DNA of 33,983 bases. It comes from a bacterium (GTDB lineage: Bacteria; Patescibacteriota; Doudnabacteria; UBA920). The stretch covers positions 1 through 33,983 of the forward strand of contig JAJYWK010000066.1 of NCBI GenBank assembly GCA_021791515.1, given 5' to 3'. The notes beneath the pieces are model-generated. The model saw nothing but the letters and a program-made list of their open reading frames with translations. It had not been told where the DNA came from and did not search any database. This document shows positions 1-33,983 of this stretch, one piece after another; position 1 is the stretch's first letter, and each line of letters starts with the position of its first letter. The position numbers and the translations under genes were made by a program.

Positions 1-22
1 TAACACCGGAGCTTAAATACCA

Positions 23-511
23 ATGTTTAAGTTTGATTTGCAGCCAAACGAAAAAGCCCTTAATATTGGCCGACAAAGCGAGTCAGTGCTTTTTAAGCCT
101 ACTTTTTTGGTGCTGATTTTAATTTACCTTCCCTGGTTTTTTTTATTTAAGTATGAATTTTTAACCGGCCGCGTCCTTAAATTATTGATATTTTGGACTT
201 TAGCTGTACTGCTGTTTGCCGCAAATAAATTTATTCTGTGGATGATTAACGTTCATATCCTCACCAACAAGCGCCTGATTTTAATCAGCTATCAAAGCCT
301 ATTTAACAAGCGGGTTTTAGAAACGCCGCTGAACTTGATTTTAAACGCAAGTTTTTCGCAAAAAGGCGTGCTTGAGTCCCTTTTTTCAATCGGCGCCATC
401 ACTGTTCAGGCGCAAGGCTTAACAGAACCGCTTCAAATAAATAAAACCGTCCATCCGGAAGCTCTAAAAGACGCGATATGGCAGTGCGCGATTAAATCCA
501 AAACAGCTTAA
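23..511 (+). CDS. Bacterial PH-like domain membrane protein
   Basis: ORF with two hydrophobic segments followed by a beta-rich 'ILTNKRLILIS...' stretch typical of bPH/YdbT-like proteins. Confidence 0.6.
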   Translation: MFKFDLQPNEKALNIGRQSESVLFKPTFLVLILIYLPWFFLFKYEFLTGRVLKLLIFWTLAVLLFAANKFILWMINVHILTNKRLILISYQSLFNKRVLETPLNLILNASFSQKGVLESLFSIGAITVQAQGLTEPLQINKTVHPEALKDAIWQCAIKSKTA

Positions 512-560
512 GGTCTTTAGCCAAAATGACATTCGACAACAGACCCATTAAAAATTTCAG

Positions 561-926
561 ATGTTTAGCAAAACCGCACTGTCTTCAAAAATTGCCATTT
601 TAGCTCTGCTAATCTTAGCCGGGTTTTTTGGGAATCTAAAATTTAAGCAATGGCAAAGCCAAAAGCAAATTGAGCAGGAAAAGCAAAAATTACAAAGCCA
701 AGCGGAAGCTCTGCAAAAAAAGAATGACGAGCTAAATTTATCTTTAAGCTACTTAAATTCTCCGGATTTTAAGGAGCGGGTCGCCAGGCAGCAGCTAAAC
801 TTAAAAAAACAGGGTGAGGCCGTTTATACATTCGGCGATTTGCCGGGCAATGCCGGCTTGGATGAGGCAGAACAAAAAAACGGAAACGCAAAAAAGTGGC
901 GGGATTATTTTTTTGGAACAGAATGA
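561..926 (+). CDS. Septum formation initiator (FtsB/DivIC-like)
   Basis: N-terminal TM, coiled coil, then 'YLNSPDFKERVARQQLNLKKQGEAVYTF' motif. Confidence 0.7.
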   Translation: MFSKTALSSKIAILALLILAGFFGNLKFKQWQSQKQIEQEKQKLQSQAEALQKKNDELNLSLSYLNSPDFKERVARQQLNLKKQGEAVYTFGDLPGNAGLDEAEQKNGNAKKWRDYFFGTE

Positions 927-1795
927 AAAAAACTTCGCAAATTAAAACTAAATTTTTTGTTAAATTTTTGCTGGTTGTATTAAGCGTAATTTTAATCGCG
1001 GCGATGATTGTCGTTCACTGGCTTTACTCCGGCAACCTTACTCAAAACAAAACAAAAATTTTTAATTTTCTTCCGCTGCCGATTGCAAAAGTTGATGGGA
1101 CATTTATTCCCATGAGAAGCTACATTTTCCGCCAATTTATAGCCAGTAAGCTACTTGCTCAAACCGAACCTGCGGCCAATAAGCAGATTCTTAATAAATT
1201 GATTTTGGAAGCCCAGGTGGAAGCGCTGGCCAAACGTCTCGGGGTTCGCGTGGCAAACAAAGAACTTGAAGACAGCTTTTTGCTCGCTAAAAATGCACCC
1301 GGCTCTTTTCGGGAAACATCCCTTGAAAGCTTTTTAAACAACGCCAATTTAAGCGAATCAAATTTCAAAGAACAAGTCCTGTTGCCGGAATTGCTGTTAA
1401 CAAATTTAAAAATTTGGCAAAACTCCCAACGAAACCTGAACGAAGACGCTTACATCCTGGCCGACTCCCTAATAAAACAGCTGCAAAATGGAGAGCGAAT
1501 GGCAGATTTAGCAAGCAGATTTTCAAGCGACTCGGTCGAAAAGAACATAGGCGGGGACGTTGGATTTATTGACCCCGCGCAGGCCTTGCCTGAATTAAAA
1601 GAGCCGCTGTTTAAACTACAGACTGGAGAAGTCAAAATTTTGCCAAGCCGCCTTGGCCTGCATATAATTAAAGCGGAGGACAAGCAGGGCAATTTAACCC
1701 ATTTTTCAGAAATTTTTTTAAAGAACTATAGTTTTGACAGTTGGTTTAAAACCCAAACACAAAATTTTAAAATTAAGATTTATTTTAACATATGA
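923..1795 (+). CDS. Membrane-anchored peptidylprolyl isomerase (PpiC/SurA-like rotamase)
   Basis: TM helix plus rotamase motif 'LASRFSSDSVEKNIGGDVGFIDPAQALPELKEPLFKLQTGEV...GLHIIKAED'; start ATG at 923 overlaps the upstream stop (ATGA). Confidence 0.8.
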   Translation: MKKTSQIKTKFFVKFLLVVLSVILIAAMIVVHWLYSGNLTQNKTKIFNFLPLPIAKVDGTFIPMRSYIFRQFIASKLLAQTEPAANKQILNKLILEAQVEALAKRLGVRVANKELEDSFLLAKNAPGSFRETSLESFLNNANLSESNFKEQVLLPELLLTNLKIWQNSQRNLNEDAYILADSLIKQLQNGERMADLASRFSSDSVEKNIGGDVGFIDPAQALPELKEPLFKLQTGEVKILPSRLGLHIIKAEDKQGNLTHFSEIFLKNYSFDSWFKTQTQNFKIKIYFNI

Positions 1796-3615
1796 TGGAA
1801 CAAGAAATTGTCGACTATATATTACAGGCGCAAAAACACGGACTGTCCGACTTTGAGATAAAGCAAAACCTTCTGGCCGTCGGCTGGGAAGCTTTGGCTG
1901 TGGAAGACAGTTTTGTTTACGCCCGTGCCGCTGAGAACAAATCCCAGCTGAATTTGGAAAAATCGCCGGCAGCCTCTAGCCTCCGGCAGAGCCTATCAGC
2001 CCATTTTGAATCGCAGAACGAAAAATTAGAACAGCCTGCAATTGGCCAAATTTTTAGCAAACCGGTTCATCACTCTATAGCCATAAGCGAACAAAATTTC
2101 GCAAAAATGCCTTCGCCAAATAACCAGGCTCCCAATAAAACAGGGCTTTGGATTTTAGGCTTGATTGCGGTTTTATTGCTCGCGGGCGGAGCTTACGCTT
2201 ATTACACCTATATTTATGCAAGCCCCGCAAAAATCTGGTCCAAAGTTCAAACCACACAGCCATCGCGCAATTACCATAATACGCTTGTGCTAAATTATAC
2301 AGACAACACCGCCAAAATAGGCTCCAGCACCCAAAGCATTAGCCTAAGCTTTCAAAACGAAGGTGATTTTAACTCAAACGACCAGCAAAACCCCAAGACA
2401 GCAAGCGCTATTACTTTGGGTTTCAAATCTGGGCCCGAGGAGTTTAACCAAAAATTTAATTATATTATTTTAGGTAAAGTTTTTTACTTTGACATCGGCC
2501 AAATAGCAAGTTTAAAAAACTTACTAGGCATGCCAAACATCCAATGGCTAAAAGCGGACCTAAATGCCCTGCAAACATACTTAAAAAGCAGCGGACCAGG
2601 TTCGTCCGATAATTTTGATTTGCTTAAAAATGATGCGGCTAAAACTCAGCTAACTGCCCTTTGGTCAAAAGCTTCGTTAATGAAATTAAATAAAAAATTA
2701 ATTAAGGAAACGCTGGACGGCCAGCCTGTATACCATTTAAAGGGTGAATTTGATAACCAGGCGCTTGCTTCTACTGTCATTGAGTCGCTTGGGATTTTAA
2801 GCTCTGCCACCAGTAGTATTCCTGTGCTGGACAAACCGCAAAAAGAAGCCCTCGCGGCCTTAATAAATAAATTCAAAGTTAGGGAGTTGGATTTGTGGGT
2901 TGGGCAAAAAGACTACCGATTGTATAAAGTCCACGCCGTGGTGGCCGCGCCTTCAATAATCGACTTGTCTAATAATAATGAAATTGGCGAGGCAATTTTG
3001 CCTTTGGCTGTTGCCAGAAGCAAAAGCCGCGATGCCAGAAGAATTGCCGACGCAAGACAGATGTCATCGGCTTTGGAACTATATTTCAATGATTTTAACG
3101 GCTATCCAGAAGCTGAAAACGGCAAAGCCAAAGGCCTTGAGCCGGTTTATATTGGAAGCTACCCCCAGGCTCCTATGCCTGCCGACGGAACTTGCAGCGA
3201 TTTTAGCAACACTTACTGGTATACGCCGATTGGGCAGTCGCGAACAGTCAAAGGAGTCAAAGTTTACCCTGACTATCAGTTCAAAATCTGCTTGGGACAA
3301 ACCACGGGAGGCCACCTTCCCGGCTGGGCGAACCTCACCCCCGCAGGCATTAAATCAGGCCAACCTTGCAAGGCATCTTTAGAGCACTGCCAAAAAACTC
3401 CGCAGGCAGAACCAGACTTTTCCGCCATGCTTGCAAAAATGTCTTTTGCGGCAGAATTTAAAATTGATTCGACCTTTAGCAACTTTGGCAAAATCACCGA
3501 TATTACAGCTCCCGCAGAATCTACGGATGTGCTGGATTTAATTAAAAATATACTTCCCAACCCAGCTTCGGTTTTCGCGCCCGCCTCTGACACTTCTACT
3601 CCTGCGCTTAAATAA
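1792..3615 (+). CDS. Membrane protein with C-terminal type IV pilin/GspG-like module
   Basis: TM ~residues 118-140; 'ARSKSRDARRIADARQMSSALELYFNDFNGYP...PADGTCSDFSNTYWYTP' resembles CPR pilin heads. Confidence 0.6.
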   Translation: MMEQEIVDYILQAQKHGLSDFEIKQNLLAVGWEALAVEDSFVYARAAENKSQLNLEKSPAASSLRQSLSAHFESQNEKLEQPAIGQIFSKPVHHSIAISEQNFAKMPSPNNQAPNKTGLWILGLIAVLLLAGGAYAYYTYIYASPAKIWSKVQTTQPSRNYHNTLVLNYTDNTAKIGSSTQSISLSFQNEGDFNSNDQQNPKTASAITLGFKSGPEEFNQKFNYIILGKVFYFDIGQIASLKNLLGMPNIQWLKADLNALQTYLKSSGPGSSDNFDLLKNDAAKTQLTALWSKASLMKLNKKLIKETLDGQPVYHLKGEFDNQALASTVIESLGILSSATSSIPVLDKPQKEALAALINKFKVRELDLWVGQKDYRLYKVHAVVAAPSIIDLSNNNEIGEAILPLAVARSKSRDARRIADARQMSSALELYFNDFNGYPEAENGKAKGLEPVYIGSYPQAPMPADGTCSDFSNTYWYTPIGQSRTVKGVKVYPDYQFKICLGQTTGGHLPGWANLTPAGIKSGQPCKASLEHCQKTPQAEPDFSAMLAKMSFAAEFKIDSTFSNFGKITDITAPAESTDVLDLIKNILPNPASVFAPASDTSTPALK

Positions 3616-3625
3616 TTTTTTACTA

Positions 3626-4426
3626 ATGAAAATAGGAATTTTTGATTCCGGCCTTGGCGGACTGGCTATTGCCAAAGCGGCTTTTAAAGCTCTGCCAAAG
3701 TACGACTACATTTACTTGGGCGATACAAAAAATTTGCCTTATGGGCAAAAGTCGCCGCAGGAAATTTACCGCCACACACAAAAGGCGGTGGAATTTTTGT
3801 TTGCGCAAAACTGCCAGCTCATAATTATAGCCTGCAACACTTCTTCGGCCTGGGCTTTGCGCAAAATTCAGCAGGAATATTTGCCCAAAGCCTATCCCAA
3901 GAGGCGGGTTTTAGGGGTGATTATCCCAACACTGGAAGAAGCCGATTACCAGCACCGCCGCAAAAAAATCGGAGTCATCGGCACAACCGCTACGGTTAAA
4001 TCGCACATCTACAAAAAAGAATTAATAAAAATCGATTCTTCGGCCAAGATATACGAATTGGCAACTCCGCGCCTAGTGCCGCTCATTGAGCAAAATGCTT
4101 TACAAAAAGCAGTAAAAAGCTTAGAATTATACTTGAAACCGCTCCAAAAACAGGGGATTGAAGCGCTGGTTTTGGGTTGCACTCATTACCCGTTTTTAAA
4201 AAATGAATGTAAAAAAATACTTGGCAAGGAAGTGGCCATTGTTAGCCAAGACGAGATTATCCCAAAAAAGCTCGGGAAATACTTAAAAAGACACCAGGAA
4301 ATAGAAAATAAATTGGGGGAATCACGGTCCAGAAATTTTTTTGTAACAAAGCTGAATAAGGATTTTGAAGAAGTGGCCAAAAGACTGTTCGGGAAAAAAA
4401 TAAAGTTTGAATTAGCAAAATATTAG
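3626..4426 (+). CDS. murI: Glutamate racemase
   Basis: 'IGIFDSGLGGLAIAKA', 'YLGDTKNLPYGQKS', 'IACNTSSAWAL', 'LGCTHYPFLK' motifs. Confidence 0.95.
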   Translation: MKIGIFDSGLGGLAIAKAAFKALPKYDYIYLGDTKNLPYGQKSPQEIYRHTQKAVEFLFAQNCQLIIIACNTSSAWALRKIQQEYLPKAYPKRRVLGVIIPTLEEADYQHRRKKIGVIGTTATVKSHIYKKELIKIDSSAKIYELATPRLVPLIEQNALQKAVKSLELYLKPLQKQGIEALVLGCTHYPFLKNECKKILGKEVAIVSQDEIIPKKLGKYLKRHQEIENKLGESRSRNFFVTKLNKDFEEVAKRLFGKKIKFELAKY

Positions 4427-4484
4427 ACAAATAGGACTTGTGCGCCGTATGCGACTGATAGGTCTTGTCTGAATAATATTTTCT

Positions 4485-4563
4485 GCCGACGTAGCTCAAC
4501 TAGTACCTGCCCGCAACGCCTCGCAAGCTCGGCTTGCGTGGCAGGCGGGGAGCAACGGTATCG
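4485..4563 (+). pseudogene. tRNA-Thr-like 5' half (copy A) interrupted in the D-loop by a palindrome
   Basis: GCCGACG-TA-GCTC-AACTAGTA [4506-4549 palindrome] GAGC-A-ACGGTATCG, ending within the anticodon and followed by CCGCCCG. Confidence 0.7.
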
Positions 4564-4607
4564 CCGCCCGCAACGACTTCGCGACTAATAATTTGATGTT
4601 TTATGTT

Positions 4608-4642
4608 GCCGGCTTAGCTCATCTGGTAGAGCAGTGGTATCG
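4608..4642 (+). pseudogene. tRNA-Thr-like 5' half (copy B)
   Basis: GCCGGCT-TA-GCTC-ATCTGGTA-GAGC-A-GTGGTATCG, then CCCC... Confidence 0.75.
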
Positions 4643-4660
4643 CCCCGTCGAATCTGATGC

Positions 4661-4736
4661 GCCGAGATAGCTCAATTGGTAGAGCAGCGGTATCGTAAAC
4701 CGCAGGTTGGAGGTTCGATTCCTCTTCTCGGCTCCA
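4661..4736 (+). tRNA. tRNA-Thr (CGT), intact
   Basis: Complete cloverleaf: GCCGAGA/TCTCGGC acceptor, anticodon stem GCGGT-ATCGTAA-ACCGC, T-arm GGAGG-TTCGATT-CCTCT, encoded CCA. Confidence 0.93.
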
Positions 4737-4748
4737 GATTCAACGGGG

Positions 4749-4835
4749 TAAATAAACCTCTATTTTAGGTTCAAGCTTGCCCCGTAGCGATTGAACGAAG
4801 CGAAATCTGCTACCGGGGTCCGACAGCCGGCTCCA
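4749..4835 (+). pseudogene. tRNA-Thr-like 3' half (copy B) with a palindrome (4780-4818) in the T-arm
   Basis: Starts TAAATAAACC; ends TCCGAC-AGCCGGC-T-CCA; AGCCGGC is the exact complement of copy B acceptor GCCGGCT. Confidence 0.6.
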
Positions 4836-4889
4836 TGAGACATTAAATATAATTATAATCTCATTAGGGTCGTTGCGAAGTCGGGCGGG

Positions 4890-4930
4890 TAAACCGTAGG
4901 TTAAGGGTTCAAATCCCTTCTTCGGCTCCA
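4890..4930 (+). pseudogene. tRNA-Thr-like 3' half (copy A)
   Basis: TAAACCGTAGGTTAAGGGTTCAAATCCCTTCTTCGGCTCCA, preceded by CGGGCGG, which complements CCGCCCG after the copy A 5' half. Confidence 0.7.
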
Positions 4931-4992
4931 GGCGATAGGCAGGCGGGGCAGCGGCAGCGGCCCCGAAGTACCTGCTTCGCAGGACTACGGGG

Positions 4993-5042
4993 TAAATATC
5001 GTAAACCGCGGGTTGGAGGTTCAATTCCTCTTCTCGGCTCCA
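4993..5042 (+). pseudogene. tRNA-Thr-like 3' half (copy D)
   Basis: TAAATATCGTAAACCGCGGGTTGGAGGTTCAATTCCTCTTCTCGGCTCCA directly after palindrome CCCCGAAGT...ACTACGGGG (4961-4992). Confidence 0.7.
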
Positions 5043-5054
5043 GAAAGTGTGGGG

Positions 5055-5100
5055 TAAAGTAAACCATAGGTTATCGGTTCAATTCCGATCGTCGGCTCCA
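5055..5100 (+). pseudogene. tRNA-Thr-like 3' half (copy E)
   Basis: GGGG|TAAAGTAAACCATAGGTTATCGGTTCAATTCCGATCGTCGGCTCCA. Confidence 0.7.
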
Positions 5101-5112
5101 CAAGCGACGGGG

Positions 5113-5170
5113 TAAACAGGTTGGAGGTTCCCTGCCTGCCGGCAGGCAGGAAGTCCGACAGTCGGCCACA
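5113..5170 (+). pseudogene. tRNA-Thr-like 3' half (copy F) with a palindrome in the T-loop
   Basis: GGGG|TAAACAGGTTGGAGGTTC[CCTGCCTGCCGGCAGGCAGG]AAGTCCGACAGTCGGC. Confidence 0.55.
5131..5150. repeat. Dispersed palindrome CCTGCCTGCCGGCAGGCAGG
   Basis: Perfect 20-bp palindrome; identical copies at 13767-13786 and 15418-15437. Confidence 0.95.
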
Positions 5171-5255
5171 GATTCAGCGAGGTAATAAACTGTGCCTAAA
5201 TTCGGATCTAGAACGAATTGGCGGAAAAAGTCAAGGCCTGAAAAAAACGCTAGTC

Positions 5256-5284
5256 TTGACAAAATTTAGAAAATTTCCTATTAT
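5256..5284 (+). promoter_or_regulatory. Sigma70-like promoter of the ATP synthase operon
   Basis: TTGACA - 17 nt - TATTAT, 18 nt before the first ORF of the operon. Confidence 0.7.
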
Positions 5285-5301
5285 TTAAGCGGAAAACTGG
5301 C

Positions 5302-5580
5302 ATGGACGAAATTAAACCAGAGACTAATCAGAATAAACAAAAAAATCCTGAACAAAAGCTTTTTGCCATGCTTATGCTGGAAGCCGGGATAGAGTTTGTC
5401 GTCTTGATTGCCGGCCCCCTGATTTTAGGAATTTTAGGCGGAAAATGGCTGGACAACAAGTACCATCAGAACTTTTTTGTCATCATCGGAATCTTACTTG
5501 GCTTAGGCATAACCTGCGTTGCTGTTTATAAAAGAATATTAGATTATAAAAAGATTTTGGAAAGCAAGAACAAAAAATAG
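5302..5580 (+). CDS. AtpI/AtpZ-like F0F1 ATP synthase assembly protein
   Basis: Two-TM 92-aa protein 'GPLILGILGGKWLDNKYHQNFFVIIGILLGLG', immediately upstream of atpB. Confidence 0.7.
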   Translation: MDEIKPETNQNKQKNPEQKLFAMLMLEAGIEFVVLIAGPLILGILGGKWLDNKYHQNFFVIIGILLGLGITCVAVYKRILDYKKILESKNKK

Positions 5581-5581
5581 T

Positions 5582-6439
5582 ATGGCTTTATTTTTACCGC
5601 CGCTCGCGGCAGAAGAAATGTTTAAAATCGGATCCTTTGGAGTTACCAACTCCATGATTAATGCCGCATTGGCGACATTATTGTTTGCCGTATTCGCTTT
5701 GTTTATAAATTTAGGCATAAAAAAGTATTATTTGAAAGACATGGCTCCCAAGGGGATTTTAAACTTTTTTGAAAGCATATTGGAAATTCTTTTAAGCCAA
5801 ATTGACGCGGTGACGCACGACCGCAAAAAAACCGTCAAATTTCTGCCCATAGTCGGCGGCATCTTTTTGTTTATTTTAATTTCTAATTTATTGGGCCAGC
5901 TTCCCGGCACCGGCAGTATTGGTTTTTACCATGGCCATGAGCTAATCCCGTTTTTACGGCCGGCAAATACAGACTTAAACCTTACGCTGGCAATGGCCGC
6001 ATTTGCGGTAATTCTTTCTCATTTTGTCGGCATAATTACCATTGGCTTTTTTAAATACGCAAACAAATTTATTAAACTAGGCGACATTTGGAATGCTGTC
6101 AAAAGCTTAAAGCCAATTAACATTATGGTCGCGTTTATTGAATTTTTCGTTGGGCTGCTTGAAATTATTTCCGAAATCGCGAAAATGGTTTCTCTGTCTT
6201 TGCGGTTATTCGGCAACATATTTGCCGGCGAAGTTTTGCTTACGGTTATTGCCTCGCTTATTGCCGGATATGGCGCGTTTTTCATTCCTTTGCCATTTAT
6301 AGCCCTGGAAATTCTAGTTGCGTTAATTCAGGCAATGGTGTTTTCTATTTTGACATTGGTGTATTTGACTATAGCAACTACTGAGGCGCGTACTCATGGC
6401 GAAGAAGAACATCACGAAGTAAAGACCAGTGAGATTTAA
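5582..6439 (+). CDS. atpB: ATP synthase F0 subunit a
   Basis: 'SLSLRLFGNIFAGEVLL' and C-terminal 'ALIQAMVFSILTLVYLTIAT'. Confidence 0.95.
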   Translation: MALFLPPLAAEEMFKIGSFGVTNSMINAALATLLFAVFALFINLGIKKYYLKDMAPKGILNFFESILEILLSQIDAVTHDRKKTVKFLPIVGGIFLFILISNLLGQLPGTGSIGFYHGHELIPFLRPANTDLNLTLAMAAFAVILSHFVGIITIGFFKYANKFIKLGDIWNAVKSLKPINIMVAFIEFFVGLLEIISEIAKMVSLSLRLFGNIFAGEVLLTVIASLIAGYGAFFIPLPFIALEILVALIQAMVFSILTLVYLTIATTEARTHGEEEHHEVKTSEI

Positions 6440-6562
6440 ATGGATTATTTGCCAGGGGTTATGCTTAATTCATAATTCCTGATTCATAATTCATTGTTCA
6501 TTATTAGGGGACGTTAAACAAAAGATAAATCGTCCACCAAACATGAACCAAGGAAAACACAT

Positions 6563-6784
6563 ATGGAAGCAGAAGCAGTACTTAACCTGGCCAAGGCATT
6601 CACTATCGCCATTGGCGGCATGATACCCGCATTGGCAATTGGTAAAACCGCGGCCAAAGCCATGGAATCCATTGGCCGCAACCCGGAAGCTGCAGACAAA
6701 TTATTTGTCCCCATGCTTTTGGCCCTAGCTTTTGCCGAAGCTATTGCCATTTACGCTTTGGTGGTCACATTTACGTTGAAGTAG
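6563..6784 (+). CDS. atpE: ATP synthase F0 subunit c
   Basis: Two-TM hairpin, 'ESIGRNPEAADKLFVPMLLALAFAEAIAIYALV'. Confidence 0.95.
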   Translation: MEAEAVLNLAKAFTIAIGGMIPALAIGKTAAKAMESIGRNPEAADKLFVPMLLALAFAEAIAIYALVVTFTLK

Positions 6785-6884
6785 GTTTTAGATCCTTGGG
6801 AAGAATTTTTTCTTCTCTTGGATTTATAACTAATTTTAATTTCCCAATGACAAAAATTAAAAAAATGAGCAAAAATGAGCAAAA

Positions 6885-6942
6885 ACGGCACTCGTGCCGT
6901 CCCGAACGCAGTGAGGGATCCCTCGGTTGCACTCGGGACAAT
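6885..6942. repeat. Palindromic insertion upstream of atpF
   Basis: ACGGCACTCGTGCCGT palindrome, then CCCGAACGCAGTGAGGGATCCCTCGGTTGCACTCGGG. Confidence 0.7.
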
Positions 6943-6963
6943 AACTACAATATTTATATTGTA

Positions 6964-7533
6964 ATGTTTATTGTTTTGTCATTTTTGTTCATTTCTACTG
7001 CTCGTGCGGCCGAAGAAATAGCTAACGAAGCTTCGGCTGGCGGTATTGCCGGCGCTTTTGGCATTGACTGGATGAAGTTTGTGGCCCAGCTGATAAATTT
7101 TGCGATTGTCCTTTTTATACTTTGGAAATGGGTGTTCACGCCGGTTACAAAAAAGTTGGAAGAACGCACGGCAAAAATTGAAAAATCTTTGAACGACGCT
7201 GACAGGATCACCAAAGAAAAGCAGGATTTTGAAGACTGGCGCAACCAGGAAATTAGCAAGGCGCGCCAAGAAGCCGGCGCGGTAATAAGCCAGGCGCAAA
7301 TAGATTCCAATAAAGTTAAAGATGAAGTTTTGGCGCAAACCAAGCAAGAACAGGAAAAATTGGTTATTCAGGCAAAAAAACAGATAGAAGAACAAAAAGC
7401 CGAAAGCTTAAGAGCCGCAAAGACCGAATTGGCGGATTTGGTGGTTTCTGCAACGGAGAAGATAATTGGGGAAAAATTAACGTCTGAGAAAGATCAAAGA
7501 TTAATTAAAGAATCTTTAGGAAGCCTAAAATGA
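6964..7533 (+). CDS. atpF: ATP synthase F0 subunit b
   Basis: TM plus long coiled coil 'WKWVFTPVTKKLEERTAKIEKSL'; the start in the ORF track (6796) would translate the upstream palindrome, so ATG 6964 is preferred. Confidence 0.88.
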   Translation: MFIVLSFLFISTARAAEEIANEASAGGIAGAFGIDWMKFVAQLINFAIVLFILWKWVFTPVTKKLEERTAKIEKSLNDADRITKEKQDFEDWRNQEISKARQEAGAVISQAQIDSNKVKDEVLAQTKQEQEKLVIQAKKQIEEQKAESLRAAKTELADLVVSATEKIIGEKLTSEKDQRLIKESLGSLK

Positions 7534-7603
7534 GAGAATTAGAGAAATAGAGAGTTAGTAACTCTAATTCTCTGAATCTCTAACTCTCTAATTATCTAGC
7601 CTT

Positions 7604-7996
7604 ATGAAATTCACCCCCCAACAATACGCTCAAGCTCTGTTTGATTCCATTCAGGAAACCAATCCCAAAGACCACGACAGGGTTTTGGACAATTTTGTAA
7701 AGATTCTGGCCCAAACTGGAGATTTAGGCAAGTACCGGCAAATTGAAGAAGCCTACAAGCTTCTGGAGATGAAACAAAAGGGGATTAAGGAAGCGCGAAT
7801 TACCGTGGCGAGGGAAATGGAATTAAATTCAGGGCTACTTAACCAACTTAATGAAATAATCGGCAGTAAAGTGGAAGTTAAAAAGAAAGTTGATGAAGGG
7901 ATTATAGGCGGGGTGGTAGTAAGAGTGGACGAAACGTTAATTGATGCCAGCGTAAAAACACAGTTGAATAATTTAAATCAAAGTTTAAAATCTTAG
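7604..7996 (+). CDS. atpH: ATP synthase F1 subunit delta (short)
   Basis: Position and C-terminal 'VKKKVDEGIIGGVVVRVDETLIDASVKTQLNNLNQSL'. Confidence 0.88.
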   Translation: MKFTPQQYAQALFDSIQETNPKDHDRVLDNFVKILAQTGDLGKYRQIEEAYKLLEMKQKGIKEARITVAREMELNSGLLNQLNEIIGSKVEVKKKVDEGIIGGVVVRVDETLIDASVKTQLNNLNQSLKS

Positions 7997-7998
7997 TG

Positions 7999-8110
7999 TG
8001 TCATCCCGACCGACCGAATGCACCTGAGGGAGCGGAGGGATCCCTTAACGTTTGTTTAATAACGAGCTTTAAGGGATTCCTCGACTCGGATGCACTCGCT
8101 CGGAATGACA
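7999..8110. repeat. Long imperfect inverted repeat (MITE-like)
   Basis: TGTCATCCCGA...TCGGAATGACA ends, inner GGGATCCCTTAA...TTAAGGGATTCC; related copy at 11713-11781. Confidence 0.75.
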
Positions 8111-8114
8111 ATAA

Positions 8115-8297
8115 ATGTATTTTATGAAAAATAGAGAAATAGGGGATTCTAAGTTTACTCCCGGGATGCCTGTAAGAATAAAAGGTACCACAGGGCATCA
8201 CTTAAATCGAGAATATATGCCAAATGGTGTTACAGGTATAGTTATAGTTGATAGCGTTGAGGGTGATAAGGTCTTTGTTGCTTACAGGATACCTTGA
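8115..8297 (+). CDS. Small hypothetical protein
   Basis: 60-aa ORF 'SKFTPGMPVRIKGTTGHHLNREYMPNGVTGIVIVDSVEGDKVFVAYRIP', beta-rich (SH3-like). Confidence 0.5.
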   Translation: MYFMKNREIGDSKFTPGMPVRIKGTTGHHLNREYMPNGVTGIVIVDSVEGDKVFVAYRIP

Positions 8298-8399
8298 GAC
8301 GGAATCAAACCTCGCCAAAAAGAAACAACGACGACTTTCCCATTTAACGAAAGTGAAATTGAAGAAATTATATCTTATATCTTAAATAATAAATAACCT

Positions 8400-9896
8400 A
8401 TGTCACAAAACCTTGTAGATCAGTTAAAAACTAAGATCCTTGAATTTCAACCTTCCGCGAAGGTAGAAAAAGTCGGCACGGTGTTGGAAGTGTCCGACGG
8501 CGTGGCGCGCGTTTCGGGCCTTACCGATTGCGCCAGCATGGAAATGTTGGATTTCGGCCAGGGCGTGTTTGGGGTGGCCCTGAACTTAGAAGAAAGCCTG
8601 GTAGGAAGCGTTATTTTGGGCGACTATCAAAAAATTAAAGTCGGCGACACGGTTAGAACCACGGGGCGCATTCTATCTGTTCCGGTAGGCGAGAATTTAA
8701 TTGGCCGCGTGGTTGGAGTGCTCGGGGATCCTAAAGACGGCAAGGGCGAAATAAAATCTTCCAAGTTCTACCCTGTAGAAAAAATTGCGCCAGGCGTTAT
8801 TACCCGCGAAGGCGTAAGACAACCAGTACAAACCGGGGTTAAAGCAATTGACGCCCTAATCCCCATTGGCCGCGGCCAGCGCGAGCTTATTATCGGCGAC
8901 CGGCAAACCGGTAAAACGGCCGTCGCAATAGATGCCATCATCAACCAAAAAGGCCAAAACATGATTTGCATTTACGTTGGTATTGGCCAAAAAGAAAGCA
9001 AGGTGGCAAAAATCGTGGACAAGCTTCGCGAGCACGGAGCCATGGAATACACCATTGTAGTTTCTTCCTCGGCTTCAGAGCCCGCCGCTTTGTCCTATAT
9101 TGCGCCTTACGCCGGCTGCGCCATGGGCGAATACTTTATGGACCAGGGCAAAGACGTTTTGGTTGTATACGATGATTTAAGCAAACAGGCCGTGGCTTAC
9201 CGCGAAATTTCGCTTTTGCTCCGCCGCCCGCCGGGACGCGAAGCTTATCCGGGCGACGTATTTTATTTGCACAGCCGCTTATTGGAGCGTTCGGCCAAAC
9301 TAAACAAAGATTTCGGCGGCGGCTCCTTAACCGCATTGCCGATTATCGAAACACAGGCCGGTGATATTTCCGCCTATATTCCCACCAACGTGATTTCCAT
9401 TACCGATGGACAAATCTTTTTGGAAAGCGATTTGTTTTATAAAGGCATTCGCCCGGCTTTGAACGTTGGCATTTCCGTTTCCCGCGTAGGCTCTGCCGCC
9501 CAAACCAAAGCCATGAAAAAGGTGGCCGGAAAATTAAAACTGCAATTGGCGCAGTTTAGAGAACTTGAAGCCTTTTCACAAATCGGTTCGGACCTGGACG
9601 CGGAAACCAAACGCACTCTTGATTTGGGCCGCAGGATGAGTGAAGTCTTAAAACAGCCGCAATATGTTCCCTTTGCTCTGGAAAAACAAGTAACCATCCT
9701 TTACGCGGTAAACAATGGTTATTTTAACGAAGTACCCTTAGAAAAAATCGCGGAAACCGAAAGTATGTTCCATAAATTTATGCAAGTACAAGGAAAGGAT
9801 GTTTTGGAAGCGATTAGAACGACGAAAGAATTATCAGAGGACACGGAAAAAAAATTAAAGAAAGTGATTGAACAATTTTTGCAGGCTATAAAGTAA
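8400..9896 (+). CDS. atpA: ATP synthase F1 subunit alpha
   Basis: '[18 protein letters not shown]', '[26 protein letters not shown]'. Confidence 0.98.
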
Positions 9897-9902
9897 TAAA
9901 AA

Positions 9903-10205
9903 ATGAAATGGTTTAAACAAAAAACTGCGCCGGAAATATCCAAATCACCAGAAGCACAAATTGAACTTTGTGATGCAAACGGTAAAATTATTAAGATTGG
10001 CCAAGAGGTTAGATTTTCTGAAAAAGGGCGAACTGAATTAATATCCAAATTTAGGGATGAGGTAGATCCAGACGGTGCCATGATTGAATTCAGGGGAGTA
10101 ATAACAAAACTTAACAATAACAGAACTGTTTCAGTTAGAGACCAAAGGGCCTTGGTTAAATGGGAGGGCGATAAGTTCAAACCAGAATTTTTAGTAGTCC
10201 AATAG
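9903..10205 (+). CDS. Hypothetical protein between atpA and atpG
   Basis: 100-aa ORF in operon orientation with plausible codon usage. Confidence 0.5.
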   Translation: MKWFKQKTAPEISKSPEAQIELCDANGKIIKIGQEVRFSEKGRTELISKFRDEVDPDGAMIEFRGVITKLNNNRTVSVRDQRALVKWEGDKFKPEFLVVQ

Positions 10206-10214
10206 TTAAAATTT

Positions 10215-10290
10215 ATGCCCGGAATTAAGGAACTAAAAACCCTGCACCAGTCGTCAGACTCCGGTACAGGGCGCAGCCAGAATCAAGTAA
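10215..10290 (+). pseudogene. Truncated duplicate of the atpG 5' end with palindrome insertion
   Basis: ATGCCCGGAATTAAGGAACTAAAAACC encodes MPGIKELKT as in atpG at 10300; then CCCTGCACC...GGTACAGGG and a stop. Confidence 0.8.
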
Positions 10291-10299
10291 TCTAAAATT

Positions 10300-11328
10300 A
10301 TGCCAGGAATTAAAGAGTTGAAAACGAGAATAAGATCCGTAACCAGCACGCGTAAAATTACGCACGCCATGCAAATGGTGTCTGCGGCCAAAATGCGCAA
10401 AAACCAAACCGCGGCGCTTATGAGCCGCACCTATTCTTCTTTGGCATGGGAATTAATTAACCGCTTGGGCAGGATTAAACTCCACGACACCGGAGAAATG
10501 GAAAAAGACATCAGTAGTCTTTCTGACCACGACTTAAAAGAATTCGAGGCGGAACTAATGGCCAGCAAACTAATGAGCGTTTTTCCTAAAGCCACCAAAA
10601 CCGGCGTAATCATAATCTCTACCAACAAAGGTTTGGTGGGCGGGTTTAATACTAACTTAATTAACAAACTGCGGGAAATTGAAACAGCTAACGAATCTTT
10701 TGAGCAAGTCGCTGAACTTTTAGTCATGGGCAGAAAAGCAAAAGATTACGCGGTGCGCTATAATAAGCGCTTGGTAGCAGACTTTCCCAAAAGCGACAAT
10801 TGGACGCCTATTGAAAGCATTTACGCGCTGGCTAAAATGGCCACCGACCTGTATTTAACGGGCCAGTATCGCCAAATTTTGATTATTTACAGCCATTTTG
10901 TTTCCACCTTAACCCAAACCGCCAGCATAAAACAGCTGTTGCCGTTTACGCAGATTCACAATTTAAGAGCCGCCCCAAAAAAAGATGAGGAAGAAAACAC
11001 ACTAAACGAATTAGAAAAAGAGAATATTGCAGAAGAAGAGGAGTTGGAAGGCCTGCCGGAGGCCAGTTTGGAAGAATATTTATTTGAACCCAGCCCGGAA
11101 ACGGTTTTAAAGCATTTGGTTCCAAGAATTGTAGAAAGTCAAATTTATCAGGCGGTGTTGGAAAGCGACGCTTCTGAACACTCAGCCAGAATGGTAATGA
11201 TGAAAAACGCCACCGAAGCGGCAGGAGATTTAATTGCCGACTACACCTTGACCTACAATCAACTTAGGCAAAATAAGATAACTACCGAATTGTCCGAAAT
11301 CACCGCGGGCAAAATCGCGTTGGAATAA
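10300..11328 (+). CDS. atpG: ATP synthase F1 subunit gamma with acidic insertion
   Basis: 'MPGIKELKTRIRSVTSTRKITHAMQMVSAAKMRK' and C-terminal 'MKNATEAAGDLIADYTLTYNQLRQNKITTELSEITAG'. Confidence 0.96.
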   Translation: MPGIKELKTRIRSVTSTRKITHAMQMVSAAKMRKNQTAALMSRTYSSLAWELINRLGRIKLHDTGEMEKDISSLSDHDLKEFEAELMASKLMSVFPKATKTGVIIISTNKGLVGGFNTNLINKLREIETANESFEQVAELLVMGRKAKDYAVRYNKRLVADFPKSDNWTPIESIYALAKMATDLYLTGQYRQILIIYSHFVSTLTQTASIKQLLPFTQIHNLRAAPKKDEEENTLNELEKENIAEEEELEGLPEASLEEYLFEPSPETVLKHLVPRIVESQIYQAVLESDASEHSARMVMMKNATEAAGDLIADYTLTYNQLRQNKITTELSEITAGKIALE

Positions 11329-11332
11329 ACTT

Positions 11333-11674
11333 ATGGAAGAAAGCGGTTTTAATTCAGAATTAGAAGATTTAGAAAAAATAAGGCAAGGGTTTAGGTTAGA
11401 TGCGATCAGGAGCGCTATTCTTGTTAAATTGCTTTGCGAAGAAGCTTATGATAAATATTTTAGTCCTAAGACATATGTTGATGACCCCAAAGAAAAAGAT
11501 GACCCTCTTGCATTAGAATCTGAGAGGTTAAGCCGAGAGTTGGACGAAATTGCTACCGAAGAAGGTTTGTTGAAATACGCAAAAGAACATGGTTTAACAC
11601 TTACTGATGATGATATGGCGAATGTTGATAGAACTTCTATAGAAATGCTTGGAGATGATTATGAAGAATCTTAA
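11333..11674 (+). CDS. Hypothetical protein
   Basis: 113-aa acidic ORF between atpG and atpD. Confidence 0.5.
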   Translation: MEESGFNSELEDLEKIRQGFRLDAIRSAILVKLLCEEAYDKYFSPKTYVDDPKEKDDPLALESERLSRELDEIATEEGLLKYAKEHGLTLTDDDMANVDRTSIEMLGDDYEES

Positions 11675-11679
11675 CTTAA

Positions 11680-13170
<1,491 letters not shown>

Positions 13171-13284
13171 CTCTACTAAATACGAAAAAAACTAAACTAC
13201 TAAAAAGACAGGGTTAAAGCATTTCCAATTCTTAATAAATAACTTTAGTAATTTCGTGTCTTTAGTATTTAGTAGACAACTGAT

Positions 13285-13737
13285 ATGAACTTTATAACTT
13301 TCCAATTAGTCACCCCCGAACGCACGGTTCTTTCTAAAGAACTCAGCTCTTTAAGTTGCCCAACCACACTGGGACAGATTACTATTTTGCCCGGACATGA
13401 GCCTTTGGTGGCCACCTTGGTGCCCGGGGAATTGCATGCAAAATCTGCAAAAGAAGACTTCTTTTTGTTTGTTTCCGGGGGTTTTGTGCAGGTTAACCAC
13501 GGCAATAAGGTGGTTATTTTAGCCGACGCCGCCGAACACCATTATGAAATAGACGAGCAGCGGGCCAAAGAGGCCAAAGAGCAAGCGGAAAAAGCCCTTA
13601 AAGAATTCAAAGGCGGCAGTGAAGATTATGCTAAAGTGGCCACGGCTTTGGAAAAGAGCTTGACCCGTCTGCATATTACCCGCAAGCACGCGCACAAAAA
13701 GAATCCGCTCACCGGACAAGGAACTATGAATGAATAA
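13285..13737 (+). CDS. atpC: ATP synthase F1 subunit epsilon
   Basis: 'FQLVTPERTVLSKELSSLSCPTTLGQITILPGHEPLVATLVPGEL'. Confidence 0.95.
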   Translation: MNFITFQLVTPERTVLSKELSSLSCPTTLGQITILPGHEPLVATLVPGELHAKSAKEDFFLFVSGGFVQVNHGNKVVILADAAEHHYEIDEQRAKEAKEQAEKALKEFKGGSEDYAKVATALEKSLTRLHITRKHAHKKNPLTGQGTMNE

Positions 13738-13753
13738 AAATTGAATACAAAAT

Positions 13754-13801
13754 AATATTGTTCGAGCCTGCCTGCCGGCAGGCAGGCTTGTCGAGAACAA
13801 T
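13754..13801. repeat. Hairpin ATTGTTC...GAACAAT with CCTGCCTGCCGGCAGGCAGG inserted in its loop
   Basis: Outer arms ATTGTTC/GAACAAT; perfect 20-bp palindrome at 13767-13786. Confidence 0.75.
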
Positions 13802-13804
13802 CTG

Positions 13805-13841
13805 AAAATATACTTCTCCACAAGGTCGAAGTATATTTTTA
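13805..13841 (+). terminator. Rho-independent terminator after atpC
   Basis: AAAATATACTTC ... GAAGTATATTTTT. Confidence 0.65.
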
Positions 13842-13846
13842 TATAT

Positions 13847-14551
13847 ATGATCTTTCAACCAAAATCAAAATTAGAAAAATTTGGAAATAAAATATACTTT
13901 TTGCTTGTGGAAAACTTTCCGCAAACATTTTTTGTTGGCGGTACGGTGAGGGATATGTTGCTCAAGCGCAACATTTTAGACATTGACGTAGCCACGTCTG
14001 CTAGGCCGGATGAAATCGTCTCGCTGCTGGAAAAAAACCAAATTGTCTGCGATGACAAAAATAAAAATTTCGGCAACATAATTGCCAAACAGAAAAATTT
14101 GTCAGTTGAAATTACAACTCTAAGGCAAGACTTAAAAAGCGAGGGCAGGTACCCTAAAGTCAAATTCATCAACTCAATAAAAGCAGACTCAAAACGGCGC
14201 GATTTTACCATAAACGCCCTGTATTTAAGCCAAAAAACAGGTAAAATTTCAGACTTCTATAAAGGCCGGCAAGATCTGAAAAATAAAGTGATTAAATTCA
14301 TCGGCAACCCAACCACAAGAATAAAACAGGATCCTTTACGGATAGTCAGAGCCCTGCGATTAGCTTTGATTTTAAATTTTAAATTGAATAGAGCGGCTTA
14401 CTTAGCAATAAAAAATAATTTTGCGGCAGTTCATTTACTTACAAATAGCCGGACAGCGGCAGAAATAAAAAAAATTAAGAATTTCCGACAAAGAGAATAT
14501 CTTGAAGCAACGCTAAATAACAAAAAACTTCTTGACAAATATTTTAAATAG
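13847..14551 (+). CDS. cca: Short CCA-adding/poly(A) polymerase family nucleotidyltransferase
   Basis: 'FVGGTVRDMLLKRNILDIDVATSARPDEI', 'RRDFTINALYLS', 'DPLRIVRALRLAL'; only 234 aa. Confidence 0.85.
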   Translation: MIFQPKSKLEKFGNKIYFLLVENFPQTFFVGGTVRDMLLKRNILDIDVATSARPDEIVSLLEKNQIVCDDKNKNFGNIIAKQKNLSVEITTLRQDLKSEGRYPKVKFINSIKADSKRRDFTINALYLSQKTGKISDFYKGRQDLKNKVIKFIGNPTTRIKQDPLRIVRALRLALILNFKLNRAAYLAIKNNFAAVHLLTNSRTAAEIKKIKNFRQREYLEATLNNKKLLDKYFK

Positions 14552-14712
14552 CCGTAAAATAAATATAAGAATACAAAAGCTATCCTAGAAACGAAAAATA
14601 TTTGGGGGCAAAAACAGCAAATAAATTATCTTGCTACTAATCCGTTTAAGCGGAAGTAGAAAATTAAGAAATCCTGGCCAAAATCAGTCAGGCTTTCAGG
14701 GAGACTAGCCCA

Positions 14713-14778
14713 ATGGCTAAGAAAAAGAAAGTCGTAAAAAAGAAGAAGGGTGGCGCTAAAAAAAAGAAGCGCGCCTAA
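14713..14778 (+). CDS. Lysine-rich 21-aa ORF (MAKKKKVVKKKKGGAKKKKRA)
   Basis: ATG at 14713 with upstream AGGGAG, TAA at 14776, strong terminator just after. Confidence 0.6.
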   Translation: MAKKKKVVKKKKGGAKKKKRA

Positions 14779-14801
14779 GCTTCTCCCTTCGTCTTATGAC
14801 G

Positions 14802-14847
14802 AACATAAAACCGCTTTCAAAACTGAAGCGGTTTTATGTTGCTTTTT
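14802..14847 (+). terminator. Rho-independent terminator
   Basis: AACATAAAACCGCTT-TCAAAACT-GAAGCGGTTTTATGTT then GCTTTTTT. Confidence 0.9.
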
Positions 14848-14895
14848 TAGACCAAATAGAGTATAATCTATAGGCTATTATAAATAGCGCAATAT

Positions 14896-14950
14896 TGCGG
14901 GATAGAGCAATTGGCATCCGCCTTAGGCGGATCATAACCCTCTAAGTAGT
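14896..14950 (+). pseudogene. Disrupted 5' copy of initiator tRNA-Met
   Basis: TGCGGGATAGAGCAATTGGCA[TCCGCCTTAGGCGGA]TCATAACC; the first 21 nt match the intact tRNA at 15192 except position 1. Confidence 0.8.
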
Positions 14951-15229
14951 ATGTTTGAGGTTTACGTAATCCAAAATCCTAAAGGCACTTTATACACCGG
15001 TTTTACCTCAAATCTGGCTGCCAGATTAGCTGAACACAATACTGGAAAACCTGGAAACTATACTTATAAGCGTGGTCCTTGGAAACTTATACATAAAGAA
15101 ATTTATGAGTTCAAAGACGAAGCTTCTAAAAGAGAAAAGTTCCTCAAATCAGGAAAGGGGAGAGAATTTATTAAAAGCTTCGTGATAATATCGCGGGATA
15201 GAGCAATTGGCAGCTCGCAAGGCTCATAA
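14951..15229 (+). CDS. Small GIY-YIG family nuclease; C-terminus runs into the tRNA
   Basis: 'VYVIQNPKGTLYTGFTSNLAARLAEHN', 'EASKREKFLKSGKGREFIKS'; stop TAA lies in the anticodon loop of the downstream initiator tRNA. Confidence 0.88.
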   Translation: MFEVYVIQNPKGTLYTGFTSNLAARLAEHNTGKPGNYTYKRGPWKLIHKEIYEFKDEASKREKFLKSGKGREFIKSFVIISRDRAIGSSQGS

Positions 15230-15267
15230 CCTTGAGGTTCCCGGTTCGAGTCCGGGTCCCGCAACCA
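15192..15267 (+). tRNA. Initiator tRNA-fMet (CAT)
   Basis: C1xA72 mismatch (CGCGGGA/TCCCGCA), anticodon loop CTCATAA, encoded ACCA; close to the E. coli tRNA-fMet layout. Confidence 0.93.
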
Positions 15268-15395
15268 AGCTAGTTTTGTATGCCTAAGCATAAAAAATTG
15301 ACCGGGTTTAAACCTAAAATCGTGACAGATTTTACCCTCTGTTCGAGGGTTTTAAAATATATAGCGCGGCAAACTTGTCCGGCTGCGCAAAGCGT

Positions 15396-15451
15396 GACGG
15401 GATAGCTCAGTTAGTTACCTGCCTGCCGGCAGGCAGGGATCGTGGGATTCA
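15396..15451 (+). pseudogene. tRNA-like 5' half with a palindrome in the D-loop
   Basis: GACGGGATAGCTCAGTTAGTTA[CCTGCCTGCCGGCAGGCAGG]GATCGTGGGATTCA, then GCCCGCACTAAATTT. Confidence 0.6.
15418..15437. repeat. Dispersed palindrome CCTGCCTGCCGGCAGGCAGG
   Basis: Third identical copy in the window, inside a tRNA D-loop. Confidence 0.95.
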
Positions 15452-15498
15452 GCCCGCACTAAATTTTTACAATCAATTTTCTACCGTGGTCTTTTGGG

Positions 15499-15575
15499 GC
15501 CGGAGTAGCTCAGTTAGTTAGAGCGTGGGACTCATAAGCCCAAGGTCAGAGGTGCAATTCCTCTCTCCGGCACCA
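15499..15575 (+). tRNA. tRNA-Met (CAT), elongator (tRNA-Ile2 not excluded)
   Basis: GCCGGAG/CTCCGGC acceptor, TGGGA-CTCATAA-GCCCA, AGAGG-TGCAATT-CCTCT, encoded CCA. Confidence 0.9.
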
Positions 15576-15614
15576 TGAGCCCGCGGTATGGATAGAAATT
15601 TAGTGCGGGCCGAG

Positions 15615-15655
15615 TAAGCCCAAGGTCAGAGGTGCAATTCCTCTCTCCGGCACCA
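15615..15655 (+). pseudogene. Exact 41-nt duplicate of the tRNA-Met(CAT) 3' half
   Basis: TAAGCCCAAGGTCAGAGGTGCAATTCCTCTCTCCGGCACCA, identical to 15535-15575. Confidence 0.9.
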
Positions 15656-15679
15656 AAGTGGTCTAAATAAGTTAAGACT

Positions 15680-15734
15680 CCCAAAAATTAGGAGCGCAGT
15701 TCCGCCGCAGGCGGGACGAGCACGGATTTTTGGG
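15680..15734. repeat. Hairpin CCCAAAAAT...ATTTTTGGG with TCCGCC-GCA-GGCGGGA palindrome in the loop
   Basis: Nested inverted repeats read directly. Confidence 0.65.
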
Positions 15735-15809
15735 AAAGAGGAGCAACAACGAATTGAGTGAACTCCGACGTTTAAGTCGGAGTGAACGTAAATAAGTTTG
15801 TTGCGACGA

Positions 15810-15898
15810 GGGACCGTAGCTCAATTGGTTACCCGCCCGAACGTACCGCTCGGTACGGGCGGGGAGCACCCGCCTGTCACCAAAGAGGTTAAAAGCAA
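15810..15898 (+). pseudogene. Disrupted 5' copy of tRNA-Asp
   Basis: GGGACCGTAGCTCAATTGGTTA[15832-15863 palindrome]GAGCACCCGCCTGTCAC then CAAAGAGGTTAAAAGCAA; matches intact tRNA-Asp at 16134 outside the insert through the anticodon loop. Confidence 0.85.
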
Positions 15899-16156
15899 AT
15901 GTATACCGTATACGTATTAAAAGATAAGCTGGGAAACCTATATAAAGGCTTTACTAGCGATACCGAAAGGAGAATTAAAGAGCATAAATATGGCAAGACC
16001 AAAACGACCAGAAAAATGGAAAATCTTCAAATTATTTACACCGAAAACTTAAATTCCAGACTTGAGGCCAGAAAAAGAGAAAAATATTTAAAGTCAGCCG
16101 CAGGAAGAAGATTCCTAAAATCAATAGGTATATGGGACCGTAGCTCAATTGGTTAG
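15899..16156 (+). CDS. Small GIY-YIG family nuclease; C-terminus runs into tRNA-Asp
   Basis: 'VYVLKDKLGNLYKGFTSDTERRIKEHK', 'EARKREKYLKSAAGRRFLKS'; stop TAG lies in the tRNA-Asp D-loop. Confidence 0.88.
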   Translation: MYTVYVLKDKLGNLYKGFTSDTERRIKEHKYGKTKTTRKMENLQIIYTENLNSRLEARKREKYLKSAAGRRFLKSIGIWDRSSIG

Positions 16157-16210
16157 AGCACCCGCCTGTCACGCGGGAGGTTACGGGTTCGAGCCCCGCC
16201 GGTCCCGCCA
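16134..16210 (+). tRNA. tRNA-Asp (GTC)
   Basis: GGGACCG/CGGTCCC acceptor, CCCGC-CTGTCAC-GCGGG, encoded GCCA. Confidence 0.93.
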
Positions 16211-17724
16211 GATTTCCGCGCTGGAACTTGCATAGTTGCGAGAGAATTTGGAGCTTCAGCGCGAGAATCTTCCGAAACTTTTGAGGTTTGCAAATCTACA
16301 ATACAGTCAAACACTGGCGTCCATTTGGGCACCAGTTTTTGGTTTGTGTGGACGAAACCTTCAAAGCAGAGCTTAATGATGGTGCGTTTTTGCATGACGC
16401 CGGATTTTTCGTAAAGAAGGTCAGCGTGGTCGTTAAAATTCAGCAGGTCGTTGAATGCTTGCACAAACTTGTCGGACTGGCTTTCCAGGTCGGCCAGCCG
16501 CTCCTGGTAGACCTGCTTTTCCCGCAGCAGCTCGTCCTGTGCCTTCAGAAAAATCTCGGCATCGATTAACCTTTTGGATCGATCCATAACCAGATTGCGG
16601 ATCTGCTGCTGGATTTTGACCAGTTCCTGCTTAATGCTTTTACGCTCCAGTTCTTCGTTGGTCAGCCTCGTCTTGGCAAAGTGCTGAAAGTAGGCATCCA
16701 TAGTCTTCTTCATTTTGCCCGGCAGCTGCACCCGGGACAGGAAAGCCAAAACTTGCGGTTCGATTTCTGTATCTTTAGAGTACCGCTTTTCCGGACAATA
16801 AATGTCGCGCCTCTTGGTGCAGCTGTAATACAGGTGACCTTTTTTAAGTTGTCCCACCATAGCCGAGCCGCAGTGGCCGCAGCGGATGTAACCAGACAAG
16901 GGGTAAATGTGCTTGCGGGTGCGGTCTGCATAATGGTTTCTCTCCTGGATTTTTTCCTGCACGTCGTCAAACAACTTTTTGGAAATAAGTGTCGGAAAGC
17001 TGGCCTGGGCAGTGCCGTACGCTGTCTTTATAAGGCCGTAGTAGATGGGATTGCCCAAAATGTGCTCTATTGTCCTCCGGCCGACTGGTGTGCCGCCCCT
17101 TGCCCGAAAGCCCCGCTCGTTAAGCAGCACGGCCAATGCCTCATAGCCGTACTTGCCGGTGGCGTAAAGATCAAAGGCTTGTTTGACGAACTTTGCCCGG
17201 GTATGGTCTATGGTTAAAAGCTTGGTCTTTTTATCGTTAAGATAGCCAAGCGGCGCCACTCCCGGAAAGCGGCCGCGCTCTACCGCTTCTTTCAATCCCT
17301 TTTTAACCTCCCAACTGATGTTCTGGCTCGTCCACTGGGCAATCGATGCCATAATATTCTCCACCAACTCTCCGGAAAAGGATTCGTCAAACTGCTCAAC
17401 CACCGAAATGACCCTGACATCGTGCTTTTTAAGCATCATTTTAATGGCGGCGTAGTCAGCGACATTGCGGCAGAGCCTGTCCAGCTTATGGACTAAGATG
17501 ACATCGACCTTGTCGTCAATTTTTGCCCTGTGCAGCATTTTTTGCAGCTGCGGACGTTCGGCCGTCCTGGCCGATTCGCCGCGCTCCTCAAAAACATTCT
17601 CCGGCAAGGAATGCCAGGCATGCTCAGTGGCATACTTTTGGCAGGCTTTTATTTGCGCCGGAATGGATAATTCACGTTCTGCCTGCCGGGTCGTGGACAC
17701 CCGGCCGTAAATAAGGTAGTTCAT
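16153..17724 (-). CDS. Large serine recombinase/integrase
   Basis: 'YGRVSTTRQAERELSIPAQ', 'VHKLDRLCRN', recombinase domain, zinc ribbon 'CGHCGSAMVG...YYSCTKR...C'; C-terminal 'GGARTRNLPRDRRVL' is antisense tRNA-Asp. Confidence 0.93.
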   Translation of the reverse strand: MNYLIYGRVSTTRQAERELSIPAQIKACQKYATEHAWHSLPENVFEERGESARTAERPQLQKMLHRAKIDDKVDVILVHKLDRLCRNVADYAAIKMMLKKHDVRVISVVEQFDESFSGELVENIMASIAQWTSQNISWEVKKGLKEAVERGRFPGVAPLGYLNDKKTKLLTIDHTRAKFVKQAFDLYATGKYGYEALAVLLNERGFRARGGTPVGRRTIEHILGNPIYYGLIKTAYGTAQASFPTLISKKLFDDVQEKIQERNHYADRTRKHIYPLSGYIRCGHCGSAMVGQLKKGHLYYSCTKRRDIYCPEKRYSKDTEIEPQVLAFLSRVQLPGKMKKTMDAYFQHFAKTRLTNEELERKSIKQELVKIQQQIRNLVMDRSKRLIDAEIFLKAQDELLREKQVYQERLADLESQSDKFVQAFNDLLNFNDHADLLYEKSGVMQKRTIIKLCFEGFVHTNQKLVPKWTPVFDCIVDLQTSKVSEDSRAEAPNSLATMQVPARKSGGTGGARTRNLPRDRRVL

Positions 17725-17728
17725 GGAT

Positions 17729-18454
17729 TTAAAATTTCCTTACATGATAAATGACTCTGCCTAAAACTTCGACTTGCTTTAGGCTAATAAAAGGTGTCTG
17801 CCCGCGGCTGTTAATGGGCAGTTCAAGATTGCCATTGCGAACGTTAAAATAATTCAAAATTAAACCTGTGGGAGTAGCCAGCAATACCAAATCGCCGACA
17901 GAAGGAGTGGCGTCGGGATCAAAGACTAAAAAGTCTGAGTGCATGACTCCAAGCTGAGGCGACTGCACATCGTGGGCTTTAATGGCAAACAGCCTGTGGC
18001 CGATGGGCAGATGCAGTTCGACTTTGGAAAAAAAGACAAAAGCCCTGGCGCGTTTTATTTGGCTGCTTAATGCCCTGCGGCTACTTGGAGCGGCGGCCAG
18101 CAAAGGAACCTGACACATGGGAGCCAGACTGGCTTTAAGGGCGTTTAATTCGTCCTGCACCGGCTTTAATGTTTCTTCGGTCTTCCTTTGCATGGCGTCC
18201 TCGATTTTAAACTTATACGTCGTGGCCATGCCCACGACCCGGCTTAGCTTGCTGTCAAACCAATGCTCTTTTAACTGCTCCTCCTTGAGGCCGTAGGCCT
18301 TAGCCAGGGAAGAGAACTGCTTGGGCGAGGGCAGCCGGTCGCCGTTTTCCACCTGGGACACGTAACTGACCGAGAGCTTAAGAGCGGTGGCAATGTTCTG
18401 CATGGTTTTACCGGACTTTTGCCTGCTCTCTTTGAGGTATGAACCTATTGTCAT
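17729..18454 (-). CDS. CI/LexA-like phage repressor (XRE HTH plus S24-like domain)
   Basis: 'IGSYLKESRQKSGKTMQNIATALKLSVSYVSQVENGDRLPS' HTH; C-terminal 'HDVQSPQLGVMHSDFLVFDPDATPSVGDLVLLA' resembles S24 peptidases; preferred start 18454. Confidence 0.75.
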   Translation of the reverse strand: MTIGSYLKESRQKSGKTMQNIATALKLSVSYVSQVENGDRLPSPKQFSSLAKAYGLKEEQLKEHWFDSKLSRVVGMATTYKFKIEDAMQRKTEETLKPVQDELNALKASLAPMCQVPLLAAAPSSRRALSSQIKRARAFVFFSKVELHLPIGHRLFAIKAHDVQSPQLGVMHSDFLVFDPDATPSVGDLVLLATPTGLILNYFNVRNGNLELPINSRGQTPFISLKQVEVLGRVIYHVRKF

Positions 18455-18563
18455 AGATTTAATGTTAATGATGAGCTTCGACTTTAAGTAGCCGAATTTA
18501 ACTGCTTCCATGTTAGTATATAACAGCGTAAATGTAAAATAGAGTTATCCACTTTAGAATACT

Positions 18564-18592
18564 TTGACATTTCAAGCAGTATTGCTTAATAT
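18564..18592 (+). promoter_or_regulatory. Promoter of cro-like gene with embedded operator palindrome
   Basis: TTGACA-17 nt-TAATAT; AAGCAGTATTGCTT inverted repeat inside the spacer. Confidence 0.65.
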
Positions 18593-18625
18593 GACGAAAG
18601 AGGTCACATTTTAAAATTTTCTTTT

Positions 18626-18832
18626 ATGAAACCAAGTCCCAGCAGCGTCAAAATCCGGGAGCTTAGGATAAAGCGCGGACTGACCCAGTGCCAGCTCGCC
18701 CGCATTTTGGGCCTGAAGCACAATACGGTCATCAGCAAATACGAAACCGGCAAAAAGCGGCCGAACCTGCAAAACGCCCAGCGGATTGCCTTAGCCTTGG
18801 GCGCCACGGTAGACGAAGTCTTTAAAGCCTAA
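18626..18832 (+). CDS. Cro-like XRE-family HTH regulator
   Basis: 'IRELRIKRGLTQCQLARILGLKHNTVISKYETGKKRPNLQNAQRIALALG', divergent from the CI-like gene. Confidence 0.85.
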   Translation: MKPSPSSVKIRELRIKRGLTQCQLARILGLKHNTVISKYETGKKRPNLQNAQRIALALGATVDEVFKA

Positions 18833-18903
18833 AAAATATTAACCAAAAAGTGTGGGGTCAATAGTGTGAGGTCGCAACTTAACAAACCATCCGCAAAAAT
18901 CAA

Positions 18904-19167
18904 ATGTTCCAAGTGGAAGCGGACGAGCAGTATCTGGTCGAAATGGCCACGGATGCTTTGCGCGAAACCCTAAAGCGCGAGCCTACCAGGCAGGAAATCT
19001 GGAAGGCCCACGCCGGGTTTAAGCGCATGGCGCTGATACTGCTCGAACACATTGACCGGGAAAGAAATGAACTGCGAAAACAACAACAGGCAGAAAGGAC
19101 AGACCCTTCTGCCGATTCAACATGCCCAGAGGCAGGAACTGCAAGCCCGCAAGAAGCAAATTCTTGA
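18904..19167 (+). CDS. Hypothetical protein
   Basis: 87-aa ORF in the early region. Confidence 0.5.
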   Translation: MFQVEADEQYLVEMATDALRETLKREPTRQEIWKAHAGFKRMALILLEHIDRERNELRKQQQAERTDPSADSTCPEAGTASPQEANS

Positions 19168-19276
19168 AAATTTTACTGTCTCCGATCTGGATAACCCCGT
19201 AACCTTAAACAGCATTCAACAGATTTTGGGCTTAATTGACCAGAAACTAATAGCTTTGACCGCCTCTGCCCTATAA
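19067..19276 (+). CDS. Hypothetical protein overlapping the previous ORF
   Basis: Helical 'LQARKKQILENFTVSDLDNPVTLNSIQQILGLIDQKLIAL'. Confidence 0.4.
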   Translation: MNCENNNRQKGQTLLPIQHAQRQELQARKKQILENFTVSDLDNPVTLNSIQQILGLIDQKLIALTASAL

Positions 19277-19295
19277 ACCCCGCCTTGCCCCGATT

Positions 19296-19715
19296 TTGGA
19301 CAATAAAACCATGCAAAACTCTGCCTTTACAGTCCGCGACGTGCGCAATGGCGAGTGGTACTGGGTGGATAAGGCGGTCATTGACCGCTACGGATTCAAA
19401 CTCAAGCCCATCGGCATTGCCATTTACAACTGCCTGGCAAAGCTTGCCAACCAGGCCGGTCTTTGCTATCCCAGCCACAGCTATATTGCCAAAAAAATTG
19501 GGGCCAGCAAAAGCAGTGTTAAGCGTGGAATTTCTGCCCTCATAAAACTCAAACTGATAAGGCAGGAGCGAAGGCGTTATTCCAACGTTTACTACCTGCT
19601 GAAATTAGATAGCTCAAATAGAGCTATCTCAAATGAGGATGTGGATAACGAAAACGAGATAGTTCACCCTGAACCCCAGATAGCTCATATAGACCCCTCA
19701 GATAGGTCAGGGTGA
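19296..19715 (+). CDS. HTH_36-type replication initiator-like protein
   Basis: 'NCLAKLANQAGLCYPSHSYIAKKIGASKSSVKRGISALIKLKLIRQERRR' winged-helix typical of phage/plasmid initiators. Confidence 0.65.
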   Translation: MDNKTMQNSAFTVRDVRNGEWYWVDKAVIDRYGFKLKPIGIAIYNCLAKLANQAGLCYPSHSYIAKKIGASKSSVKRGISALIKLKLIRQERRRYSNVYYLLKLDSSNRAISNEDVDNENEIVHPEPQIAHIDPSDRSG

Positions 19716-19776
19716 GCTACAAACAAGAATTAGAGAAAAAGAATTAGTGATAAAGAGGCTGTGGAAAAGTGGATAA
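19607..19776. promoter_or_regulatory. Candidate iteron/DnaA-box replication origin
   Basis: AGATAG(C/T/G)TCA at 19607, 19657, 19678, 19700 (+) and 19621 (-); TGTGGATAA at 19640; AGTGGATAA at 19768; AT-rich tract after. Confidence 0.5.
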
Positions 19777-20009
19777 CAAAAAACTTTTAAAAAATCTAAC
19801 CAAATATTTGACAAAATTTTACCACTAAGGGAATAGAATTAAAATGTCTATTCCCATTTGTAAGAAACAAAAATAAAAACCCGAAAATCGCCGGGAGGGT
19901 TAAGGAACTGGTCGAAGCCTTAACGCTCCTTTAGAGCGACAAGGTTTTGCCACCCAAAAGGCCTTGCACCAGCACAAGAAGCCTTAAAGGGATTTAAACG
20001 CCAAAAAAT

Positions 20010-20273
20010 ATGGCCGATACAAACACTAACTGCATAGTGGGTTCCTGCCCGCTCTGTACCAACCCACTTTTTAAGGAAGCTTGCTTTACTGCCGTAAGCT
20101 CGTTTATTACCAGGTGCCCACACTGCCAAGAGCAGCTCAAAGTAGAAGTGGAAATTGAGCTAAGACAGAAATTCAAAATCACCCCGGTCGAACCGGACAG
20201 GATCGCATCAACTTTATTCGTGCTTCTGCTGGTAGCCAACTGCCTGATGCCGGTGCTGAATGCAGTAAGCTGA
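20010..20273 (+). CDS. Small zinc-ribbon-like hypothetical protein
   Basis: CPLC...CPHC pairs, C-terminal hydrophobic segment. Confidence 0.55.
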   Translation: MADTNTNCIVGSCPLCTNPLFKEACFTAVSSFITRCPHCQEQLKVEVEIELRQKFKITPVEPDRIASTLFVLLLVANCLMPVLNAVS

Positions 20274-20300
20274 CCATTGTAAACTTTCTAAAAATTAAAA

Positions 20301-20340
20301 GAAAGCCGAAAATCGGCTTCCTGTTAATTTTATTTTTTTA
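20301..20340 (+). terminator. Rho-independent terminator
   Basis: AAGCCGA-AAA-TCGGCTT followed by a T-rich tract. Confidence 0.7.
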
Positions 20341-20603
20341 CTTTCATTTTAACCTTGGCGGGCTGGCGGGGTATCCTTGGATGGATTTTAAGATCAATGT
20401 TTTTATTAAAACGTCGAGTCTTTTATCCCCGCCAGCCCGGCTCTCAGCAGCCTAACCAAAGCTGAGGCCAAGCACTTCGCGTCCACCGGCCGGTGGATAG
20501 GCGAATCCATTGGCAAGCCAGTCTGACCGGTTGAGATGTTAACTTCCTTTTAAAATAGTGTCAAATTGGCAAAATGCCGGTATTATGCTCTGAGTAAATA
20601 AAA

Positions 20604-20637
20604 CAGCCGCGGAGTTTTTGAGGCCCCGCGGCTGTCG
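20604..20637 (-). terminator. Terminator of the secreted-protein gene
   Basis: Minus strand CAGCCGCGG...CCGCGGCTGTTTTATTT. Confidence 0.7.
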
Positions 20638-20655
20638 GAATCGAGAGAAAACTGG

Positions 20656-21723
20656 CTAGTGCACCACAAAGCTGTTGTTCAGCCCAAGTGCGTCCGCCCG
20701 AGCATGGCTCCAGTTGATGCCATTGCTCCGGTCGTGCGCATGGATGGCCACGCTGTAATGCCCAGCCGGAAGCTGCACCGTATTCTCGGCGAGCGACCCC
20801 TTGTTAAACAGCAAAACGGTCTTGTCGCCCTGCGGATACGCAAACAACTCACTACGGAACTGGGACAGCTCCAGACGGAACCGATCGCCTCGCAGCAGCA
20901 CCACCGTGTATTCCGCTGACGGGTTGTAAGAACTATTGAGCACGAAGCTCAAGTCTTTGTTGTCGTCCACGGAAGCATCGAACTCGCGGATCTCGGTGGC
21001 GCCGACGCTGGAACCGAACCCGTTGGCGATGATGCTGCCGTTGAGTCCTAGCATCTCCACTTGGAAGTGGCGGCGGTCACGAACATCAAGCGGCCGGACA
21101 TTCTCTGCGTTGATCTCAATCTGCTGACCGTAGGAAACGCCGCCAGGCAGATAGATATACTTCTCCGCCGCTTGATTCTGGTTAGCGAACCTTGTGGTCG
21201 CCCGAATCTGGACGGGTCCCGGCGAAGAAACCGGCGACGTGGTGGTAAGCGTGACCACAGAACCTTCCTTGGCCTGCACCTGCGATGCGGCAATCGACAT
21301 GACTGCCGGAAACGAGGAGCGGAGGCTCAAGAAGTTCATCGTAACAGTGCCGCGGCCGAAAGGTCCGGTGTAAAGCGAGATGCTCAAGGGCCCGGGTTTC
21401 TCCGACCGGATGAAGCATTCGCCGGTTTGCAGGTTGCACTTCGTCGTGGCATCCGTGACATTCACGCCATCGAGGGTGTAGGTCGCGATTTGGATCGGCA
21501 GTGTCCGCAGGTCATCCACGCTCTGCCCGTTGCTGAGCAGGACGCGAAACTTGACGGTTGCGGTCTCGCCGATCGGAACGGTGGACACCACCCGCGGCGA
21601 AACGAGAACGTCTGCGATATCGGTCGGCTGGTTGGCCACTGGTGTTGTCGGTTGCGGTTGCTGACCCCACGTAACAACTGTGAGAGCCAGTGTGGAAAGG
21701 AACGTAGCGACGATCGTCTTCAT
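20656..21723 (-). CDS. Secreted hypothetical protein (signal peptide, beta-rich)
   Basis: 'MKTIVATFLSTLALTVVTWGQ' signal peptide; visibly higher GC than neighbours. Confidence 0.7.
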   Translation of the reverse strand: MKTIVATFLSTLALTVVTWGQQPQPTTPVANQPTDIADVLVSPRVVSTVPIGETATVKFRVLLSNGQSVDDLRTLPIQIATYTLDGVNVTDATTKCNLQTGECFIRSEKPGPLSISLYTGPFGRGTVTMNFLSLRSSFPAVMSIAASQVQAKEGSVVTLTTTSPVSSPGPVQIRATTRFANQNQAAEKYIYLPGGVSYGQQIEINAENVRPLDVRDRRHFQVEMLGLNGSIIANGFGSSVGATEIREFDASVDDNKDLSFVLNSSYNPSAEYTVVLLRGDRFRLELSQFRSELFAYPQGDKTVLLFNKGSLAENTVQLPAGHYSVAIHAHDRSNGINWSHARADALGLNNSFVVH

Positions 21724-22013
21724 TGAATCACCTCTTCTGTGTAGGATGTGGAATTGCCAAATACTCTAGGCAGATTTAAACACAGCAAATTATGCTCAAA
21801 TCAGCCTAGAGTATGTATTTTCTCTCTAAATATTAATCCTCCTGAATTATTTTAAAGAACCCATAATTATACATAATTTTGCCAGCTCTGTCAAGTCTTT
21901 TGCCTAAAAATGCCTTAAATAAAACCAAATTTTACCATATTAGCCTACAGACTATTGGCCTATTTTAAAAAATCCTGTATAATGCCTTGTTATAGCACCG
22001 ATAGGAGGAAAAA

Positions 22014-22835
22014 TTGAGCAAGAGAAAACGAGTCGAGCAAGCCCGGAAGAAACGGAAAACTTGGATCATTCCGGCAATCATAGCAGCGGCACTGTTGGTA
22101 ATCTTTGTCCTCTTTCCAGTAAAACAGGATCGGGCCAAGGAGAAAACCACAGTTCCAGTTCAGCAACCGCAACAGACGAACTTCCAATTTTCGGCAGACG
22201 AAGCCAAGAAACTGGTCAACGACCTACTTGTAGCCAGCAATCCCACAGATCCACAAAACTCCTACTTCACGCCATTTATGAAGGAGAAGATTCAGTGGAT
22301 CTGGAATGAGCATGCCGCCGGCCGCCTGCGGCTTGATGCCATCGGAGAATACTACAAGACCAAGGCGGGCTTGGAAAATAAGGCCACGCTGATGAACTCT
22401 TCGTATATCTCCAAGAATAATGACGGCAAACCGCCATACCAACCGGCCATTTTCATCTACACTCCGCGCCTGCTCATGCTGGTGAGGGTGCAGCAGAAAG
22501 TCCCCAGCGATTTCAACCAGATGAGTAAAAATACCTTCGTGCTTGGGTTGGTGCATGAAGCCACGCACTTTGAACGAGGCGAAGAGTATTACACGACTGA
22601 AACGCCGACAGATGAAACCCAACTGTTGGAAGAAGATCGTGTGTGGTTGAAAGTTAGTCAGTTGGCAGTCAGGCGCATGCGGACAATCGGCCAACCGCTC
22701 GATGTCGACTTTCTGGAAGTCGACGACATTCTCCAGCGTTGTAATTACAAGAGAGGATGCGTCGAATTTCTGGACTACTTGCGAACAGGCGGGAAGACTC
22801 CTCGTTCTCCCACCGTCTATAGGCAACCGCAATGA
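22014..22835 (+). CDS. Membrane-anchored HExxH putative metallopeptidase
   Basis: TTG start after AGGAGG; one TM; 'LGLVHEATHFERGEEYYTTETPTDETQLLEEDRVW'. Confidence 0.6.
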   Translation: MSKRKRVEQARKKRKTWIIPAIIAAALLVIFVLFPVKQDRAKEKTTVPVQQPQQTNFQFSADEAKKLVNDLLVASNPTDPQNSYFTPFMKEKIQWIWNEHAAGRLRLDAIGEYYKTKAGLENKATLMNSSYISKNNDGKPPYQPAIFIYTPRLLMLVRVQQKVPSDFNQMSKNTFVLGLVHEATHFERGEEYYTTETPTDETQLLEEDRVWLKVSQLAVRRMRTIGQPLDVDFLEVDDILQRCNYKRGCVEFLDYLRTGGKTPRSPTVYRQPQ

Positions 22836-22858
22836 AGTTCTGCGGTTGTCTTTTTTTT
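22821..22858 (+). terminator. Rho-independent terminator
   Basis: GGCAACCGCA...TGCGGTTGTC-TTTTTTT. Confidence 0.8.
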
Positions 22859-22911
22859 ACACAAAACAAAAAGCCGCCATCTCTAGAACAGCGGCTTTTG
22901 AACTGTCAGTT

Positions 22912-24891
22912 TTAGATACTCAACTGGTTTGCCATTCTTGTGTTTAATACTCCCGAAACTGGAGCAGCCAAGTCATAGTTATTTGCCGGAACCACCTCGT
23001 TCATATCCAAACCCCAAGAATAGAATACCTCCATACTGGGTATTCCTAAGCGGGTATTATTTTTAAGCAAATAGACAGTTTTATTATCCCTGATTAAAGT
23101 CCCATCCGGATGAGCTGTTGCTGAATTATTGATGGGAGCCAAGGTTACCATAAACGAAGTATCTCCAGGCTGGGCATTGGCAAAGGAATAACCTAGCTCC
23201 AAGAAAGACTGGGCATTGGCAAAGCCCACTCTTGTGCCGTTGGTGATAAGGTAAATAGTTCCTTTATCATTAATAAGCGAACCGTTACGGGGAGGAATAA
23301 AATAGGTAGTTTGTTGGGTAGAACCGGAAGGTGTGTAAGTGGCGACCGGTAGGGCCATATCGCCGGATGTGGCTGGCACTACCGTTGCCCAGGTGTTAAA
23401 GCCGTATGATAAGAAGGCACCGGCAGAAGTGTAAGGGTAGCGTGCGCCACTTTCTATTCTGTAAACTGTGCCGTCTGGCGCCGCCACGTTGGTATAATTT
23501 ACATGGGCAGCACCGCTCACCGGTTGTGGGGTAGGAGCGGGGCTGGACGGATTATTTACAATCAAAGTAAACTGTTTACTTGCATTGGCTGAATACTGAT
23601 CAGTCAAACTTAAAGTTACTGTGTAAGTTCCGGCAGTTGTCGGAGTGCCGCTAATTGTCACTGAACCTGGGTTGTTATAAACAATCCCGTAAGTGGTATT
23701 GGGACTTGAAGCACTACCGGTAGTTATACCGGGAGGCAAGCCGCTGAAAGTAGCATTGCTGGCATAGTTAGTGCCGCTGGTAAAATACTGAAAATCTATT
23801 TTAGCGTTATAATACGCTCCAACTGTAGCGGAAGTTAATGGATCATTATTGATCACGAAATAGGGAGATGCCGAATTAGCAGGCTTAACGGTTAAAGTAA
23901 ACTGCTTGCTGGCTCCTGACATCCCATAGCCAGATCCTGCCCAGTTGGGATTATTAATAGTCAGATAGATGGTGTAAGTGCCTGGTGTAGTTGGGGTGCC
24001 GGTAATGTAAACCGTTCCTTTGCCGCCGCTTAATGCCGGGGTCATCCCATAATTATTCAAGGTGTCAGAACCAACTCCCGTGCGCAAGCCGGGCGGTAAA
24101 CTGTTAAAGCTAGCATTAAGCGAATAGGTATTATTGGACGTGTAATCAATACCGGTTGAATAGGTTTGCCCTACAGTGGCATCTGGCAACTTTGTATCAG
24201 TAAGAATTGAGTAGCTGTCTGCCACGGCCGCTGATTTGATCCTCAAAGATATGGTTTTTTGGGCAGTGCCTCCATTTGCATCCGTAACCTTTACTGTCCA
24301 TAAATAATCACCGGCAGGACCTTGCACTGTTGAACTGGTTTGAGTATTAAATGTGGGTCCATTGCCGCTTATTCCTAATACGCAACAAGCCGATGGGTAT
24401 GTGGTTGATATAGGCATCCACGTATATGGAGCCGTGCCGCCGGTTGCTTGCAGTTGAGCCGAGTAAGATTGACCTATGGTGGCATCCGGTAAACTGCTAG
24501 TAGTAATCTGTATATTCGGCTTGATAGTTAAACTTAATGTTTTTGTTGCTGTATTTCCAAGAGCATCGGTAACTTGGAAAGTCCACCAATAAGTTCCCTC
24601 TGGACTTACCACAGTTGAGGATGTTTGGGTAGAAAATAATCCGGAACCGTTAACTCCTAAAACGCAACAATTGGTGCCTTGAGCTCCGGAAGGGGTAATA
24701 ATTGACGGAGCTGACCAGGTAAAAGACGGGTTACTACCTTCAGCCTGAAGCTGGTAAGAATATGACTGACCGACCGTGGCATCAGGCAAGCTGGTGGTGG
24801 TTATTCCCAGATAACCCGCACTAACGTTTGCCGCCGGCAAAAGTGAAAACATTATTGCCACCACAAATATTACTGCAAATATTTTTTTCAT
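22912..24891 (-). CDS. Secreted multi-domain surface protein with He_PIG/Ig-like repeats
   Basis: Signal peptide; four 'LPDATVGQSYS' type repeats; C-terminal repeats 'DGTLIRDNKTVYLLKNNTRLGIPSMEVFYSWGL'. Confidence 0.8.
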   Translation of the reverse strand: MKKIFAVIFVVAIMFSLLPAANVSAGYLGITTTSLPDATVGQSYSYQLQAEGSNPSFTWSAPSIITPSGAQGTNCCVLGVNGSGLFSTQTSSTVVSPEGTYWWTFQVTDALGNTATKTLSLTIKPNIQITTSSLPDATIGQSYSAQLQATGGTAPYTWMPISTTYPSACCVLGISGNGPTFNTQTSSTVQGPAGDYLWTVKVTDANGGTAQKTISLRIKSAAVADSYSILTDTKLPDATVGQTYSTGIDYTSNNTYSLNASFNSLPPGLRTGVGSDTLNNYGMTPALSGGKGTVYITGTPTTPGTYTIYLTINNPNWAGSGYGMSGASKQFTLTVKPANSASPYFVINNDPLTSATVGAYYNAKIDFQYFTSGTNYASNATFSGLPPGITTGSASSPNTTYGIVYNNPGSVTISGTPTTAGTYTVTLSLTDQYSANASKQFTLIVNNPSSPAPTPQPVSGAAHVNYTNVAAPDGTVYRIESGARYPYTSAGAFLSYGFNTWATVVPATSGDMALPVATYTPSGSTQQTTYFIPPRNGSLINDKGTIYLITNGTRVGFANAQSFLELGYSFANAQPGDTSFMVTLAPINNSATAHPDGTLIRDNKTVYLLKNNTRLGIPSMEVFYSWGLDMNEVVPANNYDLAAPVSGVLNTRMANQLSI

Positions 24892-24980
24892 AGTGATGAG
24901 GTCTTTTAATGATTTAAAGATAAATGCACTTTGATGATAATTTTTAGTAAAAAATTAATAAATATGGGAAATAAATTATC

Positions 24981-26783
24981 TTATTTGTTTACCTGCAAAT
25001 TAAAACTTTGGGTTTTATTCATACTGCCAGCGTCTAGCGTTATCTTAAATGTGTAATTCCCTGCCTTAGTCGGAGTGCCGACAATAAAGATGCGGCAAAT
25101 ATCAGTAGGATCGGAAGGGTTACCGCTCACCGCTCTTAAGGTTGCAGGTCCACCACGGCTTAATCCAGGTGGTAAATTTCGCTCTATGGTGTAGCCATCG
25201 TAATTGTTACACGGGCTAAAATCAACACTACCGTCATAGTATTCTCCCACTTTCGCCGGAGGCAGGTTAATGTTACTGAAAGTAAAAGGATTGGGAACGA
25301 AGACCGGAGCTGTTTCAGAAGGCGGGTTTTGGTTTTGGGTAGGAAATAGAGAATTAAAATCATCAGAAGGTAAAGTTGGCCTGGATTCTTTATCAATTCC
25401 GTATTCTGTCACGGTATGCATACCTGCAAAATATCCCCCTGTCGAGCTACCAAGGCAAAAAGTGAGCTCATAGCGGGTTGAGTCAATTAATTTGTATTGA
25501 TAGGTGTTCTGCGCTTTAGTGCAGGTCCCGTCCGCGGGCTCTGGCGCAACAGGAACTTCTCCCATGACAGCCGGGGCTAATGAAGACGATTTAGTTAGTT
25601 CAGAAAGTTGATTTGGATAAGTTTGATGATCATTTAAGTAAAGTTCCAAAGCGGAGGATAATTGCCTGACATCGGCTATGCGTTTGGCATCTCGGGATTT
25701 TGCACGTGCGGAATTTAAGGCTGGCCAAACAAACAACCCGCCTACTAAAACGATACTGGCTATAACAACTCCAATAATAGCTAAAGCTGTCCATAATCCG
25801 CTCGACTTGTCTGCCGGTATTTGAGACTCGCCCTTTACTGCTTTTAGATTCTCGTAGACTTTATAGCCATAAATAACATATAGGGGCGGCAAGATTACTG
25901 AAAAAATAATGTTAATTATGGTTGCTACTATAATGCCAGTTATTCCAGCAATAGTTTTTTCAAAAAAGTTTCCTAAGAATGAGGTAAACAAGAAAATCGG
26001 GATTGAAAGCAAAACGGCAACCATACCTATAAATACAAACCGCCAAAGCACCGGCCACCAGTAGCCGCGGACATAGTCACTGCTGCGTTTTATGGCGGGC
26101 ATTGCCCTGGCATTATCACCAACCACAACAAAGGTGGCAAGTGAATATCGAACGGCTAGAATAATTGCGGGAATAGCTAAAATCAAACCGAGTAAACCCA
26201 TTACTGCAAATACCATCCAGATGGAAGAAACTATCGGTAGTAACCAGCGTAACAAAGGTCCGTATAAAAATATAAATCCAGGGATTTCCAACAGTAATGC
26301 CATTCCAACTATTGCTAAACCGGCAAGTAAACTGGCGCCAAAGAATGATCCAATCTTATGAGAAGCTTGGCCAAAAGATTCTTTAAATCCAATTCGTTGA
26401 TCCGCACCCTTAATCGCATACATTAAAGCAACTTGCGCCCAAATGCCAATGTAGATAATAGCTATGTAAATTAAAACTGCTAGTATTAAACTAGCGATTA
26501 AAGTCGTCCCAACACTGCCACCGAATTTGGATGTCAACGCACTCCCTGCAATAAGACCGCCACTGACCAGAGCTATATAAATAACAAAAACCGCTGAAGG
26601 CACCAAATAAATACCGATCAAAAGCCAAAAGCGGTCTTTGTATACTTGCCAAGCCTGCCTAAAGATAGAGGTGGGGCCGGGTAATTTGCCTCCAGTCATA
26701 GTTGCAGGCTGGACTGACTCAGCCGGAGGCGGGACGGCAGGCTGATTTTGAGGGGGCACGCTATAAATTGATGGATTTTCCAT
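24981..26783 (-). CDS. Polytopic membrane protein fused to pilin-like and He_PIG-like domains
   Basis: Multiple TMs, then 'PALNSARAKSRDAKRIADVRQLSSALELYLNDHQTYP', then 'INLPPAKVGEYYDGSVDF...LPPGLS...IVGTPTKAGNYTFKITL'. Confidence 0.75.
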   Translation of the reverse strand: MENPSIYSVPPQNQPAVPPPAESVQPATMTGGKLPGPTSIFRQAWQVYKDRFWLLIGIYLVPSAVFVIYIALVSGGLIAGSALTSKFGGSVGTTLIASLILAVLIYIAIIYIGIWAQVALMYAIKGADQRIGFKESFGQASHKIGSFFGASLLAGLAIVGMALLLEIPGFIFLYGPLLRWLLPIVSSIWMVFAVMGLLGLILAIPAIILAVRYSLATFVVVGDNARAMPAIKRSSDYVRGYWWPVLWRFVFIGMVAVLLSIPIFLFTSFLGNFFEKTIAGITGIIVATIINIIFSVILPPLYVIYGYKVYENLKAVKGESQIPADKSSGLWTALAIIGVVIASIVLVGGLFVWPALNSARAKSRDAKRIADVRQLSSALELYLNDHQTYPNQLSELTKSSSLAPAVMGEVPVAPEPADGTCTKAQNTYQYKLIDSTRYELTFCLGSSTGGYFAGMHTVTEYGIDKESRPTLPSDDFNSLFPTQNQNPPSETAPVFVPNPFTFSNINLPPAKVGEYYDGSVDFSPCNNYDGYTIERNLPPGLSRGGPATLRAVSGNPSDPTDICRIFIVGTPTKAGNYTFKITLDAGSMNKTQSFNLQVNK

Positions 26784-26837
26784 TTTGTTTCTTATTGGAT
26801 TTAAGGCTTTATTTGCTTTAATAATAACATAAAATCA

Positions 26838-27707
26838 TTATATTTGCGAATTGGCTACTGTTCCAGCAAGCTTATTGTCCGATTTTAGGGTCAGCAAACC
26901 AACGATAATCAAGACTCCCGCTATAAGAGTTTGCAGATTAATTATATTGTTCTCCAACAGTAGCCATAGGAGAATTACCAACCCTATAGTGATCAATCCC
27001 TTCTCCCAAAAGTTGTAAATTTTGTCAGAAAAATGTTGGGATAAATCTAAAGCATGTTGTTTGACTTCTTTCAATCGCTGCGTCTCCGATTTGTCTTTAG
27101 TAGTCACCGGTAACAACGGCAGTAGTAAGTTAATTGACATCCATAAGTTTACATAAATCATTCCCGATACCAAAACTTCCACCGGTTTAAAATCTATGCT
27201 CACGTCGCCGAGCAAGACTAAAAATACCGCTTTGTTAATCTGAACAATCGTAAGCACCAACATCAAGAGCAAATAAAAGACGTAAAAGTAAGCTCGTCTA
27301 CGTGCAGAAAAAGTTTTTTGCACTATTACTAATGCCTGATTGATAATAAAAATTGCTACGACCAGCCATGCAGCCATAGACCAGACTTGGAACTTCCATA
27401 TGTAATAAGCCAGGACAAATCCGGCAATGCCGTTAAGAAACAAAAAGGTTAGCTCATCTATTCTTTGGGAAAATTCAAAACGAAAATAATAACAGGCAAC
27501 TGCGCAGAACACGAAGCAAAAAACGAAAACAATGATAGCTAATGGCATTTTATCCATTACCCCCAAAGCTGAAAACGCCATGGTGCCTAACGCCGCAAGG
27601 GATATTTTCATTGCTCGCTCTTTGGAATATGCCCGAAATAGAAAAATCACAATTTGAACAGTAACTCCCAAAGCAAACCATAAACTTAAAGGCAATCTAT
27701 TATCCAA
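26838..27707 (-). CDS. Polytopic membrane protein, hypothetical
   Basis: 289 aa with many TM helices. Confidence 0.65.
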   Translation of the reverse strand: MDNRLPLSLWFALGVTVQIVIFLFRAYSKERAMKISLAALGTMAFSALGVMDKMPLAIIVFVFCFVFCAVACYYFRFEFSQRIDELTFLFLNGIAGFVLAYYIWKFQVWSMAAWLVVAIFIINQALVIVQKTFSARRRAYFYVFYLLLMLVLTIVQINKAVFLVLLGDVSIDFKPVEVLVSGMIYVNLWMSINLLLPLLPVTTKDKSETQRLKEVKQHALDLSQHFSDKIYNFWEKGLITIGLVILLWLLLENNIINLQTLIAGVLIIVGLLTLKSDNKLAGTVANSQI

Positions 27708-27729
27708 GGTTGTGTATAGTTAAGATTAA

Positions 27730-28317
27730 TTATTTGAACTCATACCTTACCATTCCGGCTTCTGTAGAAATTTCTAAGGGCTCATGAGGCAGATATGTCG
27801 CCAATGCTTGCTCCACCTGCGCTGAATTATCTGGCTCGGAATATACCACCACAAAAGTTTTTACAAATTTATCCCAAAAGGTTTGTTTCTTCTTTTTGAG
27901 GTAGTAAGTTTTACCGCTAATTTCGGTAAGCCGATCACTTGTTGCCAAGATATCTTGAACAGCGGCACGGGTGCGAAGATTGCTCGCCCGAGCTGCATCC
28001 TTTTTTATGACTAATGAATGCGTGTAAAAACATTCAAAGTCGTTCCAAGAAAATGTTTTTTGCTTTTCGCCTTTGCCGATGATTATACCAGTTTGTGTGA
28101 TTTGATATTTTCTGTTTTTAAACTTGGCAAACAGGGCAGTAAAAATATAAAACAACACCATGATGCCGACAAACACCATTAGGACAGACCATGACCTCTC
28201 TTTGATTGCCAAAATTATAGCCAAACCAAAAAGCACATTGGCGACTATTGGTATGCTTCGAAGTGTTCTGGTTTTAGCTTCTTGGGAGGTTATTTCCCAT
28301 TCAAGCGTCTGATCCAT
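27730..28317 (-). CDS. Membrane protein with PH-like fold, hypothetical
   Basis: Two N-terminal TMs then 'YQITQTGIIIGKGEKQKTFSWNDFECFY'. Confidence 0.6.
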   Translation of the reverse strand: MDQTLEWEITSQEAKTRTLRSIPIVANVLFGLAIILAIKERSWSVLMVFVGIMVLFYIFTALFAKFKNRKYQITQTGIIIGKGEKQKTFSWNDFECFYTHSLVIKKDAARASNLRTRAAVQDILATSDRLTEISGKTYYLKKKKQTFWDKFVKTFVVVYSEPDNSAQVEQALATYLPHEPLEISTEAGMVRYEFK

Positions 28318-28324
28318 TTGTTAT

Positions 28325-29032
28325 TTAGGAAGTAGCAAGGACTAACCAAGCTATTAATGCGAACGTAATAATGAGTCCTAAAATAAGTGCTGAAACTAAA
28401 TTCAGCTTTGAGACAAATTTTCCAAAGCCGGTAACGATTGGCAATCCGTTAGCCTTGTCTTGGATCATTTTGCCGATGTCCTCGTTATATAAATCTGTAT
28501 CAGCGGATTGGGTAACCGTCGCGAATTGAATGCGAGGATTTAAGCTAATAATAGCCTGCTTGAAACCTTCAAAATCTTCTAAAAAGTTCTTAACTTGATA
28601 AGTCTGATTTTGGATAGTTAGACTAAAGCCGATCATAGGCGAACCTCTACCTCTTGAAAGCATGGTTTTAACAAAGTCCGCCTTAACTGAATGGTGGCCT
28701 TGGGAATCGTCCATAGCGGTAATGCTGACGATAGGCACGCTCCATTGCACTTTTGACAGCACTACAAGATTGAGCACACCATCTTTAATTTCTAAATACG
28801 ATTTACTTTTCAGCAATGCCTGTATTGGGTAGTTTATTAGAATAAATATTACATACAAAGGCAGAAAAAATACTATACCCAATATAACCTTATTGTTTAT
28901 TTGATCCAAGGGTATGTGTAGAGCATCAAATAACCAGCCCGCGTAATTAAAATACAAAAACACCAGCGGGATTAAAAGAATGGTTGCCCAACCCGACCAT
29001 GAAAAATTTTTAAAACGGAAGATTTGATTCAT
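28325..29032 (-). CDS. Membrane protein, PH-like, hypothetical
   Basis: TMs flank 'LEIKDGVLNLVVLSKVQWSVPIVSITAMDD'. Confidence 0.6.
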   Translation of the reverse strand: MNQIFRFKNFSWSGWATILLIPLVFLYFNYAGWLFDALHIPLDQINNKVILGIVFFLPLYVIFILINYPIQALLKSKSYLEIKDGVLNLVVLSKVQWSVPIVSITAMDDSQGHHSVKADFVKTMLSRGRGSPMIGFSLTIQNQTYQVKNFLEDFEGFKQAIISLNPRIQFATVTQSADTDLYNEDIGKMIQDKANGLPIVTGFGKFVSKLNLVSALILGLIITFALIAWLVLATS

Positions 29033-29421
29033 GCGAGAACTTTAACTTGAATATTAGGATTAAAATTTTGCAGAGATTTAACAAATCCTTCGGGATCAAT
29101 AACACGGTGTGGCAGAATATAAGTTAACTGTCCGACGGCAAATATAAATTTTTGTTTGGCCGGGGTTGCGGAATAGCTTGCCTGAGTGATTTGATTAATA
29201 TCCAAGGTACATCCTTTTGCTTGGGGAGCGGTGAAAATAAGCTGCCCTTGGGAAATGCGCAAAGACGTCATTTTGATATAAAAAGCCGCCATTCCTAAAA
29301 CCATCATAAGAGTTAATACGCTCGTAGCGGTTTTAAAACTGCCTCCAAATAAATCTGCCATTTCCCTCCAAAATTCAGAGGGTTTATTTGATAGTATGAG
29401 TCCGGCAAGCAATAGGAACAT
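29029..29421 (-). CDS. Small membrane protein, PH-like, hypothetical
   Basis: 'LRISQGQLIFTAPQAKGCTLDINQITQASY'; ATGA overlap with the next gene. Confidence 0.6.
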   Translation of the reverse strand: MFLLLAGLILSNKPSEFWREMADLFGGSFKTATSVLTLMMVLGMAAFYIKMTSLRISQGQLIFTAPQAKGCTLDINQITQASYSATPAKQKFIFAVGQLTYILPHRVIDPEGFVKSLQNFNPNIQVKVLA

Positions 29422-29537
29422 GGAACCAAGAATTACAAAAAAGCTCCGAACATAAATTTAATCTCATACGGTATGATTTCCAGTCTTATTTTTTCGTCCA
29501 TAATTATGATTTTATTTTACCATACTTCAGGGTAAAA

Positions 29538-29705
29538 TTATAATTTTTGACAGTTTGTACCAGCTTCTCCCACCACCCAGCATTCAGTCTTCTGGCAGGC
29601 CAGATTGTAAGCCTCTGACTCATCCTTGGCCTCCACAATGACTGAACCCAGCTTTAGTTTTTTGGGCTGTTGGTCAAACCAAACGTCAATTTTAAACTTT
29701 GGCAT
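29538..29705 (-). CDS. 55-aa hypothetical protein (absent from supplied ORF track)
   Basis: MPKFKIDVWFDQQPKKLKLGSVIVEAKDESEAYNLACQKTECWVVGEAGTNCQKL; compact alpha/beta pattern. Confidence 0.55.
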   Translation of the reverse strand: MPKFKIDVWFDQQPKKLKLGSVIVEAKDESEAYNLACQKTECWVVGEAGTNCQKL

Positions 29706-29722
29706 ATAAAAAATTCATTAGA

Positions 29723-29890
29723 AAACAAAAAGGCCCCCACCAGGAGCTCGACCCTTTCGGGCCGAACGCACGGGTTTCCCCATGCGACCAGCAAAGGAAC
29801 CCTGGCGAGGGTTTCTCTATCCTTTGCTGGTTTGGCTACCGGAGCAGCCAGTTGCCATGCCCGAAGCCTGTAAGGCCTGCGGGTTTAGGC
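29723..29890 (-). ncRNA. Candidate structured RNA/leader upstream of the 55-aa ORF
   Basis: Hairpins ACCAGCAAAGGA...TCCTTTGCTGGT, GGCTGC-TCCG-GTAGCC, CCCG...CGGG; ends GGGGGCCTTTTTG on the minus strand. Confidence 0.45.
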
Positions 29891-29970
29891 GAATTTAGTT
29901 GTTAACTTAATTTTAACACAAATCAGGTAAAATAAAAACGAATTTTTGGTAAAATTTTTTCAAAGTTATT

Positions 29971-30168
29971 TCAAAGTTTTCTCAAAATCTTGTATGGCCA
30001 GATTAAAATAAACACCAAGGCGGTGCTCACGCTACGGTCCCGGATAAACAGCGGCGGTTCCAGCAGGTTGCTGCCGTCTTTTTTCAGCAGCACCTTCCTC
30101 AAGTCCCATATCACCATAGCTAACCCTGCGGCCAAGTAAATGACAATAACCAAAAGTGGTAAACTCAT
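29971..30168 (-). CDS. Small membrane protein
   Basis: 65 aa, two hydrophobic segments. Confidence 0.5.
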   Translation of the reverse strand: MSLPLLVIVIYLAAGLAMVIWDLRKVLLKKDGSNLLEPPLFIRDRSVSTALVFILIWPYKILRKL

Positions 30169-30242
30169 GACTGTATTATACCAAAAAATGAAATTAAAAG
30201 CCCGCCGCCGGACTTCCGGCAGCGGTTCTGTAAAACTTAAAG

Positions 30243-30500
30243 TTATAAATAACCCTTGAATTTTTCTACCAGTTCCCGGCCGCCCATCGCTTCCAGTTCT
30301 TTGAGGATTTCACGCTGGACGTGGAGTTCGTTATGTCTGGGCACCATAATGAAATGCGGTTGTTGGGGCTGTAATGTGCTTGCTATTTCTTGGGGAGGAA
30401 ACCATTTGTCGTGAATGCCCCCGCGCCTGCTGTTCTCATAAAACCCGAGCTTGCGCAGGGCGCGGACGCACTGCCGCTTATTGAAATTGGTTTCTCCCAT
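30243..30500 (-). CDS. HicA-like mRNA interferase toxin
   Basis: 'ALRKLGFYENSRRGGIHDKWFPP...HFIMVPRHNELHVQREILKEL'. Confidence 0.65.
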   Translation of the reverse strand: MGETNFNKRQCVRALRKLGFYENSRRGGIHDKWFPPQEIASTLQPQQPHFIMVPRHNELHVQREILKELEAMGGRELVEKFKGYL

Positions 30501-30523
30501 AACACAAAAAAATTGGTTTTAAT

Positions 30524-30844
30524 TTAAGCGGTACGGAGCTGGCCTTCGTACTGGACTTCGCCCATGCCTTCGATTTTTAGTTTATCAAAGACAATGTCGG
30601 CTTCTCTTTTTGGTACATCAAAATAGGTTAAGACGGCGTCATTAACCATTTCTAAAAGTTCCTGCTGGCTGCGGGCCTGGGTAACCAGCCCGGGAAGTTC
30701 CGGAATTGTAGCCACGAACCAACCCTCTTCAGTTAGGCGGATTTGGATATTAAGGGCGCGCGGAATATGGTACTGGCGGATGATTTCTTCCGGATGCCGT
30801 TGTGGGATAACTAGCCTATAGATTTTATGAAAGATAGTTTGCAT
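30524..30844 (-). CDS. HicB-like antitoxin
   Basis: 'IRLTEEGWFVATIPELPGLVTQARSQQELLEMVNDAVLTYF'. Confidence 0.75.
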   Translation of the reverse strand: MQTIFHKIYRLVIPQRHPEEIIRQYHIPRALNIQIRLTEEGWFVATIPELPGLVTQARSQQELLEMVNDAVLTYFDVPKREADIVFDKLKIEGMGEVQYEGQLRTA

Positions 30845-30892
30845 ATGATTTATTATACCTTAATCTATAAGACGCAGTCAAATGCGGTTTTG

Positions 30893-30994
30893 TGTCAATA
30901 AAAACAAACCCCTTGCGGGGTCTGCGTTTTCGCCTAGTTTAAGGCAGAACCTTAAACCCATTCTCCGCCATACGGCCGGGCCTTCAGCGAAAAC
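30893..30994 (-). ncRNA. Candidate structured RNA upstream of hicB-like gene
   Basis: Minus strand GTTTTCGC...GCGAAAAC closing stem, internal GTTTAAGG/CCTTAAAC hairpin, terminator CCCCGCAAGGGGTTTGTTTTT. Confidence 0.45.
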
Positions 30995-31149
30995 TTATAT
31001 TGGTAGATTACCATAATGGGCGGAAATATCAAGGGTAAATTTTATGGCTTAAGGTAAATAAAAGTTAGTAGCTGTGCATAGTTGAAATTGGCTAAACTGC
31101 AAAAAACTGATACAATAATCATGTTCAATTGAATACGATTCGTTGGCTT

Positions 31150-31178
31150 AGGGGCTCCTCATAAGGGAGTCCTTTTTG
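31150..31178 (+). terminator. Rho-independent terminator of a possible short RNA
   Basis: GGCTCC-TCATAA-GGGAGTCC-TTTTT. Confidence 0.6.
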
Positions 31179-31300
31179 CATATTGTGGTAATTATCCACA
31201 ACCCGGCAATTTGACCGAACGGGAATAACGGGTGTAAGATATTCTTGAAAATTGAATCTGCTTTAAGGGGCAGCCTGAATGGTATCTTCCGGGTTCAAGG

Positions 31301-31355
31301 GCTCGTAATTTGTTATCACACTTTTTGTGTGGTGACAGGTTACGAGCTCTTTTTA
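31301..31355 (+). terminator. Long terminator/attenuator-like hairpin
   Basis: GCTCGTAATTTGTTATCACAC-TTTTT-GTGTGGTGACAGGTTACGAGC then TCTTTTT. Confidence 0.65.
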
Positions 31356-31368
31356 ATTTCCAATAAGG

Positions 31369-31499
31369 CGGACAAATTCCTGTCACCTGTCTAAAGGTCG
31401 ACATCTCGCCTGCGAGCTTCGACCTCACACTTGCCTTAAAAGTTTAAGGGCTTTTAGGGCAAAGGCAGCGGGATGCGGCAGGTGTCGGGAATTTGTCCG
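31369..31499. ncRNA. Candidate multi-branch structured element
   Basis: 21-bp closing stem (2 mismatches) 31369-31389/31479-31499, hairpin 31396-31424, hairpin 31431-31462. Confidence 0.5.
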
Positions 31500-31517
31500 G
31501 CAACAAACAAAGAAACA

Positions 31518-32537
31518 ATGTTCAGCAAATTCAAAGCCCTGCCCAGCTACTTTGGCGGCAAGCGCAAACTGGTCAAATACATTTTTAAGCCCATCGTAAA
31601 AAAAGAAGGAACTTTCATTGACGCGTTTTTAGGCGGCGGTTCGGTCAGTCTCTATGCCAAAGCCAAGGGCTACAAAGTAATAGCCAACGACATTGCGCTT
31701 CGCTCTTGCATAATCGGCAACGCCATAATCGCTAACAATACGATAGAGCTCGAAAAGGAAGACCTGGCCAGGCTGTTCTTTAAAACCAAACATGAAAATT
31801 TTATTAAGAAAAATTATTGCCCTAAAGTTTTCACTACCAAGATTGCCGAGTTTTTGGATAACGCCTTTGCGGCCGTCCGGCTGGTAGAAAACGACACCAA
31901 ACGGTTTTTACTTCTGCACCTGCTGATAAAGTTTATTATCTCATGCCGCCAGTTCGGAAAGTTTACTCACACCCGCGACACGCTGGACTTGGAAGCTCGG
32001 AAATGGGATTGGCCGCTAAGGTCGAAGTCCCACGCGCCTAAAAACCTGCGCATGATCCAGAATCCCATGCTGACATTGGAAAAATTAATGCTGGAGATCA
32101 ACCATGGCATTTTTGACAACCATCAGCAAAACGAAATCCACCAAAAGGACGTCTTTGATTTTCTTAAAACTGTTGCTGGCGACATTGTATATTTTGATCC
32201 TCCTTACCCTGGTTCTTCTGCCTACGAAGTTGAGTACGGCATTTTAGACAACATCCTGGCTGGACGGAAGCTCGACAACAAACCCAGCGTATTCTCGGAC
32301 AACGATGCTGATGAATTTTTGGAAAGATTGTTTAAGTCCGCCAAGCATATCCCTCAGTGGATAATTTCTTTAGGGCAAAACAAAGAAGATATTGGCGTCC
32401 GGCCCGAAAAGCTGCTGGCGATGGTACAAAAATACCGCAAGGCCGAAGTCCAGATGATGGAGCATAAGTGGAGCGTGGCCAACGCCGGTGGCAGAAGCCA
32501 AAGTAACAACATCGAGTACATGATCGTAACCCATTAA
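31518..32537 (+). CDS. Dam-like DNA adenine methyltransferase
   Basis: 'YFGGKRKLVKYIFKPI', 'FIDAFLGGGSVSLYAKAKGYKVIANDI', 'DIVYFDPPYPGSS' (DPPY); start 31518 preferred over 31473, which lies in the hairpin. Confidence 0.88.
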   Translation: MFSKFKALPSYFGGKRKLVKYIFKPIVKKEGTFIDAFLGGGSVSLYAKAKGYKVIANDIALRSCIIGNAIIANNTIELEKEDLARLFFKTKHENFIKKNYCPKVFTTKIAEFLDNAFAAVRLVENDTKRFLLLHLLIKFIISCRQFGKFTHTRDTLDLEARKWDWPLRSKSHAPKNLRMIQNPMLTLEKLMLEINHGIFDNHQQNEIHQKDVFDFLKTVAGDIVYFDPPYPGSSAYEVEYGILDNILAGRKLDNKPSVFSDNDADEFLERLFKSAKHIPQWIISLGQNKEDIGVRPEKLLAMVQKYRKAEVQMMEHKWSVANAGGRSQSNNIEYMIVTH

Positions 32538-32544
32538 CAAACCC

Positions 32545-33471
32545 ATGCCCAAAACCAACTTAAACGAAACTGAAAAAATCCCAGGCCTAATCGTACCGAT
32601 CAAAGATTGCGTACCCAACTGGTGGAATCCCAACGAGATGAACGTTCGGCAGTTTAGCAGTTTGAAAAAAGCTCTGACTATGTACGGCCAGACCAAGCCG
32701 ATCCAGGTCGCGGTATGGCCGGACATGAAAATTATGGGCAAGGTTAAAATCAAGTCCGGCTACGTCATTGTCGGCGGCTTTCACACCTGGAAAATTTTGT
32801 CGGCTTTGGGCAAAAGAAAAATCCAGGTCAACGTGCATAATTTTAAAAATGAGGACGAAGCCAAGCTCTACGGCCTGACCGATAACATCCACGGCTCAAA
32901 CCAGCAATTAAAGCTCGGTAAACTGGCCTACGAATTAACCCAGCGGGGTTATTCCATTAAGGACATCGCCAGCCGGGTCGGCACGGAAGACATTGACGTC
33001 AAAGATGCCCTCGACCTGATTAAGGACGACATTGAAAAGAAAATGCAGCAGCTCAAAAAAGCCGAGCGGGAAAATTTCGTGGCCTTAAACTTCATTGTGG
33101 ACAAAGACCCGAAAATTTCCGCCGATGAATTCATCGCGGCCGTAACGGCCTTTGCCAAAGCCAAGGGAGTTAAAGTCGGCAAAGTGGCTAAGGATATAAA
33201 CCGGCTGAGGGAAACTATTGCGCTAGTCAGCTTTAATGTTACCAGTCCGCAAAAGACGGTCATTGACGAAGCCTTAAAAACAATTGCCAGCGAGGGGAAG
33301 TTTAAGGAAGCCGACGCACTGGCCGAGCTATGCAGCCGTTTTTTGGCAAACCCGCCAACTCACACCAACTCACACCGAAATGGACAATCTCCAAAAGCCG
33401 AAAAAACCAAAGACCGATCCGTACGGCGCAAAGTGCCAGGAAGTAATCCGCCTAAAGTACGAGGATTTTAG
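32545..33471 (+). CDS. ParB-like nuclease-domain protein
   Basis: 'IKDCVPNWWNPNEMNVRQFSSLKKALTMYGQTKPIQVAVW...IVGGFHTWKILSALG...DEAKLYGLTDNIHG'. Confidence 0.8.
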   Translation: MPKTNLNETEKIPGLIVPIKDCVPNWWNPNEMNVRQFSSLKKALTMYGQTKPIQVAVWPDMKIMGKVKIKSGYVIVGGFHTWKILSALGKRKIQVNVHNFKNEDEAKLYGLTDNIHGSNQQLKLGKLAYELTQRGYSIKDIASRVGTEDIDVKDALDLIKDDIEKKMQQLKKAERENFVALNFIVDKDPKISADEFIAAVTAFAKAKGVKVGKVAKDINRLRETIALVSFNVTSPQKTVIDEALKTIASEGKFKEADALAELCSRFLANPPTHTNSHRNGQSPKAEKTKDRSVRRKVPGSNPPKVRGF

Positions 33472-33859
33472 CTATTCAGAGATTGCCCGCAAAACCCGCA
33501 TTCCGCTTAACACCATTAAGGAATGGTTCAGAACCGGTGGGTTGCTGGTTTCCGCCTACGAAGCGTACCGGGACGAACAAAATGACGTAGCTCACGATGA
33601 AGCCAGGCAGGCCATAAAAAAGAATGTCAAGACCGCCGCGGACATGCTCGTTGCCCTGCTCGGAAGCGAGCTTGACCCGGTTAAGCTCAGAGCCACGCTG
33701 GCCATACTCGACCGGGAGCTGGGCAAGCCCAAAGGCGAGGACGATGACGGATACGGAGATATAAGTTATGAGCAACTCCTTAAACGGGCCAGGGCCAAAC
33801 GAAAAGAAAAACAGGAAGCGGCAAATAGACGAACTGCTGGAAGTCATCGACATTTGTGA
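33380..33859 (+). CDS. Terminase small subunit-like HTH protein
   Basis: 'YGAKCQEVIRLKYEDFSYSEIARKTRIPLNTIKEWFRTGG'; internal start MDNLQKPKK preferred. Confidence 0.55.
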   Translation: MDNLQKPKKPKTDPYGAKCQEVIRLKYEDFSYSEIARKTRIPLNTIKEWFRTGGLLVSAYEAYRDEQNDVAHDEARQAIKKNVKTAADMLVALLGSELDPVKLRATLAILDRELGKPKGEDDDGYGDISYEQLLKRARAKRKEKQEAANRRTAGSHRHL

Positions 33860-33893
33860 CGCCGACCCCAGGGATTTTATTGACTTTGAATAA
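33768..33893 (+). CDS. 41-aa ORF overlapping the TerS-like gene
   Basis: MSNSLNGPGPNEKKNRKRQIDELLEVIDICDADPRDFIDFE; ATG 33768, TAA 33891. Confidence 0.4.
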   Translation: MSNSLNGPGPNEKKNRKRQIDELLEVIDICDADPRDFIDFE

Positions 33894-33983
33894 CGAAACC
33901 CCTCAATCCTTAACAGTCTGATATACTTTTCTTGGGGGGAGTTTCCTTGCCGAAAGCAAGAAAACCTGCCCCAATAAAAGAAT

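Follow-up and report, generated by a model that had tools for sequence, protein, structure and literature searches.

Nested tRNA-Thr genes in a Doudnabacteria genome: a probable scar of homing elements that carry a rescue tRNA

Selfish endonuclease genes which supply a substitute for what they displace have been described in fungal mitochondria. In the mORFs of Allomyces (atp6) and Glomus (atp6, atp9, cox2 and nad3), a conserved gene has received an endonuclease gene along with foreign sequence that replaces the displaced part, and the native part stays in place and matches that of close relatives (PMC3630166). In phage T4, SegB, a small free-standing and intron-less GIY-YIG endonuclease encoded beside the phage tRNA genes, undergoes intronless homing via double-strand break repair (PMC2988022). 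Among the bacteria of the CPR, homing endonuclease insertions have been reported in rRNA genes; most are of the LAGLIDADG family and many occur as self-splicing introns, tRNA genes do not appear in the main text of this report, and GIY-YIG proteins are placed outside homing (PMC11270868). Finally, synthetic home-and-rescue gene drives have been engineered with Cas9 in insects; as described in one account, they provide a rescue copy of the essential gene that they cut (PMC7968924).

The locus described here, and the elements to which it appears related, would be closest in their working to the fungal mORFs with a replacement gene end and to T4 SegB. The mORFs, however, reside in mitochondrial protein genes and replace C-terminal ends, whereas bacterial tRNA genes are concerned here, with 5′ parts or whole tRNAs as replacement, palindromes at the split and nested rounds. 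SegB lies between phage tRNA genes and targets a tRNA intergenic region, in contrast to genes found inside a broken chromosomal tRNA gene and followed by a putative rescue copy. Like the rRNA insertions of the CPR, the present elements would place homing endonucleases within genes for structural RNAs, and this in the same bacterial group (PMC11270868). The likeness to home-and-rescue drives, as far as that account describes them, is one of working only, and the drive would here be natural (PMC7968924). In the open-access literature searched, no earlier description of a GIY-YIG gene lying within a bacterial tRNA gene was found.

The window, i.e., the whole stretch of DNA analyzed, comprises 33,983 nucleotides and is part of a draft genome of 1.17 Mb in 70 contigs. 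A sequence-only reading of this window had described an intact tRNA-Thr nested in a split tRNA-Thr (B), itself nested in another (A). This anatomy proved correct at base level, both in sequence and in coordinates (Table 1), but the limits given to the array (4485-4930) were too narrow, as three further 3′ relics follow. Besides its single intact gene, the array thus contains broken halves, two of the 5′ type and five of the 3′ type, and reaches about 5170-5185. The intact gene is the sole tRNA detected at this locus by ARAGORN and Rfam. Halves A and B both stop after ATCG and the 3′ halves restart with (G)TAAACC, so both splits do share a break between anticodon positions 35 and 36. The inverted repeats reported to bracket each split are also real: the inner arms CCCCGTCGAATCT/GATTCAACGGGG pair at -17.2 kcal/mol and the outer arms at -28.6 kcal/mol, and the complementarity of the flanks of the intact gene is equalled or exceeded in about 1 of 200 shuffles. 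Complementary acceptor halves had been claimed for A as well as for B. Those of B are indeed mutually complementary; in the 3′ half labelled A, the acceptor GCCGACG is perfectly complementary to CGTCGGC of relic D and pairs best with it, which makes the pairing of the outer halves uncertain.

Table 1. Coordinates of the features of the nested tRNA-Thr array and of the Met and Asp loci within the window.
Feature	Coordinates	Strand	Remark
Outer relic A, tRNA-Thr nt 1-21	4485..4505	+	resembles GCCGACC/GCCGAAG alleles of G003, G005
GC palindrome within D-loop of relic A	4506..4549	.	position as in 40 of 44 5′ relics elsewhere
Relic A, remainder of 5′ half, terminating ATCG^ (nt 35)	4550..4563	+	
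Outer inverted repeat, left arm	4564..4585	+	pairs with 4869-4888
Relic B, nt 1-35 of ancestral tRNA-Thr(CGT)	4608..4642	+	34/35 identity to gene of G001, G002, G004, G006
tRNA-carrying hairpin insert, left arm CCCCGTCGAATCT	4643..4655	+	
Intact cargo tRNA-Thr(CGT)	4661..4736	+	ARAGORN; Rfam RF00005, 69.4 bits
Right arm and TAAA end, GATTCAACGGGGTAAA	4737..4752	+	right end as in REP-like palindromes
Relic B, decayed anticodon stem to T-loop, restarting ^TAAACC	4753..4775	+	
CCCCGTAG..CTACCGGGG palindrome within T arm of relic B	4780..4818	.	
Relic B, 3′ end	4819..4835	+	17/17 against ancestral gene
Outer inverted repeat, right arm	4869..4888	+	pairs with 4564-4585
tRNA-Thr 3′ relic, labelled A in the earlier reading	4889..4930	+	
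REP-like palindrome with ACGGGGTAAA end	4961..4996	.	
Extra tRNA-Thr 3′ relic C	4998..5042	+	
Extra tRNA-Thr 3′ relic D	5059..5100	+	acceptor complementary to 5′ half of relic A
Extra 3′ relic E, ancestral-like	5113..5170	+	T-loop contains CCTGCCTGCCGGCAGGCAGG at 5131-5150
tRNA-Met 5′ relic	14896..14939	+	interrupted by palindrome TCCGCCTTAGGCGGA (14917-14931)
GIY-YIG endonuclease ORF, Met element	14951..15229	+	PF01541, E=1.6e-14
Intact tRNA-Met of endonuclease-bearing Met element	15192..15267	+	
Second tRNA-Met 5′ relic	15396..15451	+	D-loop palindrome 15418-15437
tRNA-Met hairpin insert, left arm GCCCGCACTAAATTT	15452..15466	+	right arm 15596-15610; inverted-repeat score 13.5, 0/200 shuffles
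Intact tRNA-Met inside hairpin insert	15499..15575	+	
tRNA-Met 3′ relic	15615..15655	+	
tRNA-Asp 5′ relic	15810..15879	+	15810-15831 and 15864-15879; D-loop palindrome 15832-15863
GIY-YIG endonuclease ORF, Asp element	15899..16156	+	PF01541, E=2.8e-11
Intact tRNA-Asp of Asp element	16134..16210	+	

Short palindromes interrupt several of the Thr relics themselves: A in its D-loop, B in its T arm (39 nt, within a 3′ half whose anticodon stem has decayed) and the last relic, E, in its T-loop; the palindrome CCTGCCTGCCGGCAGGCAGG of relic E recurs at the same place in a congener, G005. No GIY-YIG match was found between murI and atpI (4427-5301), and a Rfam scan of the window found no group I intron. 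Elsewhere in the window, a LOOT RNA (RF03000) lies at 29749-29891 on the minus strand, with 50.7 bits, over the gathering score.

Seven other genomes of the genus (G001 to G007) were examined upstream of atpB. Four of them (G001, G002, G004 and G006) have a single uninterrupted tRNA-Thr(CGT), identical in sequence, ahead of the ATP-synthase operon, and in three of the four (G001, G004 and G006) murI lies upstream of it. Half B matches this ancestral gene at 34 of 35 bases on the 5′ side and, at the 3′ end, at all 17. B is therefore the resident gene, into which the inner tRNA and its flanking arms were inserted. Relic B is in this respect like the retained native segment of the mORFs. Compared with the resident gene, the inner tRNA-Thr has 16 differences, distributed over the acceptor stem, the T arm and the D-loop, and none in the anticodon arm; it thus appears to be a diverged working allele and not a decayed copy, which again recalls the mORFs, where the carried segment is divergent yet intact by sequence. 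In G005, a different allele (GCCGAAG), which has TAAGTGACGGGGTAAA to its right, breaks the resident gene at the identical point of the anticodon, and G003 has only a GCCGACC allele, related to the kind carried in G005; the contig stretch examined in G007 carries no tRNA. Judging from these alleles, the relatives form a series which goes from the resident alone, to the resident broken around a newcomer, to the newcomer alone. The serial insertion at one precise site that had been proposed for this locus is hence supported twice, by the uninterrupted counterpart of half B in four relatives and by the insert of G005 at the same site. The nest of G005 is similar and occupies the syntenic position.

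Complementary arms at the break had suggested a parallel with the split tRNAs of Nanoarchaeum, which are joined in trans; here the complementary arms would hold the halves together, and the complementary acceptor halves of B would agree with this. This parallel did not survive closer scrutiny. The tRNA-splicing endonuclease is absent from the genome (PF01974 not found), the outer halves are decayed and contain extra palindromes, an intact gene of the same anticodon stands between them, and most congeners have one ordinary gene. We therefore regard trans-joining at this locus as extremely unlikely.

The Thr locus has counterparts in the same genome, where at least 13 tRNA genes are nested in relics of the same isotype. 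Besides Thr, they comprise Val-CAC, Pro-GGG, Pro-CGG, Ala-CGC, Ala-TGC, Arg-CCT, Arg-TCG (two), Arg-CCG, Gln-CTG, Leu-CAG, Leu-CAA and Met. Most of these nests take the form of a hairpin with ends like CCCC.../...CGGGGTRAA, the arm sequences being unrelated between loci. Here also, un-nested states are found in relatives: Arg-CCT corresponds to one plain gene in four of them, with the same neighboring genes, and the tRNA-Met at 15499 to one plain gene at the matching place in G002. The hairpin form is not confined to the genus: further genera and families of the order have it, and one of these families contributes a Russian-doll tRNA-Pro (L208). A draft genome in 70 contigs invites the suspicion of an assembly artefact, but similar nests occur in other species and genera whose genomes were assembled separately (the syntenic nest of G005 and the tRNA-Pro of L208), and the 80 endonuclease loci considered below, the best 80 of 199, stem from many projects, so that an artefact has next to no probability. 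A candidate Val nest of another genus (L218, on contig C99 of G042) was set aside as probably misbinned, since it is 99.93% identical over 1500 bp to the Val locus of the present genome. Downstream of a nested tRNA-Leu(CAA), an ORF which appears to resemble DUF559-type endonucleases was noted (L049, reverse complement, from about 660).

It could also be argued that the nesting is only apparent, tRNA genes having been duplicated in tandem and then fragmented by deletions and inserted palindromes. The many relics and extra 3′ halves of the Thr array would fit such a history, as would the Leu-CAA nest, in which the inner and outer copies are nearly identical. At the Thr locus, however, the outer halves agree with one another and with the ancestral gene, from which the inner gene departs at its 16 sites, and a single break point is used in two species; complementary arms flank the tRNA at many loci and, at others, an endonuclease gene occupies the gap. 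Such a history is thus very unlikely.

These endonuclease genes belong to elements of which the window contains two copies, one at tRNA-Met and one at tRNA-Asp (Table 1). In its full form, the element consists of a tRNA 5′ relic, a palindrome, a gene for a GIY-YIG endonuclease of about 85 residues and an intact tRNA, in this order. Excluding UvrC, 6 of the 13 GIY-YIG genes of this genome lie at 32-165 bp from an intact tRNA (P=1.2e-6), and about half have no detectable adjoining tRNA. A complete nest, in which a 5′ half, a GIY-YIG gene, an intact tRNA and a 3′ half follow each other, is plain for Gln in G001 and for Glu in G006. In the latter, the outer Glu matches the ordinary gene found in G000 and the inner one is a very different allele, a second likeness to the divergent yet intact segment carried by mORFs. 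Across nine of the proteins, the GIY-YIG motif residues Y, Y, G, R, H and E are invariant, and the nearest solved structures by sequence are UPF0213 proteins and the SLX1 endonuclease. The Asp element of G002 has a frameshifted endonuclease but has kept the relic, the palindrome and the intact tRNA, as a decaying homing element would. In the window, the 3′ half of tRNA-Asp is also overlapped by the 3′ end of a large serine recombinase gene (16153-17724, minus strand), which is probably a mobile element integrated at this tRNA.

With the Asp protein as single query, 199 relatives were recovered from 85,462 species genomes, and the best 80 of them were analyzed. An intact tRNA lies within 400 bp in 75 of these 80 loci, usually at less than 30 bp, and directly downstream on the same strand in 63. 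Bacteroidota make up most of the hosts of these best 80; the remainder comprises numerous Patescibacteria lineages as well as Planctomycetota, Nitrospirota, Ignavibacteriota and others. In phage and viral collections, one weak and one edge match were all that was found. Among those of the best 80 loci in which the gene lies upstream, a recognizable 5′ relic of the same isotype was found in 44. The split is marked by a GC palindrome in 40 of these 44 relics. For most isotypes it falls at nt 20-23, and for Leu at 14-15; the D-loop palindrome of Thr relic A has the same position as in these 40. The acceptor strands of carried and resident tRNA are identical in 40 of the 44. Recoding of the acceptor stem as a general immunity device, hinted at by Thr, Val and Glu, was rejected on account of these identical strands.

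In a tree of the endonucleases built on 82 columns, in which many forks are unresolved, the tRNA isotype changes 20 times, as compared with 35-45 times after shuffling; within Bacteroidota alone, 8 changes are counted against 17-22. In a Leu clade (SH-aLRT 98), sequences of Bacteroidota are intermingled with those of Saccharibacteria and several further Patescibacteria lineages. As far as this tree resolves, endonuclease phylogeny follows tRNA isotype more than host, and a phylogeny which tracks the target and not the host is a prediction of homing. Over ten pairs, dN/dS values of 0.05-0.16 indicate purifying selection on the endonucleases. The PF01541 domain, the insertion at or beside the target, the target-following phylogeny, and purifying selection alongside decayed copies are all features of free-standing GIY-YIG homing endonucleases, whose cutting and copying are predicted for the present proteins.

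Collectively, these data lead us to propose that the Thr locus is probably an endonuclease-less scar of serial insertions by tRNA-homing elements carrying a rescue tRNA. A full element would pair its free-standing GIY-YIG endonuclease with a substitute for the tRNA under attack, be it a new 5′ part or an entire tRNA, divergent but of the same isotype. The endonuclease would cut an element-free tRNA gene of the target isotype in the D-loop or the anticodon loop, and repair would copy the element in, the flanking tRNA halves serving as homology. The resident gene would be left as dead 5′ and 3′ relics while the carried tRNA keeps the cell alive. As each new round would break the current working copy or insert beside it, Russian dolls would arise. 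At the Thr locus, several rounds would have taken place, with the endonuclease genes since lost, or with mobilization in trans, leaving the hairpin-flanked rescue tRNA. No endonuclease ORF is present at this locus, and its membership in the GIY-YIG system would be a matter of shared architecture.

The main doubt of the homing model concerns the hairpin form. The ends of the hairpin arms (CCCC..ACGGGGTRAA) are common to REP-like palindromes located away from tRNA genes, so that a different enzyme may move this form. The hairpin-flanked tRNAs could thus be cassettes moved by a single-strand transposase of the REP/IS200-IS605 type (Y1/RAYT), or by another enzyme acting on CCCC..GGGGTRAA palindromes, which would insert into the loops of hairpins such as those of tRNAs, independently of GIY-YIG genes. 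The insert ends indeed match palindromes found genome-wide, ACGGGGTAAA occurring 36 times in the genome against 5 times for a reversed control. Palindromes sit at the loops of the tRNA relics, the 20-mer palindrome being found outside relics too, and hairpin-tRNA loci devoid of ORFs occur in other genera of the order. The genome also encodes three Y1 proteins (L029, L030 and L031), two of the IS200 type and one RAYT-like, the latter beside tRNA-Pro(TGG). Both IS200-type genes, however, have ends which differ from those of the hairpins and palindromes, and such a transposase leaves unexplained why the carried tRNA is always of the same isotype as the host gene and why a GIY-YIG gene is found within the same nests. 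Short genome-wide palindromes, which lie inside relics as well, are a trait shared with REP/RAYT systems, with the difference that whole tRNA genes are here carried in the loop. On balance, we consider movement by such an enzyme rather unlikely. The near-universal D-loop palindrome of the relics is not accounted for by simple homing; one possibility is that it destroys the putative cut site left in the relic. Away from tRNAs, palindrome-ended elements with interiors of about 100 nt, ending in TTCTAACGGGGTAAA or near variants, were observed at four loci (L037, L040, L045 and L046) and are possibly a further family of non-autonomous elements.

Beyond the Thr locus, the homing model would define a widespread and undescribed class of bacterial selfish elements, in which isotype-specific GIY-YIG endonucleases break tRNA genes and carry a rescue tRNA, a natural home-and-rescue drive which would turn over tRNA alleles and move tRNA genes between species. 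To this broader proposition we give an even chance. If it is true, the tRNA genes of many bacteria are repeatedly attacked by selfish endonucleases which survive only by carrying the cure. This would account for tRNA fragments, for the fast swapping of acceptor stems and for the numerous small GIY-YIG genes of Patescibacteria and Bacteroidota that still lack an explanation, and it would provide a natural counterpart to engineered home-and-rescue drives. For genome annotation, the lesson would be that a tRNA taken for "split", or an extra partial one, may be a homing scar.

What the first reader, a model, noticed from the sequence alone, without database searches (positions are those of the whole stretch)
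4736..5170. Five tRNA-Thr 3' halves, each starting right after a GGGG- or CGGG-ending palindrome arm
3' halves at 4749, 4890, 4993, 5055 and 5113 are each immediately preceded by ACGGGG, GGCGGG, ACGGGG, TGGGG and ACGGGG and each starts TAAA (anticodon position 36 onward). The 5' halves end GGTATCG followed by CC(C)C. Only two 5' halves are present, so three 3' halves are unpaired. Copy E's acceptor (CGTCGGC) is the exact complement of 5' half A (GCCGACG), so trans pairings are possible on paper. The shared junction argues for a site-specific process rather than random decay.
Basis: partly seen in the sequence, partly recalled or inferred. Interest (0 to 1): 0.75.

Follow-up and report, generated by a model that had tools for sequence, protein, structure and literature searches.

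The report
tRNA genes nested inside tRNA genes
In this uncultured Doudnabacteria genome many tRNA genes have been broken by small inserted elements that each carry a working replacement copy of the same tRNA, so the five 'tRNA halves' are layers of a Russian doll with one working gene at its centre.

Summary
The tRNA-Thr pieces are real, but they are a nested stack rather than trans-acting half genes. A native-type tRNA-Thr(CGU) (5' half 4608-4642, 3' half from 4753) is split at 35^36 and holds an intact, non-native tRNA-Thr (4661-4736) inside an inverted repeat. Outer layers surround it: 4485-4563 with 4890-4930, then remnants at 4997, 5059 and 5117. Relatives have one uninterrupted native tRNA-Thr at this locus (the empty site), and another Doudnabacteria MAG (L016) has the same native gene split at the same bond around a different tRNA-Thr. 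The 'TAAA' after GGGG is usually the end of the inserted element, so the 3' junctions are not uniform. The phenomenon is genome-wide: 19 of 46 tRNAs here, 17/36 and 11/40 in two relatives, have pieces of the same tRNA type beside them, with inserts almost always in tRNA loops. At five tRNAs here, and in other families of the phylum, a small GIY-YIG nuclease gene lies behind a tRNA 5' fragment and in front of the intact tRNA. Best reading: selfish elements invade tRNA genes and supply the replacement tRNA, probably by GIY-YIG homing (inferred). I found no earlier description in the open papers searched.

The parts
4661..4736 (+). intact tRNA-Thr(CGT), innermost layer 'C'; only intact Thr-CGT gene found in the genome; not the native lineage type
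4643..4656 (+). left inverted-repeat arm CCCCGTCGAATCTG of the element carrying C
4737..4752 (+). right arm GATTCAACGGGG plus element end TAAA
4608..4642 (+). 5' half of native-type tRNA-Thr 'B', ends at anticodon position 35
4753..4775 (+). 3' part of B (position 36 to T loop)
4776..4818 (+). palindrome in the T loop of B (similar insert at the same point in L016)
4819..4835 (+). 3' end of B, TCCGACAGCCGGCTCCA, identical to native
4485..4505 (+). 5' part of outer tRNA-Thr 'A'
4506..4549 (+). palindrome in the D loop of A
4550..4563 (+). A continued, ends at position 35 (GGTATCG)
4564..4585 (+). left arm of the insert in A
   Evidence: (I3)
4869..4889 (+). right arm GTCGTTGCGAAGTCGGGCGGG
   Evidence: (I3)
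4890..4930 (+). 3' half 'X', likely partner of A
4931..4960 (+). possible degraded 5' remnant of copy 'D'
   Evidence: weak, by eye
4961..4996 (+). palindrome CCCCGAAGT..ACTACGGGG plus TAAA inserted at 30^31 of D
4997..5042 (+). 3' part of D, 96% identical to C
5043..5058 (+). arm GAAAGTGTGGGG plus TAAA
5059..5100 (+). orphan 3' half 'E' (acceptor CGTCGGC)
5101..5116 (+). arm CAAGCGACGGGG plus TAAA
5117..5166 (+). orphan native-like 3' piece 'F' with T-loop palindrome 5131-5150
15384..15656 (+). same phenomenon: tRNA-Met (15499-15575) in an inverted repeat inside the anticodon loop of a broken tRNA-Met with a D-loop palindrome
14897..15267 (+). tRNA-Met 5' piece, GIY-YIG ORF 14951-15229, intact tRNA-Met 15192-15267
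15810..16210 (+). tRNA-Asp 5' half with D-loop palindrome, GIY-YIG ORF 15899-16156, intact tRNA-Asp 16134-16210

Best explanation
The cluster is a nest of insertions into one essential gene. A short mobile element, carrying a complete tRNA-Thr(CGU) between two complementary arms (typically CCCCG-N..N-CGGGG with TAAA at one end), inserted into the anticodon loop of the resident tRNA-Thr. It destroyed that gene and replaced its function with its own copy; the broken outer copy then decayed, collecting further palindromes. This happened more than once at this locus. Shown from sequence: the nesting, the intact inner copy, the empty site in relatives, a second occupied allele, insertion almost always in loops, and the same pattern at many other tRNAs. 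Inferred: the elements move by homing. A small GIY-YIG endonuclease cuts the tRNA gene in a loop, repair copies the element in, and the carried tRNA (or missing tRNA part) keeps the cell alive. In the fuller form the ORF starts just behind the 5' fragment of the invaded tRNA, so it is probably transcribed from that tRNA's promoter. The short cassettes such as the tRNA-Thr one would then be forms without the ORF, moved in trans. The complementary arms probably help free the inner tRNA from the transcript and keep outer halves from mispairing, possibly as an RNase III-type stem (inferred).
For: Empty site: relatives L008-L027 with a tRNA upstream of atpI/atpB have one intact tRNA-Thr(CGT) there; outer copy B is 89% identical to the commonest native type while inner C is 79%. 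Second occupied allele: L016 has the native gene split at the same bond around another intact tRNA-Thr. Inner C groups with the inner tRNA of L031, from another family (support 0.945). Genome-wide: 19/46, 17/36 and 11/40 tRNAs with same-type pieces against 1-4% for other-type controls per flank; G019 has only one 5'-side hit among 46. Cleanest case: Leu-CAA at C62, outer and inner matching, insert in D loop, no duplication or deletion. Arms differ between elements yet pair: 15/21 nested against 5/25 other tRNAs with a strong leader/trailer stem, P = 0.0008. GIY-YIG: 5 of 13 small GIY-YIG genes lie just upstream of an intact tRNA on the same strand (P about 3e-10), and 7 of 55 elsewhere (P about 1e-10); catalytic-type residues conserved. 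In L111, L115, L116, L127, L154 and L155 the order is tRNA 5' part with a loop palindrome, ORF, intact tRNA. Precedent: SegB, a GIY-YIG enzyme, cuts inside tRNA genes and amplifies them (PMC13096335).
Against: The tRNA-Thr cluster itself has no GIY-YIG gene, so its link to homing is by analogy. The arms and the TAAA end are not explained by homing; they resemble REP or IS200/IS605-type palindromes, and the genome has three Y1 transposase genes, though I saw none beside these cassettes. Most small GIY-YIG genes (8 of 13 here) are not next to a tRNA in this orientation. No cutting, movement or expression was shown. Assignment of decayed pieces D, E and F is uncertain, and curated junctions were picked by eye.
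Confidence: 0.66

Rival explanations
1. Single-strand (HUH/Y1 transposase) mobilisation of hairpin elements: REP-like palindromes with a TAAA tag insert into hairpin loops, and some captured a tRNA in their own loop.
For: Element ends CCCCG..CGGGGTAAA recur, with TAAA or TTTA at one end only; insertions are precise with no target duplication and lie in loops; CGGGGTRAA is 68 against 20 for the reversed pattern, 27 of 68 within 600 bp of a tRNA in 4% of the genome; three Y1_Tnp genes present.
Against: Arm sequences differ from element to element, unlike a family recognised by sequence; GIY-YIG genes, not Y1 genes, are associated with the nested tRNAs; two of the Y1 genes are followed by their own, different CCCGGG hairpins.
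Confidence: 0.2
2. Split or trans-spliced tRNAs, as in Nanoarchaeum: the halves are joined in trans by their complementary arms.
For: Halves end at a common bond and carry complementary G+C-rich arms.
Against: An intact Thr-CGT exists in the middle; no EndA domain in the genome; outer halves are broken by palindromes; pairing is nested in cis.
Confidence: 0.03
3. Self-splicing intron-like inserts, the outer tRNA being spliced and functional.
For: Inserts sit in loops, the outer tRNA can still fold around them, and CPR rRNA genes have many inserts (PMC11270868).
Against: No group I or II intron match in the window or in L016 and L031; outer acceptor, anticodon or T stems are often degraded; each nest has one clean inner tRNA.
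Confidence: 0.05
4. Tandem duplication of tRNA-Thr plus random insertion and decay of ordinary palindromic repeats, with no mobile tRNA.
For: Several copies in a row; palindromes are common in this genome.
Against: Exact 35^36 insertion into the native gene in two species, empty site in relatives, mirror order, loop preference, inner C unlike the native lineage.
Confidence: 0.06

Closest known systems
SegB of phages T4/T6 (free-standing GIY-YIG homing endonuclease in tRNA clusters)
   Same: GIY-YIG nuclease beside tRNA genes; SegB cuts inside tRNA genes, promotes inheritance and amplification of tRNAs, with microhomology between the tRNA 5' end and the segB 3' end (PMC2988022, PMC13096335).
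   Different: Here bacterial chromosomes, each gene inside a broken copy of the same tRNA, with the intact replacement downstream; no cutting shown; the Thr cassette lacks the nuclease gene.
Non-intron insertions in CPR rRNA genes (GIY-YIG-coding or short without ORF)
   Same: Same bacterial group; GIY-YIG only in non-intron inserts; many short ORF-less inserts; inserts often at tops or bases of stem-loops (PMC11270868).
   Different: That study does not mention tRNA, and its inserts are not reported to carry a replacement of the broken gene.
Integrative elements and phages with att sites in tRNA genes
   Same: Enter tRNA genes and restore a whole tRNA, leaving fragments (PMC9897764).
   Different: Elements here are about 100-600 nt, have no integrase, and leave both halves around an entire new tRNA.
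REP/RAYT palindromes (GTAG-tagged)
   Same: Short palindromes with a tetranucleotide at one end (PMC3733652, seen).
   Different: Different tag, arms not conserved, concentrated in tRNA genes, some enclosing a tRNA.
Fungal mitochondrial homing elements that carry a replacement gene part (from memory)
   Same: Insert breaks the gene and supplies the missing part.
   Different: Protein genes and organelles; not checked here.

Membership tests
Free-standing GIY-YIG homing elements (SegB-like) | GIY-YIG domain with catalytic Tyr, Arg and Glu | tested here: met
   14 GIY-YIG hits in the genome including UvrC; conserved Y, YxG, R and E in 11 tRNA-associated proteins
Free-standing GIY-YIG homing elements (SegB-like) | gene lies in or beside its target gene | tested here: met
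   5/13 own and 7/55 other loci; that the tRNA is the target is inferred
Free-standing GIY-YIG homing elements (SegB-like) | nuclease gene present in the tRNA-Thr cluster itself | tested here: not met
   no GIY-YIG hit between 4426 and 5302
Free-standing GIY-YIG homing elements (SegB-like) | cuts the uninterrupted allele and is copied into it | not testable with these tools
   needs purified protein and a cross
Group I/II intron | match to an Rfam intron family | tested here: not met
Split or trans-spliced tRNA | no intact gene for that tRNA | tested here: not met
   intact Thr-CGT at 4661-4736
Split or trans-spliced tRNA | tRNA splicing endonuclease | tested here: not met
   no PF01974
REP/RAYT palindromes | tag tetranucleotide beside a palindrome | tested here: inconclusive
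   TAAA at one end in many copies, TGAA or none in others
REP/RAYT palindromes | linked Y1 (RAYT) transposase | tested here: inconclusive
   three Y1_Tnp genes, none seen next to a tRNA cassette
tRNA-site integrative element | integrase gene and attL/attR direct repeats | tested here: not met
   no recombinase-sized ORF in 4426-5302; a serine recombinase lies at 16153-17724, unconnected to this cluster

The most novel reading that the evidence does not exclude
A new class of minimal selfish element: a palindromic cassette whose only cargo is an essential tRNA, which inserts into loops of that same tRNA gene and survives because it is the replacement. It would turn over tRNA genes in CPR bacteria and spread between lineages, with GIY-YIG-coding relatives as the autonomous form.
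Probability: 0.4. Interest if true: 0.9.

Novelty: new variant of a known kind. Interest (0 to 1): 0.82.

Why it matters
If right, tRNA genes, usually thought of as stable, are repeatedly invaded and replaced in some CPR bacteria by elements that make themselves indispensable. It would connect the abundant small GIY-YIG genes of this phylum with a target, could explain stray tRNA fragments in annotations, and shows an essential RNA gene acting as the cargo of its own parasite. The GIY-YIG part is directly testable in vitro.

Tried and rejected
Group I/II introns and any other Rfam family: none in the cluster. Phage records: only ordinary tRNA matches. EndA: none in the genome, though it is found in archaeal controls. 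A strict phylum-wide DNA pattern for the Thr cassette found only this window, too specific to measure spread. NCBIfam gave no name for the GIY-YIG ORFs. Y1 transposase copies were read for a link to the palindromes; none clear. Antisense T-arm specificity in the T-loop elements of G019/G043 was tested and is not isotype-specific. Paper searches found no description of tRNA genes nested in tRNA genes in bacteria; the library holds open-licence papers only.

Full report
What is there. The window is contig C22 of a 1.17-Mb genome; close relatives by its ATP synthase A protein are Candidatus Doudnabacteria. Between murI (3626-4426) and the ATP synthase genes (from 5302) lies a 700-base cluster with one complete tRNA-Thr(CGT), at 4661-4736, surrounded by pieces of other tRNA-Thr copies. 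It is the only intact Thr-CGT gene found in the genome; the other two tRNA-Thr genes read TGT and GGT.

It is a nest. The native tRNA-Thr is known from relatives: where a tRNA-Thr lies upstream of atpI/atpB in L008-L027, it is one intact Thr-CGT gene, and seven of them share the same sequence, GCCGGCTTAGC...AGCCGGCTCCA. In the window this native type survives as two pieces, 4608-4642 and 4753-4835, cut at 35^36, and the intact non-native tRNA sits between them inside complementary arms (4643-4656, 4737-4748). L016 has the same native gene cut at the same bond around a different intact tRNA-Thr. The outer copy B is 89% identical to the commonest native type, the inner C 79%; C groups with the inner tRNA of L031, a genome of another family, which suggests movement between lineages, though 76-nt trees are weak.

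Further layers. Half A (4485-4563, with a palindrome in its D loop) and 3' half X (4890-4930) enclose B: arms 4564-4585/4869-4889 pair, the anticodon stem is a perfect match, and the predicted fold of 4484-4932 shows A/X, then B, then C nested (z = -7.8; B and C alone z = -5.4). Outside are D (4997-5042, 96% like C), E (5059-5100) and F (5117-5166), with no clear 5' partners; only 58 bases lie between murI and A, so their 5' halves, if they existed, are gone. This last step is inference.

GGGG or CGGG is the right arm of the insert, and TAAA is mostly its end, not the tRNA: the same CGGGGTAAA end adjoins tRNA-Ala at TATTAC, and at 4993 the tRNA resumes at TATCG after TAAA. CGGGGTRAA occurs 68 times in the genome against 20 for the reversed pattern, 27 of them within 600 bp of a tRNA, a zone of 4% of the genome.

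It is genome-wide. A test for same-type tRNA pieces beside each intact tRNA was positive for 19/46 tRNAs here, 17/36 in G043 and 11/40 in G011; control rates with other tRNA types were 1-4% per flank; G019 had 8/46, all but one only 3' pieces, mostly of another kind. Clean examples: Leu-CAA (insert in the D loop, no duplication or loss), Val-CAC, Ala-CGC, Arg-CCT and Met. Of 41 curated junctions 38 are in loops or at their edges (P about 2e-8 against 52%). The curation was by eye. Arms around inner tRNAs are complementary though different each time.

A nuclease is associated. Of 13 small GIY-YIG genes in the genome, five stand directly before an intact tRNA on the same strand: Gln, Asn, Thr-GGT, Met and Asp. 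In relatives and in other families of the phylum the same order recurs: 5' part of a tRNA with a palindrome in its D or anticodon loop, ORF start within a few bases to tens of bases, ORF, intact tRNA of the same type (L111 Gln, L115 Asn, L116 Gln, L127 Glu, L154 and L155 Cys). Catalytic-type residues are conserved. The ORF therefore sits behind the promoter of the tRNA it broke (inferred; no promoter was mapped), and its 3' end can overlap the intact tRNA (window 14951-15229 and 15899-16156).

How it probably works. Cutting of the tRNA gene in a loop, repair from a copy carrying the element, and rescue by the carried tRNA would explain the precise insertion without target duplication, the same-type rule, and the decay of outer copies. 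SegB gives an experimental precedent for a GIY-YIG enzyme that cuts in tRNA genes and multiplies them (PMC13096335; PMC2988022). The Thr cassette has no nuclease gene; that it is moved in trans, or lost its ORF, is inference. The stem could be a processing site for an RNase III-type enzyme, as considered for rRNA inserts (PMC11270868); not tested. A HUH transposase acting on hairpins is the main rival.

Limits. No expression, cutting or transfer data; one genome per species; MAG assemblies, though the pattern is repeated at many loci in independent assemblies; literature limited to open papers.

Noticed in passing
L178, L185, L186, L187, L188, L194 (G019); L158, L163, L171, L174, L175 (G043); L076 3808-4090 (own genome, Tyr): A second small element type at tRNA 3' ends: 85-180 nt downstream of an intact tRNA its last ~20 nt (from the T loop on) are repeated exactly, with a structured stretch between that often starts with the antisense of a T arm. 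No Rfam match in the loci tested.
   Followed up: partly
window 29749-29891 (-): Match to LOOT RNA (RF03000, 50.7 bits, above the cut-off) in a Doudnabacteria genome.
   Followed up: no
window 16153-17724 (-): Large serine recombinase gene whose 3' end overlaps tRNA-Asp (16134-16210) on the opposite strand, right next to the Met/Asp nests.
   Followed up: no
L039 (C21:120-420): tRNA-Val triple nest: inner tRNA-Val in the D loop of an otherwise complete tRNA-Val, itself inside CCCCGTTAAATATT/AATATTTAACGGGG and a third tRNA-Val tail.
   Followed up: partly
L064 (C63) about 1400-1800: Two direct copies of a tRNA-Asn 5' piece with the same palindrome flank the GIY-YIG gene.
   Followed up: no
L148 1425-1530: GIY-YIG ORF starting a few bases after the 3' end of a tRNA-Gln without an encoded CCA (G143, another family).
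   Followed up: no

Follow-up and report, generated by a model that had tools for sequence, protein, structure and literature searches.

A putative minimal mobile element of a GIY-YIG nuclease gene and a palindrome at tRNA genes of a Doudnabacteria genome

How did a small nuclease gene come to lie between a broken and an intact copy of the same initiator tRNA gene? The question is raised by contig JAJYWK010000066.1 of a Doudnabacteria genome (assembly GCA_021791515.1), whose whole stretch of 33,983 nucleotides is called the window here. An earlier note, made from the letters alone, had described a GIY-YIG open reading frame (ORF) between a disrupted 5' copy and an intact copy of the initiator tRNA gene, and had proposed a tRNA-targeted, homing-like element. 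The features of this locus (14896-15267) are as follows.

14896-14916, + strand: 5' fragment (positions 1-21) of a broken initiator tRNA-Met copy, TGCGGGATAGAGCAATTGGCA, in native upstream context
14917-14931, no strand: 15-bp palindrome TCCGCCTTAGGCGGA, taking the place of 11 nt of the tRNA copy
14932-14939, + strand: TCATAACC, anticodon-loop part of the broken initiator tRNA copy
14951-15229, + strand: small GIY-YIG nuclease ORF, 92 aa (PF01541, E 1.6e-14)
15192-15267, + strand: intact initiator-type tRNA-Met(CAT) (Rfam RF00005, 62 bits), in native downstream context

Nuclease genes and broken tRNA copies in the window

Every part of the described arrangement is present, base by base. The broken copy and the intact tRNA share an exact 20-nt match, and the 11 nt replaced by the palindrome are GCTCGCAAGGC. 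The statements that the last codons of the ORF (SRDRAIGSSQGS) translate the 5' part of the intact tRNA-fMet, and that the anticodon-loop TAA serves as its stop codon, were both verified in the sequence. No special meaning attaches to this stop, because 23 of 58 comparable loci have the ORF stop inside the tRNA, at several places, most commonly at the conserved TAG of tRNA positions 8-10; its position in the anticodon loop is incidental. The intact tRNA-fMet is uninterrupted, unrecoded and identical to the native tRNA of relatives.

Empty sites were found in three relatives (G012, G015 and G016), in which the conserved upstream region runs into an uninterrupted tRNA-fMet without the insert; in G012 the conserved downstream flank also follows the tRNA. 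Compared with these sites, the window has a net insertion of 296 bp that starts with the 21-nt tRNA copy. The insert thus shares with homing genes a target-specific location and empty alleles in relatives. A search of the insert for an integrase gene found none, and an integrase-type att site (prophage/ICE) was rejected because the repeat is the 5' end of the tRNA, not its 3' end, and the insert has no integrase. Group I introns (RF00028) lie in or by the tRNA-fMet locus of six relatives (L074-L079, in G003, G024, G008, G036, G013 and G001), and they are a separate, known phenomenon. They sit at the anticodon (loop) wherever both halves could be read, whereas the insert in the window is in the D arm; a search of the window for the Rfam RF00028 core gave no match. 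The group I intron of G003 carries an ORF.

The earlier note had overlooked a second element at tRNA-Asp (15810-16210), 0.6 kb from the initiator tRNA element, and the broken copies around elongator tRNA-Met (15396-15655). The latter lie between the two elements and form a version of the arrangement without an ORF, in which a palindrome-bearing 5' copy precedes the intact tRNA and a 3' copy follows it.

15396-15417, + strand: 5' fragment of a broken elongator tRNA-Met copy
15418-15437, no strand: palindrome CCTGCCTGCCGGCAGGCAGG within the broken elongator tRNA-Met copy
15499-15575, + strand: intact elongator tRNA-Met(CAT), with inverted repeats on either side (about 15453-15466 and 15597-15610)
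15615-15655, + strand: 3' remnant (positions 37-77) of a broken elongator tRNA-Met
15810-15831, + strand: 5' fragment (1-22) of a broken tRNA-Asp copy
15832-15863, no strand: 32-nt palindrome, exactly between tRNA-Asp positions 22 and 23, without loss
15864-15880, + strand: positions 23-39 of the broken tRNA-Asp copy
15899-16156, + strand: second GIY-YIG nuclease ORF, 85 aa (PF01541, E 2.8e-11), with its stop inside tRNA-Asp
16134-16210, + strand: intact tRNA-Asp(GTC)

The genome contains 14 GIY-YIG matches, one in a UvrC-size frame (L011) and 13 in small genes. Six of the 13 are at tRNAs (fMet, Asp, Gln twice, Asn and Thr), one is inside a 16S rRNA gene, and one (C48) is at a start codon between inverted repeats. 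The neighborhood of tRNA-Asp also holds a serine recombinase gene (16153-17724, - strand), the last codons of which overlap tRNA-Asp, coming from the 3' side of the tRNA; beyond it, a repressor-like gene and then phage-like genes continue to the contig end. This region is probably an integrated element that uses tRNA-Asp as its attachment site and adjoins the GIY-YIG element. A LOOT RNA (RF03000, 50.7 bits), which belongs to a small RNA family of unknown role, is located at 29749-29891 (- strand).

The protein has the Pfam GIY-YIG domain with the conserved Tyr, Tyr, Arg, His and Glu positions, whose roles we take to be those of I-TevI. The residues invariant in the family are retained in the ORFs. 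As judged from codon positions, at which differences are distributed 190:96:536 and fall mostly in third positions, the nuclease is shown to be under purifying selection. GIY-YIG is its only Pfam match, so that it is not a Y1 HUH transposase. Its nearest relatives in the PDB are UPF0213 proteins, SLX1 and I-TevI. UPF0213 / YhbQ and SLX1 are the closest in sequence among those with solved structures, and SLX1 is structure-specific; we know of no link of either to tRNA duplications. Palindromes, or the cruciforms that they could form, are plausible candidate substrates of the nuclease.

Recurrence of the arrangement at tRNA genes

As the proposal of tRNA targeting implied, homologues are strongly enriched beside tRNA genes. 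In the genome itself and 60 relatives, a search with the Pfam profile placed 34 of 97 GIY-YIG genes within 300 bp of a tRNA (30 on the same strand and 4 on the opposite strand), compared with 1 of 30 NUDIX control genes in the same genomes (Fisher p = 3e-4). A set sampled from 380 genomes of the phylum, which is biased by its query because the profile was made from tRNA-adjacent members, had 53 of 78 genes near a tRNA, all on the same strand; in this query-biased set, 37 of the 78 have a same-strand tRNA immediately downstream, and an opposite-strand tRNA is nearest in 0. With the window protein alone as query, 79 loci were obtained in named genomes, and 58 of them adjoin a tRNA, again always on the same strand. 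These tRNA-adjacent loci include Bacteroidota, Omnitrophota, Planctomycetota, Ignavibacteriota and others. An assembly artefact is unlikely because many independent assemblies show the arrangement, among them those of named strains such as Winogradskyella immobilis, Aquimarina litoralis and Roseivirga pacifica. A phage origin was rejected; 22 phage records gave only weak matches, and IMG/VR gave none.

The broken tRNA copy recurs with the gene. At 35 of 58 loci with the tRNA downstream, a 5' copy of that tRNA precedes the ORF (scores of at least 9) and mostly ends in the D arm; the same 58 loci gave 0 such scores with reversed tRNAs and 1 with reverse-complement tRNAs. The search found no recognizable 5' copy at the other 23. 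A mirror image, in which the intact tRNA is followed by the ORF, a palindrome and then the 3' half of the same tRNA, was found at 23 of 28 named loci, with no control score above 7. It is rarer in the Patescibacteria set, where 5 of 36 loci with the tRNA upstream have the 3' copy. The broken copy therefore lies across the ORF from the intact tRNA in both orientations. Among the 58 loci whose tRNA is downstream, ten have in addition a 3' remnant after the intact tRNA (control 0).

We collected 87 loci with a partial copy of the same tRNA across the ORF from the intact one, from Patescibacteria, Bacteroidota, Omnitrophota, Planctomycetota and others. A perfect hairpin lies at the break in 73 of them, compared with 7.6% in shuffled sequence. 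The nuclease gene, the tRNA copy broken by a palindrome and the intact copy of the same tRNA are one recurrent unit in several phyla. Dozens of unrelated bacteria carry it, which indicates a widespread type of mobile element, apparently not described before, that enters genes of essential RNAs and that the host survives.

The origin of the tRNA copies was examined by comparing them with the tRNAs of their hosts. In the clade at tRNA-Asn, the copies match the acceptor stem of each host and not one another, which suggests that the palindrome and the ORF travel while the tRNA copy arises locally. The idea that the copy is brought from a previous host was rejected on this ground, with the exception of the tRNA-Gln locus of G001 (L257/L122). 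There, the outer broken copy matches the native tRNA-Gln of G006, a sister genome, exactly, and 3 sites, including a compensated acceptor pair, distinguish the inner intact copy from the outer one. Therefore, the origin of the copy may differ between loci.

Palindromes and units outside tRNA genes

The palindrome at 14917-14931 belongs to a dispersed repeat, TCCGCCnnnGGCGGA, which is the commonest palindrome type and occurs in several phyla. This genome contains 44 copies, several of them in the loop of another hairpin, and 0 copies of the same pattern read backwards. Across 343 genomes outside the order of the window, genomes with more GIY-YIG genes tend to have more TCCGCCnnnGGCGGA copies (rho 0.48). 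Palindromes also lie far from GIY-YIG genes, and some genomes have many GIY-YIG genes yet no TCCGCCnnnGGCGGA. The palindrome is a dispersed repeat linked to the nuclease, not a local accident.

Palindrome type and tRNA type go with nuclease type between families. In comparisons between families, protein identity correlates with palindrome similarity (r=0.31; r=0.26 when the two loci are at different tRNAs) and with the identity of the tRNA (r=0.29). All three values were reached in 0/2000 permutations, which leave some effects of host relatedness in. The nearest neighbor from another family has its tRNA in common in 20 of 55 cases, compared with 5 expected. The tRNA-Asn clade covers five families, and elements of two families at a Pro-tRNA and a Gln-tRNA (L089 and L210) carry the same double palindrome. 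One nuclease clade is found at Lys, His, Pro, Asn, Val and Thr tRNAs, with a long palindrome type in common where the broken copies are readable; a specificity for the tRNA alone was rejected on account of these six tRNA types and their common palindrome. If the palindrome and the ORF simply travel together, the co-variation would follow from linkage alone. At four further loci (L014:1450-1670, L041, L112 and L121), GIY-YIG genes are framed by REP-like repeats, GTCATTCCCGC..GCGGGAATGAC or GTCATCCCGG, that belong to other palindrome families.

Related units occur outside tRNA genes. Inverted repeats flank the ORF in 36 of 90 GIY-YIG genes that are not near a tRNA, compared with 2 of 170 controls, and most of these units are 276-315 bp long. 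Terminal inverted repeats were also sought in the tRNA-class loci and were found in 4/53 and 0/28. Two units with inverted-repeat ends lie inside 16S rRNA genes (L001:1468-1779, which is C32 of this genome, and L027), and two lie directly beside RNase P RNA genes (L092 and L096). Eleven units are located at start codons of unrelated host genes and have ATG (or ATGA, TATG) at both junctions; one of these start codons is uninterrupted in a relative. All eleven have terminal inverted repeats and are listed here.

L006:1780-2100, L025, L038, L043, L158, L171: start-codon units, ~280-310 bp
L182, L224, L225, L229, L233: start-codon units, ~280-310 bp

The inverted-repeat unit L176 has the ends ACCCGCC / GGCGGGT. 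Its sister (support 84) is the tRNA-Cys element L163, the palindrome of which is CCCGCCTCAGGCGGG. This pair suggests that the palindromes could be the two element ends joined without the ORF.

Origin of the arrangement and its relation to known systems

We consider it rather probable that a minimal mobile element is present at tRNA genes of the window in three copies, two of them complete and one without an ORF; the working parts of this element would be a GIY-YIG nuclease domain of ~75 residues and its cognate palindrome. The mobility of such elements is inferred from their distribution. In the proposed mechanism, the nuclease would cut at the palindrome (or its cruciform) and at the tRNA gene, and repair of the break would yield a tandem tRNA-ORF-tRNA. 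A palindrome would then spoil one tRNA copy, while the other copy would keep the host alive; this order of events is our reconstruction from the arrangements seen at present-day loci. The ORF may be read from the tRNA promoter and would stop in or just before the intact tRNA. ORF-less palindromes may be non-autonomous offspring of the element. A wider proposal is somewhat doubtful: a new class of autonomous ~300-bp elements, in which a single GIY-YIG domain would serve as the transposition enzyme acting on its own palindromic ends. Such elements would enter the most conserved sites (tRNA, rRNA and RNase P RNA genes and start codons) and regenerate the target, and the dispersed palindromes of Patescibacteria and other phyla would be their non-autonomous offspring.

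In classical homing, the insert interrupts the recognition site and so makes its carrier immune. A free-standing homing endonuclease gene of this kind would cut the tRNA gene that lacks the insert and be copied in by recombination. Membership in the GIY-YIG family, target-specific clades, the empty alleles of relatives and the precedent of SegB in the T4 tRNA region all agree with it, and we nevertheless judge it unlikely. Since the intact tRNA is uninterrupted and identical to the native one, the insertion destroyed no recognition site inside the tRNA, and a nuclease cutting there would cut its own carrier; known homing also involves neither palindromes nor duplicated tRNA halves. A homing-type cut might lie across the junction of leader and tRNA, or in the palindrome. 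The proposal of a tRNA-targeted, homing-like element thus holds as a description, given the tRNA enrichment, the nearly constant strand and the one intact copy left, and it fails as simple homing. Another unlikely explanation is that the palindromes are independent repeats, like the Rickettsia palindromic elements, and that the GIY-YIG gene is a separate tRNA-homing element with which they have only their targets in common. Such independence would suit a genome with 44 palindromes and 13 small GIY-YIG genes, and also the palindromes in loops of other hairpins. It agrees poorly with the hairpin at 73 of 87 breaks, with palindrome numbers that track GIY-YIG numbers genome-wide, and with palindrome types that co-vary with the nuclease even at different tRNAs.

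Passive decay, in which a tRNA was duplicated by chance and palindromes and small nuclease genes landed harmlessly in the redundant copy, has a low probability. It would account for palindromes that are dispersed repeats and for broken tRNA copies that are non-functional, but it leaves unexplained the same-strand order with the ORF between the broken and intact copies, the tRNA-specific nuclease clades, the co-variation of palindrome and nuclease between families and the recurrence across several phyla. It is scarcely credible that the arrangement is what is left of a group I intron or of the neighboring integrative element. Several relatives have group I introns in tRNA-fMet, and the serine recombinase gene runs into tRNA-Asp from the opposite side; however, the intron signal is absent from the window, the introns are in the anticodon loop and not in the D arm, and the arrangement recurs without a recombinase.

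The mobile element that we propose resembles several known systems in part. SegB of T-even phages is a free-standing GIY-YIG homing endonuclease in a tRNA region (PMC2988022, PMC13096335). In phage T6 it causes tRNA-segB segments to be amplified in tandem, and the repeats show microhomology between the 3' end of segB and the 5' end of the tRNA (PMC13096335). The elements described here likewise combine a GIY-YIG nuclease adjoining tRNA genes with tRNA duplication. Unlike the phage protein SegB, they are found in bacterial chromosomes of several phyla and encode a domain of ~75 residues, and they have palindromes and broken tRNA copies, neither of which has been reported for SegB. GIY-YIG-encoding insertions that are not group I/II introns have been described in CPR rRNA genes; that study treats rRNA only, its text mentions neither tRNA nor palindromes, and it places the GIY-YIG insertions outside homing (PMC11270868). 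These insertions share with ours the hosts and the location of GIY-YIG ORFs in structural RNA genes, and they are probably of the same kind. The present elements extend to tRNA genes, RNase P RNA genes and start codons and have inverted-repeat ends in part.

In REP/RAYT systems, dispersed palindromes are tied to an adjacent single-domain enzyme gene and co-vary with it. Dispersed palindromes that co-vary with an enzyme were found here as well, but the enzyme is a GIY-YIG protein instead of a Y1 HUH transposase, and the targets are tRNA genes. Rickettsia palindromic elements are short palindromes scattered in genes, for which we know of no enzyme, whereas a nuclease gene is linked to the palindromes here. 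No description of the tRNA-GIY-YIG-palindrome arrangement was found in the literature searched, which covered few subscription papers and no preprints.

If the proposed reading is correct, short palindromic repeats without an enzyme would gain one, and the unexplained GIY-YIG insertions in CPR rRNA genes would be accounted for. Even single-copy genes for essential RNAs would then be open to a selfish element, because it leaves a functional copy next to the broken one, and at ~300 bp this element would be among the smallest self-encoding mobile elements. The element loci form a ready set of natural experiments. For genome annotation, tRNA copies broken by palindromes and ORFs running into tRNAs should be read as signatures of such elements and not as sequencing errors.

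Follow-up and report, generated by a model that had tools for sequence, protein, structure and literature searches.

A stretch of 33,983 nucleotides was analyzed (the window), which is contig C22 of a draft genome of 1.17 Mb (G000, the source genome). It contains an Asp and an fMet unit, in each of which the ORF of a small GIY-YIG nuclease lies between a broken and an intact copy of the same tRNA gene, and a tRNA-Met unit without ORF. The features of these units are listed in Table 1.

Table 1. Features of the Asp, fMet and ORF-less tRNA-Met units of the window.
Feature	Position	Strand	Basis
Asp unit: 5′ pseudo-half of tRNA-Asp (acceptor 5′ strand and D-arm)	15810–15831	+	Direct repeat D2, 22/22
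Asp unit: 32-bp imperfect palindrome CCCGCCCGAACGTACCGCTCGGTACGGGCGGG at GGTTA^GAGC of pseudo-tRNA-Asp	15832–15863	+	Sequence; fold z −2.7
Asp unit: anticodon arm of pseudo-tRNA-Asp, equal to 16156–16172	15864–15880	+	Alignment block, tRNA 23–39
Asp unit: 85-aa GIY-YIG nuclease ORF, UPF0213/URI-like	15899–16156	+	Pfam PF01541, E 2.8e-11
Asp unit: intact tRNA-Asp(GTC), putative rescue copy	16134–16210	+	66.8 bits
fMet unit: 5′ pseudo-half of tRNA-fMet	14896–14915	+	Direct repeat D4; alignment above shuffles
fMet unit: palindrome ATCCGCCTTAGGCGGAT in pseudo D-arm	14916–14932	+	Fold of 14917–14933, z −4.0
fMet unit: 92-aa GIY-YIG nuclease ORF	14951–15229	+	Pfam, E 1.6e-14
fMet unit: intact tRNA-fMet(CAT)	15192–15267	+	tRNA search
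ORF-less unit: 5′ pseudo-half of elongator tRNA-Met	15398–15417	+	Direct repeat D5, 90%
ORF-less unit: palindrome CCTGCCTGCCGGCAGGCAGG	15418–15437	+	Fold z −2.3; dispersed, 16 places in genome
ORF-less unit: intact elongator tRNA-Met(CAT)	15499–15575	+	Between inverted repeats 15449–15469 and 15593–15613
ORF-less unit: 3′ pseudo-half of tRNA-Met	15614–15655	+	Direct repeat D1

The first segment of the Asp unit is identical to positions 1–22 of the intact tRNA-Asp (16134–16155). It is followed by a palindrome that folds better than its own shuffles and by the remainder of the 5′ half, which ends at the anticodon loop, 18 nt before the ORF. The 3′ end of the ORF and the start of tRNA-Asp share 23 nt. 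Apart from the intact tRNA, the source genome has no full-length tRNA-Asp match. The D-arm of the intact tRNA is the same as in the upstream half but is uninterrupted and carries no palindrome. Coordinates and order of half, palindrome, ORF and intact tRNA were recovered as given in a preliminary description of this DNA. That description did not mention that the intact tRNA may be part of the insert, nor that downstream 3′ halves are frequent at such units.

The Asp unit contains no ORF other than that of the GIY-YIG nuclease and hence does not qualify as a tRNA-targeting integrative element, which would have an integrase or recombinase and a partial tRNA restoring the gene end. The ORF matched PF01541 only, and the Y1 (HUH) transposase of RAYT/REP or IS200/IS605 elements is absent from the unit. 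A group I intron around the ORF was ruled out, as the Rfam search gave no Intron_gpI match within the window and the tRNA-Asp is uninterrupted. A gene for a large serine recombinase (16153–17724, minus strand) ends in the tRNA-Asp gene. Beyond it, onward to 33983, genes for a repressor-like HTH protein, an adenine methylase and a ParB-like protein were recognized by eye. The recombinase is presumably part of a larger neighboring mobile element and not of the Asp unit. This element apparently uses the tRNA-Asp of the unit as well and may be responsible for the loss of the 3′ side of the Asp unit.

The fMet unit is located ~1 kb upstream and has the same order of parts, including an overlap of the ORF and the intact tRNA. 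Both nucleases contain the motifs G-x-LY-x-GFTS and EA-x-KREK-x-LKS, as noted before, and share 44% identity over 81 residues. The ORF-less unit (15398–15655), which is absent from the preliminary description, is situated between the fMet and Asp units. Similar units with a different tRNA-Met are present in the genomes G003 and G011. Inverted repeats that lengthen the acceptor stem of the intact tRNA are found in this unit (15449–15613) and at the loci L010, L002 and L282. They may insulate the folding of the tRNA from the broken halves.

The Asp nuclease belongs to the GIY-YIG family (Pfam score of 44.0 bits, cut-off 22.6). Residues Y5, Y15, R25, H29, E49 and E61 are invariant in 13 tRNA-linked members, and the catalytic Tyr, Tyr, Arg, His and Glu of the family are thus present. 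A structural model derived from the single sequence is only moderately good (pLDDT 75). The nearest solved structures are UPF0213 proteins, followed by SLX1 and, weakly, by I-TevI. UPF0213 provides the closest matches in both sequence and fold; these are uncharacterized proteins of a single small domain (pdb entries 1zg2, BH0048, and 1ywl, EF2693). Where dS can be estimated, the ORF is clearly under purifying selection (dN/dS of 0.08–0.29). Several copies have internal stops, and the coexistence of selected and stop-bearing ORFs would be in line with a homing cycle.

The source genome has 47 tRNAs and 14 GIY-YIG domains; the reading frame around one of these domains has 660 codons, the length of UvrC. 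Of the 13 small GIY-YIG genes, five are followed immediately by an intact tRNA in the same orientation (fMet, Asp, Gln, Asn and Thr). For a tRNA start within a same-strand window of 180 nt downstream of the ORF, 0.0036 are expected per ORF and the chance probability of five in 13 is ~8e-10. Homologues were found in 47 of 60 relatives. Taking source genome and relatives together, a tRNA follows directly on the same strand at 50 of ~100 loci, a set that is enriched because it was chosen by similarity to the Asp nuclease. Three further loci (L044, L093, L099) have the mirrored order of tRNA, ORF and 3′ half. A scan of named genomes yielded 61 loci, with the tRNA downstream in 48 and upstream in five. 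The hosts include many groups of Patescibacteria, Bacteroidota (among them the cultured Flagellimonas alvinocaridis and Marixanthotalea marina), a Scalindua and a deltaproteobacterial genome. The repeated insertion strategy proposed from the two units of the window is strongly supported by these dozens of independent cases across phyla. Spread by viruses found no support, as a scan of IMG/VR with the alignment of the Asp clade gave no relative. M. marina has at least five GIY-YIG/tRNA units (L218, L222, L228, L234 and L240, at tRNA-Arg, -Met, -Leu, -Ala and -Pro, respectively).

The preliminary description had suggested comparing the nuclease phylogeny with the flanking tRNAs. In a tree of 53 tRNA-linked nucleases the isotype changes 24 times, compared to 41.0 ± 1.6 times for shuffled labels (minimum of 37 among 300 shuffles). 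The tree is based on few columns and has many weak forks; thus, only the overall association with the isotype is trustworthy. Groups linked to Glu, Leu, Met and Pro are nearly pure. The clade of the Asp nuclease is mixed (Asp, Phe, Ala, Val, Thr, Ile and Arg). The lineage of the enzyme is associated with its target strongly, not strictly, as would be expected of a free-standing homing endonuclease gene.

Remnants of the interrupted tRNA gene flank most units. A 5′ half matching the tRNA scores above 60 shuffles at 42 of the 50 linked loci and a 3′ half at 17 of 50; the corresponding numbers for the wider set of named genomes are 35/48 and 10/48. In most units the ORF starts ~0–30 nt from the broken half. 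Three loci are informative about the origin of the intact tRNA (L029, Val; L043, Leu; L096, Gln). Here, the acceptor strands of the two old halves pair with each other at 7/7 positions but with the intact tRNA, whose acceptor stem differs, at only 3–5 of 7. Accordingly, the intact tRNA arrived with the insert. At these loci an older tRNA gene was split, and the ORF brought along another tRNA of that isotype, so that a complete tRNA gene was reconstituted. At L038 (939–1164, minus strand), a group I intron (98.5 bits) interrupts the anticodon loop of the tRNA-Asn that belongs to a GIY-YIG unit, which fits a tRNA gene that is bound to stay functional. By eye, this intron seems to contain an HNH-type ORF, so that two homing-type elements would occupy one tRNA locus. 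At L027 (genome G026) an intact tRNA-Val lies in the loop of a palindrome that is itself located in the D-loop of another tRNA-Val, an arrangement of nested insertions.

Occupied and empty sites were found at orthologous positions. The Asp unit is part of a conserved fMet-Met-Asp cluster and is present in G000 and its relative G007 but absent from the cluster in G002, G006, G009, G011 and G012. Among these seven genomes the fMet unit is seen only in G000. Orthologous units with unrelated flanks, which would speak against the proposed strategy, were looked for; the G007 unit has the same flanks and the same palindrome. The Asp units of G000 and G007 differ by a C/T exchange in the anticodon stem that is common to the broken and the intact copy of each genome, an indication of intra-unit gene conversion. 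Of 28 tRNA-Arg(ACG) loci read in Flagellimonas, four have the nuclease upstream and 24 are empty. Occupied and empty alleles of one locus, as expected of a homing endonuclease gene, are thus present at the Flagellimonas tRNA-Arg and at the Asp site. The promoter-like sequence taaaaagaaatatatttgca precedes the empty tRNA-Arg gene and, in occupied loci, the 5′ half. Most likely, the promoter of the host tRNA has been captured.

A GC-rich stem of at least 8 bp is found in the 110 nt preceding the ORF at 26 of 50 linked and 12 of 52 unlinked loci, and in 41 of 764 background windows. Palindromes are mostly inserted in the D-loop (tRNA positions 14–22) or in the anticodon loop. The pattern of the Asp-type palindrome was found five times in 17 genomes, always at GIY-YIG/tRNA units (Asp, Asp, Phe, Ala and Val). 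On the basis of this confinement to five units, the idea of a merely generic dispersed repeat was rejected for the Asp type; it does apply to CCTGCCTGCCGGCAGGCAGG, with its 16 copies. The family is present at 17 of the 40 linked nucleases closer to the Asp enzyme and at 2 of 54 others (P 4e-6), and together with its nuclease clade it spans Patescibacteria and Bacteroidota. Its insertion sites are TA^GAGC or TA^GCTC. The palindrome CCCGCCCGTACCGAACGGTACGTTCGGGCGGG of L156, which has one outer-arm change in the Marixanthotalea copy, is the reverse complement of the palindrome of G007 and G015, and hence the family is found in either orientation. A search of 379 genomes of the phylum located the 32-mer, with up to 3 mismatches, at 14 places: eight in tRNA D-arms, five of them with no GIY-YIG gene nearby, and six elsewhere. 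Thus, the palindrome does not behave as a random repeat, nor is it strictly bound to the ORF cassette. Genomes with the 32-mer and no Asp-type unit have no close relative of the Asp nuclease (best identity 38–46%), so mobilization in trans by the Asp clade is unsupported there.

It is probable that each unit is a free-standing, homing-type GIY-YIG cassette that carries its own rescue tRNA. The minimal selfish cassette would comprise ~0.3 kb, with a complete tRNA gene behind the nuclease gene. It would enter a host tRNA gene of matching isotype in the anticodon or D-arm region and destroy the host tRNA; the 5′ half of the host gene would remain upstream and the 3′ half, when kept, downstream. 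Insertion into an essential gene would be survivable because the intact tRNA of the cassette replaces the lost one. With ORF and tRNA in this order on the same strand, the old host promoter could drive both the nuclease and the cassette tRNA. The nuclease is predicted to cut uninvaded copies of the tRNA gene in incoming or sister DNA, and repair of the break would then copy the cassette into the cut allele. The palindrome, fixed next to the D-stem in the broken halves, is probably the mark of the cut site or a cis-acting site of the nuclease, and would render the broken copy useless as a tRNA or as a target.

Some observations speak against a homing cassette. In the simplest units, including the Asp and the Flagellimonas Arg units, the rescue tRNA is the native one and has no palindrome. 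Hence a nuclease that cleaves the native gene should cut the rescue copy as well, and no source of immunity is visible. The enzyme might read the upstream flank, cut the donor allele poorly or act on the palindrome. Free-standing GIY-YIG enzymes that cut the donor allele poorly have been reported (discussed in PMC13096335). The preliminary description had supposed that the palindrome shields the upstream copy from cleavage. Such protection is not clearly favored by the sequences, since the palindrome is a conserved module specific to a clade and is found also where the ORF is missing, and since the D-arm of the intact tRNA is bare of it. Furthermore, some nuclease clades span several isotypes, and about half of the similarity-picked GIY-YIG genes in relatives do not adjoin a tRNA. 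A more far-reaching version is tentative: a natural home-and-rescue drive on essential tRNA genes across phyla, with the ~85-aa nuclease and its cognate 32-bp palindrome as a two-part system. The palindrome would be recognized by the nuclease, sit beside the D-stem, label the broken halves and also be mobilized without the ORF.

Alternatively, the mobile unit might be the palindrome itself, targeting the D-stem of tRNAs and moved by an Slx1-like GIY-YIG enzyme that acts on palindromes or cruciforms. The nuclease and the duplicate tRNA would then be by-products or partners, as in RAYT/REP. The structure-specific SLX1 nucleases are indeed the nearest solved relatives after UPF0213, one palindrome family accompanies one nuclease clade over two phyla, at TA^GAGC or TA^GCTC and in both orientations, and units of tRNA and palindrome without ORF exist, as in the window. 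However, a purely structural nuclease has no need to track the tRNA isotype, many units use dispersed palindromes such as that of the ORF-less unit, and 6 of the 14 copies of the 32-mer are outside tRNAs. This explanation is considered unlikely. Passive survivorship, in which tRNAs duplicate by an unrelated route while GIY-YIG genes and palindromes land widely and survive only in redundant tRNA copies, is less probable still. The 16 genomic copies of a dispersed-type palindrome and the GIY-YIG genes located elsewhere, about half of those examined, would suit it, but random landing does not predict the near-fixed order and strand, the proximity of the ORF start to the broken half, the foreign rescue tRNAs or the isotype-associated nuclease clades. 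Host control of the tRNA supply by a domesticated ORF and pseudo-half, for which the purifying selection and the overlapping ends of ORF and tRNA in the window unit could be cited, is the least credible in view of the patchy occurrence among congeners, the decayed ORFs next to intact tRNAs and the many unrelated isotypes.

The closest known enzyme to that of the proposed cassette, compared by role and not by sequence, is SegB of T-even phages. This homing endonuclease, a free-standing GIY-YIG enzyme, cleaves within tRNA genes and is encoded close to tRNAs (PMC13096335, PMC2988022). As a further likeness, an RNA hairpin upstream of SegB is believed to control its translation. SegB sits between phage tRNA genes, whereas the present ORF lies within a chromosomal tRNA gene and splits it; moreover, the present units bring a complete replacement tRNA and encode a protein of only ~75–95 residues. 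Group I introns with homing endonucleases occur in tRNA genes and in CPR rRNA genes (PMC3984707, PMC11270868), and the latter are rich in homing endonuclease insertions (PMC11270868). These are likewise homing-type elements in structural RNA genes and plentiful in CPR bacteria. In contrast to them, no intron RNA is present in the window and function is restored by a spare gene instead of splicing. In RAYT/REP systems, short palindromes with a conserved foot are linked to a nuclease family. In those systems the nuclease is a Y1 transposase rather than a GIY-YIG enzyme, and there is no tRNA rescue. Synthetic home-and-rescue or Cleave-and-Rescue gene drives (PMC7968924, PMC7951863) share the logic of breaking an essential gene and supplying a working copy. 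They are engineered, CRISPR-based and used in insects; the present rescue copy is often not visibly recoded. GIY-YIG cassettes that split tRNA genes and carry a spare tRNA were not found in the open-access literature, although an earlier description may exist, and no paper tying UPF0213/YhbQ to tRNA was found there.

If the proposed cassette is real, bacteria hold a natural counterpart of the engineered home-and-rescue drives. The cassette would rank with the smallest mobile elements of this kind, and its targets would be essential tRNA genes of almost all isotypes. It would also help to explain the tRNA fragments and palindromes in some tRNA neighborhoods of Patescibacteria, the replacement of some tRNA genes by foreign isoacceptors and the role of some uncharacterized small GIY-YIG (UPF0213-like) proteins. 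As Flagellimonas and Marixanthotalea are cultured genera, the idea is testable.

Minor observations concern other GIY-YIG genes and the remainder of the window. A clade of GIY-YIG proteins ends in RFLxLTG (L054, L065, L078, L079, L088 and L100); where tested, no Rfam RNA family was found alongside. At L001, on contig C32 of the source genome, a small GIY-YIG ORF apparently lies within the 16S rRNA gene and interrupts it. The known rRNA insertions of CPR bacteria are mostly of the LAGLIDADG type (PMC11270868). A LOOT RNA (RF03000) is located at 29749–29891 of the window on the minus strand, with a score of 50.7 bits that exceeds the gathering score.
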